Shown here: piece after piece, positions 1 to 64,000 of the stretch
Numbering within the stretch: the stretch's first letter is position 1
How the letters are laid out: each line of letters starts with the position of its first letter
Source: Bacillota bacterium
GTDB lineage: Bacteria > Bacillota > SHA-98 > Ch115
Direction: 5' to 3'
NCBI GenBank assembly: GCA_013178415.1
Contig: JABLXA010000002.1
Location: 1 to 64,000 of the forward strand
Length of the DNA: 64,000 bases
Position numbers and translations under genes: made by a program
The notes under the pieces: generated by a model
Seen by the model: the letters and a program-made list of their open reading frames with translations, nothing else
The model's database searches: none
What the model was told of the DNA's origin: nothing

Positions 1-73
1 TGGCGAATAGCCGCGCGGCCGGAGCTATGAACAAAAACACCACGAACAGCAGGGCGGCGTCATTTCGATTCAA
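1..73 (-). CDS. Start of an unidentified membrane protein (partial)
   Basis: A minus-strand frame opens at a TTG codon at 71-73 and stays open to the window edge. Its 24 visible residues begin MNRNDAALLFVVFLFIAPAA, which looks like a first membrane segment or signal peptide. A weak AGGG lies about 12 bases upstream. It would be the next gene of the protease/glycosyltransferase operon, 26 bases after the stop of the phosphatase-like membrane protein. The family cannot be named from so few residues, and the start codon is a guess. Confidence 0.4.
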   Translation of the reverse strand, partial: MNRNDAALLFVVFLFIAPAARLFA

Positions 74-99
74 AGTAATTTCTACCCTGAAGTACCAAT

Positions 100-2421
100 T
101 TACTCCTCACAGAATTGTCGTGCACCCATGAGATTATTCTTCATGTCTTTCGATATATGGCCTATCATGAGGTACAAAAGCGACATCGCAGGGAAAAGCA
201 TGACGGTGGCCGCTGCCACGACCCCCGAATCATTCAGGGCAAATGCGGCAATAGCTCCCACAAATGCCCCAATGAGCCCTCTAGCATAGGCGCGGTACTG
301 TCTCAAGATTCTAGCGAGCAGGCCACTTGGCCGATATAGAGCGATTCCAAGAGCCGCAAAGAAAGCAACCAGAACGCGGGTCCAGATGGTGTATCGCAGC
401 AGCCTGAAATTCATTCCCAACTTGCGCCTGATGACATAGATGATCTCTTTTGCCCCATTCGCCCTGAGCGAATTCACGAAACCTCCGAAATGTGAACTAT
501 GGAAGCCCAGGGAAAGCAGATCATAGACCAAGAACGCCGCTAACAAGATGGAAATACATATCACAGCAAAGACGAAGTGCCTGAATTTGAACTGCTCTCG
601 GGTAAGCCCCAGGTAGACAACGGAAAAGGCTATCACACAGGACAAGAATCCACCGACATTCGCGCCGTATGAGGGGAAGCCTACTGCAAACGTCACACCA
701 AGAAACCAGATGAGAGAAAGGACGCGGCCAGGATACCCTGCTGTCGTTCGTCCCCGCGCCAGGAAAACCGATTCTAGAAAGGCTACAAGCCCCACTATTG
801 TGGCTCCCAGCACAACCCCCATATACTCATTCCCCATGCCATAGAATCTCGCTCCACCGATGACATCGTAGCTGAGAAGAGACCCCTGGATCAGACGGGC
901 GCCGGTGACCGAATCGGCGCATAGCATAATGGCTGTGATCCCGGCGAGGGTCCCTATGACTCCAATTTCAGATCTAATGAGGTATGCCGCTCCTGCAGCG
1001 ATGGTGCCGGCGATTGCCCACGTTATCATGATAGTGAGAAAGGTATTATCTGGCAGGCGAATACCGGAAAACAGCATGGAGACAGGGACGCTCATGGATA
1101 GAAGAAGTCCTGCTCTAGTGACAGATTTCGCGCCAGACGGTATTCGAGATTGGAAAAGCAACGAAAGGATCGCCGCGAATACAGTAACGATCTGAAACCC
1201 CACATAGGTCTTAGAGACCGGCGCCCTCTGAACCGAGAACCGTACGAGCCTCTCTTGAAATGAGGGGAGATAATCCATAGGAGCCGCCACTTGAGCTGAT
1301 TCAAAATGCCTTCCCAACATTTCAGCAGGCTGGGCAATGCCGAGATGGGCCAGCACCGTTGAAGCGATATCGAGATTTGTGACAAGGCCTGGCCTCCGGG
1401 TGGATGGGGAGGTGAGAAGCCCGGGCAAAAGGTCGCCGCCGAAAGCAAATACCGGCGTCAGCATATTATTCACCTCGGCCGCCCAGTCTGGGACACTCGG
1501 AATAACGATAATGACCAGGGTGTTTTGCATGTCGCATTCGGACACGATGTTCCTGATCAATTCATCAATATTTCTGAAAGCTTCCCTTCTTCGTGCCTCC
1601 AGCACGCTTTCGGAAAGGAATCGCGCATGCCTTCTGAGACGGGCAGTATCCCCTGTCTCAACCACTATGAAGGAGGCCCGATTGAGCGCTTCTCTGAAAA
1701 ATCTCGCCAATTTCCCAAAGTCTGTCCGAATCCCGCCCGGGTAGAGGGGATCGCGCCTTGAAACCTCAGGCCCCACATAACCGAAATCAACCCGTCCTGA
1801 TGTATCCATCGCTATGTTGACTGCTAGTCTGGACGGATCATCATCGCAATCGGCGTTCCCAATGACCGCCGTCTTGAGCCCCGCATTCTTGATGGCATTC
1901 CCCAAAGCCCCGGGTGTTATCTCGTAATTTTCATGGGAATTTGCCTGTTTGATTTCCTCGATGAATGGTTGGACGGCACCAGAAGCAGGAGGCTCGAGAC
2001 CCGTATTTCTCCGGTAGATATCCGCTGCCGAGGCGTCAGAAACCCGTTCTTTGGAGGAATATGCATATTGAGACACACTCGGCCCAATTGCCCTTGTGCC
2101 GGCGCCCAGGGTCATATATTCATGCTGAGGGAGGCTCGACCTTGCGGTACGCGTCACCATGAGGCCCGCTGCACCGCGGTTCATCAGTCGCAGCAGCTCA
2201 GGAAAAGCGTCCTGAGAAAAATCAGATAATGTCGCCCCGTCGACCAGTATCATGACCACCTTTCGGGCCTCATATTGCGCGGAGGCTCCTGCCGGAATCA
2301 CGGTACTCAGCAAGATTGCCAGGGATAATAAGCCTATAAAGATGGAGCTTACGCCAAATTCGACCTTATTAGATCTAACTGGATCAAATTCAGTCAAGTA
2401 TCTAGTTACAGGTTTATCCAT
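100..2421 (-). CDS. Large membrane protein with N-terminal alkaline-phosphatase-superfamily domain
   Basis: 773 residues. Residues about 25-50 form one hydrophobic anchor. The next 330 or so residues read as an extracytoplasmic alkaline-phosphatase-like fold: VVMILVDGATLSDF supplies the first metal Asp of the superfamily, and FAFGGDLLPGLL and TRRPGLVTNLDIASTVL resemble its later core strands. From about residue 405 to the end there are about ten hydrophobic segments, so the C-terminal half is a polytopic membrane domain. The substrate is unknown; a cell-envelope polymer or lipid-linked sugar would fit the upstream glycosyltransferase, whose stop it overlaps by 8 bases. The pairing of a phosphatase-like domain with a multispanning domain recalls envelope phospho-transferases, but that is inference from architecture. 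I did not find a confident catalytic Ser or Thr motif. Confidence 0.75.
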   Translation of the reverse strand: MDKPVTRYLTEFDPVRSNKVEFGVSSIFIGLLSLAILLSTVIPAGASAQYEARKVVMILVDGATLSDFSQDAFPELLRLMNRGAAGLMVTRTARSSLPQHEYMTLGAGTRAIGPSVSQYAYSSKERVSDASAADIYRRNTGLEPPASGAVQPFIEEIKQANSHENYEITPGALGNAIKNAGLKTAVIGNADCDDDPSRLAVNIAMDTSGRVDFGYVGPEVSRRDPLYPGGIRTDFGKLARFFREALNRASFIVVETGDTARLRRHARFLSESVLEARRREAFRNIDELIRNIVSECDMQNTLVIIVIPSVPDWAAEVNNMLTPVFAFGGDLLPGLLTSPSTRRPGLVTNLDIASTVLAHLGIAQPAEMLGRHFESAQVAAPMDYLPSFQERLVRFSVQRAPVSKTYVGFQIVTVFAAILSLLFQSRIPSGAKSVTRAGLLLSMSVPVSMLFSGIRLPDNTFLTIMITWAIAGTIAAGAAYLIRSEIGVIGTLAGITAIMLCADSVTGARLIQGSLLSYDVIGGARFYGMGNEYMGVVLGATIVGLVAFLESVFLARGRTTAGYPGRVLSLIWFLGVTFAVGFPSYGANVGGFLSCVIAFSVVYLGLTREQFKFRHFVFAVICISILLAAFLVYDLLSLGFHSSHFGGFVNSLRANGAKEIIYVIRRKLGMNFRLLRYTIWTRVLVAFFAALGIALYRPSGLLARILRQYRAYARGLIGAFVGAIAAFALNDSGVVAAATVMLFPAMSLLYLMIGHISKDMKNNLMGARQFCEE

Positions 2422-3640
2422 GAATCTCCGTCTCCCTCTCCCCCGCCCTCACCCATACCATTTCGTAGACTTTATGAACTTCATCCACCATCGCAGTCGC
2501 CGAAAACCTTTCTTTCACCGTGTCGTAGGCCTTGGACACTAGCTTCGATACTTCCTCAGGGTTCGAAAAAACCCATTTTACAGCCTCTGCTAGCGCCACC
2601 GGATCACCGGGGGGGATCAATATCCCCGTGATCCTATCCTGGACAATCTCCGGAATCCCTCCTATATGGGTAGCGATGACAGGGATGCGACTTGCCATGG
2701 CCTCAATAATACTAAGGGACATTCCACCCTCTGACTCGCTGGCCAGTACGAAAACATCCAGCTCCCGCAAGATCTCGGGCACATCCTCTCTATAACCTAA
2801 AAACCGCACAGAATCCTTGAGCCGGAGTTCGCCGCAGAGTCCTTCTAAGGCGGGCCGCTCAACCCCGTCCCCTACAATGAGCAATTCGGCAGATGGATAT
2901 AACTCTTTGATTGCCGGAAATGCCCGTATCAAGGTTCCGACGCCCTTTTGAGGAATGAGCCTGGCAACGGTTCCTATCCTAAATTGGCCCGGTGTCCATA
3001 CGTCATTTCTTCGGGGAGAAAACCTTGCTAGGTCTATTCCATTAGGAATGAATCTCACAGCACGGCATCTCCCGGCAGATAATTCCTCATATTCCCGCTT
3101 CAAGGCCTCTGATACCACAATCGTGGCATCCGAGAATGGCGCGAGCGTCCTTTCCGACAATTTCACGATGCAATATGCGGCGGAATGGGCGCCATATTGC
3201 CCCACAATTGAATTGTGCACTGTGCATACGCAACCAGGGACAGATTCGTGATACAACCTACTCCTGAAGGGAAGTTTAAGGAGCAACCTGCTCCTGAAGA
3301 ATGGCTTTGACGCAGCTACCGCCAGCCGGCCTACCAGGGATGCTTTGAAACCATGGGTATGGACTATCTCAGGCCTTGCGCCTACTATGATCTTCATCAA
3401 CCTGGCGCATGCGGCGGCATCATGCAGCGGGCTCAGAGACCCTACCAGCGGAAGCAAGATAAGATCCACTCCGGCGGCCTCGAGCTCCCTCGCCATGATA
3501 GTTTCCCCCGAATATACATCTTGCGGCCCTACTATCGCGACCCTATAGCCCTTCGATGCCATGCCTCTTGCAAGATGAAAGACATGCTCCCTCATCCCAC
3601 CGGCTGCGGGCCTTATGACGTAAAGAATGTCATAGCGCAT
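2414..3640 (-). CDS. Glycosyltransferase family 4 (GT-B fold)
   Basis: 408 residues, the usual length of a GT4 enzyme. The N-terminal Rossmann half opens with DILYVIRPAAGGMREHVFHL, the typical glycine-rich acceptor-side loop. The C-terminal nucleotide-sugar half has IGTVARLIPQKGVGTLIRAF and the signature VFVLASESEGGMSLSIIEAM, in which the two Glu of the E-x7-E motif sit. It should move a sugar from a nucleotide-sugar to a lipid or polymer acceptor at the cytoplasmic membrane face. The ATG overlaps the stop of the Lon-like protease by one base, and its own stop overlaps the next gene by 8 bases, so the three are co-transcribed and translationally coupled. The acceptor is not evident from the sequence. 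Confidence 0.9.
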   Translation of the reverse strand: MRYDILYVIRPAAGGMREHVFHLARGMASKGYRVAIVGPQDVYSGETIMARELEAAGVDLILLPLVGSLSPLHDAAACARLMKIIVGARPEIVHTHGFKASLVGRLAVAASKPFFRSRLLLKLPFRSRLYHESVPGCVCTVHNSIVGQYGAHSAAYCIVKLSERTLAPFSDATIVVSEALKREYEELSAGRCRAVRFIPNGIDLARFSPRRNDVWTPGQFRIGTVARLIPQKGVGTLIRAFPAIKELYPSAELLIVGDGVERPALEGLCGELRLKDSVRFLGYREDVPEILRELDVFVLASESEGGMSLSIIEAMASRIPVIATHIGGIPEIVQDRITGILIPPGDPVALAEAVKWVFSNPEEVSKLVSKAYDTVKERFSATAMVDEVHKVYEMVWVRAGERETEIHG

Positions 3641-6075
3641 CAGGAATCATGATACTCCTTGATCTTCTCTGCGAATTCATCCAGTCTCTTTCGGACTAGA
3701 TAATTGATAGTGCCTTCCGGGTAGTTTCCATCTCGCTGAAGTTGACCGGCGGGCATGCCCGTCAGGACCTCTATCCCGTCATCAATAGTCTTGACAGAAT
3801 AGATATGGAATTTCCCGTCACGGACGGCTTCTACGACCTCAGGCTTGAGCATGAGATCCTTGACATTATCTTCAGGAATCAAGACCCCCTGCTCCCCAGT
3901 CAATCCCTTCGCCTTGCAGACCATGAAGAACCCCTCTATCTTTTCGTTTACCCCGCCAATAGCCTGCACGCGCCCCAGCTGGTCAACAGAACCAGTGACT
4001 GCAACTCCTTGCTTTATGGGCACTCCAGACAGACTTGACAGGAGGGCGTAAAGCTCCGTGCTCGAGGCACTGTCACCTTCGACACCTTCATAGAGCTGCT
4101 CGAAACAAATGCTGGCAGATAGGCTCAGGGGCCGTTCCTGGGCATATTTCGAACCGAGGTATCCGGTGAGCGTAAGAGCTCCCTTATCATGAATCCTGCC
4201 GCTCATCTTCACCTCCCTTTCAATATGGACCACCCCTGAATCTCCAACATATGTCCTGGCAGTTATACGCGATGGCCGTCCGAAGACATAATCCCCCACA
4301 TCCAGTATGGATAATCCATTGACCTGGCCTACCACAGCCCCCTCCGTTTCTATATAGATTATCCCCTTCTCTATGAGTTCGCGTATCTTCTCCTCCACCT
4401 TATTTGACCTATAGATTTTCTCCTCGATGGCCCTGTCTACATGTGACGCCGTTACAATTGGCGCCGAATCAGCTTCTGCCAACGCATTTGCTTCATATAT
4501 GATCTCAACTACATCGTTGAATCTGGTGGAGAGTTTATCTTGTTTCTCCAGGAGACGGGAGCTGTATTCAATGACCCGGGCGACGCCTGATCTATCGAAC
4601 GGCCGAAGATTCTGCCTTTTACACACTGATGCAATGAATTGCGCATACTTATTCATGTGCTCGGGGGTCCTATCCATTTCATCATCAAAGTCTGCTTTGA
4701 CTTTGAAATATTTCCTGAAGTCTTCGTCTAGGTGATACAGGAGTTGATAAAGATAAGGTGTCCCGATTAGAATGACCTTGACATCCACCGGAATGGGCTG
4801 CGGCTTCAAAGTCACCGTAGGAATGATCCGAAATTGCTCCCCTATGTTTTCGACCCGGGCTTCCCCATTTTTGAGGGTGCGTTTCAATGTATCCCAGGCC
4901 AGCGGGTCGAAAAGAAGGTCTCTGGCCTGAAGAATAAGGATGCCCCCATTTGCCCTGTGGATGGCTCCTGACCTGATCATGGTGAAATCAGTGAAGAATG
5001 TGCCCATTTGGCCTTTATATTCGATCTTGCCGAAGAGGTTGTAGTAGGTCGGGTTTGTCTCATATATTACCGGAGCTCCACGGGTCTCGGAATTGTTCAC
5101 GAACAGGTTCACGGTCAACCGCCTGAGGTAGCTCATCTCAGGTGAAGAACCGGGTTGAGCTGCTCTGTCGCCTGTTTCTCTGGAGGCATCTACGGCCTCG
5201 TCGCCTGATGCCCTTGAGATCTCAGCCCTAATCTGACCCAAGTTCCTTGGCAAATCTTCCCTAAGGGAATCCAAGTAGCTCGCTACAACTGGATAATCTT
5301 TGTATTTCTCCTGGATCCGATCTAGATGAGGGCCTATAGAATAAGATATGACTTCCCGGTCCAGCTGCTTTATCCTGAGAGTTCCTTCCCTTTCCAGCTC
5401 CCGTATTCGCCTGACTGACTCATTCATCTGAGCCTGTAGTCTCCGGTTCTTTTCCTGTATCGCTTGTCTGGCCTCCTGGGGCAGATTCTGAAATTCCTCC
5501 TGAGTAAGGGGTGAGCCATCTTCCTTTAGTGGAATCGTCACGATTCCTGCCGGGGTTTGATTCAGGGTGAACCCCTCCTGCTCGGCTCTTTTATGCAGCG
5601 TAAGGAGGGTTTCTTCTATCATACTATGAATTTCCTGTAGAATACTTGTTTTTTGTTTTTCATATTCATCGCTTTCAAATGCCCTTGGTATGACCTGCTT
5701 GAGATCCTCAACTAGGTCCCTCATATCTTCCCGAAACTGCTCCCCAACCCCCGCTGGAAGCCTCAAAGCCAATGGTACATCAGGTTCATGGAAATTATAT
5801 ACATAACACCAATCGTCAGGAATAGGCCTATTCTCGGCGAACTTTTTGGCTGCCTGCTGAACATAGGTGCTTCTACCGGTGCCGGTAGGTCCAGTGACGA
5901 AGATATTATATCCTGGGTTTCTCATTGCCAGCCCAAACTGAACGGCGCGCATGGCCCGTTCCTGGCCGATGATCTCATCCAGGGGAGGAAGCTCTTCGGT
6001 GGTCTGAAACGGAAGACATGATTGGTCACAATCATAGCGCAATTCGTCCGGAGACAACTCACGATAGCCAGCCAA
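3640..6075 (-). CDS. Lon-like ATP-dependent protease (LonB/LonC-type)
   Basis: About 811 residues. Numbered from the upstream ATG, the order is: a P-loop GPTGTGRS near residue 65; a long charged coiled-coil insert (about 120-300); the rest of the AAA module (about 340-570); and a C-terminal S16 protease domain. The catalytic dyad is visible as Ser674 in EGDSASS and Lys717 in GGVNEKIEG, 43 residues apart as in E. coli Lon. There is no Lon N-domain, so this is one of the shorter Lon relatives. Role: ATP-driven protein degradation, substrate unknown. Start: an ATG at 6090 would contain the GGAGGG Shine-Dalgarno inside its own first codons. The TTG at 6075 has that same GGAGGG seven bases upstream and is the better start. 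First gene of the 6075-1 operon. Confidence 0.9.
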   Translation of the reverse strand: MAGYRELSPDELRYDCDQSCLPFQTTEELPPLDEIIGQERAMRAVQFGLAMRNPGYNIFVTGPTGTGRSTYVQQAAKKFAENRPIPDDWCYVYNFHEPDVPLALRLPAGVGEQFREDMRDLVEDLKQVIPRAFESDEYEKQKTSILQEIHSMIEETLLTLHKRAEQEGFTLNQTPAGIVTIPLKEDGSPLTQEEFQNLPQEARQAIQEKNRRLQAQMNESVRRIRELEREGTLRIKQLDREVISYSIGPHLDRIQEKYKDYPVVASYLDSLREDLPRNLGQIRAEISRASGDEAVDASRETGDRAAQPGSSPEMSYLRRLTVNLFVNNSETRGAPVIYETNPTYYNLFGKIEYKGQMGTFFTDFTMIRSGAIHRANGGILILQARDLLFDPLAWDTLKRTLKNGEARVENIGEQFRIIPTVTLKPQPIPVDVKVILIGTPYLYQLLYHLDEDFRKYFKVKADFDDEMDRTPEHMNKYAQFIASVCKRQNLRPFDRSGVARVIEYSSRLLEKQDKLSTRFNDVVEIIYEANALAEADSAPIVTASHVDRAIEEKIYRSNKVEEKIRELIEKGIIYIETEGAVVGQVNGLSILDVGDYVFGRPSRITARTYVGDSGVVHIEREVKMSGRIHDKGALTLTGYLGSKYAQERPLSLSASICFEQLYEGVEGDSASSTELYALLSSLSGVPIKQGVAVTGSVDQLGRVQAIGGVNEKIEGFFMVCKAKGLTGEQGVLIPEDNVKDLMLKPEVVEAVRDGKFHIYSVKTIDDGIEVLTGMPAGQLQRDGNYPEGTINYLVRKRLDEFAEKIKEYHDS

Positions 6076-7199
6076 GGCAGATCCCTCCATTCATGGGGCC
6101 ATTCGGGATATGTAGATAGCCAGGCCCGGATTTAGATTATGCGCGCACCATATACAATGCGACTGTGAGCCGCCGGCCGACACGATCGACACTATCACCG
6201 ACATTATCCTTGAAGTCCGGACTCGGCGACCTACGGGCAAAAGCGCGGGGATCTAATAACTGATCAGAGCAGCCACACATGAAAAACCTTTCTCTATAGT
6301 TCTATGAGTTATCGCAGTCTCCTGCCGCCATCCAGTCTCCTACCACCATTCGTGTCATCATGCGGCTACCAGGCGCCGCGCAAGATTAGCTCGTATTTTC
6401 AATTTGAGCTTTGCTCCTATCAAAGGATGGGTGGGTGTCTGATGATTGGCGACATTTTGGTCAGGCCTCCGGGGCGGACGACTACTTTTCCGCCGCCTAA
6501 AAGCGCGGGTGACAGGCTCTTAGTCAGGTCCCTAAGGTGGATGGCGAGTTTCCGGCCACCTCAACCTGCTGGTGACGGAGTTTTAGTCAGATCTCTGAGG
6601 TGGGTGGCGAGTCTCTAGCCACCTCAAAGCGCTGGTGACGAGGTTTTAAGCAGGTTCCGCGCCGAAGTGGCTAAGGAGTCGTCAGCTTGCCCGCTGAGGT
6701 GGTATTATTATCGTCAGGTTAGGAAGGTTTTGGAAAGTTCTGGATAGTGCTCACCCTGGGTTGACCAAAATTTAGGCAGGTTTCGCTGAAAGGTGACTAG
6801 AATCTCGCCAGCTTCTGGTTCGAGGTGGCAAATTTTTCGCCATCTTTCCTGCAAATTGGAAGATTATAGGTTGTAGTTATCCATAATGAGGAATTTTATG
6901 GGATATCTTGGGTGAAGGTGGTAGTATCTTAGTCAGTATAAGTGCGAGGGTGGCGACAGTTTAGTCAGATCCCGCTTTCAGGTGGCAGGAAATCAGTCAG
7001 ATCGATTCTAAAGCAGAAACTTTAGGATAGGGCTATCTAAATCAAGAAGATTTATGGAATATCTTGGATGAAGTAACGATATAGCGGTTATGCGGGTGGA
7101 AAGACTAGTATCGGCTCGCTAGTCCCGCAAAATTCCGAAGGGTACTGATAACGGGCACCGGCATCAAGGCGCCGAGACACCGAAACACCGAAAGAATGC
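6076..7199. repeat. Gene-free stretch with a field of GGTGGC-type hairpins
   Basis: No convincing gene. From about 6450 to 6990 the sequence is built from imperfect units of the kind GGTGGC...GCCACC and GGTGAC...TTTTAGTCAG. Clear hairpins include GAGGTGG (6597-6603) pairing with CCACCTC (6619-6625), and AGGTGG pairing with CCACCT just upstream (about 6535-6561). Further degenerate units follow at about 6700-6980. The style matches a second field at 36.8-37.3 kb. The part from 6090 to 6300 lies upstream of the protease operon and should hold its promoter, but I could not pick one with confidence. Confidence 0.6.
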
Positions 7200-7229
7200 T
7201 TGTAATGACGGTGCCGCGTATGATATAAT
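7200..7229 (+). promoter_or_regulatory. Predicted sigma-A promoter of tRNA-Leu
   Basis: TTGTAA at 7200-7205 and a perfect TATAAT at 7224-7229 are separated by 18 bases, about 60 bases before the mature tRNA. Spacing and -10 match the vegetative consensus; the -35 is moderate. Confidence 0.55.
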
Positions 7230-7287
7230 AATTTCGAGCCTTATAATCTTGAGGTAGGAAAATTCTCGTGCGTTGAGAGCTTTGGAT

Positions 7288-7372
7288 GCGAGAGTGGCGG
7301 AATGGCAGACGCGCCAGACTTAGGATCTGGTGGGTAACCCCCGTACGGGTTCAAATCCCGTCTCTCGCACCA
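7288..7372 (+). tRNA. tRNA-Leu (UAG anticodon)
   Basis: 85 bases with CCA encoded. The acceptor strands GCGAGAG and CTCTCGC pair fully. The anticodon arm is CCAGA-CTTAGGA-TCTGG, placing TAG at the anticodon. A long variable arm (GTGGGTAACCCCCGTAC) marks a class II tRNA, and the T arm holds GGTTCAAAT. A deleted tyrosine integrase starts 186 bases downstream, so the gene has probably served as an integration site. Confidence 0.95.
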
Positions 7373-7558
7373 TAGTATTTTCTAGCAGGCCTTTTGTAAC
7401 TCCACCGCATTCCCCCGCACATAGATTTTCCAGCTGAAAAATGATGAGTCTAGTAGTGTTGGCTACCACACACGACCTGCCAAAAACCCGGGTCTAGTGG
7501 GGTCCTCCAGACGCACAAGATTCATCGCTACCCCTCCAGAGGGAGGGAAGTATCTTTT

Positions 7559-8214
7559 ATGCCAAAGGTTGTCCGTCTTCGCAAGGATTCACCTGCCACC
7601 TGGGAAGAAGCTATGGAGTCCTATTTGTGGTTCAAGCAGGCCGGGGGACTATGGGAAAGCACATTAAAAGGCCAGTGGGAAGTAATCCGCCTGTTCTTCA
7701 ATCGGCACCCCGAAGCATGGCAGGGAGACCTGAAACAGGCCGCATACAGGTTCTTCGTGGAGAATATCAAACCCGCCACCTACAACATTCGCCTTGCCTA
7801 TCTGAAGTCATTCTTCGCCTGGTGTGTGAAGGAAGGCATCCTCACAGAAAACCCGCTATCGGAGTTTAAAAAGCGCAAAGCAGAAGGCTGGGTAGTCGAA
7901 TTCGACGCCTCAATCCTCCAGGAGCTACTTGCCTTGCCTGACAAGGGGACATTCGCAGGATTGCGTGATTATAGCCTTATGCTGTTTGTGCCTAGGACTT
8001 GAGGCATAACTTCGCTACAGGGTTCCTTCGTAATGGAAGCCATGTGCTTGCCCTTCAGAGGATTCTCGGTCATTCAGACTTGAATATGACGAGGCGATAT
8101 GTCAACCTGATTCAGCAAGACGTGCGGGATCAGCACAGCAAAGGGACCACGCTGAATACCCTGTTTCCGCGAAACCATAGGGTAAGGAAGACCAGAAGGG
8201 GTGACCAGGAATGA
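7559..8214 (+). pseudogene. Decayed tyrosine recombinase (integrase) with internal deletion
   Basis: Two reading-frame pieces belong to one former gene. 7559-8002 encodes the N-terminal arm and SAM-like core-binding domain and the beginning of the catalytic domain, up to FAGLRDYSLMLF. 7999-8214, in another frame, resumes at LRHNFATGFLRNG and contains LGHSDLNMTRRYVNL, with the catalytic Tyr. The intact integrase at 23188 is clearly related (shared FAGLRDYxLM, LRHxFA, LGHxDxxMTxRYV). Against it about 110 residues are missing, including the first catalytic Arg region (TGIRPCEAL in the intact copy). The protein cannot be active. It lies just behind tRNA-Leu and marks an old element whose body is largely gone. 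Confidence 0.85.
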
Positions 8215-8659
8215 CATTGCTTGCCTGGAAGTGCAAGTCGGTGCGGTAGTATCACCTATGTATAACAGGAGGACCCGTCAGGACGTGGCCTGAATCTCCC
8301 ATGCTACTGCCGGAGTTGCGGGGGCTGGCTTGAGCGGGAGGACGTGGAATTTCTGTGTTCGCTGCAAGCACACTCTCGGCACAACGCAAATAGTTTTGGG
8401 GGATAGCCTATAATACGGGGGTAAATGGTAGGCATGGGTCCTTTGGGACTAGATGGTTTCTTGGGGGGATCAATTATCTAATGGAAAGGGATTCCTCTAT
8501 CCACGTAGAATTGATACTTGTCCAGCTAAGGGGGGTGCCGCGTGATTTATTTTGAGGCAAATCTGTTTCATTAGTTCCAGTTGTCCGAATGTTCCCACGA
8601 GGGGTTACTTTACCAGCTTTGCGAGCACTGTGAGGTGACCGGAGATTTATCATGGTGAA
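8215..8659. other. Degraded accessory DNA, possible zinc-protein fragment
   Basis: No intact gene. A short open plus-strand stretch at about 8270-8407 translates to a Cys-rich piece containing LPCYCRSCGGWLEREDVEFL, ending at a TAG just after a histidine-rich run. It has no start codon or ribosome site I would trust. It may be what is left of a cargo gene of the tRNA-Leu element. The rest (8408-8659) shows nothing recognisable. Confidence 0.3.
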
Positions 8660-8806
8660 GGAGACTGCGATAACAGGGATAGATCAACTCTTGAGGCACA
8701 GGTTGTCCTTGAGCTGCTTAAGGAAGAAAAGATCATAGCTCAAATGCCAGCCGAGCATGGAATTCATCCTAACGTGCTTCATAAATGGCAATATCCAATA
8801 TCCTAG
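8660..8806 (+). pseudogene. IS3-family OrfA (helix-turn-helix transposase subunit) remnant
   Basis: In one frame the stretch 8684-8806 reads ...LEAQVVLELLKEEK, then AEHGIHPNVLHKW, then a few unrelated residues and TAG. This is the N-terminal helix-turn-helix of IS3/IS150-type OrfA proteins, which carry a closely similar VVLELLKEEKTIAQIA...YGIHPN...W pattern. The usual start motif upstream is scrambled, the C-terminal half and all of OrfB (the DDE part) are absent, and no inverted repeats were found nearby. It is a dead scrap that shows past IS activity in this accessory block. Confidence 0.7.
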
Positions 8807-8915
8807 CAAGGCAGTTCTTTATATGACCCTTGTAATTAGGAAATCATCGGGAACGAGTTTAATCGTAGCTGAGCATGATGGTGGAAATCATTCTTGATCA
8901 AGGGGGTTTGCGTTC

Positions 8916-9053
8916 ATGGGGTATTTGGGACGGTTTTACGATATGATTGTCGCCCTGACCAGCTTGATCCTGGTCGCGATCCCCCCTGAGATTTCCGCTG
9001 CTGCTCCACAAGAGCATTCCAAGGCTTCTCCGTCTTCTAGGCCGGTAAGGTAG
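8916..9053 (+). CDS. Possible 45-residue secreted or membrane peptide
   Basis: ATG at 8916, TAG at 9051-9053. The product starts MGYLGRFYDMIVALTSLILV and continues with AIPPEISAAAPQEH, so it resembles a signal peptide with an AxA-like cleavage site and a short polar tail. An AGGGGG lies about 13 bases before the ATG, which is longer than usual. The gene ends about 100 bases before the GH116 enzyme. It could equally be the truncated 5' end of a lost secreted protein. Low confidence. Confidence 0.3.
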   Translation: MGYLGRFYDMIVALTSLILVAIPPEISAAAPQEHSKASPSSRPVR

Positions 9054-9158
9054 GGAGGGTTTCCGCCAGTACAGGTAGAAAACGACTTCTTCGAAGAGCC
9101 TTTGATCCCTGGGCCGGCCCAAAAACAAGGTAACTTGATGAATGGAGGGCATAGGTTT

Positions 9159-11819
9159 ATGACCAAGGATTCCAAGACACTTTCGGATTTACCCTATTCT
9201 CAGTCAGAACTCTTCAGTATGGGCAAACGCCGTGTTTACGAAGGCGTGAGCCTTCGTGAAATTGCTTTTCCCCTCGGTGGGATAGGGACAGGAACTGTAT
9301 CACTGGGAGGACGTGGGGAACTACGCGACTGGGAGATCTTTAACCGACCTGCCAAAGGCGCTTCGCTTCCATATACTTTCTTTGCCATATGGGCTAAGCA
9401 ACAGGACGGAAAGCCCATAGCAAAAGTGCTCGAGTCAAGGCTTCTCCCTCCGTATCGAGGTAGCCATGGAATTCCCACAGGTCAGGCGCCGGGCCTGCCT
9501 CGAATGTCCGGGGCGAGGTTCATTGGAGAGTATCCCTTAGCAAGAATAGAGTTCACTGACGACGATCTACCTCTTGAGGTGAGCCTTGAGGCTTTTAACC
9601 CGTTTATTCCGCTAGATTCTAAGGATTCTGGACTGCCAGTCGCTATATTTCATTTCACTCTCAAGAATATGACCAGTAGATATGTGGAGACAACTGTTGC
9701 AGCCAACCTCTTAAACCCCATAGGTTATGATCCAGGAAGTCCTTTGGTGAAAGAATTCGAAGTGCAAAATAGACGCTTTCAATTCTTTGGCCTAAATCTG
9801 AATGAGTTTATACAGGAAACAAGCTTTGCAGGGATCCTGATGACAAGTCACAAGTATCCAGCCGAAGATCCCAAGTCGGGTTCACTATTTCTATCCTCAA
9901 CCTGGAAAGACATCACATACTCTCTCCGCTGGCCCCGGGAGGGATGGTGGGGCGATCTCCAAGGTTTCTGGGATGATTTCTCTACAGATGGGTTGCTTGA
10001 CAATAACCCTACCGCAGAATTGAGTCCCGATGGGGAAACTGACGTAGGTTCTCTGGGCCTTAGGGCAAGGCTTGCCCCGGGAGAGACAGTCACCCTGCCA
10101 TTCATTATCGCCTGGTATTTCCCGAACCTCACTAATTACTGGAATCAGGAACCCGCCGCCCGTGGCAAAAGGCTTGGCACTTACTATTCAACCATATTCG
10201 AAGATGCCGTTGATGTGACGAGATATACCGTTTCAAACCTCAAACGGCTTGAAGGCGAAACAAGGAAATTCCACGATGCCCTTTTCTCGAGCACTCTTCC
10301 GGATCCCGTACTAGATGCTGTTTCAAGCCAATGTTCTATCATTAGAACCCCTACCTGCATTTGGACTCAGGATGGCAGTTTTCATGCATTTGAGGGTTGT
10401 CATGACAGGGCAGGATGCTGCCCAATGAATTGCACACATGTATGGAACTATGAACAGGCTCTTGCCCATCTATTTCCTGACCTTGAGCGGACCATGAGGT
10501 ACACTGATTTCAAGGTGAACACCCTGGATTCTGGTCATATGGCATTCAGGACGATCCTGCCTGCTGGCTGTTGCACATGGAATTTCAAACCTGCGGCTGA
10601 TGGTCAGATGGGATGCATAATGAAGCTCTACCGGGAATGGAAACTCAGCGGGGATATTGGGTTCTTAAAGAGCCTCTGGCCCGATGCAAAGAAGGCACTT
10701 GAATTTGTTTGGACATCTTGGGATCAAGACAGAGATGGGGTAATAGAGGGTGAGCAGCACAACACTTACGACATTGAATTCTACGGACCTAACAGCATGA
10801 TGGGAAGCCTCTACCTTGGGGCTCTACGCGCTGCCGAGGAGATGGCGCAGGCTCTGGGTGATACAGAAGCGGCACTAGAGTACCGCAAGGTGTTTGAGAA
10901 AGGAAGCAAACGGCTCGACGAGCAACTCTGGAATGGTGAGTACTATATCCAAAGATATGATCCAGAACAGGTTAAAAGATATCAATACGGCGAAGGATGT
11001 CTTTCAGATCAACTTCTGGGCCAATGGTTTGCTGAAGTAGTGGGTCTAGGATATCTCCTGCCAAGGGACAAGGTTAGACAGGCTCTCAAATCAATCTTCA
11101 ACTACAACTGGAAACGAGATCTCCGTGATTTTGCAAATTGCCAGAGAGTATATGCCTTGGATAATGAAAAAGGACTTGTGGTTTGCTCCTGGCCGAAAGG
11201 AGGACGGCCAGAGATCCCCCTTCCCTATTGTGATGAGGTGTGGACGGGAATCGAATATCAAGTGGCAGCTCATTTGATTTACGAGGGTTTCGTGGAGGAA
11301 GGGCTTGCTATCGTAAAGGGTGTTAGGGATCGATATGACGGGGAGAAACGCAATCCATGGGATGAAGTGGAGTGCGGGCACCATTATGCAAGAGCCATGG
11401 CGAGCTGGTCGCTTCTCCTGGCACTGAGTGGGTATGAATATAGTGCGCCTGAGATGCAGATTGGGTTTGCGCCAAGGATATCTCCAGAACATTTTCAATG
11501 CCTATTCACTACAGGTTCTGCCTGGGGCATCTTTTCCCAGGAATTGAAGGACTGTCACTTTATGATGAAGATCGAGGCGCTTTATGGTGAATTGAAACTC
11601 CGCAGGATCCATGTGTCAATACCAAGAGCGTTGCAGGAAGATGTGACAACCGCTCAAGTCAGCAGGGCAGCCGAAGATGAGGACAGAGCATCCAGCATTT
11701 CCATTCAGAAAGATTCAGACCGTTTCGGGAATACCAGGGTGGCTATAGACCTCGGGAAACCCGTCCTTATTAAATGTGGGGAAAGGATTGAGGTGAATCT
11801 GGTTGGCGCTCTGAAGTGA
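9159..11819 (+). CDS. GH116-family glycoside hydrolase (bile-acid beta-glucosidase / GBA2-like)
   Basis: 886 residues from the ATG at 9159, which has GGAGGG nine bases upstream; an in-frame ATG at 9102 lacks a ribosome site. The N-terminal half (to about residue 400) is the beta-sandwich domain: the ...LREIAFPLGGIGTGTVSLGG opening is typical of the family. The C-terminal half is the (alpha/alpha)6 catalytic barrel. In known GH116 enzymes a Glu is the nucleophile and an Asp the acid/base; the best matches here are the Glu in GVIEGEQHNTYD and the Asp in YCDEVWTGIEYQV. No signal peptide, so a cytoplasmic beta-glucosidase, beta-xylosidase or N-acetylglucosaminidase is likely; specificity cannot be read. 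It stands alone between mobile-element scraps, which suggests acquisition by transfer. Confidence 0.9.
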   Translation: MTKDSKTLSDLPYSQSELFSMGKRRVYEGVSLREIAFPLGGIGTGTVSLGGRGELRDWEIFNRPAKGASLPYTFFAIWAKQQDGKPIAKVLESRLLPPYRGSHGIPTGQAPGLPRMSGARFIGEYPLARIEFTDDDLPLEVSLEAFNPFIPLDSKDSGLPVAIFHFTLKNMTSRYVETTVAANLLNPIGYDPGSPLVKEFEVQNRRFQFFGLNLNEFIQETSFAGILMTSHKYPAEDPKSGSLFLSSTWKDITYSLRWPREGWWGDLQGFWDDFSTDGLLDNNPTAELSPDGETDVGSLGLRARLAPGETVTLPFIIAWYFPNLTNYWNQEPAARGKRLGTYYSTIFEDAVDVTRYTVSNLKRLEGETRKFHDALFSSTLPDPVLDAVSSQCSIIRTPTCIWTQDGSFHAFEGCHDRAGCCPMNCTHVWNYEQALAHLFPDLERTMRYTDFKVNTLDSGHMAFRTILPAGCCTWNFKPAADGQMGCIMKLYREWKLSGDIGFLKSLWPDAKKALEFVWTSWDQDRDGVIEGEQHNTYDIEFYGPNSMMGSLYLGALRAAEEMAQALGDTEAALEYRKVFEKGSKRLDEQLWNGEYYIQRYDPEQVKRYQYGEGCLSDQLLGQWFAEVVGLGYLLPRDKVRQALKSIFNYNWKRDLRDFANCQRVYALDNEKGLVVCSWPKGGRPEIPLPYCDEVWTGIEYQVAAHLIYEGFVEEGLAIVKGVRDRYDGEKRNPWDEVECGHHYARAMASWSLLLALSGYEYSAPEMQIGFAPRISPEHFQCLFTTGSAWGIFSQELKDCHFMMKIEALYGELKLRRIHVSIPRALQEDVTTAQVSRAAEDEDRASSISIQKDSDRFGNTRVAIDLGKPVLIKCGERIEVNLVGALK

Positions 11820-12020
11820 AAAGTACGGGCAACCACAGGATGAAGGGTGGCAGATTGCGGGCAGCCTCGCGCAGACTTGGGGTATCCACGAACCCCGGCC
11901 CGATTATGACGGGGGATAGACGAGTGTCTATGTTTCTTCTTCTTCACGTTTTCACCAACCCCCGGTAGGCTTCTATACAGCTCATTGAATCTCCGGATAG
12001 AGCACCCATGACGATTTAGC
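11820..12020. other. Intergenic, nothing recognised
   Basis: Convergent gap between the GH116 gene and the DUF2284 gene. I see no gene, no convincing terminator hairpin and no repeat in it. Confidence 0.4.
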
Positions 12021-12545
12021 TTACTCTACAAGCAGAAGGCCGAAATAACTGGTAGGAGAGTTTCGTGATGTCGCAACCTCAATGGTGAAGCCTGCATTTC
12101 GAGCGGTGGTGTAGACGTCTATGCCACACGCCTCCATTGACGGCCTGGCCTCGTCAGGATGTACACATGGATAGCTCCTTGGACATGAGCCGCATAAATG
12201 ACATGGTCCAGATCCCATAGCGAAAGCCTTATGGAATCCCATAAGAAATGCCTCTCGCTCCAGCGAGGAAATGATCTCTCGAAGTCGCCTCCAATCACTC
12301 GGCAGATGCACCAATATGGTCGTCTTGTATCCATCAAGGACCCTTCTCGTTGTCGAAGGTGTTGGCGAATAAGGGGGACACGTCAGGCACTGACCATACC
12401 CGTCGCATCCATACTGGCACTTTAGGCGCACCCATTCACCTGTGATGACTGATGATGGATCCACATGGCGCGCATCCTTCGCCCCCAATTTCAGAGCAAG
12501 ACGGCATAACGTTTCAACCTTCGGGCTATGCTCCTCCACAGCCAT
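12021..12545 (-). CDS. DUF2284 metal-binding protein
   Basis: 174 residues from the ATG at 12545, chosen because AAGGAGG stands nine bases upstream; the longer frame to 12608 has no ribosome site. Cysteines come in two blocks: CQYGCDGYGQCLTCPPYSPT, and later CHLCGSCPRSYPCVHP followed by MEACGIDVYTTA. This is the pattern of DUF2284, small cytoplasmic proteins thought to bind iron-sulfur clusters or other metals and common in anaerobes. No partner is adjacent: the neighbours are the GH116 gene (convergent) and a stand-alone pyruvate-kinase-like gene (divergent). The role is unknown. Confidence 0.85.
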   Translation of the reverse strand: MAVEEHSPKVETLCRLALKLGAKDARHVDPSSVITGEWVRLKCQYGCDGYGQCLTCPPYSPTPSTTRRVLDGYKTTILVHLPSDWRRLREIISSLEREAFLMGFHKAFAMGSGPCHLCGSCPRSYPCVHPDEARPSMEACGIDVYTTARNAGFTIEVATSRNSPTSYFGLLLVE

Positions 12546-12916
12546 AATCAAAAGCCTCCTTCGATAGGGTAGATTCGGTAAAGATGACTCAATTCCTTCA
12601 TAAACCATCTTAGCCTGGCCAATTCAACTGGGAGAAAAGAGACTATATGGCATACTGCGACTGATGATAGGGTCGAACCAGTCCTATCCCCATACAATCG
12701 CTATCAGACCCCTCTAATCCCCTCAAAATATCTAACTGAGAATTACTACATGTGAAATATGTGTTCTACACTCTATAAGCGGAAATCCCGGAGAGGCGGC
12801 GACAGAAAGGAAAATCGCCGGGGATGTTGAATCTAGTATACTAGGGAAACTGATATACCCCAAGCATATATCATGCCAGTCGATCTCATCATGGGAAAAG
12901 CCCTGCTGGAACGAGG
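12546..12916. other. Divergent intergenic region before the CRISPR relic
   Basis: No gene seen. A perfect 12-base palindrome, CTAGTATACTAG, lies at 12833-12844 and could be a protein-binding site. Otherwise nothing recognisable. Together with the array that follows, it fills the space between two divergent genes. Confidence 0.4.
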
Positions 12917-13079
12917 GTTTTTAGTCTATCTACAAGGGATGGAAACCGCGATATCGTCGATGAGGCGCATAATCGCAGGCGCGTTTTTAGTCTACCCATA
13001 AGAGATAGAAAACCGGATGCGGACCGGGCGCCAATGGATGATGGATCACATTTCCGGCCCACCTATAGGGGCCGCAGAT
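12917..13079 (+). CRISPR. Decayed orphan CRISPR mini-array (2 clear repeats, 1 probable)
   Basis: Repeat 1 (12917-12946, 30 bases) starts GTTTTTAGTCTATCTACAAG and ends GATGGAAAC. Repeat 2 (12983-13013, 31 bases) starts GTTTTTAGTCTACCCATAAG and ends GATAGAAAAC. They differ at five positions plus one inserted A. The spacer between them (12947-12982) is 36 bases. Exactly 36 bases after repeat 2, at 13050-13079, a third, heavily mutated unit keeps ACCTATA and GGG in register (18 of 30 positions by my count). GTTTTTAG...GAAAC with 30-base repeats and 36-base spacers is the usual form of Firmicutes type I-B/III arrays. No cas gene is in the window, so it is an orphan and probably inactive. Confidence 0.65.
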
Positions 13080-13157
13080 TCAACCGGCAGCTTTAGGATG
13101 ATCCTTCCACATAAAAACAGTGCGCCAGACTTGGCATAAGCGAAGGGGGTATTCATA

Positions 13158-13706
13158 ATGTACTGGGAAAAGCAAGGCATAGAGAACACGAGTAAAACTC
13201 TTGACCTCGCTCTGGCTAGAGCTAAAGAGCTTGGGCTTAAGCATATTGTAGTAGCTTCCAATACAGGGAACACGGCAAGGCCGTTATTAGGTCATGGGAT
13301 CAATATAGCTGTGGTGACCCATCGTATGGGGTTTAGGGAGCCAGGCCAGGATGAGATGACTCCTGAGGCGCGCCAAGAGCTCTCCAGCAAGGGAGCGCGA
13401 ATCCTTACTACTACCCATCTATTTAGCGGAATCGAACGTGGGATTACCAAGGAATTCGGCGGGCTTTACATAGGCGGGGTCGTGGCGGAGACGTTGAGAA
13501 TGTTGGGGCAAGGTACCAAGGTGGCAGTGGAAATCGCGGTTATGGCTCTTGATTCAGGACTAATCCCCTATGGCGAAGATGTCATATCAATAGGCGGGTC
13601 AAGTCGAGGCGCTGATACCGCCATAGTCATCAGGCCAGAATATTCATCCCGATTCTTTGAAACCAAGATCCGCGAGTTTATCTGTAAGCCTCGGGATTTT
13701 GAATAG
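13158..13706 (+). CDS. Stand-alone pyruvate kinase alpha/beta-like domain protein (COG1751 type)
   Basis: 182 residues, ATG with AGGGGG eight bases upstream. The sequence follows the pattern of uncharacterised COG1751 proteins, which resemble the C-terminal (allosteric) domain of pyruvate kinase without the catalytic barrel. Seen here: an N-terminal ARAKELGLKHIVVASNTGNT, a central LTTTHLFSGIERGITKEFGG, and a C-terminal GLIPYGEDVISIGGSSRGAD. A phosphate- or nucleotide-binding role is likely from the fold, but no reaction is known. No signal peptide or membrane segment. It follows the CRISPR relic, is transcribed alone, and converges on the M1-like gene. Confidence 0.8.
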   Translation: MYWEKQGIENTSKTLDLALARAKELGLKHIVVASNTGNTARPLLGHGINIAVVTHRMGFREPGQDEMTPEARQELSSKGARILTTTHLFSGIERGITKEFGGLYIGGVVAETLRMLGQGTKVAVEIAVMALDSGLIPYGEDVISIGGSSRGADTAIVIRPEYSSRFFETKIREFICKPRDFE

Positions 13707-13744
13707 ACTACTACTACTTTGAAAATAGCTCGACGCCATTTTCA

Positions 13745-13845
13745 TCCTTTCGATGGTGCCGGGCAACGTCCGGCATGGGGGTCTACCCAGAAATAGATAC
13801 CACAACCTGATTATTTCTAAATTCAAGCTTGGTCATCTATACTTA
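13745..13845 (+). repeat. Partial copy of a dispersed repeat, between convergent genes
   Basis: The stretch ending ATTCAAGCTTGGTCATCTAT (about 13820-13840) matches the 3' end of the repeats at 37542-37668 and 57768-57884 (there ATTCAAGCTTGGTTATCTAT). A GC-rich hairpin (GCCGGGCAACGTCCGGC) takes the place of the ACCGG..CCGG hairpin of the fuller copy. The 5' part does not match, so it is a partial or divergent copy. Confidence 0.45.
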
Positions 13846-13847
13846 AC

Positions 13848-15098
13848 TTAACGATACCAACGGTCAAGGTATTCTTCAGTGTCTGAACCGGGATGTCGTC
13901 GTCGGAGAAGGTCAACGAAGTCTTTCACCGAACCAGTCTCCTGGTGAACATACTCTGTCATGAGCTGCCAGAAAGGTCCTTCGCCCAATCTTGATCTTAA
14001 GTTGTCCAAAGCTAGAGGACCCTTACATCGATTCAACGTTCCCAGCATCGGAACTTGTCCTAAATCAAGTCCCTGCAACAGTCCTATTTTTCGCACAGCG
14101 GGTGTTTTCTCCAATGACTGACGATACTGATCAAGGTTTTCCTTGGCTATCTCTCTACCGAAAATGTCATCTAGAATAACGACTTGAAAGTAGTGAGCAA
14201 GAGATTCGTCAGCAAAACGATTCGGCCAGTCAGAAGGTTCTATGGTCCAGAAGTGACAAACCTCGTGTATTACCTTGGCTGCTGTGCTCCACTGGTTTTC
14301 ATCTCTTGCTTCTTGAAGGATGAAACCAGGAGAGCTTTGACTTCCCCACCATTCCGGAATCTGAACTATATCAAGCTTTTTGATAATCCGCTCTCCCATA
14401 CGTCGGGCCATACCTTCGAGTGTTCTAGCCACCCAGGTCTGTGCACATTTACTCCAGTCCTCAAAGCCTGGCAAATAGTATATAGTCAGATTCCCTAGGG
14501 TCGTACGGTCAAACTGGGCAATGGCCAAATCTAAGCGCCAGCGCGGCTCGTTGCAGCGGAAATGATAAAAGTTGCCGTCTTTTTCACAGTCGCCAGGTGC
14601 TACTGCCACATATCCAGTAGGCACCTCTACAGTCAGTGCGTAGGTAAATTCGTTCATGGGTTGTTCGAAAATATCGGTTACTGGATACCACAGTAAATCC
14701 GGTCGTAGTAACGTGTAATCTCGGCTGACTGTATCGTATATGTACGGCCAAACCTCCCTAGCACCTGCAGCAAGACCTCGATATTTCAGAGAAACGCAAC
14801 ACTCTTTTCCAGGTTTCAGTGATTTGGGCAAAGAGATCGTGACAGTATTTACGTGCCAGCGTTCTAGACCTTTCACGGTTGTGATCTTTTGCTCGAAACC
14901 GACTTCGCATTCATCCACTGTCACAGCATATACATTGAAAAGTCGATAAAGAAACAGAGTGATCGCAGAGCAAGGTTCCGAATTGACATTCCTTATATGA
15001 AGCCTTGCTGAGACTTCTAGTTGCCCAGGGGCATAAGGCGAAAGGCCCACAGGTGGGAATTCAACGGAGGCATCAAGGTCATAGTGGCCAACACGCAT
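13848..15098 (-). CDS. M1-like (gluzincin) zinc metalloprotein
   Basis: 416 residues from the ATG at 15098, with GAGGAGGG six bases upstream. The N-terminal half is beta-rich, like the M1 aminopeptidase N-domain. The zinc motif HEVCH sits at residues 279-283 (counted from the TTG at 15101), and DESLAHY supplies the third ligand, Glu299. The gap between the second His and that Glu is 15 residues, not the 18 standard in M1. The exopeptidase GxMEN motif is replaced by GFILQEA. So it is probably a cytoplasmic gluzincin with altered specificity, or no aminopeptidase at all. There is no signal peptide and no operon partner. Confidence 0.75.
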   Translation of the reverse strand: MRVGHYDLDASVEFPPVGLSPYAPGQLEVSARLHIRNVNSEPCSAITLFLYRLFNVYAVTVDECEVGFEQKITTVKGLERWHVNTVTISLPKSLKPGKECCVSLKYRGLAAGAREVWPYIYDTVSRDYTLLRPDLLWYPVTDIFEQPMNEFTYALTVEVPTGYVAVAPGDCEKDGNFYHFRCNEPRWRLDLAIAQFDRTTLGNLTIYYLPGFEDWSKCAQTWVARTLEGMARRMGERIIKKLDIVQIPEWWGSQSSPGFILQEARDENQWSTAAKVIHEVCHFWTIEPSDWPNRFADESLAHYFQVVILDDIFGREIAKENLDQYRQSLEKTPAVRKIGLLQGLDLGQVPMLGTLNRCKGPLALDNLRSRLGEGPFWQLMTEYVHQETGSVKDFVDLLRRRHPGSDTEEYLDRWYR

Positions 15099-15308
15099 CA
15101 AAAGCCCTCCTCTTGGCGTGGAGTAACCTTATTCCGCAAGAGCCGATGTTCTAAGTCCTGTCAAGGGGTAGGTGGGTGTCCGGTGACTGGCGTCCAGGTC
15201 GACTGGGTCCCAGTTCGACAGTGGAAGCCTCATGTATACTTCGTCCTTTCATACCACCCCAAAAATCTCTCCAAAACGAGAATATCGACTGCAAAGTGAA
15301 ATTAATCC
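15099..15308. other. Intergenic, nothing recognised
   Basis: Upstream region of the M1-like gene on the minus strand. It should carry that gene's promoter, but none stands out, and no gene or repeat is evident. Confidence 0.3.
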
Positions 15309-15515
15309 CTATTTCGCTATTAATTCTACTTTCACCTGCCGATGGTTATGATTCGCTGCCGACTTCGTAAGGCCGAGAACACCATGTTTGGCCGCCGCGT
15401 ACACCGGATCCCATGGAAACGCCCGTTTGCGGTCCACCGACGATGCCTTGACGATGGCACCTCCACATGCATGAAGCATCTACGGTATATGGGACCCATT
15501 GTATTGCATCTGGTT
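15309..15515 (-). pseudogene. Short-chain dehydrogenase/reductase (SDR) remnant
   Basis: One minus-strand frame reads QMQYNGSHIP, a stop, then MLHACGGAIVKASSVDRKRA, and then PVYAAAKHGVLGLTKSAA, before running into unrelated sequence and a TAG. These are the hallmark central parts of an SDR enzyme: the GGAIVxxSS strand with its catalytic Ser, and the YAAAK catalytic Tyr-Lys motif. The N-terminal NAD-binding part (TGxxxGxG) is missing or unreadable, and there is at least one internal stop, so the gene is dead. It sits directly downstream of the DUF89 gene and could once have shared its operon. Confidence 0.65.
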
Positions 15516-15656
15516 TAACGAGGACTATATCTTGGCTACACAGGCTTGCAAATGCCTCGCCACCTCATTTCTCCATGGCACACATGGCATGATTCATGCT
15601 ACGGGAGCGGCTCCGCAACCTCCGACCGATGCAGTCTTTCGCGGCTGCCAAATCTT

Positions 15657-16511
15657 TCACATCCTTCTCCAGAGAACCGAATCCAGGATCCTAACGCCCA
15701 ATTCCTTCGCAACAGGCTCACATTTTACAGTTAATAGGTGGTAAGTTCTATCGTTGCAATCCGGCATCGTCTCGAAATTAGCATGTCCTTTGGCTATCAC
15801 GACTCCGGCTGTCTTTAGAGCGTGAACGAATGCCGGGGAACATTTCTCGCATGAAACTCCGAGATAGTTTGAACCCGTCGTGATGACATCTGCCACTTCG
15901 CTCAAGCCAACAAGCATAGCATCTTCGATGGTCGCATCATTCATCACAGGGCCGCCCTTTACAGCAAATCGTACCTCGATATTCGTTAGTTTCTTGAGCT
16001 CTTCAATTAAAAGCATATCGAAACCTATTTCTCCAGCATTATCCCCGATGTAGAGCAAAGAGCCGGAACTATTGAGGTCCCTTATCAGCTCATCTGAATC
16101 ATCAATAGCCAGAACAGTCGTCATGGCCCTCTCCACAAGATCATCGAGGTTTGGCTCTGTTACAATACCAAGATCTATCATATTAGCGGCAATTGCCAGC
16201 CCAATGGCAACTCTCAGCCTATTATCAGTATCGTCTAATGCTTTTCTTAACCTGGGGAGAAGCCTCATGGCGGCAAGGTCGTAATTGTATTTCTCTTCTT
16301 TATAAGGGTCGTTTATTCCGAGCAACCGTGTTGCTATTTTGAAGCATTCCCAGGTGATCTCGGCTGGAGCCTGGTCCAAGGAAAGAGCAGAAAAGGTTCT
16401 CCCTGCTTCATCCAGGATCGCCTTAATCTGCGCGTTGTCGTTAGTTACTTTTCTTGCTGTGATTATCATTTGCCTTAGACTACATGGAAAGCATTCAGGT
16501 TTACTCTTCAT
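15657..16511 (-). CDS. DUF89 / ARMT1-like metal-dependent phosphatase
   Basis: 284 residues from the ATG at 16511, which has GGAGG eight bases upstream; the frame is open to 16541 but without a ribosome site there. The N-terminus has the prokaryotic family's CFPCSLRQ. The core has YIGDNAGEIGFD, whose Asp and Asn are metal ligands, and near the C-terminus VIAKGHANFETM. DUF89 proteins (COG1578) are cobalt- or manganese-dependent phosphatases proposed to remove damaged phosphometabolites such as sugar phosphates. Cytoplasmic, no membrane segment. It is transcribed alone now; a dead SDR gene lies just downstream. Confidence 0.85.
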   Translation of the reverse strand: MKSKPECFPCSLRQMIITARKVTNDNAQIKAILDEAGRTFSALSLDQAPAEITWECFKIATRLLGINDPYKEEKYNYDLAAMRLLPRLRKALDDTDNRLRVAIGLAIAANMIDLGIVTEPNLDDLVERAMTTVLAIDDSDELIRDLNSSGSLLYIGDNAGEIGFDMLLIEELKKLTNIEVRFAVKGGPVMNDATIEDAMLVGLSEVADVITTGSNYLGVSCEKCSPAFVHALKTAGVVIAKGHANFETMPDCNDRTYHLLTVKCEPVAKELGVRILDSVLWRRM

Positions 16512-16930
16512 GAAGAAAGCCTCCTGGCTATATAAGGTCATAGAGATTATCTCTGACGATGCGATCGATATTACCTCCTATCCTGGTAGAGTCCGGCTTC
16601 ATACGGCGGCGTACCTGCGAGCCTCCCACCGGCGATCACGATTCCCCATTCCAGATGTTGCCGGGCCGTACAATGAGCCATAGGCCGGAGCCATGGACCG
16701 CGTTTCTATTGAACTGCAACTCTCTCCTCATATTTTCCCATTATACTGCGCGTTCCTGCCTAAAACAAGCGCGGGTTATCCTTAGAGGCATTTGCGATGT
16801 GACTTTTTCGTCATGAACCGAAACCGCAAGAGGGCAGTTGGGGTCAGCCCAATGACCTCCAGGAACACAAATCGTGGGGTTGTGTATGACTTAAAAACTT
16901 GTATCTGGATTGTTATGTTACTAATTACAT
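16512..16930. other. Intergenic, nothing recognised
   Basis: Spacer upstream of the DUF89 gene. No gene, hairpin or repeat that I can support. Confidence 0.3.
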
Positions 16931-17130
16931 TTATCGGTCCGCGGTGAAATACTCGCACCTCCCTATGACCCCCGGGTGACGGCGGACGGTTTCGTCAACG
17001 ATCTTGTGGGCGTGCTTGACTTCCGCCCTCAATCCGCACATCGCCCGCAATTGCGCGTTTCGGCTCAACTCGCGCCGTAGGCTCTCTATCGATGGGGCGT
17101 GCTGCTGCTTTTTACACAACTCAAGTGCTA
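16931..17130 (-). pseudogene. Probable transposase N-terminal fragment
   Basis: A minus-strand frame contains PSIESLRRELSRNAQLRAMC followed by GLRAEV. This is the style of the N-terminal region of several DDE transposase families, in which a (S)LxRELxRNxxLRxxCGF segment precedes the catalytic domain. What follows is unrelated and ends at a stop at 16931. No catalytic part or inverted repeats are present. Family assignment is uncertain. If correct, it is one more scrap of mobile DNA at the right edge of the accessory block. Confidence 0.4.
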
Positions 17131-17273
17131 TTGTTGATCTCCGGGAATTTCGCCATGAAGCAGATCGTGGCGAGCGTCGGTGCTGACGCTCTGGCAAAAG
17201 AGGCGGAAGAGACGGGATGGCGCAAACGGACATAGTTTAAATGAACAGCACTCCACCCCGCAAATTCATGTCT

Positions 17274-19502
17274 TCAGGCACTTCTTTCAGAGGACGCGCC
17301 GAATTCTTCAATAAAAGCTCGTACGACATCGGGATCGAATAGAGTACCGGCATTCATTTCTAAATATTGGAGCGCTTTTGCGCGGGACCAGGCGCGCCTA
17401 TAGGGACGGTCGGACGTGAGGGCTTCATATACATCAGCGACGGCGAGGATGCGCCCTTCGATGGGAATGTTGTCACCCCGCAATCCCCGGGGATAGCCGC
17501 TGCCGTCGAAACGTTCGTGATGGGACCAAACCGCGGGCAGGGCGGGTGCCAGTATATCAACCTGTTCGATAATCCGGCGTGACAGGTCTACGTGGGTTCT
17601 CATGTGGTCCCTTTCGTCAAGGGTGAGAGGACCCGGCTTTGCCAGTATATGCTCCGCAATCCCCACCTTGCCCAGGTCATGGACTATGCCTGCCCATTTC
17701 AGGACGGCCAATTGATCGACGCTTAGTCCCATGCGTTTGCCAGCCCGCACCGCATATTCGGATACAAGCTCAGAATGGTGACGCGTATACTGGTCGACGG
17801 ATTCGATTGTGCGCGCCATTGTCCGGAGAACGGTCTCGGTAAGGTTTTCGAGGTACCCGGAGAGTATGCTATACCTGGTCATTCCTGATAAAATCCTTCC
17901 GCTCTCACAATGGATCGCGTAATACAGGCTTCCGAGTATACCTCCCATCGTTGCGAAGAACATGGTTCTGAATATCCAGCTCTCAGCCGGCTGCATAATG
18001 CCGGCCGGTACATCCAGAGGCATCCATGGTCCCTGAAATATGCCCGCCAGAGCTCCAGAGATCGTGCCCCCGGACGGCCCGAACCACAGGGCTGCAGCAA
18101 TTATCGGGATATAGAAGATGTGGCCCCAAGCATGAGCTGTGCCACCTGTAATGAAAATGACCCAGGTGGAAAAAGCCAGACCTGCGAGCACCGCCATAAG
18201 GCGAAACGCCACTTGCGCGATTGTAAATTGGTGGCCAGGGTCCGGAACATCATCATGCCCCATTTGGCCAGCATCTTCTGCCTCGCGCTCGACGAATTCC
18301 ATGACGCGGCGCGTCAGACTGGATGACATTTCATCGATCTGGCTGGGTGATTTTCTACCGTTCCGGCCTGGTGAGGTTTCCTTGATTCGACCTGGCGATA
18401 TCTCATCGATCCGGCTGGATGCTAATTCACCGGCCCAGTCGACATGGTCTAGGATCTTGATGCGTTTCAGAGCTGAAACGACCTGCGGATCAAAGGCCGA
18501 TCCAGACTGGCTGCTGATGATGTCCACCACATGCTTATCATCCACGCCGTCCTCATTCATCGCATGATCGTATGTATCTGCTACCGCGACGATCCGAGCC
18601 GCCATAGGGATCTGGCGTCCTTTCCGGCCATCAGGGTGGCCTGCCCCATCCCAGCGCTCATGGTGAAATTCTACGGCCGCCCGGATTTCATCGATCGCGG
18701 GAATTGCCCGCAAAAGATCCCGGCCGATTACCGGGTGTCTCCTCACAATACTCTTTTCCTCAGGCGTGAGAGATGCCCCCTGTTGCAGCAGGCGCTGGGG
18801 AATTCCTACCTTGCCTATATCGTGCACAAATCCGCCCCACCACAGGTCCGGGATCTTCTCCGGACGGATGCCCATGGCTTCGCCTATCTTTGCAGACAGT
18901 CTTGCCACCCGCAAAGAATGATGATCGCCCGGTGCATCGAAATGTGGTTCGATGCATGCCACTAGGGCTCTCATGGTTTGTTCTATCGACCGGCTGAGAG
19001 CTGCCGCCCTTGCCTTGATGAGCCGGTCCTGGACATCAAGGTTTGATTTCTGTCGTTGGAGCTTATGAGCGAGAAGGCTTGCAGTGAGGGCTACAATGGC
19101 AAAGAGGGCCATACGGTATACCCAGTTTGCCGTGGACTGGGCTTGCGCGATTGCCGCATTTTGAGGCATAGCAGGTCCGGCGAGAAGCCCGGCTATGATG
19201 GCCGAGATGAGGGCCGCCAGCGGACCGTGTCTCATCGCCGCGAACATTATCGGCACATAAAACAACTGTCCCCAGGCGAACCACATTCCGCCCGCCCAGC
19301 GCACCAGCATGTAGACTGCTACAAAGAGGATCGCGATAAGGAAGCCTGCGATGATATTGGCCCGTCGGGCATTCTGTTCGCTAAGAGGGCCTTTAACAAC
19401 ATCGGCCAATCGGGTACCTCGTGTGTCAAGGGAGTCTGTAACGACATCGAGCTGCTGGCTACCCCGTGGGTCGAGGTTTTCGGACAATGCCCTGGGGGAC
19501 AT
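17274..19502 (-). CDS. Tandem HD-GYP domain membrane protein (cyclic-di-GMP phosphodiesterase type)
   Basis: 742 residues that look like an internal duplication. Each half has a block of hydrophobic segments (about 50-145 and 425-525) followed by an HD-GYP domain. The second domain is canonical: HDLGKVG, HHERFDGSGYPRGL, VADVYEALTSDRPYR. The first has HDIGKVG but HHERWDGAGHPDG and VADTYDHAMNEDG, so its GYP signature is GHP and its DRPYR is lost; it is probably altered or inactive. HD-GYP enzymes hydrolyse cyclic-di-GMP. The hydrophobic blocks resemble a membrane sensor. Low-complexity tracts show short internal repeats: a 15-residue unit near the N-terminus (LDPRG.. / LDTRG..) and an 8-residue SPG-type unit before the second membrane block. 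Transcribed alone; no GGDEF partner here. Confidence 0.9.
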   Translation of the reverse strand: MSPRALSENLDPRGSQQLDVVTDSLDTRGTRLADVVKGPLSEQNARRANIIAGFLIAILFVAVYMLVRWAGGMWFAWGQLFYVPIMFAAMRHGPLAALISAIIAGLLAGPAMPQNAAIAQAQSTANWVYRMALFAIVALTASLLAHKLQRQKSNLDVQDRLIKARAAALSRSIEQTMRALVACIEPHFDAPGDHHSLRVARLSAKIGEAMGIRPEKIPDLWWGGFVHDIGKVGIPQRLLQQGASLTPEEKSIVRRHPVIGRDLLRAIPAIDEIRAAVEFHHERWDGAGHPDGRKGRQIPMAARIVAVADTYDHAMNEDGVDDKHVVDIISSQSGSAFDPQVVSALKRIKILDHVDWAGELASSRIDEISPGRIKETSPGRNGRKSPSQIDEMSSSLTRRVMEFVEREAEDAGQMGHDDVPDPGHQFTIAQVAFRLMAVLAGLAFSTWVIFITGGTAHAWGHIFYIPIIAAALWFGPSGGTISGALAGIFQGPWMPLDVPAGIMQPAESWIFRTMFFATMGGILGSLYYAIHCESGRILSGMTRYSILSGYLENLTETVLRTMARTIESVDQYTRHHSELVSEYAVRAGKRMGLSVDQLAVLKWAGIVHDLGKVGIAEHILAKPGPLTLDERDHMRTHVDLSRRIIEQVDILAPALPAVWSHHERFDGSGYPRGLRGDNIPIEGRILAVADVYEALTSDRPYRRAWSRAKALQYLEMNAGTLFDPDVVRAFIEEFGASSERSA

Positions 19503-19799
19503 TGCTCCCTATGCCTCCTCTTGCCAAATGAAATGACATATTGGCACGTTTGGTCTTCATTTCTATACTTATATGTTCTTGTCGGAATTCCTGCTTGCGT
19601 GGCGAAGTGAGGGGGTTCACGGCAGAGATCGGGACTCGGGTCACCTAGCGACACTATTATCAACCATCTGAACCGGGATCCTATCGATATATGGCAATTG
19701 GTTGCTCTGGGAATCTACCTTCCAGTAATACGGGTTTGCGCTCCAGGACCCAATTTTCCTTGCCCTTCAGATGGAGTATTTCCGGGGATGACCTGCTTC

Positions 19800-19828
19800 T
19801 TGTGGAAGCTTGCTCCATCAAATATAAT
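19800..19828 (+). promoter_or_regulatory. Predicted sigma-A promoter of the sirtuin operon
   Basis: TTGTGG at 19800-19805 and a perfect TATAAT at 19823-19828 are 17 bases apart, 41 bases before the ATG of the sirtuin gene. Confidence 0.6.
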
Positions 19829-19869
19829 TAGATCATGCGAAAAGGGATCAGCGGGAAAGGTGGCGCAAC

Positions 19870-20688
19870 ATGGAGGATATTTCCAATCCGTTTCAGAAAA
19901 GAGGGGCTGATGATTCATCTCAGGGAAATGGCTATATTTCGGCATGTCGCAAGGCCGCGGAATTGATACGGGCATCCCGCTTCTGTGTGGCGTTGACAGG
20001 GGCCGGAATATCTACAGAAAGCGGCATCCCTGACTTCCGCAGCCCTGGCGCCGGCCTCTGGTCAAGAATTGATCCCATGGATTTGCTTTCTGCTACGGCA
20101 TTCGAACTCAGACCTGCGAGATTCTATGAATTCATCCATGATTTGGTAGACACATTCTCCAGAGCCGAGCCCAATGCTGCCCACATTGCTCTTGCGAGGC
20201 TCGAGCAGGAAGGCTATGTAAAGGCAATCATAACCCAGAATATCGACGGGCTCCACCAGAAGGCAGGAGCCCGCAATGTGTTAGAGGTGCATGGCAATGC
20301 ACGCTCATGTACATGCATTTCGTGCGGGAGAGGGTATTCGATGGAAGAGACACTCCGAGCAGTTTCTGCGGGTGAAGTCCCGCCCAGGTGCGCCTCATGC
20401 AATTCTCCGCTGAAACCGGATATCGTACTGTTTGAAGATCCCATGCCAGAAGATTTTGCGCTGGCTCAGCAGGCGGCGCTCCAGAGTGACCTGATGATAG
20501 TCATTGGTTCCAGCCTTGAGGTGGCCCCTGCATGCTACTTGCCTTCTATGGCAGGAAGGCTCATCATCATCAATTTGCAGCCAACCCCTTGCGACTCGCA
20601 GGCGGATGTTGTGATCAGGAACAAGGCGGCGGAAACCATGCAGATAATAGTCAGATTCATTTTGGAAGAATCGGAGGGGAAGCAATAA
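19870..20688 (+). CDS. cobB: Sir2-family NAD-dependent protein deacylase
   Basis: 272 residues. NAD-binding GAGISTESGIPDFRS lies near residue 43, TQNIDGLHQKAG in the middle, and the catalytic His in LEVHGNARSC. A four-Cys zinc site is formed by CISC and CASC, and VIGSSLEVAP lies near the C-terminus. All residues needed for activity are present. It removes acyl groups from protein lysines using NAD. No signal peptide. A GGTGG-type ribosome site precedes the ATG. The gene ends in TAATG, where the ATG belongs to the next, 38-residue membrane peptide, so the two are translationally coupled. Confidence 0.93.
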   Translation: MEDISNPFQKRGADDSSQGNGYISACRKAAELIRASRFCVALTGAGISTESGIPDFRSPGAGLWSRIDPMDLLSATAFELRPARFYEFIHDLVDTFSRAEPNAAHIALARLEQEGYVKAIITQNIDGLHQKAGARNVLEVHGNARSCTCISCGRGYSMEETLRAVSAGEVPPRCASCNSPLKPDIVLFEDPMPEDFALAQQAALQSDLMIVIGSSLEVAPACYLPSMAGRLIIINLQPTPCDSQADVVIRNKAAETMQIIVRFILEESEGKQ

Positions 20689-20804
20689 TGTGGGGACTTA
20701 TCTGGCTCATTCTAGGATTGATCACCATCGCCATTTTTCCTTTTACTCTGCCCGCGGCCATCCTGGTCGGGGCGGTATTACTCGTGGATAAAATCCTGAC
20801 TTAA
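20688..20804 (+). CDS. 38-residue membrane peptide coupled to the sirtuin gene
   Basis: The ATG at 20688 shares bases with the TAA of the sirtuin gene (TAATG) and has GGAGGGG about nine bases upstream. The product starts MWGLIWLILGLITIAIFPFT, continues LPAAILVGAVLLVD and ends KILT: one or two membrane-spanning segments and almost no soluble part. I do not recognise a family. The excellent ribosome site and coupling argue that it is translated. It may anchor or regulate the sirtuin at the membrane; that is inference. Confidence 0.65.
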   Translation: MWGLIWLILGLITIAIFPFTLPAAILVGAVLLVDKILT

Positions 20805-20899
20805 TACTTTTGCAATCTTCTAAATCGAAGGCTTATTGACCCTAAAAATCTACTCATGAGAATAGTTAAGGGTCTTAAGATAATATTTTAGATCTCCTT

Positions 20900-21832
20900 T
20901 TATAACCATCTTTTCAAAAACGAAACTATCTCCGCTCTCATAGCCGCGGTCTCGAAATGCCCTGTATCATAGCGCACCATCTTCCATGCCTCAGGAGCGC
21001 CTTCTGCCGCATAAACTTCCCTGAGCCTGGCATCCACCCTGTCCAGCCCGACTGGAGGTGTAAGCTTATCGCAATTCCCTGCCAAACTAAGGTGAGGCCT
21101 CGGCGCGATAAGGGAGTTGATGTCCGCGGTAGTGAAGTATTTCAATAACCTTGGCACATAATAATAGATTCCGTGTTCGTCGAGCCCCCGCGATTCAATA
21201 AGCGCCTGGAAGTCTGTCATGCAGCAGATATCGATGCAGATCTTGATGCGCGTGTCCAGAGCCGCCACCCACCACGCCATGGTGCTCCCCATGGATAGCC
21301 CCATTGTCCCGATCCGGCTGCCATCCACATCAGGCCGCGATATCAGGTAATCTATAGCACGCAGGCTGTCATACACCATCATTCCCCACAGGACCTGCCC
21401 TTTCCAGAGCATTTCCTTGAAAAGCTCGGATTCCGAACGGCCCCGCCTTTCCCCGAAAAGCCAGCAGTCGATGCAAAGGGCCGAATAGCCCATTTGAGTG
21501 AGCACCTCGGCATAGGGCGGCTTCTTGAGCGCGTCACGCCCGTTTAGAAGTTCATCCTTCCCAAGAACATAATTGCCACCATGAGCATGGTTATAGAGGA
21601 TAGCTGGGAGCGGAATCCGCCCTTCTTCTCCTTCGGGACGTTTGGGCCGCACGAAATATGCAGGGACAGGCTCAATTCCATTCAGGTCTAGCATCAACTT
21701 TTCCAAAATGTAACCCTCGCGTTCCTCTTCCCCCACCTTCCACGCTGATATCTCTCTTTGGCGCTCCGGCAAATCCCCCAGCAGCCCATAAAGCTGTTCT
21801 CTTCGAGCCTCTTTATCAGTATTTGTATTCAT
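20900..21832 (-). CDS. Alpha/beta-hydrolase (dienelactone-hydrolase / acetyl-esterase-like)
   Basis: 310 residues. After a helical N-terminus come the core strands: [20 protein letters not shown] with its oxyanion-loop His-Gly, then [20 protein letters not shown], then the nucleophile elbow [14 protein letters not shown] (Ser in GLSMG). [11 protein letters not shown] supplies the likely acidic residue and [12 protein letters not shown] the catalytic His. The triad is complete. Such proteins act on esters or acyl groups of small molecules or polysaccharides; substrate unknown. No signal peptide. It converges on the sirtuin operon; the 95-base gap holds only a weak GACCCT/AGGGTC hairpin. Confidence 0.85.
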
Positions 21833-22370
21833 AGCTCCGCCCTCGCAAGGCTTCCCTCCGTTCGATGATCTCGAAGACTTATATTTTCAAGGTCTATGCA
21901 ACCCTATCATGCTGAGCTCTGAGTCGAGCGCATGTAACGATTGTGGCATACACTGCATCACGTGTCCGGCCAATCCCTGATGTACATCGCTTGCCAGCCA
22001 AGATGATAAAATATCCACCATCTAGTGGCACATGTACATTTCGAGGGCGACCGGCGAATTCCTTTTGTAGGATGAAGATAATATCTTCGCGCCGGCATGA
22101 AAAAGGTTGCCGATGAAAAAATGCCGTCTCACCTGGGTCCGCGGGCAATATCATCTATATCGCGTCTAGAATGCCATTTTACCGAGGATTTTTCTGAACC
22201 TTGCGGTATCTGTTTTCAATGCTTTTGTGTTATTATGGGATTAACGGAGAACACTGTCGCTGAACCATACATTATTTGGGACGCAGCGCGGAAAAGTAGG
22301 AGCAGGCGCAGTAGAATAGAATAAAAAGGCGGCGCGTCGCCATGCGCTGCTCTGAAAGAGGGTGTCTGAA
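21833..22370. other. Divergent intergenic region
   Basis: No convincing gene between the hydrolase and the bifunctional nuclease. Both neighbours need promoters here. A minus-strand open frame at 21894-22154 lacks a ribosome site and any family resemblance. No repeat seen. Confidence 0.35.
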
Positions 22371-22787
22371 TTGTTAGAGATGAATGTCCTAAGCGTGGTA
22401 ACGGATCTTAGCGGGAATTATTCGGTACTGCTGGCGGATGCCGATCAGAAGATCGTCCTGCCCATCGGGATCGGCCCTTTTGAGGCCCAGGCCATAGCTT
22501 ATCCTTTGCAGGGCGAAACACCCCCGCGTCCATTAACCCATGATTTGATGATGACTTTGTGCGAGACTCTCGGTGGGAAAATCGAAAAGATCGTGATAAC
22601 GGACATCAAAGAGAGCGTCTTTTACTCAGAGATCTATATGCAGCACGATGGCAAATCACTCGTGCTGGATGCCAGGCCAAGCGATGCTATAGCATTGGCC
22701 GTAAGGTGCAAATGCCCGATTTATATGTCACCGAAGCTAGTTGAATTCACATATAAGTATGAGGACATTATTTCACAGAGCCAGTAG
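22371..22787 (+). CDS. Bifunctional nuclease family protein (DUF151)
   Basis: About 138 residues. The TTG at 22371 has AGAGG nine bases upstream and is preferred; the frame also allows GTG at 22362, but the ribosome site would then touch the start. Family features: VLPIGIGPFEAQAIAYPLQG, RPLTHDLMMTLCETLGGKIE, VITDIKESVFYSEIYM and LDARPSDAIALAVRCKCPIY. DUF151 proteins resemble a plant nuclease with combined RNase and DNase activity, and the family is widespread in bacteria with an unclear role. Cytoplasmic. It is the last gene before the tRNA-Trp integration site. Confidence 0.9.
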   Translation: MLEMNVLSVVTDLSGNYSVLLADADQKIVLPIGIGPFEAQAIAYPLQGETPPRPLTHDLMMTLCETLGGKIEKIVITDIKESVFYSEIYMQHDGKSLVLDARPSDAIALAVRCKCPIYMSPKLVEFTYKYEDIISQSQ

Positions 22788-22929
22788 ATCATGCCGCGCG
22801 TATCTGTGGATTTAATTAACCGTGGAGATAGTATTCACAAAGCTAATAGAGCGCGATGCTCTGCCCCGCGAATTCCCGTCGGGATGTCTCTCAAGCGGCA
22901 ACAGCGCGGCTTTCAGCCTTCAGGCACTC

Positions 22930-22958
22930 TTGACAAAATCAACGAGATCGAATATTGT
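22930..22958 (+). promoter_or_regulatory. Predicted promoter of tRNA-Trp
   Basis: A perfect TTGACA at 22930-22935 is followed after 17 bases by TATTGT at 22953-22958. A better-looking TATAAT at 22958-22963 would be 22 bases away. The tRNA begins 15 bases later. Confidence 0.6.
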
Positions 22959-22973
22959 ATAATTACAGAGCGC

Positions 22974-23049
22974 AGGGGAGTAGCTCAATTGGCAGAGCGG
23001 CGGTCTCCAAAACCGTAGGTTGCGGGTTCAAGTCCTGTCTCCCCTGCCA
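22974..23049 (+). tRNA. tRNA-Trp (CCA anticodon), attachment site of the downstream element
   Basis: 76 bases with CCA encoded. AGGGGAG pairs with CTCCCCT. The D arm starts GCTC. The anticodon arm GCGGT-CTCCAAA-ACCGT places CCA at the anticodon. The T arm has GGTTCAAGT, and the discriminator is G. From 22997 onward the gene is duplicated perfectly at 30436-30488, so an element inserted here and restored a full tRNA. Confidence 0.97.
22997..23049 (+). repeat. Left attachment site (attL), 53-base direct repeat
   Basis: Covers the tRNA-Trp gene from the 5' side of the anticodon stem to the encoded CCA. Identical over 53 bases to 30436-30488; the bases just outside differ on both sides. Confidence 0.92.
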
Positions 23050-23102
23050 ACCTAGAGCCACAAGGGATTCAGGTTTTTGGAAATTGAACCCAACATGCAT
23101 GG

Positions 23103-23125
23103 ACCGTAAGTACTAAACAAAGGCT
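23103..23125 (+). promoter_or_regulatory. Putative integrase arm-type site, left
   Basis: ACCGTAAGTACTAAACAAAG followed by GCT. A close copy (ACCGTAAGTACCAACGAAGG, then CT) lies at 30364-30385 near the other end, in the same orientation. Short shared sites just inside both att repeats are what an integrase or excisionase N-terminal domain would bind. Confidence 0.5.
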
Positions 23126-23187
23126 TGCAGAAGCAACGGTCTTCCCTCTGGTAGCGAATCTGAGATTCCGTATCAGGGGGTATTTTT

Positions 23188-24126
23188 ATGGCCAAACTCT
23201 TTCGTATCCACAAGAAACTTCCAGACACCTGGAAGGACGCACTTCAAGACTTCCTCTCCTGGAAGCAAGCACAAGGAGTAGCTTCAAGAACGATCAAAGA
23301 CTACAAAGACCATGTATCCCGCTTCTTCACCGCCTGTCCTGATGCCTATGACCCAGCTAACCTGCGGCAAAGAGTCATGGAATACATGTCGCAGGAAATC
23401 ATGCCTGCAACCTTCAACCTTCGCAGGGAATACCTCAAAGCATTCTTCTCCTGGTGCGTCAGGGAAGGCATATTCCCGGAAAATCCTCTCTCCGACATAC
23501 CCAAGAAGAAGGACCCCGGCAAGATACGTCACCTTCCAGAAGAGGTCCTGCAAAGCCTTTTGAAATTGCCTGACAAGAAGACATTCGCGGGACTCCGGGA
23601 CTACGCTTTGATGGTCCTTACGCTATCCACAGGAATCAGACCATGCGAAGCATTGTCCCTTCTCCCCCCGGATTTCAACCTCCGCAGTCGCTTTGTCACA
23701 GTCCAAAGACAGGTTGCGAAGACGAGGGAGGAGAGGGTCCTGCCTATCCTCCCAGTTGTGGTGGAGGCCATACGCGATCTCCTTGACGCAAGACACCCCG
23801 CCTGGCCGGACTCCGTCCCTGTATTCTGCACATACTCCGGCAAACGAATGACAACCCTTGAATGGGGAGACAGACTGGAGCGGTACGGGAAGATTCTCGG
23901 GATCAATGTCACCCCCTACATGCTCAGACATAGCTTCGCGATCAATACGCTGAAAGCAGGGGCTAATGCTTTTGTGGTGCAGGGGATGCTGGGACATACA
24001 GACATGACCATGACAAAGCGATATGTCCGCCTCCTCGAATCCGATCTCAGGGAAGCGATAGAGAAAGCCAACCCTCTGAATGTGATCCTGCCACAGGCTA
24101 ACAGGGTCCGCAAGGTCCGCAGGTAG
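23188..24126 (+). CDS. int: Tyrosine recombinase, integrase of the tRNA-Trp element
   Basis: 312 residues, ATG with AGGGGG seven bases upstream. The N-terminal SAM-like domain (to about 115) includes WKDALQDFLSWKQAQG and ends with the typical FFSWCVREGIFPENPLSDI. The catalytic domain is complete: first Arg in STGIRPCEAL, His-x-x-Arg-type box in YMLRHSFAINTLKAG, His in MLGHTDMTMTKRYVRL with the nucleophile Tyr in KRYV. It should carry out site-specific insertion into, and with help excision from, the 3' part of tRNA-Trp. The decayed integrase behind tRNA-Leu (7559-8214) is a relative. It is followed 12 bases later by a small membrane-peptide gene. Confidence 0.95.
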   Translation: MAKLFRIHKKLPDTWKDALQDFLSWKQAQGVASRTIKDYKDHVSRFFTACPDAYDPANLRQRVMEYMSQEIMPATFNLRREYLKAFFSWCVREGIFPENPLSDIPKKKDPGKIRHLPEEVLQSLLKLPDKKTFAGLRDYALMVLTLSTGIRPCEALSLLPPDFNLRSRFVTVQRQVAKTREERVLPILPVVVEAIRDLLDARHPAWPDSVPVFCTYSGKRMTTLEWGDRLERYGKILGINVTPYMLRHSFAINTLKAGANAFVVQGMLGHTDMTMTKRYVRLLESDLREAIEKANPLNVILPQANRVRKVRR

Positions 24127-24138
24127 GAGAGTAACGAA

Positions 24139-24267
24139 ATGTGCGACACCATAACGATTATCGGACTGCTTCTTCTTGTGGCCTGTCTGATCCTCGGGGC
24201 GGACAATATCCGGCAATCCTATAGAATACTCAGACAGTTAACCAAAAAACTGAAGGGGGGTGACTGA
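24139..24267 (+). CDS. 42-residue membrane peptide of the element
   Basis: ATG at 24139 with AGGAGAG seven bases upstream. It begins MCDTITIIGLLLLVACLILG, one membrane segment, then a basic tail (RQSYRILRQLTKKLKGGD). It ends two bases before the ATG of the next gene, so the integrase, this peptide and the 81-residue protein form one operon that stops at the hairpin at 24534. I know no family for it. Confidence 0.65.
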   Translation: MCDTITIIGLLLLVACLILGADNIRQSYRILRQLTKKLKGGD

Positions 24268-24269
24268 TC

Positions 24270-24515
24270 ATGGGAGAGGCTTTGAAACCAGAGGAGAGGA
24301 AGGAGATAATGGCCGCCTTTGAGGCCATGGATATGGCCGCATGGAGCCTGAATCATTATATTGAAGAAGGCAAGGGTCAACAGGTAGGCGGGATGCTTGT
24401 CGCCTTCGCCAGGAAATATGGCAGGTGGCCGAATTTCCCTGATCCTGCATTACTGATCTCCGTCAAACTCTTGCAACCCCTCCTGTGTCATGCGATAGCC
24501 AGGGGGGACAAGTAA
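24270..24515 (+). CDS. Small element protein of unknown function (81 residues)
   Basis: ATG at 24270 with AAGGGGGG in the end of the preceding gene. The protein is mostly alpha-helical and soluble: ERKEIMAAFEAMDMAAWSLN, then YIEEGKGQQVGGMLVAFARK, then a C-terminal helix ISVKLLQPLLCHAIARGDK. No metal site, no DNA-binding motif I can name. Its position directly after int would suit an excisionase or directionality factor, but it lacks the basic, HTH-like look of those proteins. Confidence 0.65.
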   Translation: MGEALKPEERKEIMAAFEAMDMAAWSLNHYIEEGKGQQVGGMLVAFARKYGRWPNFPDPALLISVKLLQPLLCHAIARGDK

Positions 24516-24533
24516 CCTCATAAGATATTCAGG

Positions 24534-24567
24534 GAGAGGAGAACAACGGCTTCTCCTCTCTTTTCTT
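24534..24567 (+). terminator. Rho-independent terminator after the integrase operon
   Basis: GAGAGGAGAA (24534-24543) pairs perfectly with TTCTCCTCTC (24551-24560) around a seven-base loop, followed by TTTTCTT. A textbook intrinsic terminator. Confidence 0.85.
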
Positions 24568-25020
24568 ATTCCATGAGCCACAGAAAAGCCTCCAGGACGG
24601 ACGATTTTTTCCGTCCAAAGGTTTTTCCCCCTATCCAGGTTCCTCTCGCCAATCCTGGGGCAAATGGTGAGGCCACAGGCGGACAAACTCATCCCCTCCC
24701 CTCTTCATCGGCCAGCGGCCTGGAAGGACCCGGGATGCCCCCTTTCGCAAGCGAACGGGCAGGCGGGGAGACCCGTCTCAAAAATTCCCACCAATTTTTG
24801 AACCTTTTATACAAAAGTAGAATATCAGCACAGGAGAGGAAGGGGAAGCGGGATTCGGGACACGGGGCATTGAGTTAAGAGGCGGGAAAATGGAGAGTAT
24901 ATGGAAAAAATACCCAGTAGCATGAATCTGTGCGATACCCAGAAAACGCATGACAGGGGGTGACAAATCCTGGGAGGGAACGCTTTTCGATGTCACATTA
25001 TTACAAACATATGTTCGTAT
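24568..25020. other. Element spacer between converging operons
   Basis: No gene I would support. A second hairpin, GGACGGA...TCCGTCC with a T-rich loop, lies at about 24597-24618. The open frame at 24573-24878 has no ribosome site and a low-complexity product. The stretch could hold regulatory RNA or a packaging or transfer site, but nothing specific is visible. Confidence 0.35.
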
Positions 25021-25113
25021 TTATTTATTTCTACCCTTTACCAGTCTGAAATGGAATTCCAGGAAGAGTATTAGTCCTGCCCACAGGACAGCCTGGAATA
25101 TCATATCCCGCAT
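25021..25113 (-). CDS. 30-residue membrane peptide overlapping the XRE gene
   Basis: ATG at 25113 with a near-perfect AAGGAGGTG eight bases upstream. It starts MRDMIFQAVLWAGLILFLEF and ends HFRLVKGRNK: one membrane segment and a basic tail. It overlaps the end of the XRE gene by 13 bases in another frame, so it is the last cistron of the leftward element operon. Such peptides can be toxins, holin-like factors or membrane anchors; nothing here decides between them. Confidence 0.6.
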   Translation of the reverse strand: MRDMIFQAVLWAGLILFLEFHFRLVKGRNK

Positions 25114-25418
25114 TTTCCCCACCTCCTTACGATCCCTGGCCTCACAATCCTTGGTTCCGGCCTCCAGTTGTCTTTCCAGTCAACGGTAAGGGATGGATAC
25201 CCTTCATATAAGGCTTCTGGCCTATACCCCAGGACACGGGCCATGGCCTCCAATTCCGGCCTGGAGGGGACCGCCCTTCCAGTCTCATACATTTGCAACC
25301 TGAATTTCGAGGTCCGCTTTTCCCCGAATGCAAGGCAGGAGTTTATCCGGTCCACCAGTTCAAGCTGGGAAAGGTTCTTCTGAAGCCGGTATTTCCTGAT
25401 GTTGTTTATGATCCTCAA
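25101..25418 (-). CDS. XRE-family HTH regulator of the element
   Basis: 105 residues from a TTG start. An N-terminal helix-turn-helix of the Cro/C1 type spans about residues 4-65: IRKYRLQKNLSQLELVDRIN, then FRLQMYETGRAVPSRPELEAMARVLG. The remaining 40 residues are Pro/Trp/Arg-rich. It probably represses or times an element promoter. It follows the zinc protein by 6 bases and precedes the 30-residue peptide. Confidence 0.85.
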   Translation of the reverse strand: MRIINNIRKYRLQKNLSQLELVDRINSCLAFGEKRTSKFRLQMYETGRAVPSRPELEAMARVLGYRPEALYEGYPSLTVDWKDNWRPEPRIVRPGIVRRWGKCGI

Positions 25419-25424
25419 AGGGCA

Positions 25425-25754
25425 TCACCAGTCCCAACAATTGCGGACTATGCGTAAGATATTTTCCTTGGTCCAAGGATCCCCCATCAAAGCGTTCCAG
25501 GAACAGTCTTCACAAAAGTAAACAGTGATGTTTGGGACAAGAGTTTTTCCTTCCCGGACCTCCACCAGAAGCCTGACCAAACCAACCCCAGCAGAATAAG
25601 GGATTGAGGTTCCACAAATAGAACAGCGGTATGGGGTTGTCTCTGGTCCATATGGATCAAAAAACCTAGCACTCTCCTGACCGTAGAGTTCTTTGACCTC
25701 TACAGTCGTTTCACCGAGGCAGACGGGCCACATGTCCCTTTTTATCGCCCTCAC
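25425..25754 (-). CDS. Small zinc-finger protein of the element
   Basis: 109 residues from the GTG at 25754. This start has AGGGAGGAG six bases upstream and forms a GTGA overlap with the stop of the preceding gene; the frame is open further upstream but without a ribosome site. A four-Cys site is formed by CSICGTSIPYSAGVG and FCEDC, about 40 residues apart. The rest has no family I recognise. Zinc ribbons like this are common in small element proteins that bind DNA or partner proteins. Function unknown. Confidence 0.7.
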   Translation of the reverse strand: MRAIKRDMWPVCLGETTVEVKELYGQESARFFDPYGPETTPYRCSICGTSIPYSAGVGLVRLLVEVREGKTLVPNITVYFCEDCSWNALMGDPWTKENILRIVRNCWDW

Positions 25755-26074
25755 TTCGATCTCCTCCCTTCCCTTTTTGGCAGATTTCTCCACCAGCCTG
25801 GGTCGTGAATCCACCTGCCTGTTGCAGGGTCACGGCGAAAATCCAGGGGGTTAATCCTGTTAATTATCAGGACAGGACAATTGCCCACGTATTCTACTCT
25901 CTTTGTTTGGGACTGCAACAGGGAAATGATTTCCTGCTTGTGGTTCCGGATCTCTTGCCGCAGGTCGTCAGTGAGATAGCCGGTAACTACCAAGGAATCG
26001 CCTTCCACCATAATGGTGCATTCGTTCTCCCAGAGGGCCTTTAATACTTCATTAGGAGCCATCAGAATCATCAC
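25751..26074 (-). CDS. TubC N-terminal docking-domain-like protein
   Basis: 107 residues. The first 55 contain LWENECTIMVEGDSLVVTGY followed by LTDDLRQEIRNHKQEIISLL. This matches the small alpha-beta module first known as the docking domain of the TubC peptide synthetase, which is also found as short free proteins in mobile elements. The C-terminal half has DPATGRWIHDPGWW and is otherwise unremarkable. The start may be at MAP (residue 5). It overlaps both neighbours by a few bases, so it belongs to the same operon. What the module does outside peptide synthetases is not known. Confidence 0.7.
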   Translation of the reverse strand: MMILMAPNEVLKALWENECTIMVEGDSLVVTGYLTDDLRQEIRNHKQEIISLLQSQTKRVEYVGNCPVLIINRINPLDFRRDPATGRWIHDPGWWRNLPKREGRRSK

Positions 26075-26399
26075 CCCCAGGTGAAAGAATCCATATCAAT
26101 ACTGGCAGGGATTCCTCAATAGCCGCCCGAATTTTCGGGGTAACAGGACCAGTAATAGCTAACGTTTTCCCGTCGCTTTTTAACTCGTATCCTTCAAGAA
26201 TGAGCCACTGCAATAATCGCAACCCAGGATGCCGCAATATCTCAAGCAGTTCCGGCTTATACTTGCGGAGCTTGCTTATCAATCCATCGCTCAATGCTCC
26301 CTTTGACACTTCGCAGCGAATTGTTTCCTCGTCAATGAGGAACATATTGCCGCCGCCGGAGAATACGTATCTTGCCAATTGGGTCCCTTTGCTTATCAC
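26052..26399 (-). CDS. Second TubC-docking-like element protein (two modules)
   Basis: Up to 115 residues. The first part, IRCEVSKGALSDGLISKLRK followed by YKPELLEILR, and the second, GYELKSDGKTLAITGPVTPK followed by IRAAIEESLPVLI, are each similar to the module of the following gene (beta hairpin, then an amphipathic helix with L..LR / I..LI). So it seems to be a tandem form. Start uncertain: the GTG at 26399 and an internal ATG at 26345 are both possible. It lies between the primase-helicase and the next TubC-like gene, which it overlaps by 23 bases. Confidence 0.65.
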   Translation of the reverse strand: MISKGTQLARYVFSGGGNMFLIDEETIRCEVSKGALSDGLISKLRKYKPELLEILRHPGLRLLQWLILEGYELKSDGKTLAITGPVTPKIRAAIEESLPVLIWILSPGGDDSDGS

Positions 26400-26439
26400 C
26401 CATAGCCACCCCCTCAGAATCGTTCCTCTGGTGGTCGAA

Positions 26440-26625
26440 TAACCCTTTTAGTTACCTCAGTTACTTCGGTTACCTTTTCTTGAATCCCTTGGGCCACAAG
26501 GGGTTCAGGTCTCAAAAAGGTAACAGGGGGGGGGTGTTACCTTCGGTTACCTTCTGGTTACCTTTCTCAGAAGTAACCGTGGTAACCGAAGTAACAGAAG
26601 TAACATGGTAACCGAAGTAACCCTC
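26440..26625. repeat. GTAACC-type repeats, iteron-like, with a nine-G run
   Basis: The sequence GGTAACC or GTAAC in either orientation occurs about a dozen times here, often as GGTTACCTTC or GTAACCGAAGTAAC with a 9-base rhythm. A run of nine G at 26526-26534 lies in the middle. Part of it encodes the C-terminus of the primase-helicase, a VTSVTSVTTVTSEK-like tail; part lies downstream of that gene. Clustered direct repeats in or beside a replication gene are the usual form of a plasmid or satellite origin. No AT-rich melting region is obvious beside it. Confidence 0.55.
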
Positions 26626-28302
26626 TTTTACTACTGTGTATTTCCCCCTATCTAAAGCCTTGATTTCCCCATTTTTTACCATACGGGAAAGAAGCATTTT
26701 CACGTTTTCATAGGGTTGTCCTAACGCTAGAGCTATCTGCTTTGGGGACATAGGCTCTCCATTAGCTTTTAGGGCCTCGATAACTGCTTGTCGCTCCCGG
26801 CTTATCTTGTATTCTTCCGCATCACCCAACAGCACCCACCCACCTACGTGAGGGTCCGCCCTGAGAGCCAGGGTTCGTTCCTCAATATCGCGACCAACGA
26901 CAAAGAGTTCAGCATCGGCTTTCCCGCGTGTTCGTTTTAGCACGAGAACAGAGTCTGCTGCACCCGCAATCCCACTAGAACCAGACAGCATATCGATAGG
27001 GTCGTCATGTTCCCCCCTGTTTGTGTGATGCACAAGCAAGAGAGAAGCTCCGTGCTTATCGGTAACAGCTTTCAATTTGGCGACTGAAGCGTAATCAAGA
27101 TTGTAGAGCGTCTTCCCTCGATCGTTCGTTTTTCTTTCCCTAATTCGCTCAAAAATGTCAATAATGACCAATTTGACTTCTGGATGATCGGTTAAGAACT
27201 TATCTAGCTCCATATCCCCTTCTTGATCCAGCCTGGGCCATACTCTGGATATATACAAATTGGGAGGAGGAGGGGCGTTTTTCAATAGTATCCTAACTCG
27301 ATCCTGCAATCGCCGCTTGGAATCCTCTAGGGCCAGATAAAGAACCCCCCGTTGTTTCACCTGAATACAACCGAACGCGTATCCTCCTGTCGCGACTGCT
27401 ATGGCGATGCCGAGAGCCGCCCAACTTTTTCCAAGTTTGGGTTTGCCTGCAAATACAGTAACCCCTTCGACGAGGATTCCAGGGACTATTTCGACGGGTT
27501 CAGGAATCTGCATATTCAGAAGTTCTTGTGCGGTCATAACTTCGATAGCAGTTCGCTCCCCATGGGGTCGCCACTCCGAGGACTCCTGCACCAACCGCAA
27601 CAATTCTTCTTTTGTACCACCTGCCGCTAGCCAATCTGAGATGTCCCCCTTTTCTGGCAGGTCAGGCAGATTCACGATTCGCACATCAGATGCAGTCCCA
27701 TACAGACTCCTTGCGACAGCTTCAGCGTGTTTGCGGCCAGGTTCGTCATTGTCGGGAAGAATGACTACCTTTCTACCCGCGAAGTATTTCGCGAATTCCT
27801 GTCTCCACTTCCCAGCCCCCCCAGAATTGGTAGTGGCTACAAGACCAAATTTTGCTAGATTATCACAGTCCTTTTCTCCTTCTGGGATAAATATCCAGCT
27901 ATCTTTTGGGGAAGCGATAAGTTCTGGCAACCTATAAGGAATTGGGTCTACCCCCTGCAGATTCCAGATCCAACCTTTTCCAGAGGGGTCAGGTCTACGC
28001 TGGAGGAAATTCTTGGGAGCATACCTCACCACTTGATATACGAGTTTGCCATTTTTATCCAGATAATCGTATATTGTCAAAATCTTCCGCTCTTGTTCTG
28101 TGGGAATACCTAGCTTGATCGCCAGTTTCTGGAGGTTACCACGCTGACCGCAGCCAAAGCAGGTGAATCCCGCTTCATTCAAAGAGAGAGACTGCCTGTG
28201 ATCGTCATGATAAGGACACAGTGCCTGGTAGAAACCGGAATCATTGGGTCCCTTTACTAATTTGAGTCTTTCCAGAATCTGGGATAAAATGTGGTTGGAC
28301 AT
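26512..28302 (-). CDS. Primase-helicase (CHC2 zinc finger, Toprim, RecA-like ATPase) of the element
   Basis: 596 residues. N-terminus: zinc finger CPYHDDH...CFGCGQRG as in DnaG and phage primases. About 150-240: Toprim domain with IPEGEKDCDN and VVILPDNDEPGRKHA, its Glu and DxD metal ligands. About 285-480: RecA/RepA-type ATPase with P-loop FAGKPKLGKSWAAL, Walker B VKLVIIDIFERI and LLLVHHTNR. About 510-570: winged-helix-like region, then a repetitive Thr/Val/Ser tail coded by the GTAACC repeats. It should prime and drive replication of the excised element. AGGGGGG-rich ribosome site. It sits third in the leftward operon. A change in the C-run (nine C on this strand) would alter only the last residues. 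Confidence 0.9.
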   Translation of the reverse strand: MSNHILSQILERLKLVKGPNDSGFYQALCPYHDDHRQSLSLNEAGFTCFGCGQRGNLQKLAIKLGIPTEQERKILTIYDYLDKNGKLVYQVVRYAPKNFLQRRPDPSGKGWIWNLQGVDPIPYRLPELIASPKDSWIFIPEGEKDCDNLAKFGLVATTNSGGAGKWRQEFAKYFAGRKVVILPDNDEPGRKHAEAVARSLYGTASDVRIVNLPDLPEKGDISDWLAAGGTKEELLRLVQESSEWRPHGERTAIEVMTAQELLNMQIPEPVEIVPGILVEGVTVFAGKPKLGKSWAALGIAIAVATGGYAFGCIQVKQRGVLYLALEDSKRRLQDRVRILLKNAPPPPNLYISRVWPRLDQEGDMELDKFLTDHPEVKLVIIDIFERIRERKTNDRGKTLYNLDYASVAKLKAVTDKHGASLLLVHHTNRGEHDDPIDMLSGSSGIAGAADSVLVLKRTRGKADAELFVVGRDIEERTLALRADPHVGGWVLLGDAEEYKISRERQAVIEALKANGEPMSPKQIALALGQPYENVKMLLSRMVKNGEIKALDRGKYTVVKEGYFGYHVTSVTSVTTVTSEKGNQKVTEGNTPPLLPF

Positions 28303-28308
28303 GATTTC

Positions 28309-28641
28309 TCACCCCCCCGTGTTCGCCAGGCTTCGGCCTGGTATCTTATTCCAATATCTCAATGGCAGATAATACCGGATTCCGAATTTTCCCAAAGATT
28401 TGGGGATCGCCAGGTCACAGAATCGCTGGAAATCTATGACATAAAGTATATTGGTATTTGTTTCCAACAGTTCAATTCTGTGGCATCCAAAATTTTTCAA
28501 TTGATCAACATAGTCTTTATCGAACCCATAACTATCAAGTTTATACAATTTCTGGTAGGACTTAACTCGTTTACAAAAAACACCATCCCGCAGCTTTCCA
28601 ACGCAGATCCGTCTTCCTTGGTAATTTCCATAAATTTCCAT
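28309..28641 (-). CDS. Element protein of unknown function (110 residues)
   Basis: Begins MEIYGNYQGRRICVGKLRDG and continues with a mixed alpha-beta sequence (YGFDKDYVDQLKNFGCHRIE, then ILYVIDFQRFCDLAIPKSLG). Basic and soluble, no membrane segment, no cysteine cluster. It follows the XRE gene by three bases and precedes the primase by six, so it is firmly in the operon. The pattern of short strands and an FxxxxDxxRF-like segment is reminiscent of small phage accessory proteins, but I cannot name a family. Confidence 0.65.
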   Translation of the reverse strand: MEIYGNYQGRRICVGKLRDGVFCKRVKSYQKLYKLDSYGFDKDYVDQLKNFGCHRIELLETNTNILYVIDFQRFCDLAIPKSLGKFGIRYYLPLRYWNKIPGRSLANTGG

Positions 28642-28644
28642 ATT

Positions 28645-28848
28645 TTATCCCAGCTTTCTACGATAGATAAATGGTTCCAGCTCCTTCGGGTCCACCTGTA
28701 AAACCTTAGCAAGAGCTGGGATAAAATGCCTGGAAATCCGAGTCCCTCTCTCCCAGCGAGATACGGTCGCCGTGTCCACCTGTAAAGCCGCAGCGATAAC
28801 ACGCTGTGGCACGCCAAGTCTGAGCCGTAATTCCTTAATCGTCATCAT
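28645..28848 (-). CDS. XRE-family HTH regulator, first gene of the leftward element operon
   Basis: 67 residues, almost only a Cro/C1-type helix-turn-helix: KELRLRLGVPQRVIAAALQV, then VSRWERGTRISRHFIPALAK. Start by AAGGAGGT seven bases upstream of ATGATG. It lies at the divergent promoter region between the replication operon and the cargo gene, the usual place for a CI- or Cro-like switch protein. Confidence 0.85.
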   Translation of the reverse strand: MMTIKELRLRLGVPQRVIAAALQVDTATVSRWERGTRISRHFIPALAKVLQVDPKELEPFIYRRKLG

Positions 28849-28884
28849 TTTTGTATACCTCCTTCCAAATCTTGTCTTGATTCC

Positions 28885-28913
28885 AGAATAAGCAGGTGAT
28901 ATGATAAGTTCAA
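28885..28913 (-). promoter_or_regulatory. Predicted promoter of the leftward element operon
   Basis: On the minus strand TTGAAC (28913-28908) and TATTCT (28890-28885) are 17 bases apart, 37 bases before the XRE start codon. A candidate operator region for the two XRE proteins. Confidence 0.55.
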
Positions 28914-29127
28914 TAAGGTCTAATCTTACCTTACCCTTACTGTCTTTTTCTTCCAGTTTCCATGGGTGCGTTTATCAGGTGGAGTTGCTTGCGGACGCTT
29001 AACACCTGATGGGGAAGGCTTCGCGGCGTATTCGCTGTTGGAGAATAGGGGAATTCGCAGGCAGCTTCTTCCAGCTGGTGGAAGGAATCGCAGGCATCTT
29101 CTTCTAGCCAATAAGGAGGTTGTGTTC

Positions 29128-30312
29128 ATGAATGAGGGGATTCTGACTAAAGGATCAATCTGGCCAAGGTGTGAGGTCATTCTGTTCCGGGGGAAGGTTG
29201 TGGCCAAGGAGAAATATAGAGAGTGGCAGGAGGATTCATGGGAGAGAGCCAAAGGGGACGCCTGGGGTCCATATGAGGTCCTGTCGTTCGATGAATACAG
29301 TGATCTTGTGTTCTCTGGGTTAGATGATTACGAGCTATACGAGCCGTTCAAGGCGTATGAGGAGAGCGAGGAGAAGAAGACCACTGAGGAAAAAGAGACT
29401 GCTGAGAAAAGGGCAAAGAGAAAGACCGCAGGACCGCACATTGAATTTCTGGGTCTTGATGTAGAAGATGAATTCTCGATTCTGGAATTCATAAGCAAGT
29501 ATGGCTTTCTCGGTATCGCCAATCCCCCTGGGGTTTCTTCTCCTTCCTCCTATGGTGGAGTGTTGAAGCGTGGGGAGGAATCAATATCCGACATAAGGGA
29601 AGCACATAGAGTCTACAGGTCTATCGCTTCCTTGTGGTCAAGCATATTTCAGTATGAGAGAGTGGAAAGGGAAATCAATCTGACATTTTCCCGCATGGCT
29701 GGAACCCGGAATATCCAGGACAGGGAAGGGTATAAGAAGAGAGTCCAAGAGCTAAGGGAGGAGAAGACCGCAATTGAAGGGGAAATCCATGTCCTTCTTA
29801 ACAACCTGCATTTTCCTGCCCATCTCGAAGCTATCACCTCTAAGGCTTCTCCTGATCATCTCTTGCGTAGTAAAACAGGGGAAATAGCCTATATCCGGCA
29901 GTCTCTTGAATATACCGAAGACGGCCTCATTCTCAAAAGTCTGATTGACCGGGCCAGGCTCACCGTGTCCTCCTGCGTCAATCTGTATTTAGAGGACGTG
30001 GCACCTGCGATTGATGATAAAGGCAAGATCAATTGGAGGTTTAATACTTTGCTTTCCGCATTCTACCTCATGCTATTTCTGGATAACACCAAGGGGAATC
30101 ACATCAGGCAATGCCAATACAGACACTGCCGCAAATTCTTCAGGAGTAGCGACCCTAGAGAGAAGTATCATGACCCGAAATGCGAGAACGCCGAGGCACA
30201 GGCCAGATACAGGGACAGGAAAAGAGGCGGGCCCACAGGAAAGCGGACTGGCCGCCCAAAAAAAATCTTCCCCATAAAGAAGGAGTTTATCTACTTATGT
30301 AGAAGACTTTAA
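29128..30312 (+). CDS. Cargo protein of the element with C-terminal CGNR-like zinc cluster
   Basis: 394 residues from the ATG at 29128, which has AAGGAGG eight bases upstream; the longer frame to 28966 has none. An N-terminal part with a Glu/Lys-rich tract (KKTTEEKETAEKRAKRKT, about 85-105) leads to a helical middle with heptad-like segments (about 200-260). Near the C-terminus lie CQYRHCRKFFRSSD and KCENAEAQARYRDRKRGG, which look like the CGNR zinc finger, followed by a basic tail. CGNR proteins are thought to bind nucleic acids. It is the only gene transcribed away from the replication operon and the obvious cargo; its role is unknown. A 160-base leader with an ATCAGGTG/CACCTGAT hairpin (about 28977-29013) precedes it. 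Confidence 0.7.
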   Translation: MNEGILTKGSIWPRCEVILFRGKVVAKEKYREWQEDSWERAKGDAWGPYEVLSFDEYSDLVFSGLDDYELYEPFKAYEESEEKKTTEEKETAEKRAKRKTAGPHIEFLGLDVEDEFSILEFISKYGFLGIANPPGVSSPSSYGGVLKRGEESISDIREAHRVYRSIASLWSSIFQYERVEREINLTFSRMAGTRNIQDREGYKKRVQELREEKTAIEGEIHVLLNNLHFPAHLEAITSKASPDHLLRSKTGEIAYIRQSLEYTEDGLILKSLIDRARLTVSSCVNLYLEDVAPAIDDKGKINWRFNTLLSAFYLMLFLDNTKGNHIRQCQYRHCRKFFRSSDPREKYHDPKCENAEAQARYRDRKRGGPTGKRTGRPKKIFPIKKEFIYLCRRL

Positions 30313-30363
30313 ATGGAGTGACTACGGTTTCTCCGCTTATGGATACGCGGTTCAAAAATGGAG

Positions 30364-30385
30364 ACCGTAAGTACCAACGAAGGCT
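30364..30385 (+). promoter_or_regulatory. Putative integrase arm-type site, right
   Basis: ACCGTAAGTACCAACGAAGG followed by CT, matching 23103-23125 in the same orientation. A nearby TACGGTTTCTCC...GGAGACCGTA inverted arrangement (about 30323-30371) may add a second binding site. Confidence 0.5.
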
Positions 30386-30435
30386 ACCAGGGGAAAAATC
30401 CAATAACCATGCGGGTTTGGGGGCATAGCAAGGTC

Positions 30436-30488
30436 GCGGCGGTCTCCAAAACCGTAGGTTGCGGGTTCAAGTCCTGTCTCCCCTGCCA
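30436..30488 (+). repeat. Right attachment site (attR), copy of the tRNA-Trp 3' part
   Basis: 53 bases identical to 22997-23049. It lacks the acceptor 5' strand and D arm, so it is not a working tRNA. It marks the right end of the element. Confidence 0.92.
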
Positions 30489-30631
30489 TTTTGTTATGTA
30501 CCGCCAACAGCTTCGGTTTTGCGCCTGCCAAAATCTCTCAGGTTCGACACGAGAAATTCCAAATGCTTCTCAAGGTCATCCAGTTTCCCGCGCGAGGTAA
30601 TTCCCGCAGAAGGGGCGCGCTCCAAGGGTCG

Positions 30632-32239
30632 TCACCTGTTAGTCAATCGTCTCAGCCCTCGCTTCGCTAGATCGACAATGAATCTAAATTCTCCAACTTT
30701 CAGACACCACGCGCATAAGAGGTATGTCACAGCACCCACAAATGTCGCCGGAATCAGCCATGAAAGGGTCTGCATATTTGACATATCTGTCATTCTGCTT
30801 GCAGTTGCCTGCTCTACTGCGTGATTCCAGAGAAAATATACGACTATTGACATGATAGCTGTGGCAGCCAGCACCTTGACGGTTTCAGAAAGAAACCGAC
30901 TGCCAAGGATCTTCGCCGCGGCGCAAGATTGTTTCCGGTCCCACAGCCACATGAGGCTCAATGCTCCTACCCATGACGCGATGGAGGTCGCGAGGGCGAG
31001 GCCTCTAGCCGCCATAAAGCGGATAAGGACGAGATTGAGCGCCACATTGACCGCCACGCTCAGTATCCCGGTCTTCAGGGGCGTTATGGTATCTCCATTG
31101 GCATAGAATGCTCGGCTGGCAACATCACGCCAACTCATGGCGGGGACCCCCAACACATACATGGCTAGAACTCCAGAAGTCAGAATGGTTGCATTGGCAT
31201 CGAACATTCCTCTCTGATAGACCACCTGCGTCAGGGGTCTGGCGAGCACGAATATTCCAGCGGAGATGGGGAAGAGTCCCAGAGTGCCCACAGACAATCC
31301 GCGGCGAATTCCATCGGTTGTCCGGGCATCATCCCTGGAAGCCGCGAATTCGGCAAATGTAGGATATAGAACCGTTCCGATGGCGCTTCCGAGGAGTGTC
31401 ATGGGAAGAGTATAAAGCCGCGCTGAATAGTCAATTGCCGCTACATTTCCCGCTGGAAGGCTGGATGCCAGGATCCTGTCCACAAGCGCGTTGACGGTCC
31501 CGAGGCCTGCCCCAACCGCCACTGGCAATGACAGCATGACCATTTGTCTGAGCTCTGGCAAGCGCCAGTCGATGCTCATCCCCGGCCGGAAACCTTTATT
31601 CCTCAAGACGAGCCATAAAATAACAAGTTGGGCCGCCATTCCCATCAGCGTCCCAAAGGCAAGCCCTTTTATTCCCATCACACGGCCAAGAGTGAAAACG
31701 GAAGCGATGATGATCACATTCTGCAATGGGCCCGCAAATGCCGGAAGTCCAAAGACTTGAAAGGAATTCAGCACGCCGCTTGCCGTGAAGCTGAGCCCGG
31801 TGACAAGAACTCCCGGCATCATTATGTAACCAAGTGTGATCGTTTGCTCATAGACCTCGCCCCTGAAACCTGGGGCGATCAGCTTTACCAGGAGGGGCAT
31901 CGCGAATTCTCCTATGATAATTATCAGCAACGCGGCCAGAATCACCGCATTCCAGATGGTTCCCAGCATGCGAAATGCCTTCTCATCCCCTTCGGTGACT
32001 CTTTTTCGGGTGAAAAGCGGGATTACTACGGTGCCAAGCGCGCCGCCCACAAGTCCAAAAAGCATGCCTGGGATATTCTGCGCCACAACGAAAGCGTCCA
32101 CCTGGGAACTCGCTCCATACACCGCAGCAATCACCATTGTGCGAACGAAGCCAAGACATTTGCTCAGTATGCCGGCCATCATTATTGCGAAAGACGCGCC
32201 TATCAGGCGTGTCGTCCTTGAAGAACCATGTAAATTCAT
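30632..32239 (-). CDS. murJ: Lipid II flippase MurJ
   Basis: 535 residues with about 14 membrane segments. Family landmarks: SKCLGFVRTMVIAAVYGASS with the conserved Arg of the first helix region, AQNIPGMLFGLVGGALGTVV, PAFAGPLQNVIIIASVFTLG and VDRILASSLPAGNVAAIDYS. It moves the peptidoglycan precursor lipid II across the cytoplasmic membrane. It lies just outside attR, so before insertion of the element it was the neighbour of tRNA-Trp. Transcribed towards the element. No partner gene within 150 bases. Confidence 0.93.
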   Translation of the reverse strand: MNLHGSSRTTRLIGASFAIMMAGILSKCLGFVRTMVIAAVYGASSQVDAFVVAQNIPGMLFGLVGGALGTVVIPLFTRKRVTEGDEKAFRMLGTIWNAVILAALLIIIIGEFAMPLLVKLIAPGFRGEVYEQTITLGYIMMPGVLVTGLSFTASGVLNSFQVFGLPAFAGPLQNVIIIASVFTLGRVMGIKGLAFGTLMGMAAQLVILWLVLRNKGFRPGMSIDWRLPELRQMVMLSLPVAVGAGLGTVNALVDRILASSLPAGNVAAIDYSARLYTLPMTLLGSAIGTVLYPTFAEFAASRDDARTTDGIRRGLSVGTLGLFPISAGIFVLARPLTQVVYQRGMFDANATILTSGVLAMYVLGVPAMSWRDVASRAFYANGDTITPLKTGILSVAVNVALNLVLIRFMAARGLALATSIASWVGALSLMWLWDRKQSCAAAKILGSRFLSETVKVLAATAIMSIVVYFLWNHAVEQATASRMTDMSNMQTLSWLIPATFVGAVTYLLCAWCLKVGEFRFIVDLAKRGLRRLTNR

Positions 32240-32389
32240 ATACCATAAACCTTTCTTAGAATCTTAAGACTCTTCAGCGTGCCGCCATTGCCGCTCAGCA
32301 AATAGCTGCCGTCGCATCCGTCGCGGTTCGCTATTCTGCCCATCAGGCAGCCTACCGATTTAAGGAGCTTTTTTAAAGAACTTTCGAGA

Positions 32390-33289
32390 TTATTTGCCCA
32401 GGAATTTCAATACCTGGTCAAGCCGCGGGAATCCCTCTGTGCCCCCGAGAGCCATGCATGATAGGGCTCCGCAGGCATTGCCGAACCGCATCGCCTCTTG
32501 CACATCATATCCATTCAGGAATGCATAGAGGAATCCAGCATTGAACGAATCTCCCGCTCCGGTGGTATCAACTGGAGCTACGGGAAATGCTGGCTGACTT
32601 ACGGTCTCCCCATCCCACCTGCCGGTGCTTCCCATGCTTCCTAGCTTTACAATCACCCGCCGGGGCAGTTCAATGGCTCCGATTCCCTTCCCCTTCGAGA
32701 ATCTTTCCAGCTCTACCTGATTCATGAGCAATATGTCAATATGCTGAAAGGCTGGTTTCAACGAATCCCAGCGACTGTCTAGCGGGTCCCAGCCGGGATC
32801 AAGGGATGTGGAGAGACCGCGAACCTTTGCCTCCCTCAGGATCGTTGCTGTCCGAAGGCTTTCCTGCAGGAAAGGAGATGAAATATGTAGGTGCCTTGCA
32901 GAGGAGAGTTTCGGAAAATCCTCATCTTTGAGGTCAAATTTCCTCATGACACCAGGTTCTGTCACCAGGGCCCTGTCACCGCCATGAACAAGCGAAACGG
33001 TGAAGCCTGTCTTCTCCCCCTTCGCTATTTCCACATCCTCTACCTCGATCCCTTCACCATGAAGCCTTCTCAATATGAACCTACCAAGGTCATCATCACC
33101 AACAAATCCAATGAATTTCACTCCGAGTCCCAGTCTGGCGAGGCCAACGGCGCATATTGCAGAGGAACTGCCAAGGGTGATGAGGGAATCTGTGGCGAGG
33201 ACTTCCTTCCCCGGCTCCGGAGGCGAATCCAGCCTCATTATTATATCGGCATTGAGCTCACCTACGACAATTACATCGAATTCTCTCAT
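32390..33289 (-). CDS. PfkB-family carbohydrate kinase
   Basis: 299 residues, normal for the ribokinase fold. The N-terminal signature is split over VVGELNADIIMRLDSPPEPG and GSSSAICAVGLARLGLGVKF. The C-terminal signature VDTTGAGDSFNAGFLYAF carries the catalytic Asp and anion hole. It phosphorylates a sugar or sugar-like alcohol with ATP; the substrate is not clear from the sequence. The upstream 34-177 bases hold three 48-base tandem repeats. Downstream is MurJ after a 150-base gap. Confidence 0.88.
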   Translation of the reverse strand: MREFDVIVVGELNADIIMRLDSPPEPGKEVLATDSLITLGSSSAICAVGLARLGLGVKFIGFVGDDDLGRFILRRLHGEGIEVEDVEIAKGEKTGFTVSLVHGGDRALVTEPGVMRKFDLKDEDFPKLSSARHLHISSPFLQESLRTATILREAKVRGLSTSLDPGWDPLDSRWDSLKPAFQHIDILLMNQVELERFSKGKGIGAIELPRRVIVKLGSMGSTGRWDGETVSQPAFPVAPVDTTGAGDSFNAGFLYAFLNGYDVQEAMRFGNACGALSCMALGGTEGFPRLDQVLKFLGK

Positions 33290-33322
33290 AATTAGCTACC
33301 AACTCCTCGATGATGCGGAAAG

Positions 33323-33466
33323 GTCGTGACGCGCAAAGGCCATAATGTATAAGGATCATGGTACGCGGACGCCGCGGTGCGCAATGGTCACAATACATGA
33401 GGATCATGATATACGAACGCCGCGGTGCGCAATGGCCATAATGCGTGAAGATCACGATGCGCAAAG
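33323..33466. repeat. Three 48-base degenerate tandem repeats upstream of the PfkB gene
   Basis: Units 33323-33370, 33371-33418 and 33419-33466 align without gaps. Units 2 and 3 share GCCGCGGTGCGCAATGG at the start, and all contain CAATGG/CAAAGG..CA.AAT followed by GA.GATCA.GAT. A partial fourth unit continues to about 33500. A minus-strand frame through them encodes a repetitive Cys/His-rich product, but it has no start signal. Confidence 0.75.
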
Positions 33467-33730
33467 GTAATGGTATATAAAGGCCGCGATATACGCGAAT
33501 GCAGAGATGCGGCTGGATGCCATGGCACACTCCACGTTTTTGCGCGCATGCCTTATTCTATTCGACGAATATGTTGCCATACCTTCCGGACTTGGCATTG
33601 CAAATTACAGCCATTCCCCATGGCATGCTCGAGAAAATCGTGAAATTATTGTAGATGTCGCGAATTCCTCTGAAAGGAGAGCGCCACATATTGGTGAAAA
33701 TATGAAGGCAGAGGAAGGGTTGAAAATAGT

Positions 33731-34213
33731 ATGGGACACATCATAGGAATGACAATTGCCCTTATTCTGTTTCTCCTGGGGCTGGCAGGCACGGTGTTGC
33801 CGGCTCTTCCGGGCGCTCCGTTGATATGGCTCGGCATGTTCGTTTACGGCCTCTTCACCGGCTTTGCCCGTATCAGGTTCGTGTTCTTGTTGCTCCAGGG
33901 GGTGGCTGTAGGCCTTACGTTTCTCATAGACTATGCTGGCACCGCATATGGAGCGAAAAGATATGGAGGGTCGATCGCCGCTATCCGGGGTAGTGCTATT
34001 GGTCTTCTCCTGGGGCCGCTGGTAATGGGCCTCCCGGGGATTATTATAGGGCCCTTTGTAGGGGCCCTTATAGCCGAGCTTCTGAAAGGCGCGACGCTGG
34101 AGCGGTCATTTCGGTCCGCATTCGGGACATTGATCGGCCTTGCAGGCGCCACGCTCCTCAAGCTTGGGATTGAAATCGTAATGATCATATGGTTCTTTGT
34201 GAGAGTTCATTAG
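33731..34213 (+). CDS. DUF456 integral membrane protein
   Basis: 160 residues with about five membrane segments. Family pattern: LILFLLGLAGTVLPALPGAP at the N-terminus, a Gly-rich AKRYGGSIAAIRGSAIGLLL, then GLPGIIIGPFVGALIAELLK. DUF456 proteins are common in bacteria and uncharacterised; the Gly-rich helices suggest packing or oligomerisation in the membrane. Transcribed alone, divergently from the PfkB kinase. Confidence 0.88.
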   Translation: MGHIIGMTIALILFLLGLAGTVLPALPGAPLIWLGMFVYGLFTGFARIRFVFLLLQGVAVGLTFLIDYAGTAYGAKRYGGSIAAIRGSAIGLLLGPLVMGLPGIIIGPFVGALIAELLKGATLERSFRSAFGTLIGLAGATLLKLGIEIVMIIWFFVRVH

Positions 34214-34236
34214 ATCATTAGAGCGTCAGAGCGCGT

Positions 34237-35421
34237 TTAGCAACAACAGTCTTCATCTGCCTCGCAGCAATTCTCGCCCGCCTGGCAATATGCTGCTTTT
34301 ACTTGGCGACGGCCCTCATTTGCCGGGCAGCAACTTCCACTCTCCTGGCGGCTGCCTCCATTTGCCCGGTGGCAACCTACATTCTCCTGGCAGCAGTTTC
34401 CGCTTGTCTGGAGGCACCCCTCATCCTCCAGGTGGATACCTCCATTCATCTGACGGCGTCCCTCATCCATGAAGGCGTCGATGTTCTCAAATGGCGTCTC
34501 CAGGGGCAGGTCGCACCCGGTGCTCAGGATGAAGTTTTCGTATGGAAACATGGCATTTAGTAGATTTCTTACTCGTTCACGAACCTGGTCGGGAGACTCC
34601 TGCACCATGACCCCTACCGGGTCGATATTTCCGATAAGCACTACCTCTGGGTCCACCCTATGCACAGCTGATGGGAAATCCACTGCTGCGTCCAGACTGA
34701 GACCCTGAGCCCCTGTCTTGGACATTTCAGACAGAAGATGTGTGGTATTGCCGCAGATATGCAGGATCATCATGGGTTTCATCTCGCTTATGATCTCACT
34801 TATGTGATTCCCGCAGAATTCCGGGAATGCCTGAGGTGACAGCAAGACAGCGGTCGGCTCCAAGATCGCTATCATGTCAGCACCCGCGTCAGCCAATGCT
34901 TTAGCATATCTTCGACATACCTGCGTCGAAAATTCAATTGTATAGCGAACTAAATCAGGGTCCAAGATCGTTGCCATGGTGATCTCGGTTGCACCCATCA
35001 TAAGTCCAGCGAGGGTGAATGGTCCTATGACATATCCGCCGCATGGGATCGAAAGGTGCTTCTTCATGAGTTCCATCACGCGGATGAACGACCTGATCCG
35101 CGCATCATTCATCGGGTCCAGCACCTTAAACTGCCCTAGATCCTCTATCCTCTTGACAGGATGTTCTTCCACCGTTGGAGATTCGTTGAGCGGATAACGC
35201 ACGGGAAGCCCCAGCGCCCCCGCCTCCAGTGATAGGTCCATCATGAAAAAGACAGCATCCGGTGAGAATCTCTCAACTATATTCGATACGGATCTGAAGT
35301 GCAGTTCCGCGTTGAACCCGTTCTGACGGAGAGTGGAATTCGTGAGTCGAGCCCCCGGATAACCCAGGAGAGGAACCACGAGCCTCCTGGGGGAATTCCT
35401 CGCCATATCGATAAGTCTCAT
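34237..35421 (-). CDS. UroD-type corrinoid methyltransferase with a repetitive Cys-rich tail
   Basis: About 394 residues from the ATG at 35421 (AGGTG nine bases upstream); the frame is open to 35457. The core is a uroporphyrinogen-decarboxylase-fold protein of the MtaA/CmuA group: LIGNIDPVGVM, and the zinc-binding set HICGNT plus STGCDLPLETPFENIDAF. Such enzymes move methyl groups between a corrinoid protein and a thiol or pterin; a corrinoid protein gene lies directly upstream (35682-36317). The last 65 or so residues are unusual: about nine degenerate 7-residue units such as EGCLQTS, GNCCQEN, VGCHRAN, GSCCPAN, ENCCEAD, ending in DCCC. They come from 21-base tandem repeats in the gene. The tail could bind metal or be neutral growth at the 3' end. 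Confidence 0.82.
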   Translation of the reverse strand: MRLIDMARNSPRRLVVPLLGYPGARLTNSTLRQNGFNAELHFRSVSNIVERFSPDAVFFMMDLSLEAGALGLPVRYPLNESPTVEEHPVKRIEDLGQFKVLDPMNDARIRSFIRVMELMKKHLSIPCGGYVIGPFTLAGLMMGATEITMATILDPDLVRYTIEFSTQVCRRYAKALADAGADMIAILEPTAVLLSPQAFPEFCGNHISEIISEMKPMMILHICGNTTHLLSEMSKTGAQGLSLDAAVDFPSAVHRVDPEVVLIGNIDPVGVMVQESPDQVRERVRNLLNAMFPYENFILSTGCDLPLETPFENIDAFMDEGRRQMNGGIHLEDEGCLQTSGNCCQENVGCHRANGGSRQESGSCCPANEGRRQVKAAYCQAGENCCEADEDCCC

Positions 35422-35555
35422 AATATTGACACCTACCCTAGGAATGACCCCATCCACTGTTTGCAGAATGGGCTCTAGTTTGAAAATAACCCGGCGGCAT
35501 TTTTCACCTTTGGGTGGCGCCGCCGGGATGCATGATGCATTCGGCTGCTGGCAAT

Positions 35556-35699
35556 GCGCTATATCGCTACGTTGATCGGGGATGCGCTATGTTGGTCACG
35601 CCGAGCGGGGATGCGCCATATTGGCTACGCTGAGCGGAGATGCGCTATACCGCTACGCCGAAAAGGAATACGCTATATTGGCTACGCCGAGATGAGCTG
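35556..35699. repeat. Five 29-base tandem repeats that include the corrinoid gene's 3' end
   Basis: Units of 28-29 bases start at 35556, 35584, 35613, 35642 and 35671. Each reads about GCGCTATATTGGCTACGCCG then AGCGGGGAT. The last unit runs into the coding end of the corrinoid protein (its final codons and TAG are inside it), so the array looks like repeated copies of that gene end. Confidence 0.75.
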
Positions 35700-36317
35700 C
35701 TTCCCCACATCCACGGCGGAGCTAGCATCCGGCGCATACCCATCAGCGCCGATATCTTGGGCATATTTCTCGGTGACAGGAGCACCGCCTATGATGACCT
35801 TGACGCTGTCACGAAGGTTGGCTTGCTTGAGCGCCTCGATGGTCGACTTCATGGAAAGCATGGTGGTTGTTAGAAGAGCGGACATTCCAAGGAGATCGGG
35901 CTTCTCAGTCCGAACCGCCTCAACAAACTTGCTCTCGCTTACATCTGTTCCAAGGTCGATGACCTCGAAGCCTGCGCCCTCGAACATCATCTTGACAAGG
36001 TTCTTCCCGATATCGTGGAGGTCACCCTTGACGGTGCCAATAACGATCTTCCCTGTCCTTTTGATTCCACCCTTGGCAAGCAATGGCCTCAGAACATCAA
36101 GCCCCGCATACATCGCCCTTGCTGCAATTAGAACTTCAGGCACATAGATCTCGTTTTTCTTGAACTTTTCCCCTACCCTGCCCATAGCAGGTATCAGGCC
36201 CTCATTCAGGACTGTCTGTGGGTCGATACCACTATTGAGCGCTGTCTCAACGAGGGTCTTCACCTTAGGTGCATTACCAGCTTCAAGAGCATCCCAGATT
36301 TCATGGAGATCAGACAT
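35682..36317 (-). CDS. Corrinoid (B12)-binding methyltransfer protein
   Basis: 211 residues from the ATG at 36317, with GGAGG seven bases upstream; 12 more codons are open but without a ribosome site. The N-terminal helical cap (about 1-85) has GLIPAMGRVGEKFKKNEIYV. The Rossmann-like B12 domain follows, with GTVKGDLHDIGKNLVKMMFE (His is the lower cobalt ligand), then GMSALLTTTML and IIGGAPVTEKYAQDIGADGY. It carries a methyl group on cobalt between a substrate methyltransferase and an acceptor enzyme. The UroD-type gene downstream is the likely partner. No substrate-specific MtaB/MtbB-type gene or activation ATPase is in the window. Confidence 0.92.
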   Translation of the reverse strand: MSDLHEIWDALEAGNAPKVKTLVETALNSGIDPQTVLNEGLIPAMGRVGEKFKKNEIYVPEVLIAARAMYAGLDVLRPLLAKGGIKRTGKIVIGTVKGDLHDIGKNLVKMMFEGAGFEVIDLGTDVSESKFVEAVRTEKPDLLGMSALLTTTMLSMKSTIEALKQANLRDSVKVIIGGAPVTEKYAQDIGADGYAPDASSAVDVGKQLISA

Positions 36318-36372
36318 GATAATTCCTCCCCCATTTCTATAATCTCGAGCCATCTCCCCTGAGACCTTCTCT

Positions 36373-36558
36373 ATGCTGGATATACCCGGAATGCCGCCAT
36401 GGGTGCCTTATATGCCCAGTATGCTGCCGGGCATGCCGTATGTGTCCGGTATACCGCCATGTATGCCCGGCTGCACTGCATACATGCTGCATATGCCAGG
36501 TATGCTGCCAGGCATGCCGGATATGCCATATACATGTGGCGGACCCAATGAATCCAGC
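36373..36558. repeat. Low-complexity ATGCC(G/A)GGCATG-type repeat inside an inverted pair
   Basis: The stretch is built from variants of ATGCCGGGCATGCC and CATGCCGTATATG. Its outer ends are inverted: ATGCTGGAT at about 36372-36380 and ATCCAGCAT at about 36551-36559. Both strands stay open for 65 codons, giving a PGMP-type or an Ala/Tyr-type product, which is a by-product of the repeat and not evidence of a gene. It lies just upstream of the corrinoid gene. Confidence 0.6.
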
Positions 36559-36599
36559 ATGATTTCATGAGAGATACCCCCTACTGCCTCACATTAATA

Positions 36600-37540
36600 T
36601 TAACAATAAAAATGCCGAGGGTCCATGTCCTATACTGCTTTTTCTTGTGTCACCCTGTCATCTTTTGTATGATCATGGGGGCAAGGAGCGGATCCATTAC
36701 CCTTGACATTTCTTAGGGGAGCGAAACAGCGGCATGGTAGCTTTACTGTGATTCTCTTATGAGGTTTTGAGCACGGCATTCTGATTCATGATCATCCATG
36801 AATTAGGATGTGGCGAGAACCCCGCCACATTGGCATCGAGAGTGGTCAGTTTTTCGCCACTCCTCGTCTGGATATGTATAAGAAATCGCCACCTCCACGC
36901 GGAATTATCCTATAATTTTACAATTATGGACCGTCCTAGGAGAAATTTCGCCCAATAAGAATAAGGACTGGCGACGCCGTCGCCATCTTAATAAAAGACC
37001 TGGTGAGATTATCGTCACCTCGGCCTAAAACCTGGCGAGATTTTCGCCACCCACCAGTAAAATCAACCCATAATTCTCCAAGACCAACCTAACTTGGCGG
37101 TATTTTCGCCACCTCGGTAGAAGGGCTGACGAAATCATTGCCACCTTCGCGCAGAGCCTGCCTGGAATTTCGCCACCCTTAGTTTGGGGTGACGAAAAAC
37201 CTACCACCTACGTCCGAAAACTGGCGAGAAATTCGCCAGTTCAATTTATGCGCAAAGCGGGCTGGCGATGAATTCGTCGGGATCGAAACAAGGCTGCCTA
37301 ATTCCCCGCCATCCCTTAGCAAAGGTTGCTTGACTCCTCGCCTTATGTCAGGCAGGCTGCCTGATTATTCGCTGTCTGTCTGCGCGGACCACCCAAAAAT
37401 GCGGCCTGATGGTCCACGTTCCGCTGCCATGGAAGGCTGAGGTCATATTAGTTTTTCCCAAATAGGTCCCAAATTTGGTGAATAATATATCCTCTCGAAC
37501 GTCAAAAAATGATTAGGAGACCATTGGTTGGCCGGAGCCC
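36600..37540. repeat. Gene-free stretch with an array of about ten GGCGA/TCGCC hairpins
   Basis: From 36809 to about 37280 short hairpins follow one another. Examples: TGTGGCG-AGAACCC-CGCCACA (36809-36829); TGGCGAC-GCC-GTCGCCA; TGGCGA-GATTT-TCGCCA; TTGGCG...CGCCAC; and ACTGGCGA-GAAAT-TCGCCAGT near 37220. Most are followed by CACC and an AT- or C-rich linker of 15-40 bases. The unit core is (C)TGGCGA(N4-6)TCGCCACC. It matches the style of the 6.45-6.99 kb field. Nothing coding is visible. The remaining flanks hold no feature I recognise. Confidence 0.7.
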
Positions 37541-37541
37541 T

Positions 37542-37668
37542 GTTATGGATGATCAAGCTCGACTTTAGAAATATAAGCTGATCGTGTCCGGCGAATCCGG
37601 TAACCGCGTGGTGACATAGCTTGGCCATTTTTCAACTCTGGACTTGGAAGTCCATATCTAAAAGATAG
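37542..37668 (-). repeat. Dispersed repeat of about 120 bases, copy 1
   Basis: Read on the minus strand it is similar over its length to 57768-57884 read on the plus strand. Shared blocks are a GGCAAGTC/CCAAGTC region, then TGTCACCACGCGG (copy 2 TATCACCACGCGG), a CCGG-rich hairpin, CACGATCAGCT.ATATT and the end AAGCTTG.T.ATC.ATAA. It ends just before the ribosome site of the following nuclease-like gene. Confidence 0.7.
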
Positions 37669-37678
37669 ATGGGAGGAA

Positions 37679-38449
37679 TTGGCAATTTTCCCTGCAGACA
37701 GATTAGAAATCCGGATCCCTGCAGATTTATTGCAAGATACTCGTATCGGGTCCCAGGCGATACACCTATATTTGCTCATAGAGCAGATGAGACCTGATTC
37801 ACTCAGTGAACTAAGTCGTATTTCGGGGATAAGCCGAGATTCGGTCCGGGAACAATGCAAGATCCTCGTCGAAACTGGTTGGCTGGTGTCAAATGTGAAA
37901 CATGGGCGGAAGATACTTTCCACCACCATGCCCTCTCAGACACAAGAGGCTTTTGCACGGCGCCTCAAGGAGGACCGAGAGGACACCAAATATGTTGGGG
38001 AGTTCCTTATGAAGAAATGGCTAGATGTGTTAGTCGACTCAGATGATTTCCTTGACAATGCAAGGCCACCGTTTCTAACAAGTCCATCAACTGCGCAGCA
38101 GTTAGAGTATGACAGATATTATCGAAAGGGTGTGGCATTCGAGTATAACGGGCGCCAGCATTATGAGACTACTCCTCAATTTCCACACGAAGATGCATTA
38201 CAAGAAGGCCGGCTTAGAGATCACATAAAGGTCAGCCTAAGTCAGAAAAATGGGATTGCCCTTGTGCAAATCACGGAGGATGATCTGAACCTTGAAAATA
38301 TGCGGGCCAAGATACCTGATCGCTTGCGGCTAAGGATGATTCATAAGGATGGGCCATATATTCGTATGTTGACGCGGCTCAGCGAGGAATATGTTGCAAA
38401 TTGTAGAAGAGCACGTCTCCGGGAGCAAAAAGGGAAAAACGGCGGGTAA
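37679..38449 (+). CDS. HTH protein with C-terminal restriction-endonuclease-like domain
   Basis: About 255 residues. A winged-helix-like N-terminal part has LSELSRISGISRDSVREQCK (about 42-62). The C-terminal part has VAFEYNGRQHYETTPQF and, 20 residues on, RDHIKVSLSQKNGIALVQIT. This E-x-x-G-x-QHY ... RDxxK order is the pattern of PD-(D/E)xK nuclease folds related to Vsr-like and homing-type enzymes. So it may be a DNA endonuclease, or a regulator with a domesticated fold. Start uncertain: GGGAGG precedes a TTG at 37679 by only two bases and an ATT codon at 37685 by eight. It sits between the hairpin array plus a dispersed repeat and the peptide-binding protein gene, transcribed alone. Confidence 0.65.
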   Translation: MAIFPADRLEIRIPADLLQDTRIGSQAIHLYLLIEQMRPDSLSELSRISGISRDSVREQCKILVETGWLVSNVKHGRKILSTTMPSQTQEAFARRLKEDREDTKYVGEFLMKKWLDVLVDSDDFLDNARPPFLTSPSTAQQLEYDRYYRKGVAFEYNGRQHYETTPQFPHEDALQEGRLRDHIKVSLSQKNGIALVQITEDDLNLENMRAKIPDRLRLRMIHKDGPYIRMLTRLSEEYVANCRRARLREQKGKNGG

Positions 38450-38558
38450 ATATGGAGAACCATGGGTTCAGGGTTGCCAAACGGAGGCGGCGCAGCTATG
38501 GTAGCCGAGCCGCGGCCGCCCCGGCCTCTCATTTCAAAGTTTCCCTCAACCTATTCCT

Positions 38559-40511
38559 TCATTTCTTGAAGAAGAACTGCTCCGGGTTATATCGCGCGAG
38601 ATATACCCAATCCCACGCCAGAAGGCCGGTCTCCGGGATATTGCGAAGCTTCTCATTTGCGACAACTGGCCATGGCATAAGCCCCACGGTCCCTATACCC
38701 CAAAGATTTTCCACGAAGATCCTCAGCATTTCTTTCCCTGCCCTCGCCACTTCCTTTTCATCTAGCGAAGTCATGGTAGTCTCCCACAGCTTGAGAGCCT
38801 TTTTCACATCTTCCGGCGGTTCTTCTCCAGACTTGCCCCCCGAGGTATACCAGATGACCCATTGAGGACCAAAACTACATTCCCAGTTTACAGGGATGTA
38901 ATGATACGGGTTCAATATCCAAAGAGGGTCTGAGCATTGGCCAGTATGCCAGAGGGTTACATCATGATCGCCCGCCTGGCGGCGCACCTGGAGGAGGTTT
39001 CTTTCTGACTCCTTCACAACCGTTTTGACACCGACAGACTCCCAGTAGCGCTGAACAAGCTCAACTATTGACCTCTTGGCTGGCCCGCCTTCTCCCGGCC
39101 AATACTCAATGGTCAGCGCGAGGACCTTCCCATCCGGTCTCAGTCTATAACCATCTTTGGCCCGCTTGTTGAGCCCCATTTCATCGAGAAGCTTGTTAGC
39201 TCTCGCGGGGTCATGTTCCGTATACAGCTTGGCAAGCTTCTCATCCCAAAATCTCCCGCCCCTGGGGAGAATGACTGTTTGCAATGGTTCACCCATACCA
39301 TGGAACACCATCTCATTGATCTCATCCCTGTTCATTGCCAGCGACATGGCGATCCTGAACCGGCGATCCTCTATGATCTTGCGGAGTACAGGATCCTTAT
39401 GGTTCATATTAAGGAAGAACTCAGCCATCGACGGCCAGGCTGTCTTGTAGAGCAGAACTCGATATCCGGCCTTCTTTGCGTTTTCTTTATAGACCGGATA
39501 GTTGTCTAACGTAGTATTCCACTGGGCAAGATCAACTTCCCCAGATACCACTTTCATCGTGTATACTTCGATATTCTGAACGAGCGTGAGGCGAATTTCG
39601 TCTATATATGGGAGTTGATTGCCTGCAGTATCCACTTTCCAGTAATATGGATTACGTTCAAGGATAGTGAGTTCTTTGGCGCTTTTCACTGGTTTGAAGG
39701 CGCGGATTACAGGAGCTTCGGGGTTCTGTATACCCCCGAAATAGTCTACCGCGGCCTTAGCTTGAAATAGTCTATACCAAGAATCATATCCTGCCTTTTT
39801 CGCCATCTCCTCCAGCTTCTCTTTCGGCACATAGCGCGGATGGTAATTTTTTAAATAATGCTTCGGGAGGTAGAAATTCCCTTCCGTGGCCCATGCCGCA
39901 AGAGCAATAAGGGCGGCGGAGTAGGGTTTGGAAAAGCTCAGCCGGACCGTGTAGTCATCCACTTTCTGCAGAGCCATGAGTTTATCCCCTGGCGACCAAA
40001 TCTTTGGCTTGACAGGAGTGATTTCATCGTTCAAGACAACATCTTCATACCAAAAGAGAATATCGTCTGCTGTGAACGGCTTCCCATCTGACCATTTTAT
40101 TCCCCTGCGAAGATGTAGGGTCAGGGTTTTTCCGTCCTTAGAAAACTCCCAGGATTTGGCGATATTAGGGACTATGCTGCGGCCATCGTCACGGTTAAAC
40201 GCAAGCATAGACTCTTTCCCGACAGCATTTACAGCATCTTCGAAATTCTGCGGGTTTGTGTGGAGGATACGGAGCACTCCGCCATACTGGCCTACTTCCT
40301 CGACGGGGGCAACTTCCAGAGGTTCATTGGGCAGCCTTTTCTCCACAGAAGGGAGTTTATTCTGTTTCACCAGCTCGGCAAGCATAGGGGCTTCATTATA
40401 CCTGCCGGCCGCTAGGGAAAGGGAAGAAAAGAGCATCACCAACAATCCAACCAGGAAGACACTTGTGAAAAACTTCCCGCCAAAAGGTCCTCGAATGGAT
40501 GCGGATACCAT
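38559..40511 (-). CDS. ABC transporter substrate-binding protein, family 5 (peptide/oligosaccharide type)
   Basis: 650 residues. The N-terminal signal peptide is about 35 residues (VFLVGLLVMLFSSLSLAAG) without a lipobox Cys, unusual for a Gram-positive binding protein. Family 5 features: SWEFSKDGKTLTLHLRRGIK, WSDGKPFTADDILFWYEDVV, and FRIAMSLAMNRDEINEMVFH. It binds a peptide, oligosaccharide or other solute outside the cell and delivers it to an ABC permease. No permease or ATPase gene is nearby in the window. It is followed (43 bases) by a sulfatase-fold gene upstream in the same direction, so both may be expressed together. Confidence 0.9.
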   Translation of the reverse strand: MVSASIRGPFGGKFFTSVFLVGLLVMLFSSLSLAAGRYNEAPMLAELVKQNKLPSVEKRLPNEPLEVAPVEEVGQYGGVLRILHTNPQNFEDAVNAVGKESMLAFNRDDGRSIVPNIAKSWEFSKDGKTLTLHLRRGIKWSDGKPFTADDILFWYEDVVLNDEITPVKPKIWSPGDKLMALQKVDDYTVRLSFSKPYSAALIALAAWATEGNFYLPKHYLKNYHPRYVPKEKLEEMAKKAGYDSWYRLFQAKAAVDYFGGIQNPEAPVIRAFKPVKSAKELTILERNPYYWKVDTAGNQLPYIDEIRLTLVQNIEVYTMKVVSGEVDLAQWNTTLDNYPVYKENAKKAGYRVLLYKTAWPSMAEFFLNMNHKDPVLRKIIEDRRFRIAMSLAMNRDEINEMVFHGMGEPLQTVILPRGGRFWDEKLAKLYTEHDPARANKLLDEMGLNKRAKDGYRLRPDGKVLALTIEYWPGEGGPAKRSIVELVQRYWESVGVKTVVKESERNLLQVRRQAGDHDVTLWHTGQCSDPLWILNPYHYIPVNWECSFGPQWVIWYTSGGKSGEEPPEDVKKALKLWETTMTSLDEKEVARAGKEMLRIFVENLWGIGTVGLMPWPVVANEKLRNIPETGLLAWDWVYLARYNPEQFFFKK

Positions 40512-40554
40512 CTAAGATCTCCCCCTTTACCTATTTATGTATAGCCCGAGAGGG

Positions 40555-41913
40555 CTATTTCCCCGCTGGAGTATGTTGCACCTCATATCGCAACTGGATC
40601 GAAAGAATCCTCGGCAGGCGAGGTCTGAAATATACCCCGAGATGCCTTCTGAGTTCTTCGGCTTTCTCAGGATAGCGATCTATTACATTCACCTTTTCTT
40701 TTGGATCTTCGGTGAGATGGTACAATTCATCATCCTCGGGATCGGGCCGGGAAATGTAGCTCCACTCCTCGTCCCGGACGCAGCGATGTCGGGATTCATG
40801 GTATCCGGTTATTACAACATCCCTGAGCTTTGAAGCCTCGCCGGTCACGAGTCTCCATGCGCTCTTGCCATGCATGGAGATGGTCTCATGGCCGAGCCCT
40901 AAGATGTCAAGGATGGTAGGCAGAACATCATCGGTCTCAACTAGCGGGTGGACATGCTTACCCGCATAGAGCCCCTCCGGGTGACGAATCATAAGGGGGA
41001 TGCGCAAGAGTTCGCTATAAAGGTTGTTATCCGTTTTCATGATAGAGCCATGGTCGCCGTGGGGATGCCCATGATCTGCAAGAAGGACGATCAGGGTGTT
41101 TTCCATGAGGCCAAGCTCGCGGATCTTGTCCAGGAAATGTCCGGTCCAGGTATCGACAAACGTGACCTCTCCGGCATAGAGGCCCCTCACATATTCAAGC
41201 TCCTCTTGGGTTATCCAGTCTACCGGGCCATATTTAGGGTGGATCAACTTCTTGCCGGAATAATTCGGATCAGTGTATGTATCGTAGCGCGACGGCGGAT
41301 CCCATGGCTCATGGGGATCGAAGGAATCAACCCATAGAAAGAAAGGCTGATTCACCTTGGCATTATTCTCGATCCAGTCCATGGCCTTCCTCATCACCCG
41401 GGCACAAAAGTAGTCTTCTTCGCCTTTGCGGCCGGCGGTGTTCCTCAGGTACTGATCGATAAGCCCTACTACCCTGTCGCCATACATGGCGGGCTTTATA
41501 TAATCTTCAAGATCCTTGCCATGAGGAGCCGTTATGTATGGATCTCCCTCTTGTCCCCGAATCCAGTCGAAAGAATGGAACCCTTTGTGGAAGTTCATCC
41601 CTGGCTTCGCCAAATGGTATGTATCAGTGATGAGGGCGCAGGTATATCCCAGCGCGGAGAAGATCTCAGCAGCAGTTATGTCCTCCTTCTCAAGGGGCTG
41701 CCAGGGCCTGTAGGGAAGCGTTCTCTGTCCGGTAAAAAGGGCTGTTCGTACTGGAATGGTGGGTAGCCCCTCCGGATATGCATTGTCGAAAATTACGCTC
41801 TCTCGAGCAAGCTGGTCGATATTAGGCGTTCTCACCCTAGTGTTTCCATAACACCCCAGATGATCCTGGCGAAGGCTGTCAAGCATGATGGCGATGACAT
41901 TATACTGTTTCAT
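40555..41913 (-). CDS. Sulfatase-fold enzyme with Thr at the nucleophile position (1)
   Basis: 452 residues, no signal peptide. The alkaline-phosphatase/sulfatase fold is clear: IMLDSLRQDHLGCYGNTRVR with the first metal Asp, VLLADHGHPHGDHGSIMKTD with Asp-His metal ligands, and LPTILDILGL. But the core motif, C/S-x-P-x-R in true sulfatases, reads T-I-P-V-R (GLPTIPVRTALFTG). A Thr cannot be turned into formylglycine. Thr is the nucleophile in phosphodiesterase members of the same superfamily, so a phosphodiesterase, phosphonate hydrolase or sulfo-transfer role should be considered. A paralogue with the same change lies at 43310. Confidence 0.85.
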   Translation of the reverse strand: MKQYNVIAIMLDSLRQDHLGCYGNTRVRTPNIDQLARESVIFDNAYPEGLPTIPVRTALFTGQRTLPYRPWQPLEKEDITAAEIFSALGYTCALITDTYHLAKPGMNFHKGFHSFDWIRGQEGDPYITAPHGKDLEDYIKPAMYGDRVVGLIDQYLRNTAGRKGEEDYFCARVMRKAMDWIENNAKVNQPFFLWVDSFDPHEPWDPPSRYDTYTDPNYSGKKLIHPKYGPVDWITQEELEYVRGLYAGEVTFVDTWTGHFLDKIRELGLMENTLIVLLADHGHPHGDHGSIMKTDNNLYSELLRIPLMIRHPEGLYAGKHVHPLVETDDVLPTILDILGLGHETISMHGKSAWRLVTGEASKLRDVVITGYHESRHRCVRDEEWSYISRPDPEDDELYHLTEDPKEKVNVIDRYPEKAEELRRHLGVYFRPRLPRILSIQLRYEVQHTPAGK

Positions 41914-42260
41914 ACTGGAAACTCCTCTCCTTCCGCCGTCAATATGATGGCTTCATGAAATTCTCCGGGGCCACGTCATGATGCATGCTCTCAGCATTTT
42001 CAGCCATCATGGAAACATGTGGTCTGGACGTTTTCGTATCTTTTCTACAATGTTCATATTCTTTTATTCTCCCCAAATGATAGAAATCCTTCTATCCCGT
42101 TCACCATATTTGTAGGGGGTTTTCTATATCATCCAGAAGGCGGCATGGAGGGGCCGCGATTTGGCACTCTGCAACTGTTATGAGGGACTATAATCTCCTG
42201 TGCAAAGGGGGAGGAGAAGGAAATGTCGCATTCGCATCGAATAAAGTAGATGGACATAAA
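41914..42260. other. Divergent control region of the sulfatase/DeoR cluster
   Basis: 347 bases between the divergent sulfatase-fold gene and the DeoR-type regulator. No gene. Promoters for both directions must lie here; I could not select unambiguous -10/-35 pairs. Confidence 0.35.
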
Positions 42261-42281
42261 TGAAAATGTCTTTCATTTTCA
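42261..42281. promoter_or_regulatory. Palindrome TGAAAATG-N5-CATTTTCA, likely DeoR-type operator
   Basis: A perfect 8-base inverted repeat with a 5-base centre, 42 bases before the regulator's ATG and between divergent genes. DeoR-family repressors usually bind such sites near their own promoter. Confidence 0.55.
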
Positions 42282-42322
42282 ACACTTTAATTCCATAGTT
42301 TCTAATGGAGGCCATCTATTAG

Positions 42323-43135
42323 ATGCCAAACGATATGCTAGCCCTTCAGCGCCAGGATGAAATAGTCCGCTTGATATCCACAAAAGGCAGCGTGACAGTA
42401 GCAGAGCTTTCGCATCTCTTCAATGTCACTGGAGCGACAATCAGAAGGGATCTTCGTGATCTTGAGAGAAGAAACCTAATTCGCCGGGCGCATGGGGGCG
42501 CAGTCGCTGCAATAGCGTCTCACCTAGATCCATCGTTCCAGGAGCGTGCTGTCGCGCAGCGTGAAGAAAAAGATGCCATCGGCAAGTTCTGCGCGGATCT
42601 AATAAGGGATGGCGAGACTATAATACTTGATTCAGGAACCACTACTCTCTCTATAGCGAAGCATCTGCAGGGCAGAAAGGGCCTCACCATCATAACGAAT
42701 TCAATAAGCATCGTAAACCTTCTATTGAATGAGAAAGACATAACGGTGATATCTACAGGTGGCGTAGCCCGCAGTGAAGGCTATTCCCTGGTAGGGTATG
42801 TGGCTGAACGCGCGATTTCTCTTTTCCGCCCCGATAAGGCCTTTGTGAGCGTGGGCGCGATTGATGCAGAGGGCAATATGAGCATAGGAAACCTGGCCTC
42901 AGTCCCGGTAAAGCAAGCCATGATCCGCGTGGGCAAGGAGGTGATAGTCCCGGCGGACAGCAGCAAGCTGGGACGGGCGAGCATTGCGTTGATCGAGAAT
43001 CTATCCAGGGCATCGCGCCTGGTGACCGATGAACATGCCGACCCCGACCTTGTAAAGTCATTTCAAGGTAAAGGCGTCGAAATCATCTGCGTGCCGCTCC
43101 CGAATCGTGAGAACGCTAAGATGTCATCTTCTTAG
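42323..43135 (+). CDS. DeoR/GlpR-family transcriptional regulator
   Basis: 270 residues. The N-terminal winged helix-turn-helix of the family reads RQDEIVRLISTKGSVTVAEL, then GATIRRDLRDLERRNLIRRA with HGGA. The C-terminal sugar-phosphate-sensing domain has GETIILDSGTTTLSIAKHL, IITNSISIVNLL and PADSSKLGRAS. It should repress a sugar or related catabolic cluster and release DNA on binding a phosphorylated ligand. It lies between two sulfatase-fold genes and next to a binding-protein gene, which are its likely targets. Confidence 0.92.
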   Translation: MPNDMLALQRQDEIVRLISTKGSVTVAELSHLFNVTGATIRRDLRDLERRNLIRRAHGGAVAAIASHLDPSFQERAVAQREEKDAIGKFCADLIRDGETIILDSGTTTLSIAKHLQGRKGLTIITNSISIVNLLLNEKDITVISTGGVARSEGYSLVGYVAERAISLFRPDKAFVSVGAIDAEGNMSIGNLASVPVKQAMIRVGKEVIVPADSSKLGRASIALIENLSRASRLVTDEHADPDLVKSFQGKGVEIICVPLPNRENAKMSSS

Positions 43136-43260
43136 GAAGGCTAAAGCATCACCCCTGTAAGAACGCCGGGGGCTATCCTTGCAGAGGCGCAGGGGCACTA
43201 TCCTGCCCCTGCAAAGACGTCAGCGCGCCATCCTCTCAAAGACACCAGGGCAATTCATGG
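43136..43260. repeat. Degenerate tandem repeats following the DeoR gene
   Basis: Units of about 30 bases, each ending in (C)TATCC or CATCC, for example TGTAAGAACGCCGGGGGCTA and TGCAGAGGCGCAGGGGCACT. The coding end of the DeoR gene (GTGAGAACGCTAAGATGTCA) is itself similar to a unit, so the array seems to derive from the 3' end of the gene. Confidence 0.6.
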
Positions 43261-43309
43261 CTAATATGCCGACACACGCATAGACCACGAAAAGAAAGGG
43301 GTCTTTCCC

Positions 43310-44755
43310 ATGAATGTCATCCTCATCATCTCCGACACCTTGCGCAGGGACCATCTTGGCTGTTACGGCAACACCTGGATACATACTCCCAATTTGGATG
43401 AATTCGCAAACAAGAGTATAGTGTTCGACCAGGCTTATTGCGCCTCATTTCCGACTGTGCCCAATAGAAATGATGTACTCACTGGAAGATATACTTTTAC
43501 ATATAAGCCGTGGGCGCCCCTGGATCCCGGTGAAGTAACGCTGCAGAATGTTTTGAATGAAGCAGGCGTAATCACCTCACTGGTCGTGGACACGCCCCAT
43601 CCCTTCGCCCCCGGATTCAACTACCAGCGTGGATTTCAGGCATGGGAACTGATTCGCGGCCAGGAGCATGATCCCTGGAAGACTGCTCCCAGGGATGTGA
43701 AATTGCCATGCGCCCCATCAAAGCTGAGGAATCCCGAAACCACGGTGGTTCAATACCTCCGGAATGTGGCCTGGCGTAGGAAAGAAGAAGACTATTTTGT
43801 GGCCAGGACCATGAGAACGGCTTCAGATTGGCTGGAGGAGAACTATCGGGAAAGATTTTTCCTCTATGTCGACACATTCGACCCTCATGAACCCTGGGAT
43901 CCCCCGAGGCACTATGCTGACCTCTATGACCCTGGCTATGAGGGGGAAGAAGTGATATATCCCAGGTATGACCGGTGGGAGGAATTCATGACCGAAAGGG
44001 AACTTGAGCATGCGCGGGCCCTCTATGCCGGCGAAGTAACACTTGTTGACAGGTGGATAGGCAAGCTTCTCGAACGCGCCGAATCTCTGGGGCTTTTTTC
44101 GAATACCATGATAATAGTCACTACAGATCATGGATTCTACCTCGGGGAGCATGGTTTCATCGGAAAGTCATGGATCAGGGGCGCTTACCACCAGTCCATA
44201 CCTCTCTATCCGGAAGTAGCCAATATTCCACTTCTGATCCACCTTCCAGGCATGGAAAGCGGAGCCAGGATCAAGGAATTCGCGCAGTCTGTCGACCTTA
44301 TGCCTACTATTTTGGATTTCTTCGGATGCAAGATCCCTGAAAGTGTCCAGGGTCTATCCCTTAAGCCTGTGCTGGAAGGCAAGGAAACCGCCATCAGAGA
44401 CTTTGTGGTCTCATCCCCGACTATCTCTTCAAAGGCGATTGAAATACCCCACCCCACCAACCGGAGCTCCATCTACAATGGGGAATGGCTTCTGGTTTAC
44501 GGGAGCCAGGCACAACGGATCGCCTCCCCTGAGGTAACGAGTATGGTGGACAGTCTCGCGAGGGAGATACATATCTTCGATGAGGGGCCCATTTCCCCTG
44601 AATTATATCACCTCACATCTGACCCCGGCTGCACCCACAATGTGATCGATTCATATCCAGACATAGCAGCAGAACTGCACAGGAAATACTTTGAGCTTAT
44701 CCAGCGCGCCGGGGTGCCGGAAGAGCATCTCAAATTCTTCAGGGATCTATGGTGA
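43310..44755 (+). CDS. Sulfatase-fold enzyme with Thr at the nucleophile position (2)
   Basis: 481 residues, paralogue of the gene at 40555-41913. Same fold marks: IISDTLRRDHLGCYGNTWIH, FFLYVDTFDPHEPWDPPRHY, IIVTTDHGFYLGEHGFIGKS, LMPTILDFFG. The core motif is T-V-P-N-R (FPTVPNRNDVLTG) instead of C/S-x-P-x-R. No signal peptide, so cytoplasmic. It probably acts with its paralogue on an imported sulfate- or phosphate-ester. Located directly behind the DeoR regulator and likely co-regulated. A strong hairpin follows at 44819. Confidence 0.85.
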   Translation: MNVILIISDTLRRDHLGCYGNTWIHTPNLDEFANKSIVFDQAYCASFPTVPNRNDVLTGRYTFTYKPWAPLDPGEVTLQNVLNEAGVITSLVVDTPHPFAPGFNYQRGFQAWELIRGQEHDPWKTAPRDVKLPCAPSKLRNPETTVVQYLRNVAWRRKEEDYFVARTMRTASDWLEENYRERFFLYVDTFDPHEPWDPPRHYADLYDPGYEGEEVIYPRYDRWEEFMTERELEHARALYAGEVTLVDRWIGKLLERAESLGLFSNTMIIVTTDHGFYLGEHGFIGKSWIRGAYHQSIPLYPEVANIPLLIHLPGMESGARIKEFAQSVDLMPTILDFFGCKIPESVQGLSLKPVLEGKETAIRDFVVSSPTISSKAIEIPHPTNRSSIYNGEWLLVYGSQAQRIASPEVTSMVDSLAREIHIFDEGPISPELYHLTSDPGCTHNVIDSYPDIAAELHRKYFELIQRAGVPEEHLKFFRDLW

Positions 44756-44818
44756 ATGGCCTTTTGGGGAGGTTACATAACCTCATTATGTAGTATTTTT
44801 GCTGGCAACGAAAGGCAC

Positions 44819-44853
44819 GGTCCTTCCCATCACCAAATCAGATGGGAAGGACC
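44819..44853. terminator. Strong hairpin between convergent genes
   Basis: GGTCCTTCCCATC pairs perfectly with GATGGGAAGGACC around a nine-base loop. It lies between the sulfatase-fold gene and the KamA gene, which converge, so it can stop both. It lacks a clean T run, which weakens the call. Confidence 0.6.
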
Positions 44854-44906
44854 TCATTCCATTAGCCCGGTGAAAGCGCACCCGGTGATAGCCCCTATTT
44901 CCCCAC

Positions 44907-46208
44907 CTATTGCCTCTGCCCTTTCGCCACAAGCCGCGCCACTTTCTTTCGCCGCTTGGCGTATCCGGCGCGCCGCTTCTCGCGCACCAGATCTTTGGGC
45001 TCCAGATAGAGGGCGTCTCCCTTTTCGAGCTTCGCTATGCCATCATACTCGATGTCATTTTCGGTGCATATGCCGCAATGCTGACATTCGCTAACCCGAT
45101 CCTTGGGCTCAGTATAGGAAGATATAACCCCCTCGTAATTCCTCAATATAACCTTGGTATCAGTTTGCGATATCAAATACTGCGGGCCAACTGGGATCTT
45201 GCCTCCGCCTCCTGGCATGTCTATGACGAATGTGGGGACGCAATATCCTGAAGTGTGGCCGCGAAGGAATTCCATGATCTCGATTCCTTTAGCTACCGAC
45301 GTTCTGAAATGCCCGATGCCCTCAGAGAGATCGCACTGGTAGAGATAATAAGGTCTCACCCGAATCTTCACCAGCTCGTGCACCAATTTGGTCATTATGT
45401 GAGGGCAATCGTTTACACCCTTCAGGAGCACCGACTGATTTCCGAGAGGAATGCCTGCATCAGCCAACATCTCGCACGCCCTTGTAGACTCAGGGGTGAT
45501 CTCCAGGGGGTGGTTGAATTGTGTGTTGAGCCATATTGGATGGTATTTGCGGAGCATATTACATAGCTCTGGAGTAACCCTCATGGGCGCCACTACAGGC
45601 GCGCGGGTTCCAAGCCGAATTACCTCCACATGCTTTATGGAACGCAACTTGCTCAGGATATATTCAAGAGAGTCATCTGACATGCACAACGCATCGCCGC
45701 CGGAGACAAGAACATCCCGAATTGCTGGCGTGCTGGCTATATATTGAATTGCTCTATCTATATCGTTTCTGGTCACCGGGGTATCCTCACGACCCGCAAG
45801 CCTGCGTCTCGTGCAATGCCGGCAGTACATGAAACACATATCTGTAGATAGGAGCAACACACGGTCTGGATATCTATGCGTAAGAAATGGAACAGGAGAA
45901 TCAACATCTTCGTAGAGGGGATCATTCATGTCCTCGTCTGATGGAAGCACTTCCTTGACGGTTGGAATGGCCTGTTTCCTGATGGGGCAGTTAGGGTTAT
46001 CCCTTGACATCAGGCTGGCATAATATGGAGTGATCGCCATCCTAAATCTCGTAAGACACCGCCGAATACCGACCTCCTCTTCCAATGTTAGGGGAACTAC
46101 CTTCTTCAGATCATCCGCCTCAGTGATTCTGTGGGACAACTGCCATCTCCAGTCATTCCACTGTTTCTTTGGGACATCTTCCCAGGGCGAAATACCCCCC
46201 GAATCCAT
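44907..46208 (-). CDS. kamA: KamA-family radical SAM protein (lysine 2,3-aminomutase type)
   Basis: 433 residues. The iron-sulfur cluster motif is Cys125, Cys129 and Cys132 in CFMYCRHCTRRR. Other family marks: VPKKQWNDWRWQLSHRI at the N-terminus, VLVSGGDALCMSDD, and the PLP-lysine region FVIDMPGGGGKIPVGPQYLI. The C-terminal region carries extra cysteines (CQHCGIC) like the zinc site of the clostridial enzyme. Expected reaction: interconversion of L-lysine and beta-lysine, for osmolyte synthesis or lysine fermentation; related family members use glutamate or arginine. No beta-lysine acetyltransferase or other fermentation gene is adjacent. The start has a weak ribosome site and may lie a few codons away. 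Confidence 0.88.
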   Translation of the reverse strand: MDSGGISPWEDVPKKQWNDWRWQLSHRITEADDLKKVVPLTLEEEVGIRRCLTRFRMAITPYYASLMSRDNPNCPIRKQAIPTVKEVLPSDEDMNDPLYEDVDSPVPFLTHRYPDRVLLLSTDMCFMYCRHCTRRRLAGREDTPVTRNDIDRAIQYIASTPAIRDVLVSGGDALCMSDDSLEYILSKLRSIKHVEVIRLGTRAPVVAPMRVTPELCNMLRKYHPIWLNTQFNHPLEITPESTRACEMLADAGIPLGNQSVLLKGVNDCPHIMTKLVHELVKIRVRPYYLYQCDLSEGIGHFRTSVAKGIEIMEFLRGHTSGYCVPTFVIDMPGGGGKIPVGPQYLISQTDTKVILRNYEGVISSYTEPKDRVSECQHCGICTENDIEYDGIAKLEKGDALYLEPKDLVREKRRAGYAKRRKKVARLVAKGQRQ

Positions 46209-46651
46209 CGAGCCAACTCATCTCCCATGTGGCCCCGGGATCGCATCCATCATCGGGCGCCCTGTGGTATCGCAGGTTCACGCGAATGAGGCTGTGTCCC
46301 GTATTAGCCTTTTCAATCGAACATGATAGCACAGATCGGCGCGGGTGGGTAGATGCTCTGAGGTCAAAATTCAATAAAAATTTTCCCAGTCTGTTGATTG
46401 TTACCGCCAGATCCATTTAGACTAAACAGTACAAGTATCTGCTCGTTCTTTCAGGTTTTGTGAGATTAATCTCTTCAATGATGGGGAATCTAAAATTGAA
46501 ATGAAAATCGAGATTGATGGCGCGGATGATGCCGGGGACAGATATCGGAATTGTCCGCCCGGCTGCATACAGGGACACGCTGCAAAAGGCTGGCTGTGCA
46601 GACGGTTATGCGGCAAAACTGATCGCGCAGGCAGCGCGGAGGGATTATGCG
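46209..46651. other. Divergent intergenic region
   Basis: Between kamA and the 3D-domain gene. An open plus frame from 46514 runs into the 3D-domain gene but lacks a ribosome site. No lysine riboswitch or other known RNA element recognised. Confidence 0.35.
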
Positions 46652-47095
46652 ATGAGAAGGAAATTGTTTTGTATGGCTATTGCGCTTCTTATTGCAGCTA
46701 TTCCGCTTTGAATATCTGAGGAATGGACGCAAACCCATACTTTATGCCATCATGGATCGGTTGTGGAGGCGATGGCTCCTGCGACGCCTATTAAGCTCAA
46801 GGCGTCTGCGTATGATGCTTGTGAGAAATGTACTGGCAAAGGATGGGAAGATCCAGCCTCAGGAATAACCCATATTGGCGTAATGGCCACAAAAGATCAG
46901 ACGATGGCAGTTGACCCTGATGTAATTCCGCTGGGAACCTGGATCCTGATCGAAGACATGGGAGTCTTCCGAGCGGAAGACACAGGTGGCGCTATCAAAG
47001 GCAATAGGATCGACATATATATGGAAAGCCACCAAGAGGCACTAGAATTCGGTCTTCAGGAAGTGACCGCCTGGGCGCTTGAACCGGCGTTTTAG
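46652..47095 (+). pseudogene. Secreted 3D-domain protein with an in-frame TGA
   Basis: ATG at 46652 with GGAGGG eight bases upstream. The first 19 codons make a signal peptide (MRRKLFCMAIALLIAAIPL). Codon 20 is TGA (46709-46711). The same frame then continues ISEEWTQTH...EAMAPATPIKLKASAYDACE through a complete 3D domain: AVDPDVIPLGTWILIEDMGV and AEDTGGAIKGNRIDIYM, with the three Asp the domain is named for. 3D domains are beta-barrel cell-wall lytic or spore-cortex-related modules. So one base change cuts the leader from the enzyme. A cytoplasmic product could restart at GTG 46763, but with no ribosome site. It may be a recent pseudogene, or read through. Confidence 0.7.
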
Positions 47096-47210
47096 CCGGA
47101 CGTCTGATTTGACATCTCAGCCAGATGTCTAAACCGGCATTTTAACTGGGCGCTTGAACCAGTGCCCCAGGCGATGAGTGTGGATGGGCACTCTTTTATC
47201 GGAATACTTG

Positions 47211-47241
47211 GCCGAGATGATTCAAATGTAGTCATCTCGGC
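47211..47241 (+). terminator. Hairpin after the 3D-domain gene
   Basis: GCCGAGATGA pairs perfectly with TCATCTCGGC around an 11-base loop, followed by TCTTTG on the plus strand. Between convergent genes; it would mainly serve the plus-strand gene. Confidence 0.65.
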
Positions 47242-47294
47242 TCTTTGTATCATGAAAATCTGTTACATCTTGACTCGAGGGAGCTGTCATTGAT

Positions 47295-48305
47295 TCACTT
47301 CGGCTCAAGGGCGAGCCTGATTAATCTCTCTACAAGATCCGGGAATTCGATGCCAACCGCCCTTGCTGCATCAGGAACAAGGCTGGTTTCCGTCATTCCA
47401 GGAAGAGTGTTGATTTCAAGGACATAAGGGATCGAGTCCTTCTTGCCTAGCATGATATCAACCCTTGATAGCCCGCGGCATCCTATGGCCCTATGAACGG
47501 CCAGGGCTATTCGTTGGGCTTCTTTGATAGAATCTTCCGGCACTCGGGCAGGGATTATGTGATGGCTCAGCCCCTTGGTATATTTGGCTGTATAATCGTA
47601 GAGCCCAGTCTCACTGACGATCTCAATGACTGGAAGGGCCACAGGATCCTTATTTCCGATGATTCCTACTGTGAGCTCCACGCCGCTTATATACTCCTCT
47701 ATGATTACTTCATCATCGAATTTGAACGCGTGTTCAATAGCGCCGGCGATTTGTGATTCGTCTCGAACCACGGTAAGGCCTATGGTTGAACCCTGCTTAT
47801 TGGGCTTGACAATAACAGGCAGGCCATGAACGGCAAGAAATTCCTTTAATTCAAGAGTTGGATTCGTCGAAAAGTCGCCTTGCCCAGTCTTTGAACTTAT
47901 CGGGGAATTGTCTGCCTCAGCCTCTGAATTTTGTATATAATTTCCCATCTCAGCCATAGAAAATGAAATACTTTTTGGCGTAGGGATACCTGAGTATTCA
48001 AAGATCTTCTTTGCCATGATCTTGTTCATTGCTAGAGCGCTGGCGAGAACGCCGGACCCGACATAGGGTATGCCCATTATCTCCAACATTCCCTGAAGAC
48101 ACCCATCTTCTCCATATTTTCCATGAAGCGCGATATATACGACGTCCGGGCGAGAATTCATAAGTCCATCATACAAGTTGTCATCCAGGTCAAAGCTAAC
48201 AACCTCGTGGTTTTTACTCAAAAGTGCATCCCGGATCTGGTTTCCGGTCTTGAGCGAGATCTCACGTTCCTGAGACTTGCCCCCCATGATCACTGCAACT
48301 TTCAT
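47295..48305 (-). CDS. ddl: D-alanine--D-alanine ligase
   Basis: About 336 residues from MKVAVIMGGKS; ten more codons are open upstream and the ribosome site does not decide. ATP-grasp family: VIMGGKSQEREISLKTG, LHGKYGEDGCLQGMLEIMGI (the binding loop with conserved His-Gly), KPNKQGSTIGLTVV, EEYISGVELTVGIIG, YVLEINTLPGMTETSLVPDA. It joins two D-Ala for peptidoglycan precursor synthesis. An insertion of about 35 Ser/Glu/Asn-rich residues (about 132-165) between the N-terminal and central domains is not typical. Transcribed alone on the minus strand. Confidence 0.92.
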   Translation of the reverse strand: MKVAVIMGGKSQEREISLKTGNQIRDALLSKNHEVVSFDLDDNLYDGLMNSRPDVVYIALHGKYGEDGCLQGMLEIMGIPYVGSGVLASALAMNKIMAKKIFEYSGIPTPKSISFSMAEMGNYIQNSEAEADNSPISSKTGQGDFSTNPTLELKEFLAVHGLPVIVKPNKQGSTIGLTVVRDESQIAGAIEHAFKFDDEVIIEEYISGVELTVGIIGNKDPVALPVIEIVSETGLYDYTAKYTKGLSHHIIPARVPEDSIKEAQRIALAVHRAIGCRGLSRVDIMLGKKDSIPYVLEINTLPGMTETSLVPDAARAVGIEFPDLVERLIRLALEPK

Positions 48306-48384
48306 CTTTATCCATAGCGGCATATGCCCCCGCAAAGCCGCTATTACCCCCTTTCATCGGGTGGAGTCCGGGTTTAGCGCGCGG

Positions 48385-48609
48385 TCAAACTGCACGAACC
48401 ACGTTAAAGAATACACCAACTGCTAATCGAGCTGCAAGAAAAATATATATCAGGAAAGTGATAATCATGATCTTGGCCAGTATTATAACCAATCGCCCTG
48501 ATCTTTCTGTAGTATGCCACATGAGAAGGCCGCATGACATTTGAAGCAGGCCAACAAGGGAAATCAAGATGGATGCGAGAAGAAGCTTCTCAATGGTAGT
48601 GATGGCCAT
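48385..48609 (-). CDS. Small membrane protein (74 residues), unknown
   Basis: ATG with GGGGGAG seven bases upstream. Two membrane segments: LLLASILISLVGLLQMSCGL and LAKIMIITFLIYIFLAARLA. No family recognised. It lies between ddl and surE, with 50 bases to the ddl frame and a repeat-filled 179 bases to surE. The strong ribosome site favours a real gene. Confidence 0.65.
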   Translation of the reverse strand: MAITTIEKLLLASILISLVGLLQMSCGLLMWHTTERSGRLVIILAKIMIITFLIYIFLAARLAVGVFFNVVRAV

Positions 48610-48639
48610 GGATATGCTCCCCCATCCTGCATTTTTCTA

Positions 48640-48788
48640 TCGCGTCCTATATCTTATGCAAGAACGGGGGAAAAGGCGTCTCACATCCCAGAATTCTCAC
48701 CCGAGAATGGAGAAATGCATCCCATATGTAAGATCCCTAGCTGAGACCTAGAATGGGGAAAATGCGCCCCATATCTTGAGAGCCAAAA
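48640..48788. repeat. Degenerate repeats following surE
   Basis: About four units like CCCATATCTTGAGA, CCCATATGTAAGATCCC and TCCTATATCTTATGCAAGA, with AGAATGG.GAAAATGC between them. The reverse of the surE coding end (TCATATCCTGAGGTCCCAGC at 48789) is itself a unit. They lie directly 3' of surE. Confidence 0.55.
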
Positions 48789-49550
48789 TCATATCCTGAG
48801 GTCCCAGCGTGATAATAAGTCAATATGCTCATGGTCTGTAAGGATGAAACAGAGTGGAGTCACTGATATCATCTTATTCCTTATGGCCGCGCTGTCAGTG
48901 TCTTCTTCCTCATCTAGTTCGATGACATCTCCGGCCAGCCAATAATAAGTCCTTCCACGGGGGTCCACCCGGCGGTCAAACACGTCAGTATATTTTCTGG
49001 CCCCTAGGCGGGTTATGGCGACACCGACGATTTCATCCATGTCCAATGATGGGACATTGACATTGAGCACGGTCAATGGGGGAAGCCCATTTCCCTTGAT
49101 CTTCTCCACGAGCCTTACTGTAAAGGCAGCAGCAGCTTCATATATAGGATTCTCGAAGGCCGTCACAGATATGGCCGCGGAGGGGATACCTGCCAGAGTA
49201 GCCTCGACGGCGGCGGATACGGTACCAGAATACAGGACATCGGTCCCGAGATTAGGCCCCCTGTTTATTCCAGATATGACAATGTCAGGCTTCTGCGGGA
49301 GCAGCGCTTCAATAGCCAACTTCACGCAGTCAGATGGGGTGCCATCTACAGTCCAAGCCTCAATAGAAAGATCAGGCAGGCTAGCTTTCTCCACCCGCAG
49401 CGGCCGCAGCACAGTTATAGCATGCCCTGTCGCGCTTCTCTCGCGATCGGGCGCTACGACTACCACATCGAAATTGCGACTCAGTTCTCTAGCAACAGCC
49501 ACAAGGCCATCAGAAAAGATGCCATCATCATTTGTAACAAGAATCTGCAC
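48789..49550 (-). CDS. surE: 5'/3'-nucleotidase SurE
   Basis: 253 residues from the GTG at 49550, chosen because GGGGA lies six bases upstream and the product then starts right before the family's ILVTNDDGIFSDGLVAVARE, whose Asp-Asp binds metal. Other marks: VAPDRERSATGHAITVLRPL, GTPSDCVKLAI, SGINRGPNLGTDVLYSGTVS. It removes phosphate from nucleoside monophosphates and short polyphosphates. Cytoplasmic. The MgtC-type gene upstream on the same strand is 100 bases away. Confidence 0.92.
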   Translation of the reverse strand: MQILVTNDDGIFSDGLVAVARELSRNFDVVVVAPDRERSATGHAITVLRPLRVEKASLPDLSIEAWTVDGTPSDCVKLAIEALLPQKPDIVISGINRGPNLGTDVLYSGTVSAAVEATLAGIPSAAISVTAFENPIYEAAAAFTVRLVEKIKGNGLPPLTVLNVNVPSLDMDEIVGVAITRLGARKYTDVFDRRVDPRGRTYYWLAGDVIELDEEEDTDSAAIRNKMISVTPLCFILTDHEHIDLLSRWDLRI

Positions 49551-49649
49551 ATCAATTCCCCTTTCACAAAACCGCGGATCAGCGCCTTCTTCGAGAGCTG
49601 GCATATCCCCTTCTATGATAATCTTCTTATAAGAATCGATGCATCAGCG

Positions 49650-50309
49650 CTATTCCTCATATCCCGCCCTCAGGACTCCATCAACTCGCGAAACCTCTTC
49701 TAGGACTTTGTCTCTGGAAATCATCGGAGGGATTTCCACGAAAAGTTGCATGCGAGTTTCTTCATTTTCCTCTACCGCTTCCATGTCCACTCCTTTGATA
49801 CTTATACCATATCTGCCCAAGACTGTGGCTATGGACCCAAGCTGGCCGGGCCGATCTTTTGCTATTACTGTTAGATTACGCCTTTTCGTGTGAATTACAC
49901 GTCGTTCAAACCGATCTAGTAGAATCAGGACTCCTACGACCAGGCTCGTGGTAATGGCCGCCGCCACGTAAAATCTTGCCCCAATAGCAAGGCCGATGCC
50001 TGATACAACCCAAAGGCTCGCTGCTGTTGTCAAGCCTTTTACTGTAGCTCCTTCGCGCATGATGGTGCCAGCTCCCAGAAATCCAATGCCGCTTACCACC
50101 TGAGCAGCCAGGCGAGCCGGATCTCTGTCTGGAAACCCCTGAAAGGCAGTAATAGATAGTATCATGACAAGGGTAGACCCCAGGCAAACGAGTATGTGGG
50201 TTCTGAACCCAGCAGGACGGCCATGGCTTTCCCTCTCCAGGCCTACAAGCCCACCAAGCAGGCAGGCAAGGACCAACTGCCACACAATCTCCAGCTGATT
50301 TACCGGCAT
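49650..50309 (-). CDS. MgtC/SapB-family membrane protein with C-terminal ACT-like domain
   Basis: About 219 residues from the ATG at 50309, with GGGAGG ten bases upstream; the frame is open to 50351. Four membrane segments in the first 140 residues with the family hallmarks LGGLVGLERESHGRPAGFRT, VSGIGFLGAGTIMREG and VKGLTTAASLWVVSGIGLAI. The remaining 75 residues form a soluble ACT-like domain. MgtC relatives act in magnesium homeostasis or envelope stress and can modulate ATP synthase in pathogens; in this kind of organism the role is unproven. Between HEAT-repeat protein and surE on the same strand. Confidence 0.88.
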   Translation of the reverse strand: MPVNQLEIVWQLVLACLLGGLVGLERESHGRPAGFRTHILVCLGSTLVMILSITAFQGFPDRDPARLAAQVVSGIGFLGAGTIMREGATVKGLTTAASLWVVSGIGLAIGARFYVAAAITTSLVVGVLILLDRFERRVIHTKRRNLTVIAKDRPGQLGSIATVLGRYGISIKGVDMEAVEENEETRMQLFVEIPPMISRDKVLEEVSRVDGVLRAGYEE

Positions 50310-50476
50310 TCTGCGAATTCCTCCCTTCTGCCTAGCTTCATGCATTTTCATGATATATATTATAATAAAAGCTGGCCTGCAAAATCGCCTGCATCAAAAG
50401 ATACCAGGCACGGCCAGCAAAACGTGAATGAATATTACCAGAAGGGACATATGGGAAAGACTCGCATCAATGATCA

Positions 50477-51358
50477 CTATCCGCTTGCTTGGTGGTATTC
50501 AACCTTCTCCTGTATCTTGGACGCTGCCACGCATACCAGGGTTTCTATCTGCTCGATAGCCGCGAGGACGGGGATTATAGCATCTTCCCCACAGATCTCC
50601 TTCAAAGCCTGAAGCGCTATGGGACGGAGATCCTTGTTCTCTAGACAAATCCTGACAAGCGCGTCGATAGCCCTTGGATCCCGAAAGGCTCTTAACGCCT
50701 GGATGCCCCCATATCTCACGTCACGATTGTCGTCCTGCAGAGCCTCTATGACTGCTGGCACCGCTCGCCAATCCCCGATTTTCCTGAGCGCTTCTACAAC
50801 CTCATAACGCACCCTTTCATCGGCATCCTTGAGACACTTGATAAGGGGAAATACAGCTTTGGAATCCCCGATCTCCCCAAGAAGCTTCGCGGCCCGCCGT
50901 CGGGTATTCCCCGAGGAGTCGGACAGGCTCTCGATTAGAAGCCGCATAACCTGGCTCCTGTTGAGACGTTTGAGGGCGTTTGAGACATTATAAGCAACAT
51001 AGGGGTTCTCATCCTTCAGCGCTCGAATCAGCGCCGGGGCCGCCTCATCACATTTCATTGCGCCCAAGGCTTCGGCGGCCCACCCTCGGACAACATCGTC
51101 ATGGTCCTCGAGAGAACTTATAAGCGCGCCAACGCTTCGAGGGTCTCTGAGCTTGGTGAGGCCATACGCCGCGCCTCGCCGGGTCAAAGTATCACCTTCG
51201 TGGAGCGCGAAGATCAAGAGCTCGGTGATCTGGCTCCTCAGGCTCGTGATTTCCTTATGGGCCTCATCAAGCCCATGGGGGCCGAGAGTTTCGAGGTCCT
51301 TTTCGATAGATGACAACTGGCCGATGAGATCTTCAATCCTGCCCAGATTGTCCTTCAC
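50477..51358 (-). CDS. HEAT-repeat protein
   Basis: About 293 residues from the GTG at 51358 (GGGGGGA about six bases upstream); the frame is open to 51400. After an N-terminal coiled helix there are about seven HEAT repeats of the PBS-lyase type: RRGAAYGLTKLRDPRSVGAL, RGWAAEALGAMKCDEAAPAL, RRRAAKLLGEIGDSKAVFPL, RYEVVEALRKIGDWRAVPAV, RYGGIQALRAFRDPRAIDAL. No catalytic residues. Such solenoids are scaffolds for protein binding; partner unknown. Transcribed alone, after the GpsA/zinc-ribbon pair. Confidence 0.88.
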   Translation of the reverse strand: MKDNLGRIEDLIGQLSSIEKDLETLGPHGLDEAHKEITSLRSQITELLIFALHEGDTLTRRGAAYGLTKLRDPRSVGALISSLEDHDDVVRGWAAEALGAMKCDEAAPALIRALKDENPYVAYNVSNALKRLNRSQVMRLLIESLSDSSGNTRRRAAKLLGEIGDSKAVFPLIKCLKDADERVRYEVVEALRKIGDWRAVPAVIEALQDDNRDVRYGGIQALRAFRDPRAIDALVRICLENKDLRPIALQALKEICGEDAIIPVLAAIEQIETLVCVAASKIQEKVEYHQASG

Positions 51359-51484
51359 CCCGATTCCCCCCGATGATCCCGATATATACAATATATGCAA
51401 TTAAGCTTTCGACATCACCCGGGTAATTCCTGCCCCCTTGTATGCGCGCTCGAAAAGTCTGTCCGCATTTCGACGAGCATCTTT

Positions 51485-51859
51485 TCAAGATACCTTCATG
51501 CGACAATGTGGGCAATATTCTGCGTCGAGTTCCATGGTTTCATGACATCTCAGACACTCTTTCTTTACTTCCTTCCGACAATGCGGACAAAAGGCGAGGT
51601 TCGAAATGTACTTCCTGCCGCAATGGGGACATACCAGTAGTTTCCCGCGCGGCCTCACCATGAGATATACAAGAAAGGCAATAGGCGCGCCGATGAGCGG
51701 GAGGAGCATGACCCCAGAGATTCCGATGGCGGCAGCCCATAATATGGGATTCGAATCCCTTACTTTCGCGTCTCGATATGCGAGGAAAGCAAAGAGACCC
51801 GCGATCGCAATCGATATTCCCAACACCAGCCAATTAGGAGATCCAGCCTGTGCACCCAT
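51485..51859 (-). CDS. Membrane protein with double zinc ribbon
   Basis: 124 residues, ATG with GGAGGG nine bases upstream. Two membrane segments (about 10-26 and 40-68) are followed by zinc ribbons CPHCGRKYISNLAFCPHC and CLRCHETMELDAEYCPHC. A predicted cytoplasmic metal-binding tail on a small membrane anchor; function unknown. It overlaps the end of gpsA by 26 bases and ends the DUF512-der-gpsA operon. Confidence 0.82.
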   Translation of the reverse strand: MGAQAGSPNWLVLGISIAIAGLFAFLAYRDAKVRDSNPILWAAAIGISGVMLLPLIGAPIAFLVYLMVRPRGKLLVCPHCGRKYISNLAFCPHCRKEVKKECLRCHETMELDAEYCPHCRMKVS

Positions 51860-52925
51860 CTGCCAATTCCCTCCTCATAAGATTCCTTGGAATCCTTGTG
51901 ATACCAGTGAACTCAAATTCTGCCTCATACACCGGCTCTCTCGACATCAGATCACTTACCGCCTGCTTCGGGTCATATCCCTCAAATAAGACCGAATATA
52001 ACATTTCTGTAATAGGCATTTCCGCGCCATATTCCGCCGCCAACCTGTGAGCGGCCTTTGTCGTGGGAACGCCCTCTACCACCATTCGTGTAGAACTCAG
52101 CGCTTGTTCAAGAGTCTTGCCCTGCCCTATGGCGATCCCGGCCCTCAGGTTGCGGCTGTGTCGGCTAGCGCAGGTCACTATAAGGTCGCCAAGCCCCGAT
52201 AATCCTGCAAAGGTAAGCGGCGAAGCGCCCATGCTCGTTCCAAGGCGTGTGATCTCTGCGAGACCTCGAGTCATAAGTGCAGCCTTTGTATTATCGCCAC
52301 ACCCGAGACCGTCCGACAACCCTGCCGCCAGGGCGATGATATTCTTCAGCGCTCCGCCCAATTCGACGCCGATCATATCCCGAGAAGGATAAACCCTGAA
52401 GGTCGGGCCCATCAAAACCTCCCTGGCCATAAGAGCTATTTCGGGATTTTCTGACGCGGAGACGACGGCTGTCGGAATGTCCCGCGCCACTTCCTCGGCG
52501 TGGCTAGGGCCTGATACAACACCTATACGATCATGAACTTCTACGGGCAATTCTTCTCTCAGCACCTGGGACATGCGGAGGAGACTATCTACCTCTATTC
52601 CTTTGCTCACATGGACTATCACATGCTCGCGGGAAATGAGGGGAGAGAGCATTCTCGCCACAGACCTCAAATATTGGGAAGGAATCGCCACGATGATGAA
52701 TCGGGCCGCCCGGGCCACATAAGTGATATCCAGGGTCGGAATGACTCCCTCAGGAAATGTGACCCCGGGCAGAAAATCCTCGTTAGTTCTATTTGACAAG
52801 ATCTCATCTGCCACATCCTTTTCCCTTGTCCAAAGCAACACCTTCTTGCCTCTTTTCGCCAGCAGGATGGAGAGAGCGCTCCCCCACCCGCCGGATCCTA
52901 TGATTCCAATACAATCATACATCAT
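51834..52925 (-). CDS. gpsA: NAD(P)-dependent glycerol-3-phosphate dehydrogenase
   Basis: About 363 residues; of the possible starts, the ATG at 52925 has GGAGG ten bases upstream. Rossmann motif IGSGGWGSALSILLAKRG. Catalytic and substrate region GGALKNIIALAAGLSDGLGC and DNTKAALMTRGLAEITRLG. It makes sn-glycerol-3-phosphate for membrane lipids, which the plsC product later acylates further. Its neighbours der (upstream) and zinc-ribbon protein (downstream, overlapping) are co-directional; a plsY gene often found beside it is absent. Confidence 0.94.
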   Translation of the reverse strand: MMYDCIGIIGSGGWGSALSILLAKRGKKVLLWTREKDVADEILSNRTNEDFLPGVTFPEGVIPTLDITYVARAARFIIVAIPSQYLRSVARMLSPLISREHVIVHVSKGIEVDSLLRMSQVLREELPVEVHDRIGVVSGPSHAEEVARDIPTAVVSASENPEIALMAREVLMGPTFRVYPSRDMIGVELGGALKNIIALAAGLSDGLGCGDNTKAALMTRGLAEITRLGTSMGASPLTFAGLSGLGDLIVTCASRHSRNLRAGIAIGQGKTLEQALSSTRMVVEGVPTTKAAHRLAAEYGAEMPITEMLYSVLFEGYDPKQAVSDLMSREPVYEAEFEFTGITRIPRNLMRRELADGCTGWIS

Positions 52926-52970
52926 CCCTGGCAAACCTCCAAATTCTGAACGAAGACAGTAACGACATCT

Positions 52971-54392
52971 TCACGAACGGCGCCGCCGTGATTTCAAGAA
53001 TATGCGCACACCCTCAAATCCGAGGGCCCGGCGGAATTCCTTCTCGAGATAGCGCTCATATGAAAAGTGCATTATCTCAGGATCGTTCACAAAGAGCAGA
53101 AATGTGGGCGGCCTCCGCCCCACCTGGGTTGCGTAGTAGATCTTGAGACGCCTGCCCTTTCGCGTAGGAGGGGGTACCCTTTCTGTGATCTCCTCTAAAA
53201 CAGAATTCAATTCTGATGTAGGAATCTCCTTCATGGACCCTTCCGCAATCTTCTGCGCCATGTCCAGCATGGTCCCAATCCTTTGTTTGGTCACCGCTGA
53301 GACGAAAACGATGGGTGAATAATCTAAGAAAGCCATCTCCCGCCGTATGCTCAACTCGAATGCCTGTTCTTGTTTCCTATGAGATTCAATGAGATCCCAC
53401 TTATTTACAACGATGAGACACCCCCGGCCCGCTTCATGGATTATTCCGCCTATTTTGGCGTCTTGTTCAGCCGGACCTCTTGTGGCATCTATGACGAGAA
53501 GCGCCACATCTGCCCTTTCGACGGCGGCGGTTGCGCGCATCACGCTGTACCTCTCCAACGGGGTGTCGACGCGCGCTTTTCTCCTGATTCCGGCCGTGTC
53601 GATTATGACAAATGGCCTTCCTCTGTACTCGAAAGGCGTATCAATGGCATCGATGGTAGTCCCCGGGATTTCTGAAACTATGGTTCTCTCCTCCCCGAGG
53701 ATCGCATTTACCAAGGAGGACTTTCCGACATTTGGACGCCCCACCACAGCGATCCTTATAGCGTCAATCTTCTTTGCCTCTTTTTTTTCTTCAAGATCTT
53801 CTGGCCTCTGAACCGCAGCGGGTTCATACGATTCACGAACTATCACATGTTCGTCCGGCTCAGCAACCTGTGTTGGGAACGCTGACGCGATCTTGTCAAG
53901 CACATCCGCTATCCCTTTACCATGCAGCGCCGAGATCGGGAATGGCTCACCTAGACCTAGCTGATAAAACTCCAAATAGTCTCTATCGCCTTGTTTAGCT
54001 TCGCCTAAGTCATCCACCTTGTTGACTATTAGTATCATAGGTTTGCGAGACTTTCTGAGAATGGACGCCACCTCTTGATCCAGCGGGACGAGACCATCCT
54101 TGCCATCCACCACGAATATGACCATATCAGCCTCGTCGATTGCAATCTCTGCCTGTTTTCGTACTTTGCTGGAGATGGTATCGTTCATGTCCTCCTGGGG
54201 TAAGATGCCCCCCGTGTCTACGAGCATGAAGGACTTCCCATTCCATTCAGCTTCAGCGTATACCCTGTCGCGCGTAACCCCGGGCGTTTCTTCAACCACC
54301 GAGAGTCTCCGGCCGATGATTCTATTGAAAAGGGTAGATTTCCCCACATTTGGGCGCCCTACGACGGCGACCACAGGCAGCCTCACAGCCAT
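52971..54392 (-). CDS. der: Ribosome biogenesis GTPase Der (EngA)
   Basis: 473 residues with two tandem GTPase domains and a KH-like C-terminus. G1 motifs: GRPNVGKSTLFNRI and GRPNVGKSSLVNAI. G3: DTGG and DTAG. G4: NKVD and NKWD. The linker between the GTPase domains is longer and more acidic than usual (EPDEHVIVRESYEPAAVQRP onwards), which explains the extra 30 residues. It acts in 50S ribosome assembly. Twelve bases after the DUF512 gene, 45 bases before gpsA. Confidence 0.96.
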   Translation of the reverse strand: MAVRLPVVAVVGRPNVGKSTLFNRIIGRRLSVVEETPGVTRDRVYAEAEWNGKSFMLVDTGGILPQEDMNDTISSKVRKQAEIAIDEADMVIFVVDGKDGLVPLDQEVASILRKSRKPMILIVNKVDDLGEAKQGDRDYLEFYQLGLGEPFPISALHGKGIADVLDKIASAFPTQVAEPDEHVIVRESYEPAAVQRPEDLEEKKEAKKIDAIRIAVVGRPNVGKSSLVNAILGEERTIVSEIPGTTIDAIDTPFEYRGRPFVIIDTAGIRRKARVDTPLERYSVMRATAAVERADVALLVIDATRGPAEQDAKIGGIIHEAGRGCLIVVNKWDLIESHRKQEQAFELSIRREMAFLDYSPIVFVSAVTKQRIGTMLDMAQKIAEGSMKEIPTSELNSVLEEITERVPPPTRKGRRLKIYYATQVGRRPPTFLLFVNDPEIMHFSYERYLEKEFRRALGFEGVRIFLKSRRRRS

Positions 54393-54404
54393 CTCAAGGT
54401 CCCC

Positions 54405-55754
54405 CTATTCTTCATACTCTTCTCCAAGTACCGCCCGGATGAAGGATTTCCCGCCGGCCTCGACGCATTTGACTTTGACGCCGAGAGAATCGCTTATATC
54501 TTCTATTGTAGTATCATCCAAAAACTTGTCACCTTGATACCTCAACATGACCTTTGGAATCAAAAGTTCATCTCCTAGCTCCTGGCCCTTGAGCGCACTG
54601 ATTATATCACCACCTGCCACAAGTCCGCTGACGGTCACCAGCGGACCAAAAAGGCGGTTTGGAATGGCATATATCTTCAGATGAAGTCCCTCTATCTCTT
54701 GAAGCGCAGGGGTTTCCATCGCGAGAACCTTCGCCCCAGATACGCCCGTCGCCACGGAAATCCATCTCTCGCCGATTTTCAGTATCCCTTTCCTGATCAA
54801 TCGTTTCGCCCTACGGAGCTCCCGCTGGCAACTGTCCATGAAATCCCTGGCTATTCCTATACCATTTTCCTTCTGGCAGAAATCTTCATAGTACCCTCTC
54901 TTTGGAAAATTCACACCGGCCAGAAGGAAAAACTCGTCGGCGATGAATATGAATCTTGTTCCTATGTCTTCTAAGAATTTCCTTCCCAGCACCATTGTAT
55001 GCTGTATGATAGAAGCTGCATCCTGCCATGTGAATGGCGAGATATTCGCCAGGCGATCACGATGTCTGGTAAGCCCCACAGGAACCACACCACATGATCT
55101 GACCCCAGGCCAGAGCCGGGCCAGATCCGCGATAGTACGGTCCAGCTCGGGTCCGTCATTTATGCCCTTGCACAGCACAACCTGGGTGTGAATCTCGATC
55201 CCCGCCTCGGTCAGGTCTCTCAAGATCGCCATGATCTTGCCGGCCTTGTGATTACCCATCATCTTGGCCCGGACATCCGGGTTTGTGGAATGCACAGAGA
55301 CATAGAGGGGCGAGAGGCGCATCCTCTTGATGCTGGAGATCTCGTCGTCTGTCAGATTGGTCAGGGAAATGAAATTGCCATGAAGGAACGAAAGGCGATA
55401 GTCGTCATCCTTCACATAGAGACTCTCACGCAGGCCGGGCGGAAGTTGGTCCACAAAGCAGAAAATACACCGGTTATGGCATCTTCTTATCCCATCAAAT
55501 AAGGCATCCTCGAACTCCAGTCCGATATCCTCATCAAATTCTTTGTAAATGATGGACTCTCTGAGACTCCCATCCTGTGATCTTGTGAAGAGCCTGATTT
55601 CCTCGTCTGACATGAGGAACCTATAATCTAGGATATCTTTCGGGCTCTGCCCATTGACTGAAATAAGGGTGTCGCCAGGGTGTATCCCTAGCCTGTCTGC
55701 AATACTCCCAGGTCTTATGTCCTGAATGAGGACCAATTCCAAAACCCTCCGCAA
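54405..55754 (-). CDS. DUF512 radical SAM/PDZ protein
   Basis: 449 residues. An N-terminal PDZ-like domain (IRPGSIADRLGIHPGDTLIS) leads to a radical SAM-type cluster Cys92, Cys96, Cys99 in CHNRCIFCF. Then come FLHGNFISLTNLTDDE, SPLYVSVHSTNPDVRAKMMG and, in the C-terminal half, the DUF512 region (VSGLVAGGDIISALKG). The family is widespread in clostridia and cyanobacteria, always as this PDZ-radical SAM-DUF512 chain, and its reaction is unknown. First gene of an operon with der and gpsA. Confidence 0.9.
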   Translation of the reverse strand: MRRVLELVLIQDIRPGSIADRLGIHPGDTLISVNGQSPKDILDYRFLMSDEEIRLFTRSQDGSLRESIIYKEFDEDIGLEFEDALFDGIRRCHNRCIFCFVDQLPPGLRESLYVKDDDYRLSFLHGNFISLTNLTDDEISSIKRMRLSPLYVSVHSTNPDVRAKMMGNHKAGKIMAILRDLTEAGIEIHTQVVLCKGINDGPELDRTIADLARLWPGVRSCGVVPVGLTRHRDRLANISPFTWQDAASIIQHTMVLGRKFLEDIGTRFIFIADEFFLLAGVNFPKRGYYEDFCQKENGIGIARDFMDSCQRELRRAKRLIRKGILKIGERWISVATGVSGAKVLAMETPALQEIEGLHLKIYAIPNRLFGPLVTVSGLVAGGDIISALKGQELGDELLIPKVMLRYQGDKFLDDTTIEDISDSLGVKVKCVEAGGKSFIRAVLGEEYEE

Positions 55755-55760
55755 CTAAAG

Positions 55761-55788
55761 GATAAGAGGGGGATGTCCCCCTCTTATC
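55761..55788. terminator. Perfect 13-base hairpin between prsA and the DUF512 gene
   Basis: GATAAGAGGGGGA and TCCCCCTCTTATC pair fully with a 2-base centre. It may end prsA transcripts or flank the DUF512 operon promoter. No T run on either side. Confidence 0.5.
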
Positions 55789-55998
55789 ATATCATATAAG
55801 CCCACCCTCATGTGCGCGATCTGTCCGGGTAAAACCACGCGCCATGACGGATATGAGACCAGCAACCATCATCGGTGGCTGAGGCTATTCAGCTAGCCCC
55901 TGGCCTGCGCCTGCATTTCATCGCAGGCCCCCCGGCCTTGATCGCGGCGTAGCTGATACGGGTGATCGGCGCCTACGGGACAGCACATATACTCATAA
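55789..55998. other. 3' region of prsA with a GC-rich hairpin
   Basis: No gene. A hairpin GGCCTGCG...CGCAGGCC lies at 55902-55929. Otherwise nothing recognisable. Confidence 0.35.
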
Positions 55999-56904
55999 CT
56001 AGAAACCAAGGTTATATTTGACGCTCTCCAGATCCTTAGAATTGATCTTGATCTTGGCTTGCGACCCTATTTCCGCAAGAACTTGCTGGGCCGGCTTTGC
56101 CTTTTGCCTCTTTACATCCCTTTCCACCTTAGCCCGCACCTCATCGAGAGTCAGCTGCTTCTCGGGTTTCTTTCCTTCAACGCGAATAATATGGTAACCG
56201 AACGCTGACTTCACGATACCGCTTGTCTCTCCCACCTTGAGAGAAAAAGCGGCCTGTTCGAACGCCGGATCCATGGTTCCCCTCGTAAAGTATCCGAGGT
56301 CCCCTCCCTTGTCCTTTGTCCCAGGATCAGTGGATTTTTCTTTTGCAAGCGCGACAAAATCTTCGCCGGCATTTAGCCTATTCAATATATCCTTGGCCTG
56401 CTTCTCATCAGGAACGAGGATATGCCTCGCCTTTACCTGTTCAGGTTCCTTGAATTCATCCTTATGCTGTTCATAATATTTCTGCAGTTCATCCTCAGTG
56501 ACTTTTATATCCCTGGTCGCCAACCGCTCAAGGAGGAGATTGACCCGGATCTGGTCATCGAGTTCATCCCTATTCATCCCATATTGAGCGAGAATCATAT
56601 CAAGCCCGGCAGATGAACCAAATTGCTTTTCCAGATCAGCGATCTCGGCATCTATATCAGCCTTATCCACGGTTATGCCGTATTTCGCGGCGGCCTGAGA
56701 GATGAGTTCCTCTCTGATCATGGCAGTGAGGACCTGTTTTCCGCCCTGGGCAACTAGTTTACTATAGAAGGCTTTCCATGTGATGGGCTTGTCGTTTATC
56801 TTCGCCACTGCCCTGACATCCGAGAATACATACAAACCAAGAACTGCAGCGAGTATGACCACGACTCCGGCCACGACCCCAATGATTACTTTTCGGCCTT
56901 TCAA
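55999..56904 (-). CDS. prsA: PrsA/SurA-like membrane-anchored foldase with parvulin domain
   Basis: 301 residues. One N-terminal anchor segment (VIIGVVAGVVVILAAVLGLY) without a lipobox Cys, so probably an uncleaved anchor and not a lipoprotein like Bacillus PrsA. Then a SurA-N-like chaperone part (ITWKAFYSKLVAQGGKQVLT ... QAAAKYGITVDKADIDAEIA) and a parvulin peptidyl-prolyl isomerase domain: VKARHILVPDEKQAKDILNR, KDKGGDLGYFTRGTMDPAFE, FGYHIIRVEGK. It assists folding of exported proteins outside the membrane. Stand-alone. Confidence 0.9.
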   Translation of the reverse strand: MKGRKVIIGVVAGVVVILAAVLGLYVFSDVRAVAKINDKPITWKAFYSKLVAQGGKQVLTAMIREELISQAAAKYGITVDKADIDAEIADLEKQFGSSAGLDMILAQYGMNRDELDDQIRVNLLLERLATRDIKVTEDELQKYYEQHKDEFKEPEQVKARHILVPDEKQAKDILNRLNAGEDFVALAKEKSTDPGTKDKGGDLGYFTRGTMDPAFEQAAFSLKVGETSGIVKSAFGYHIIRVEGKKPEKQLTLDEVRAKVERDVKRQKAKPAQQVLAEIGSQAKIKINSKDLESVKYNLGF

Positions 56905-57020
56905 AAATGAGTCCTCCTCTCACCAGGGACAACTATAATAGAAATGCTGCTCGCGTCAAGGGCCCCCAAAACTAGGGCTATTACACAACAAATTCAGTGT
57001 AACATAAGGAATCGTGGGTG

Positions 57021-57554
57021 TCAACCAGCGCCAAAATCGGCTGAATTTATGCCGGAATCCGGCGAACTCATGCTGGGGTCCGTTTGCGCGCAATTTGCTC
57101 GGCCCAATGATGATTCCACCCCCTCAACCAGCTTTAGGAAACGATGGTATGCCAAACGGATCCCGAGCGCGGTGAAAAACCTCCCTATAGGGACCAGCCT
57201 GAGCCGTTTCGATGTTATGCCACCGATCCTAATCAGGAGCCCTGCCTGGGAAAGCGCATCTACCATGAGGAGATCCCTGGCATCGTGTCCGTAGACTGCA
57301 AGGATGCTGAGAATCGCCCTGCGGACAATGAGTCTGCTGGATCCCATGCCCATTATATATACCTGATTGTCTTTCACATCATTTCCCATGAAGATACACT
57401 GGCCTATATCCTTAGAATCGGCCTTATCGAAATGCGGAAGGTCCAATATTTCCTTGATGGTCGGAATTCTATCCCGCGGGAGGAATCGGAGGTGGATGGC
57501 CGCGGCGATGACGGAGGAGTGGGCGCCCCCATAGCAGTAATATATCACCTTCAT
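57021..57554 (-). CDS. DUF3189 family protein
   Basis: 177 residues. Begins MKVIYYCYGGAHSSVIAAAI, and the rest follows the uncharacterised DUF3189 family of Gram-positive sporeformers (DRIPTIKEILDLPHFDKADS, DARDLLMVDALSQAGLLIRI). It starts 4 bases after the YIEGIA-partner gene, so the two are one unit. The last 17 residues are repetitive: the units ATGAGTTCGCCGGATTCCGG and ATAAATTCAGCCGATTTTGG code MSSPDSG and INSADFG, so the tail seems to have grown by duplication at the gene's 3' end. Function unknown; sporulation-linked by context. Confidence 0.85.
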   Translation of the reverse strand: MKVIYYCYGGAHSSVIAAAIHLRFLPRDRIPTIKEILDLPHFDKADSKDIGQCIFMGNDVKDNQVYIMGMGSSRLIVRRAILSILAVYGHDARDLLMVDALSQAGLLIRIGGITSKRLRLVPIGRFFTALGIRLAYHRFLKLVEGVESSLGRANCAQTDPSMSSPDSGINSADFGAG

Positions 57555-57557
57555 GGG

Positions 57558-57749
57558 CTAGTGTTTCACGATTATGTAGGTGCCATTTTCGAGATCATGT
57601 ACCACCCCGCCCGTTATTCTGCTGAGGTACATGGCTACCCTTTCTTGCTCCTCGAGAGTCTCGGCAAAAAAGATGGGTACATCTCCGCCAACCTTATCTT
57701 TGTCACGGGCCACCACTGCAATGATCGTATCTTTTAATCCCACTTCCAA
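57558..57749 (-). CDS. Small partner of YIEGIA proteins (capping complex subunit)
   Basis: 63 residues: DTIIAVVARDKDKVGGDVPI, then FFAETLEEQERVAMYLSRIT, then GGVVHDLENGTYIIVKH. This is the small protein regularly found next to YIEGIA-domain proteins in sporeformers and named in databases as a capping complex subunit. It lies 171 bases after the YIEGIA gene; the gap holds a dispersed repeat. Mixed alpha-beta, soluble, no metal site. Confidence 0.82.
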   Translation of the reverse strand: MEVGLKDTIIAVVARDKDKVGGDVPIFFAETLEEQERVAMYLSRITGGVVHDLENGTYIIVKH

Positions 57750-57767
57750 GACGATTCTCCCCCTGCT

Positions 57768-57884
57768 TTTATATAGATTGGCAAGTCTAGGGTTGGAAGA
57801 TAATCCGGCTATATCACCACGCGGCTGCCAGACGCGCCGCGCACGATCAGCTCATATTCTTGAATTCAAGCTTGGTTATCTATA
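57768..57884 (+). repeat. Dispersed repeat of about 120 bases, copy 2
   Basis: Similar to 37542-37668 in reverse orientation, including TATCACCACGCGGCTGCC, CACGATCAGCTCATATTC and the end AATTCAAGCTTGGTTATCTA. It lies between the YIEGIA gene and its small partner, where a transcript of the operon must cross it. A translation in one frame gives SPRGCQTRRARSAHILEFKL, matching SPRGYRIRRTRSAYISKVEL from copy 1, but there is no start or stop that would make it a gene. Confidence 0.7.
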
Positions 57885-57919
57885 AATCTCTACACATATA
57901 TGCAACCGGCTGTCGGCCC

Positions 57920-58828
57920 TCAATCTTGAGCTATTCGGCCAGCTCTAGTTGAAAGGGGCCTGCCAGTGGATGTTTCTAAGACTGGCACCCTGCGCACAGC
58001 CTCAAGCAGGCATTCCAGGTCCTTCTCCATGGGCACGATGGCCATGACAACCCTGCCAGTATTGGTATTGAGTCTTACCAGTGGGACGAACTCGGGTTCT
58101 GACACATCCAACCTTACTCCCATGATGGCAGATGCATCATGGGCTATTGCCTGTCTTTGTCCGAGGTTGAATAATGCGGCTCTGGCATTGTCATCCTTGG
58201 GTTCGATGACAACGCCCAGCCCCCTCTTTGCTATCATTTCCCTGGATTTTGCAAGACCTATATTTGTAAGCACGACATCCTCCACCAGAAGCAATGAACC
58301 TACGAAGTGGAGGTTGCCTTCTCGGACCCGAGCGATATCGCCTACCCTTTTGCCGCGCATCAAGAAATTGAGGAGGCCCATGGTTACAAGTCCTACCGCC
58401 ACTCCCCATAGGAGGTTGATGCTGAACGAAAAGGGCAAGAGGAAAATTCCCGCATTTGTGGTCAGAGCCGTGAGCATCGCGAGATAGTTTCGCGCCTCGA
58501 ACACCTTGGCTATTCCGTCTATATAGGCGTTTCCACGAGGCACCATCTCCGTCTCTTCCATATCCTGAAGGCTCCGGCGTTCGAGATCCCGAACCTCGCG
58601 AAATTGTTGAGCTGCAAGACCGAGAATCGTTACTGCCATATAATCTTTTTTGAGCAGGGCAGGTATCGCAAGTGCTCCAAGGCTCGCAGCAATGAACCCC
58701 AGACTCATGTGGACGGCATATCCATGGGGATAACTGGGATAACGACGATAGTCGATCCGCAGCATATAGAGCCTTGCCATTGTCCCCATCAGAATGGCTA
58801 TCGCGATTTTCCCTAGATCAAGATGCAT
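57920..58828 (-). CDS. YIEGIA-domain membrane protein
   Basis: 302 residues. Two to four membrane segments at the N-terminal half (HMSLGFIAASLGALAIPALL, NAGIFLLPFSFSINLLWGVA, VGLVTMGLLNFLMRGKR). The soluble C-terminal part includes DIARVREGNLHFVGSLLLVE. The family motif reads GNAYIDGIAKVFEARNYLAM, that is YIDGIA instead of YIEGIA. A family member in Bacillus is linked to assembly of the spore envelope; here the neighbouring spoIIP supports a sporulation role. Same strand as and upstream of its small partner. Confidence 0.85.
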   Translation of the reverse strand: MHLDLGKIAIAILMGTMARLYMLRIDYRRYPSYPHGYAVHMSLGFIAASLGALAIPALLKKDYMAVTILGLAAQQFREVRDLERRSLQDMEETEMVPRGNAYIDGIAKVFEARNYLAMLTALTTNAGIFLLPFSFSINLLWGVAVGLVTMGLLNFLMRGKRVGDIARVREGNLHFVGSLLLVEDVVLTNIGLAKSREMIAKRGLGVVIEPKDDNARAALFNLGQRQAIAHDASAIMGVRLDVSEPEFVPLVRLNTNTGRVVMAIVPMEKDLECLLEAVRRVPVLETSTGRPLSTRAGRIAQD

Positions 58829-58884
58829 ATTTTCATACCCGGTGACGATTTCATTTGAGCGACGATTTCATTTACGCGATGGTT

Positions 58885-60006
58885 TTATTTCTTGTTATGC
58901 CTGATCCCCAGCAGGTTGAGAAACTCCAGACTGACAACCCTCCGGGCTTGCCTTTTCAACCCTTCCCATGATCCCCCGCTCAGCACAAACAAGAGAAGCC
59001 CGACCGCAAGCACTATGCCTATGATCCAGGCAACAGCCCTGCCTGTTCCTCCTGGAGCCATACCCGGCCTGGATTCGGGGACTGCTGAAAGCGCCGCAGG
59101 GATAGCATCCGCAAATAGCCTCGCCGATTCCATGGCGCGCTCCACACCATTGGTATTGGCCCCGAATTCAAGGAGAATGGATCTTCCTGATAGATCTTGA
59201 TTATAGTTGCCATCAGCTACCAATATTCCTTTGACAAGTCCAGGATGATCTCTATCAGCGGCGGCCTTGAGGGCCTTCGCGAACCTCAAATTAGCCCCTC
59301 TTGCCTGGTTTTCGCGCCCCACTATCAGGGTGACCTTTGTAGTTGGTATACCTGACACTGTGGTTGAATAGACTTCCGGCGGCACCGCGTCACGATGCAC
59401 ATCTATAAGGGCGGCTGGCCTTCTCTTCAGTAGTTGGGCGGCTGTGCGCCTAGATCTCTCATAGGCGGCCCCATCATGCGGATTATGATTGGCGTCCGAA
59501 CTAATGACGGTGAATCCCTTTGTCCTGAGCGCATCAGCCAGAGAGGCCTTGACTTGATATATATCACCCCAATCCTTGGATGAGGTGCCGCTGGTAGGGT
59601 TGTAAGACTCATCACTATGGGTGCAATATAAGCCAATCAACGGTTTTGGACGCACCTGAGCCAGGAGCCACTCGTCGATAGTCATGGCTTTGCGAGCGTC
59701 TTTGGGTGGAAGGACTCCGAGATTCACTACTTCAATGAATTTCGCCTTTGCCGTGTCTCCCTTGATTTCAGACAGAGTGTATGATTTGTTGTCTTCATTG
59801 ATGAAAATATCGCCTACACTCAAGAGATGGGCAGTCTTGAACAGCTCATTCCCCTTTTCATCAACGATGGTGAAGAACCCATCCCTTCTTTCCATCTCGG
59901 CCAAAGCGACAGGCTGGGAAAGGAGTATCAAAACCAACAGCGAAATACACAGGAGAAATGAATGGCGGATACGCAAGCTATGCTTCGCCGTTGTGCTCAT
60001 TTTCAT
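58885..60006 (-). CDS. spoIIP: Stage II sporulation protein P
   Basis: 373 residues. N-terminal anchor segment (LLCISLLVLILLSQPVALAE), about 80 residues of beta-rich linker, then the amidase/endopeptidase domain. This has GLYCTHSDESYNPTSGTSSK (zinc His), DANHNPHDGAAYERSRRTA, ALIDVHRDAVPPEVY, GNYNQDLSGRSILLEFGANT. A C-terminal segment (WIIGIVLAVGLLLFVLS) forms a second anchor. It cuts peptidoglycan during engulfment of the forespore. Its ATG lies 29 bases inside the DUF1614 gene. The C-terminal stop is followed by two 17-base repeats. Confidence 0.93.
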   Translation of the reverse strand: MKMSTTAKHSLRIRHSFLLCISLLVLILLSQPVALAEMERRDGFFTIVDEKGNELFKTAHLLSVGDIFINEDNKSYTLSEIKGDTAKAKFIEVVNLGVLPPKDARKAMTIDEWLLAQVRPKPLIGLYCTHSDESYNPTSGTSSKDWGDIYQVKASLADALRTKGFTVISSDANHNPHDGAAYERSRRTAAQLLKRRPAALIDVHRDAVPPEVYSTTVSGIPTTKVTLIVGRENQARGANLRFAKALKAAADRDHPGLVKGILVADGNYNQDLSGRSILLEFGANTNGVERAMESARLFADAIPAALSAVPESRPGMAPGGTGRAVAWIIGIVLAVGLLLFVLSGGSWEGLKRQARRVVSLEFLNLLGIRHNKK

Positions 60007-60715
60007 TACCGCCGCCCCCCTTTTGCTCAGGCTGTTCCTGGGATTCTGCCTTATGAATCGGGTGGTCTACCCTGACCATCCGCTCTTCATTTGACGCAGG
60101 GCCGCCACGGGCGCGCTCCACTATCTCGCCAAAGATTTCGGCTAGGACCACTGCTATGATTCCGCCCAGCACCATGGCATCTAATATCCCACCGCCGCCT
60201 ATATGAACGGTGCTGGGTAGTCCTCGGACCGTCACCTCAACCAAATGAGCCAGGTCGAGGAGCAAAACGCCTAAGATCCCGCCAATGAAGGCAGCTCTCC
60301 TGGATCTTCCGGCTATGTAGGCCACGACACCTGCTATGATCCCGAAAAGATAGATCGGGTCTATGACGGTATGACCTTCCTCAAATGTGAACAATTTCGA
60401 GACTCCATAAAGAACCCCACCTGTGATTATCGTTCCAAAGATCGCTCTCGAGGTCTCCCGGGGAGTATCAGCCCTTGCCAGGAGCCACACTGCAATGACT
60501 ATTGGCACTACCCCTCCTCCAACATTGAGGGTAATACTCCTGGCATTTCGATATAGCGGAATGTCCACGAAGCTCCCCAGGATCATCAAACCTAGCAATA
60601 CAAGCGCTTGCCTGTCATTCAAATGCATCCTGTCCAGCACGCGATGAAATACGCCCAAGAAGATCAAAATGCTGACGGCAAGCAATATGCTGACACCAAC
60701 TGGCACCATGATCAC
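59978..60715 (-). CDS. DUF1614 integral membrane protein
   Basis: 245 residues, about seven membrane segments, then a charged tail of 45 residues rich in Glu, Gln and Gly. Family pattern: RQALVLLGLMILGSFVDIPL, LNVGGGVVPIVIAVWLLARA, VHIGGGGILDAMVLGGIIAV. DUF1614 proteins are common in sporeformers and methanogens and uncharacterised; the Gly-rich helices suggest a channel or transporter-like fold. It overlaps spoIIP by 29 bases and is co-transcribed with it. Confidence 0.87.
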   Translation of the reverse strand: MIMVPVGVSILLAVSILIFLGVFHRVLDRMHLNDRQALVLLGLMILGSFVDIPLYRNARSITLNVGGGVVPIVIAVWLLARADTPRETSRAIFGTIITGGVLYGVSKLFTFEEGHTVIDPIYLFGIIAGVVAYIAGRSRRAAFIGGILGVLLLDLAHLVEVTVRGLPSTVHIGGGGILDAMVLGGIIAVVLAEIFGEIVERARGGPASNEERMVRVDHPIHKAESQEQPEQKGGGGNENEHNGEA

Positions 60716-61093
60716 CTCTGGTCCCTTTGTTGCAGAAAAACTCTCGCATCATAAGGCATGTTTACAAAAGGTAGGTTTTCCGAAAAAAGTGGGCTGTATG
60801 CGTATTGGACAATTGCGCACCGGGCTGTAAGTGCATTGATTGGACTGTGCGCGGCGGGCAGGCTGCAGGCGCAATAGGCTGCGCGCGGGCGGCAGGCTGG
60901 GCATGCAACAGGCTGTGCGCTCGGCGGGCTATGTGTGCAACTGACTGTGCGGGCGCCCGATTCCAGGCTGGTCAATGACAAAGGATGGGTTAAAGCCAAT
61001 GGACCGGCGCTCTCGCTTCGAAGCGATTCATCGGATGTCTGTCTGTTTCATAGACAGCAGACGCGGTGGATTGTCTACCGTAACATGGGGGGG
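60716..61093. repeat. Upstream region of the DUF1614-spoIIP operon with (C)AGGCTG(T)GCGC-type repeats
   Basis: From about 60785 to 60960 units like GGGCTGTGCGC, GGCAGGCTG and GGCTGCGCGCGGGC recur every 20-30 bases. Then small hairpins: TCGCTTCGAAGCGA (about 61014-61027) and CTGTCTGTTTCATAGACAG (about 61041-61059). No gene. On the minus strand this is the 5' region of DUF1614-spoIIP, where a sporulation promoter should lie; I cannot pick one out with confidence. Confidence 0.5.
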
Positions 61094-61199
61094 GTGGATA
61101 CTCCTCCCGGCGGCATTGGTCCGAGGCCTTATAGCCTGAGGGCCGAGCACCACTAAGCAGCCCCGCAGCAGGGCTGCGCCCGCCGAGGGGAGTATCCAC
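61094..61199. ncRNA. Highly structured 106-base region, candidate RNA or structured repeat
   Basis: GTGGATACTCC (61094-61104) pairs perfectly with GGAGTATCCAC (61189-61199), extended inward by CGGCG (61108-61112) with CGCCG (61181-61185). Inside lie hairpins GCAGCCC/GGGCTGC (61157-61177) and GGCCTTATAGCCTGAGGGCC. The whole could fold into a closed multi-arm structure on either strand. It lies between rpsA's stop and the DUF1614 operon. It matches no RNA family I know; a DNA-level element (small MITE) is the alternative. Confidence 0.45.
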
Positions 61200-61230
61200 T
61201 CCCGGATCTACTAATTAGAGTACCTAGAGA

Positions 61231-63372
61231 TTACTTCTCTTCTCTTCCGCGTTCCTTTTCAAGCAATTCGCCCAACTCACCGAAGACGTCACCAAGGGTC
61301 GGCCCCGGGGGCTCAGTCTCCTTACCGGAGTATTTCTTGTAATCTTCCTTTTCCTGCCGTGGCTGGGCTTCCTTTATGCTTAACCCGATCCTGCGGTCAG
61401 CCGGCTTCAATGAAATTACCTTGACATTTACCTCATCTCCGGGATGGAGCACCTCTTCAGGCTTCGCCACCCTCTTGTCTGAGATCTGGGAGACATGCAC
61501 TAGGCCCTCTATCCCATCTTCAAGTTCTACAAAGGCGCCGAAATCCACGAGTTTGGTGACCTTGCCGGTTACTATGCTCCCGATGGGATAGCGGCTTTCA
61601 ATATTCTGCCACGGATCCGGCATTGTCTGCTTCAGGCCAAGAGATATACGTTCCCTCTCCCGGTCCACTCCCAAAACCTTCACCCTGACACGGTCTCCTT
61701 CGTTCAGGATGGCATGCGGATCACGAGTCCTGCCCCAGGTCATATCTGACACATGAAGAAGGCCTTCGAGATTGTCCCCGATGTCCACAAAGGCGCCGAA
61801 GTTCACAACCCTTCTGACTATGCCTTCCCTTATTTCGCCTTCCCGGAGAGCTTCGAAGGCCTTCGCGCGCTTCTCCTGCATTTCCTGTTCGAGAACAGCG
61901 CGCTCTGAGAGTACCACATTATTTCGATCCTTCTCCGCCTCCAGGACCTTCATCCTGATTTCATTTCCTACTAGCGTGTGGAGATCGCGGACCGGCCGGA
62001 GACCTATCTGTGAGGCAGGGACAAACCCCCTGACACCCACATCAACCACAACGCCACCCTTTACGACATCAGTGACCTTACCCTGCACAACCTCACCGGT
62101 GGAGAGGGCATTCAAGATACGTTCCCAGGCTTTCTCTGTATCTGCCTCTTTCTTGGAGAGGATCACATCCCCATCATCCGTGAATGCCTTGATCTTAACG
62201 TCCACAGAGTCGCCAACCGACACGACATCGGCGGCCGAATTCACGCGGCGATTGGATAGATCCGCCAACCGAATTATCCCTTCAGACTTATACCCGATAT
62301 CAACCAGCACTTCATCCGGGTCCACCTTGACTATCGTGCCGGTTACAATGTCCCCCTCATGAAACTCACGACCCCCATCAGAGACTCCCGCGGCTTCGCT
62401 GTTGCCGTCTTTATCATCCAATTGATCCTCGCCAGCTTTCATATCTGGCATCGTATCCAACTCCTGACCGACAGAACTCATATTGTCATGTCTCTCCTCA
62501 CTTAACTCAGCCATCTTCGCCAAAACCTCCTCGATCACCCAGCTGGGCGTTGAAGCTCCCGCCGTAATGCCCAAGGATCGCACCCCAGCCAAATTCACTT
62601 TTGCGGCTTCTTCAGCATTCTCCACAAGAAAGGCCGGTATGTTCTCCTTTTCAACGATTTGCTTCAGCCTTTGAGCATTCGCGCTCGCCCTGCTTCCGAT
62701 CACCAGTGCTGCATCAACACTGTGCGCCAGTTGCCGAGCTGCCCTTTGCCGCTCGATCGTGGCCATGCAAATGGTGTTTTCGACCGCTACTTCCTGGGCA
62801 CGGCTGGAAAGCTCCGCCACTATAGCATCAAATAACTCAACAGGCACGGTAGTCTGCGCCACGATGCCGATCTTCGGGCCGACCACTTTCGCCTTTGCTT
62901 CCTCAACAGAGGATACCACTACGACCTCTCCCTGGCCACAACCAACAAGGCCCTTGACCTCTGTATGGTCGGGGTCACCCACGATAGCCACCTTATAACC
63001 TGATGCCAGCATGTCCTTGACGATCTTCTGCGACCGGGTCACATTCGGGCAGGTCGCATCTATGATGTTGACCCCGCGACTTCGAAGGTCATCAATAACC
63101 GCGGGTGGAATGCCATGTGAAGGTATCACCACGGTCCCACCAGATATGCGATCCAGATCCCGTGCTATATGAACTCCCCTGTCCTCCAGCCACCTTGTGA
63201 CACTCGAGTTATGCACAAGAGGACCAAGAGTGAAAACAGGGCTGCCTGACCCTGCGTTGCGACATACAATGTCAATGGCGCGTCGAACGCCGTAGCACAT
63301 GCCATATTTATCGGCAAGAACGACCCTCGATAGCCTCACCCCCTGTATCCGCCATAAGGGCGGCGATTTCAT
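61231..63372 (-). CDS. ispH-rpsA: IspH - ribosomal protein S1 fusion
   Basis: 713 residues at most. The ATG at 63372 overlaps plsC by 65 bases; a GTG at 63339 lies closer to the usual IspH start, so the true start is uncertain. Residues about 12-290: IspH, with [4Fe-4S] Cys in DKYGMCYGVRRAID, IIDATCPNVT and ENTICMATIERQRAA. It makes IPP and DMAPP in the MEP pathway. Then an acidic linker and four S1 RNA-binding domains (VVQGKVTDVVKGGVVVDVGV, EGIVRRVVNFGAFVDIGDNL, TGKVTKLVDFGAFVELEDGI, and a first one at about 345-415), plus a charged tail. Clostridia often carry this fusion. It is the middle of a cmk-plsC-ispH/rpsA cluster. Confidence 0.93.
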   Translation of the reverse strand: MKSPPLWRIQGVRLSRVVLADKYGMCYGVRRAIDIVCRNAGSGSPVFTLGPLVHNSSVTRWLEDRGVHIARDLDRISGGTVVIPSHGIPPAVIDDLRSRGVNIIDATCPNVTRSQKIVKDMLASGYKVAIVGDPDHTEVKGLVGCGQGEVVVVSSVEEAKAKVVGPKIGIVAQTTVPVELFDAIVAELSSRAQEVAVENTICMATIERQRAARQLAHSVDAALVIGSRASANAQRLKQIVEKENIPAFLVENAEEAAKVNLAGVRSLGITAGASTPSWVIEEVLAKMAELSEERHDNMSSVGQELDTMPDMKAGEDQLDDKDGNSEAAGVSDGGREFHEGDIVTGTIVKVDPDEVLVDIGYKSEGIIRLADLSNRRVNSAADVVSVGDSVDVKIKAFTDDGDVILSKKEADTEKAWERILNALSTGEVVQGKVTDVVKGGVVVDVGVRGFVPASQIGLRPVRDLHTLVGNEIRMKVLEAEKDRNNVVLSERAVLEQEMQEKRAKAFEALREGEIREGIVRRVVNFGAFVDIGDNLEGLLHVSDMTWGRTRDPHAILNEGDRVRVKVLGVDRERERISLGLKQTMPDPWQNIESRYPIGSIVTGKVTKLVDFGAFVELEDGIEGLVHVSQISDKRVAKPEEVLHPGDEVNVKVISLKPADRRIGLSIKEAQPRQEKEDYKKYSGKETEPPGPTLGDVFGELGELLEKERGREEK

Positions 63373-63937
63373 TCATAATCTTTTCACTCATGACTCCAAT
63401 CGGCATTTCGTCATCGCGTGAAAAGACAAGAGGCTTACCAATTCTTACTTCTATCCGCCCGGGACAAGGAAGGAGAGCATTCTTCTTCCATATTTCTCTG
63501 GTGCCAAGCACAGCAATGGGAATAACAGGGGCACCCGATTTGGAAGCAATAAGGGCGGTCCCTGACATTGCGGGAAGCAATTTCCCATTAACGCTTCGGG
63601 TGCCTTCTGGAAATACTCCAAGGACCCTGCCTCTTTCCAAAATTCTGAGGGAATGCCTGAATGCCTGCCTGTCAGCTTCTCCCCGTCTCACGGGAAATGC
63701 ATAAACCCATTTCAATATAGTCGCGAATATCGGATTTCGGAATAATTCCTGTTTGGCCATGAAATCAATTGGCCGCTTCACGACGCAACCGATGACTATG
63801 GGATCCAGCAGGCTTACATGATTTGACGCCAAGATGACAGGACCTTGTCGAGGGATATTTTCCTCGCCGATTACCCGGACATGACAGGTGATCATTAGTA
63901 AGGCCCTGATAATTAGACGGCCCAGGAAATAAAGCAC
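63308..63937 (-). CDS. plsC: 1-acyl-sn-glycerol-3-phosphate acyltransferase
   Basis: 209 residues from a GTG start. PlsC family motifs are in order: ASNHVSLLDPIVIG (catalytic NHxxxxD), VYAFPVRRGEADRQAFRHSL, LGVFPEGTRSVNGKLL (EGTR, substrate binding) and GAPVIPIAVLGT. It makes phosphatidic acid. An N-terminal hydrophobic helix (LGRLIIRALLMITCHVRVI) anchors it to the membrane. It overlaps ispH-rpsA at its end. Confidence 0.93.
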   Translation of the reverse strand: MLYFLGRLIIRALLMITCHVRVIGEENIPRQGPVILASNHVSLLDPIVIGCVVKRPIDFMAKQELFRNPIFATILKWVYAFPVRRGEADRQAFRHSLRILERGRVLGVFPEGTRSVNGKLLPAMSGTALIASKSGAPVIPIAVLGTREIWKKNALLPCPGRIEVRIGKPLVFSRDDEMPIGVMSEKIMNEIAALMADTGGEAIEGRSCR

Positions 63938-63941
63938 CCCA

Positions 63942-64000
63942 TCACCCCGTGCATTTACCCGGTAGAGATCCGACTATGTCAAGTATCTCGGAAATAACTC
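63942..64000 (-). CDS. C-terminal end of an upstream gene, probably cytidylate kinase (partial)
   Basis: Reading from the window edge, one frame codes VISEILDIVGSLPGKCTG and stops at TGA (63944-63942), 4 bases before the plsC start. V..EIL.IV is the usual look of a CMP kinase C-terminus, and cmk commonly precedes plsC and ispH in sporeformers. Too short to prove. Confidence 0.45.
   Translation of the reverse strand, partial: VISEILDIVGSLPGKCTG

Follow-up and report, generated by a model that had tools for sequence, protein, structure and literature searches.

The 64,000-nucleotide stretch of DNA analyzed here (the window, G000:C2:1-64000) carries a solitary array of three repeats and two spacers, which, judging from its sequence, is probably a relict satellite array of a type I-B CRISPR system, composed of a diverged leader and the three repeats and distantly related to a large array on contig C7 of the same genome. 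The two arrays resemble each other in repeat family, spacing and orientation. The best reading is that the window array is no longer adapting, and perhaps it is still transcribed. An earlier note on this DNA had described a decaying orphan CRISPR array; the underlying observation was confirmed as a whole and the interpretation was supported in part, in that the array is eroded but is not an orphan.

All elements of the array lie on the + strand. The first repeat (R1, GTTTTTAGTCTATCTACAAGGGATGGAAAC, positions 12917-12946) is identical to the C7 consensus at 27 of 30 positions and has an intact 3' handle, ATGGAAAC. Spacer 1 (12947-12982, 36 nt) separates it from the second repeat (R2, GTTTTTAGTCTACCCATAAGAGATAGAAAA(C), 12983-13012), which matches the consensus at 25 of 30 positions and has an altered handle and one extra A. 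Thus, the two repeats of about 30 bases placed 36 bases apart, as originally noted, are indeed 30 bp each with a 36-nt spacer between them. Spacer 2 (13013-13049, about 36-37 nt) is followed by a terminal, strongly decayed repeat (13050-13079), the third unit for which about 60% identity had been claimed and for which we find 17/30. The distance between repeat starts is 66 bp from R1 to R2 and 67 bp from R2 to repeat 3, the latter still being in phase because of the extra A in R2. The locus therefore shows direct repeats with a regular period of 66-67 bp and unique spacers of regular length (36-37 nt).

Taken alone, the 17/30 identity of the third repeat is weak, as about a dozen segments per strand equal this value in 64 kb. 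The differences from the C7 consensus are, however, mainly transitions, in R1 (3/3) and R2 (4/5) as well as in repeat 3 (11/13), and when identity was combined with half a point per transition and both strands were scored, only 4 of 127,940 placements attained the value of repeat 3, including R1, R2 and repeat 3 itself. Because this combined score, with its transition bias, and the phase agree, we accept positions 13050-13079 as a credible decayed terminal repeat.

The C7 array comprises 70 repeats (GTTTTTAGTCTACCTATGAGGGATGGAAAC) at positions 129019-135400, near-identical to the window repeat, with 68 spacers counted, mostly of 35-37 nt. Sixty-nine of the 70 repeats are identical and one carries a single change; like the window array, the C7 array terminates in a degenerate unit. 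An IS110-family transposase gene (L033:7381-8724) is located inside the C7 array, with the same repeat continuing on both sides. A search of the 3.57-Mb genome (57 contigs) with up to 3 mismatches found the repeat outside the C7 array only at R1, and a looser pattern added only R2. In the window, the consensus with 3 mismatches yielded 1 match, versus 0 in 100 shuffles. In addition, the Rfam family CRISPR-DR2 (RF01315) matched R1 and R2 with E-values of 0.0065 and 0.042, both below the gathering score, so that the two repeats are linked to a cognate array by 27/30 and 25/30 identity and, below gathering, to a known repeat family.

These results bear on the possibility that the locus is a chance or dispersed repeat instead of a CRISPR array, to which we assign a negligible probability. 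There are just two good repeats, and a separate dispersed sequence lies immediately upstream, at 12698-12772. However, the repeat is absent elsewhere outside the C7 array, spacing and spacer length equal those of the C7 array, and a homologous leader directly precedes R1. The earlier note had proposed that copies scattered without spacing would reveal a dispersed element; instead, all copies found in the genome belong to the two arrays, and the absence of scattered copies together with the leader homology in effect refutes a dispersed element. The upstream sequence is an intergenic element of about 65 bp, with copies sharing 82% identity, also found at G000:C31:40206-40280, G000:C7:62-128 and L040 (G003:C21). 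It lies at two contig ends, and its C7 copy precedes a sigma-factor gene (Sigma70_r2) by about 170 bp.

The immediate neighbors of the window array encode DUF2284, PK_C, M1-like peptidase and ARMT1-like proteins, none of them Cas, in agreement with the earlier statement that cas genes are lacking nearby. For PK_C, the nearest named relatives are from Candidatus Fermentithermobacillaceae and other Bacillota metagenome assemblies (62-63% identity). The genome as a whole, in contrast, contains a complete type I-B operon on contig C32 (minus strand, cas6-8b-7-5-3-4-1-2), with Cas6b, Cas8b, Cas7b, Cas5b, Cas3b, Cas4b and Cas1b called by PADLOC and Cas2, at 3655-3918, by Pfam. Searching the genome for type I-B/III cas genes and arrays with the same repeat, as had been suggested, thus recovered both this operon and the 70-repeat sister array with its leader, and the 'orphan' designation fails genome-wide, cognate cas genes being present. 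The array is better termed solitary. A search of the first 20 kb of C32 detected no CRISPR array, so the I-B genes of that contig presumably serve both the C7 and the window arrays in trans. Two further systems were recognized in the genome: contig C11 has an I-C type locus and an array belonging to it, and contig C12 has a third cas1 locus, accompanied by a 36-bp repeat.

A leader, overlooked in the earlier note, adjoins the first repeat. Positions 12786-12916 (+ strand) align with the C7 leader over about 130 bp with 86 of 133 aligned columns identical (about 65%), and the alignment stops only a few bases short of R1. The alignment scored 72, whereas the best of 500 dinucleotide shuffles reached 38 and the best of 1,272 control stretches from the window reached 45. 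The sequence comparison places the upstream limit of the feature at about 12761, so that, leader included, it spans approximately 12761-13079. The most conserved block of the leader, AAGGAAAATCGYCNGGRNNGTYGAAT, occurs at exactly two sites in the genome (up to 2 mismatches), namely in the window and C7 leaders, and ends about 84 bp ahead of the first repeat in each array. This region includes a SigH-promoter-like motif, AAAGGAAAA-N11-GTTGAATCT (12806-12834, + strand). The SigH consensus is RNAGGAWWW-N11-RNNGAATWW; the C7 leader (L033:3911-3940) matches it perfectly and the window leader with one mismatch, and a spore SigH gene is present in the genome (C4:203003, 380 bits). The motif was not seen at the corresponding position of the G001, G016 and G004 leaders, and we therefore rejected it as a class-wide leader feature. 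A putative SigH promoter in both leaders would connect transcription of the CRISPR arrays with stationary phase or sporulation.

The C7 leader starts with a palindrome, GTCGTCGACCCCCGG...CCGGGGGGTCGACGAC, which also occurs, with its pairing retained, in the leader of G001, a genome of the same family, and in that of G016, from the same class. The corresponding segment of the window (12761-12805, + strand) is homologous to the GTCGTCGAC...GTCGACGAC segment shared by the leaders of C7, G001 and G016, but has lost the pairing: RNAfold gave -11.4 kcal/mol for the window, versus -36.6, -28.8 and -23.7 kcal/mol for C7, G001 and G016, respectively. A pattern search for the palindrome identified one site each in G000 and G001, both at a CRISPR leader. 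No T run follows the palindrome, which is thus not an obvious terminator. The long palindrome, GTCGTCGACCYCC...GGGGTCGACGAC, was observed at the far end of the leader in three genera (G000:C7:128864-128907, that is, L033:3865-3908; G001:C5:564-607, L188; and G016:C307, L169), and its occurrence in this uncultured Bacillota lineage provides a modest clue to leader function that can be put to the test.

The state of the repeats is consistent with erosion. When a spacer is acquired, the repeat next to the leader is duplicated. Whereas the C7 repeats are almost all identical, R1 differs from R2 at six positions, indicating that R1 was not copied by recent acquisition and that none has taken place at this locus for long. 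Identity to the C7 consensus falls with distance from the leader (27, 25 and 17 of 30). However, degenerate leader-distal repeats are normal (PMC4869251), and the C7 array end is also degenerate, so that this gradient is not special by itself. Better evidence, as far as sequence comparison goes, comes from the loss of pairing in the leader palindrome and from the divergence between R1 and R2. Accordingly, erosion as proposed earlier is supported by these two features, and the poor last repeat is what would normally be found at the leader-distal end.

Part of the divergence of the window repeats may, however, reflect lineage rather than decay. Position 18 is A in all three window repeats and G in C7, and two of the differences in R1, C17 and A18, recur in a repeat of G036, which belongs to another genus. 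Because A18 is present in all three repeats and C17 is common to G036, the window locus appears to be a separate lineage of the repeat family and not a fresh copy of C7. We rejected a recent copy of the C7 array, considering that the two arrays have no spacers in common, that all three window repeats carry A18 and that the leaders have diverged to the extent described above. By DNA similarity, the leader and array were absent from 40 relatives, including one genome of the same family and two of the same order. Residual constraint could account for the retained promoter-like block, for the intact R1 handle and for the 5' ends of R1 and R2, in which the first twelve bases show no change.

We infer that the array either diverged from the C7 lineage long ago or arrived with another I-B/III lineage, and that spacer acquisition then ceased, leaving the array to drift. 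If the leader promoter fires, Cas6 from C32 could produce a near-normal crRNA from spacer 1, given the intact ATGGAAAC handle, whereas the crRNA of spacer 2, with its altered handle, would be poorer.

An alternative is that the locus is a small working second I-B array, transcribed from its leader and processed by Cas6 in trans, with both spacers still immunizing the cell. Consistent with such activity, the leader and its promoter-like block are retained, the R1 handle is intact, the I-B cas genes look complete and short arrays remote from cas loci are common (PMC12814883). We nevertheless regard it as rather unlikely, because the repeats differ both from one another and from those of C7, the leader palindrome is lost, only two spacers are present, compared to 68 in C7, and searches against viruses and phages provided no recognizable targets. 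Indeed, exact 20-22-nt cores of spacers 1 and 2 were not found in IMG/VR, and comparison with phages returned only matches with E-values of about 4. The comparison with phages proposed in the earlier note thus yielded no close viral or phage match for either spacer. This result says little, since eroded spacers may have lost exact matches.

Within its own genome, spacer 2 had no match (first 21 nt, up to 3 mismatches), whereas spacer 1 has a 16-nt exact match of its 5' seed at C12:3807, with about 0.004 expected for that word. This match is one argument for viewing the locus as a regulatory mini-CRISPR comparable to CreR or CreA, in which partial complementarity of the guide would lead to repression of the cas operon or of a host gene. 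Degenerate repeats, two spacers and a preserved promoter-like block would also fit such a function, and CreR has been reported for type I-B (PMC13131331). However, the C12 match sits within a 1,363-aa coding frame and not in a promoter, partial self-matches of 14-15 nt among the other spacers hardly differ from those of reversed controls (174 spacers tested), and the window array is not adjacent to cas genes. Furthermore, no 8-nt seed of either spacer was found in the region upstream of cas6, upstream of the preceding gene, in either leader or in the upstream regions of the neighboring genes, including those of the DUF2284 and PK_C genes; in a CreTA/CrePA unit, the spacer would match the promoter of an adjacent toxin gene. 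The longest words shared with the cas6 upstream region or with that of the preceding gene were at most 10 nt and not 5'-terminal. A regulatory role is therefore highly unlikely, with no positive support for a CreR-like one, and we rejected self-targeting or a CreR guide, the sole 16-nt match of spacer 1 being within a coding frame and the other self-matches being near the controls. A still fainter prospect is that spacer 1, given its intact repeat handle and the 16-nt exact seed match, would guide the I-B effector to the coding region of the C12 gene (at 3807), tuning its expression, with the array being kept as a source of guides.

The 1,363-aa gene itself (L193:1727-5818; G000:C12, minus strand) matches parts of two spacers exactly, namely 16 nt of window spacer 1 and 18 nt of C7 spacer 59. 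Six of the 68 C7 spacers share 12-mers with this gene, versus 1 in reversed controls, but this comparison is post hoc and the seed position is inconsistent.

The relict satellite array is thus real but ordinary. Several arrays per cas locus, short remote ones included, are common (PMC12814883), making the window array a known kind of object. With an intact sister array elsewhere in the genome to which its palindrome, repeats and handles can be compared, the locus is a clear example of satellite-array decay, and it illustrates that an 'orphan' label drawn from a 64-kb window can mislead.

Among known systems, virus-borne mini-CRISPR arrays, such as those described in PMC6858448 and PMC8616872, likewise carry one or two spacers and host-like repeats and have no cas genes; the neighbors of the window array are, in contrast, metabolic or cellular, with no viral gene among those scanned. 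The CreR and CreA crRNA-like regulatory RNAs, reviewed in PMC12737573 and PMC13131331 and, for CreR, known from I-B systems, similarly consist of degenerate repeats around very few spacers downstream of a promoter-like block, whereas the window array has no partial match to a cas promoter, is not cas-adjacent and has no partner toxin gene seen among its neighbors. A minimal array in the same class (G016:C307; L190 / L169:1501-1583) consists of a leader followed by a complete repeat, a single spacer and a repeat with an internal deletion, GTTCTTAGTTGAAAACC, and adjoins genes resembling a type III (Cas10/Cmr) operon. The solitary or orphan I-F CRISPR4 arrays of E. coli (PMC8616872) are also small and devoid of local cas genes, but the window array has cognate cas genes in its genome, and no anti-cas spacer was found in the cas6 upstream and leader regions searched. 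As in arrays with degenerate leader-distal repeats (PMC4869251), the worst repeat comes last, although in the window the leader and the leader-proximal repeats are altered too. Finally, compared to the C7 array, the window array has three unequal repeats rather than 70 near-identical ones, an approximately 65% identical leader with a broken palindrome, and neither cas genes nor an insertion sequence at the locus, but it is alike to type I-B arrays with 30-bp GTTTTTAG...GAAAC repeats (Rfam CRISPR-DR2), of which C7 is an example, in repeat length and family, 35-37 nt spacers, orientation and leader.
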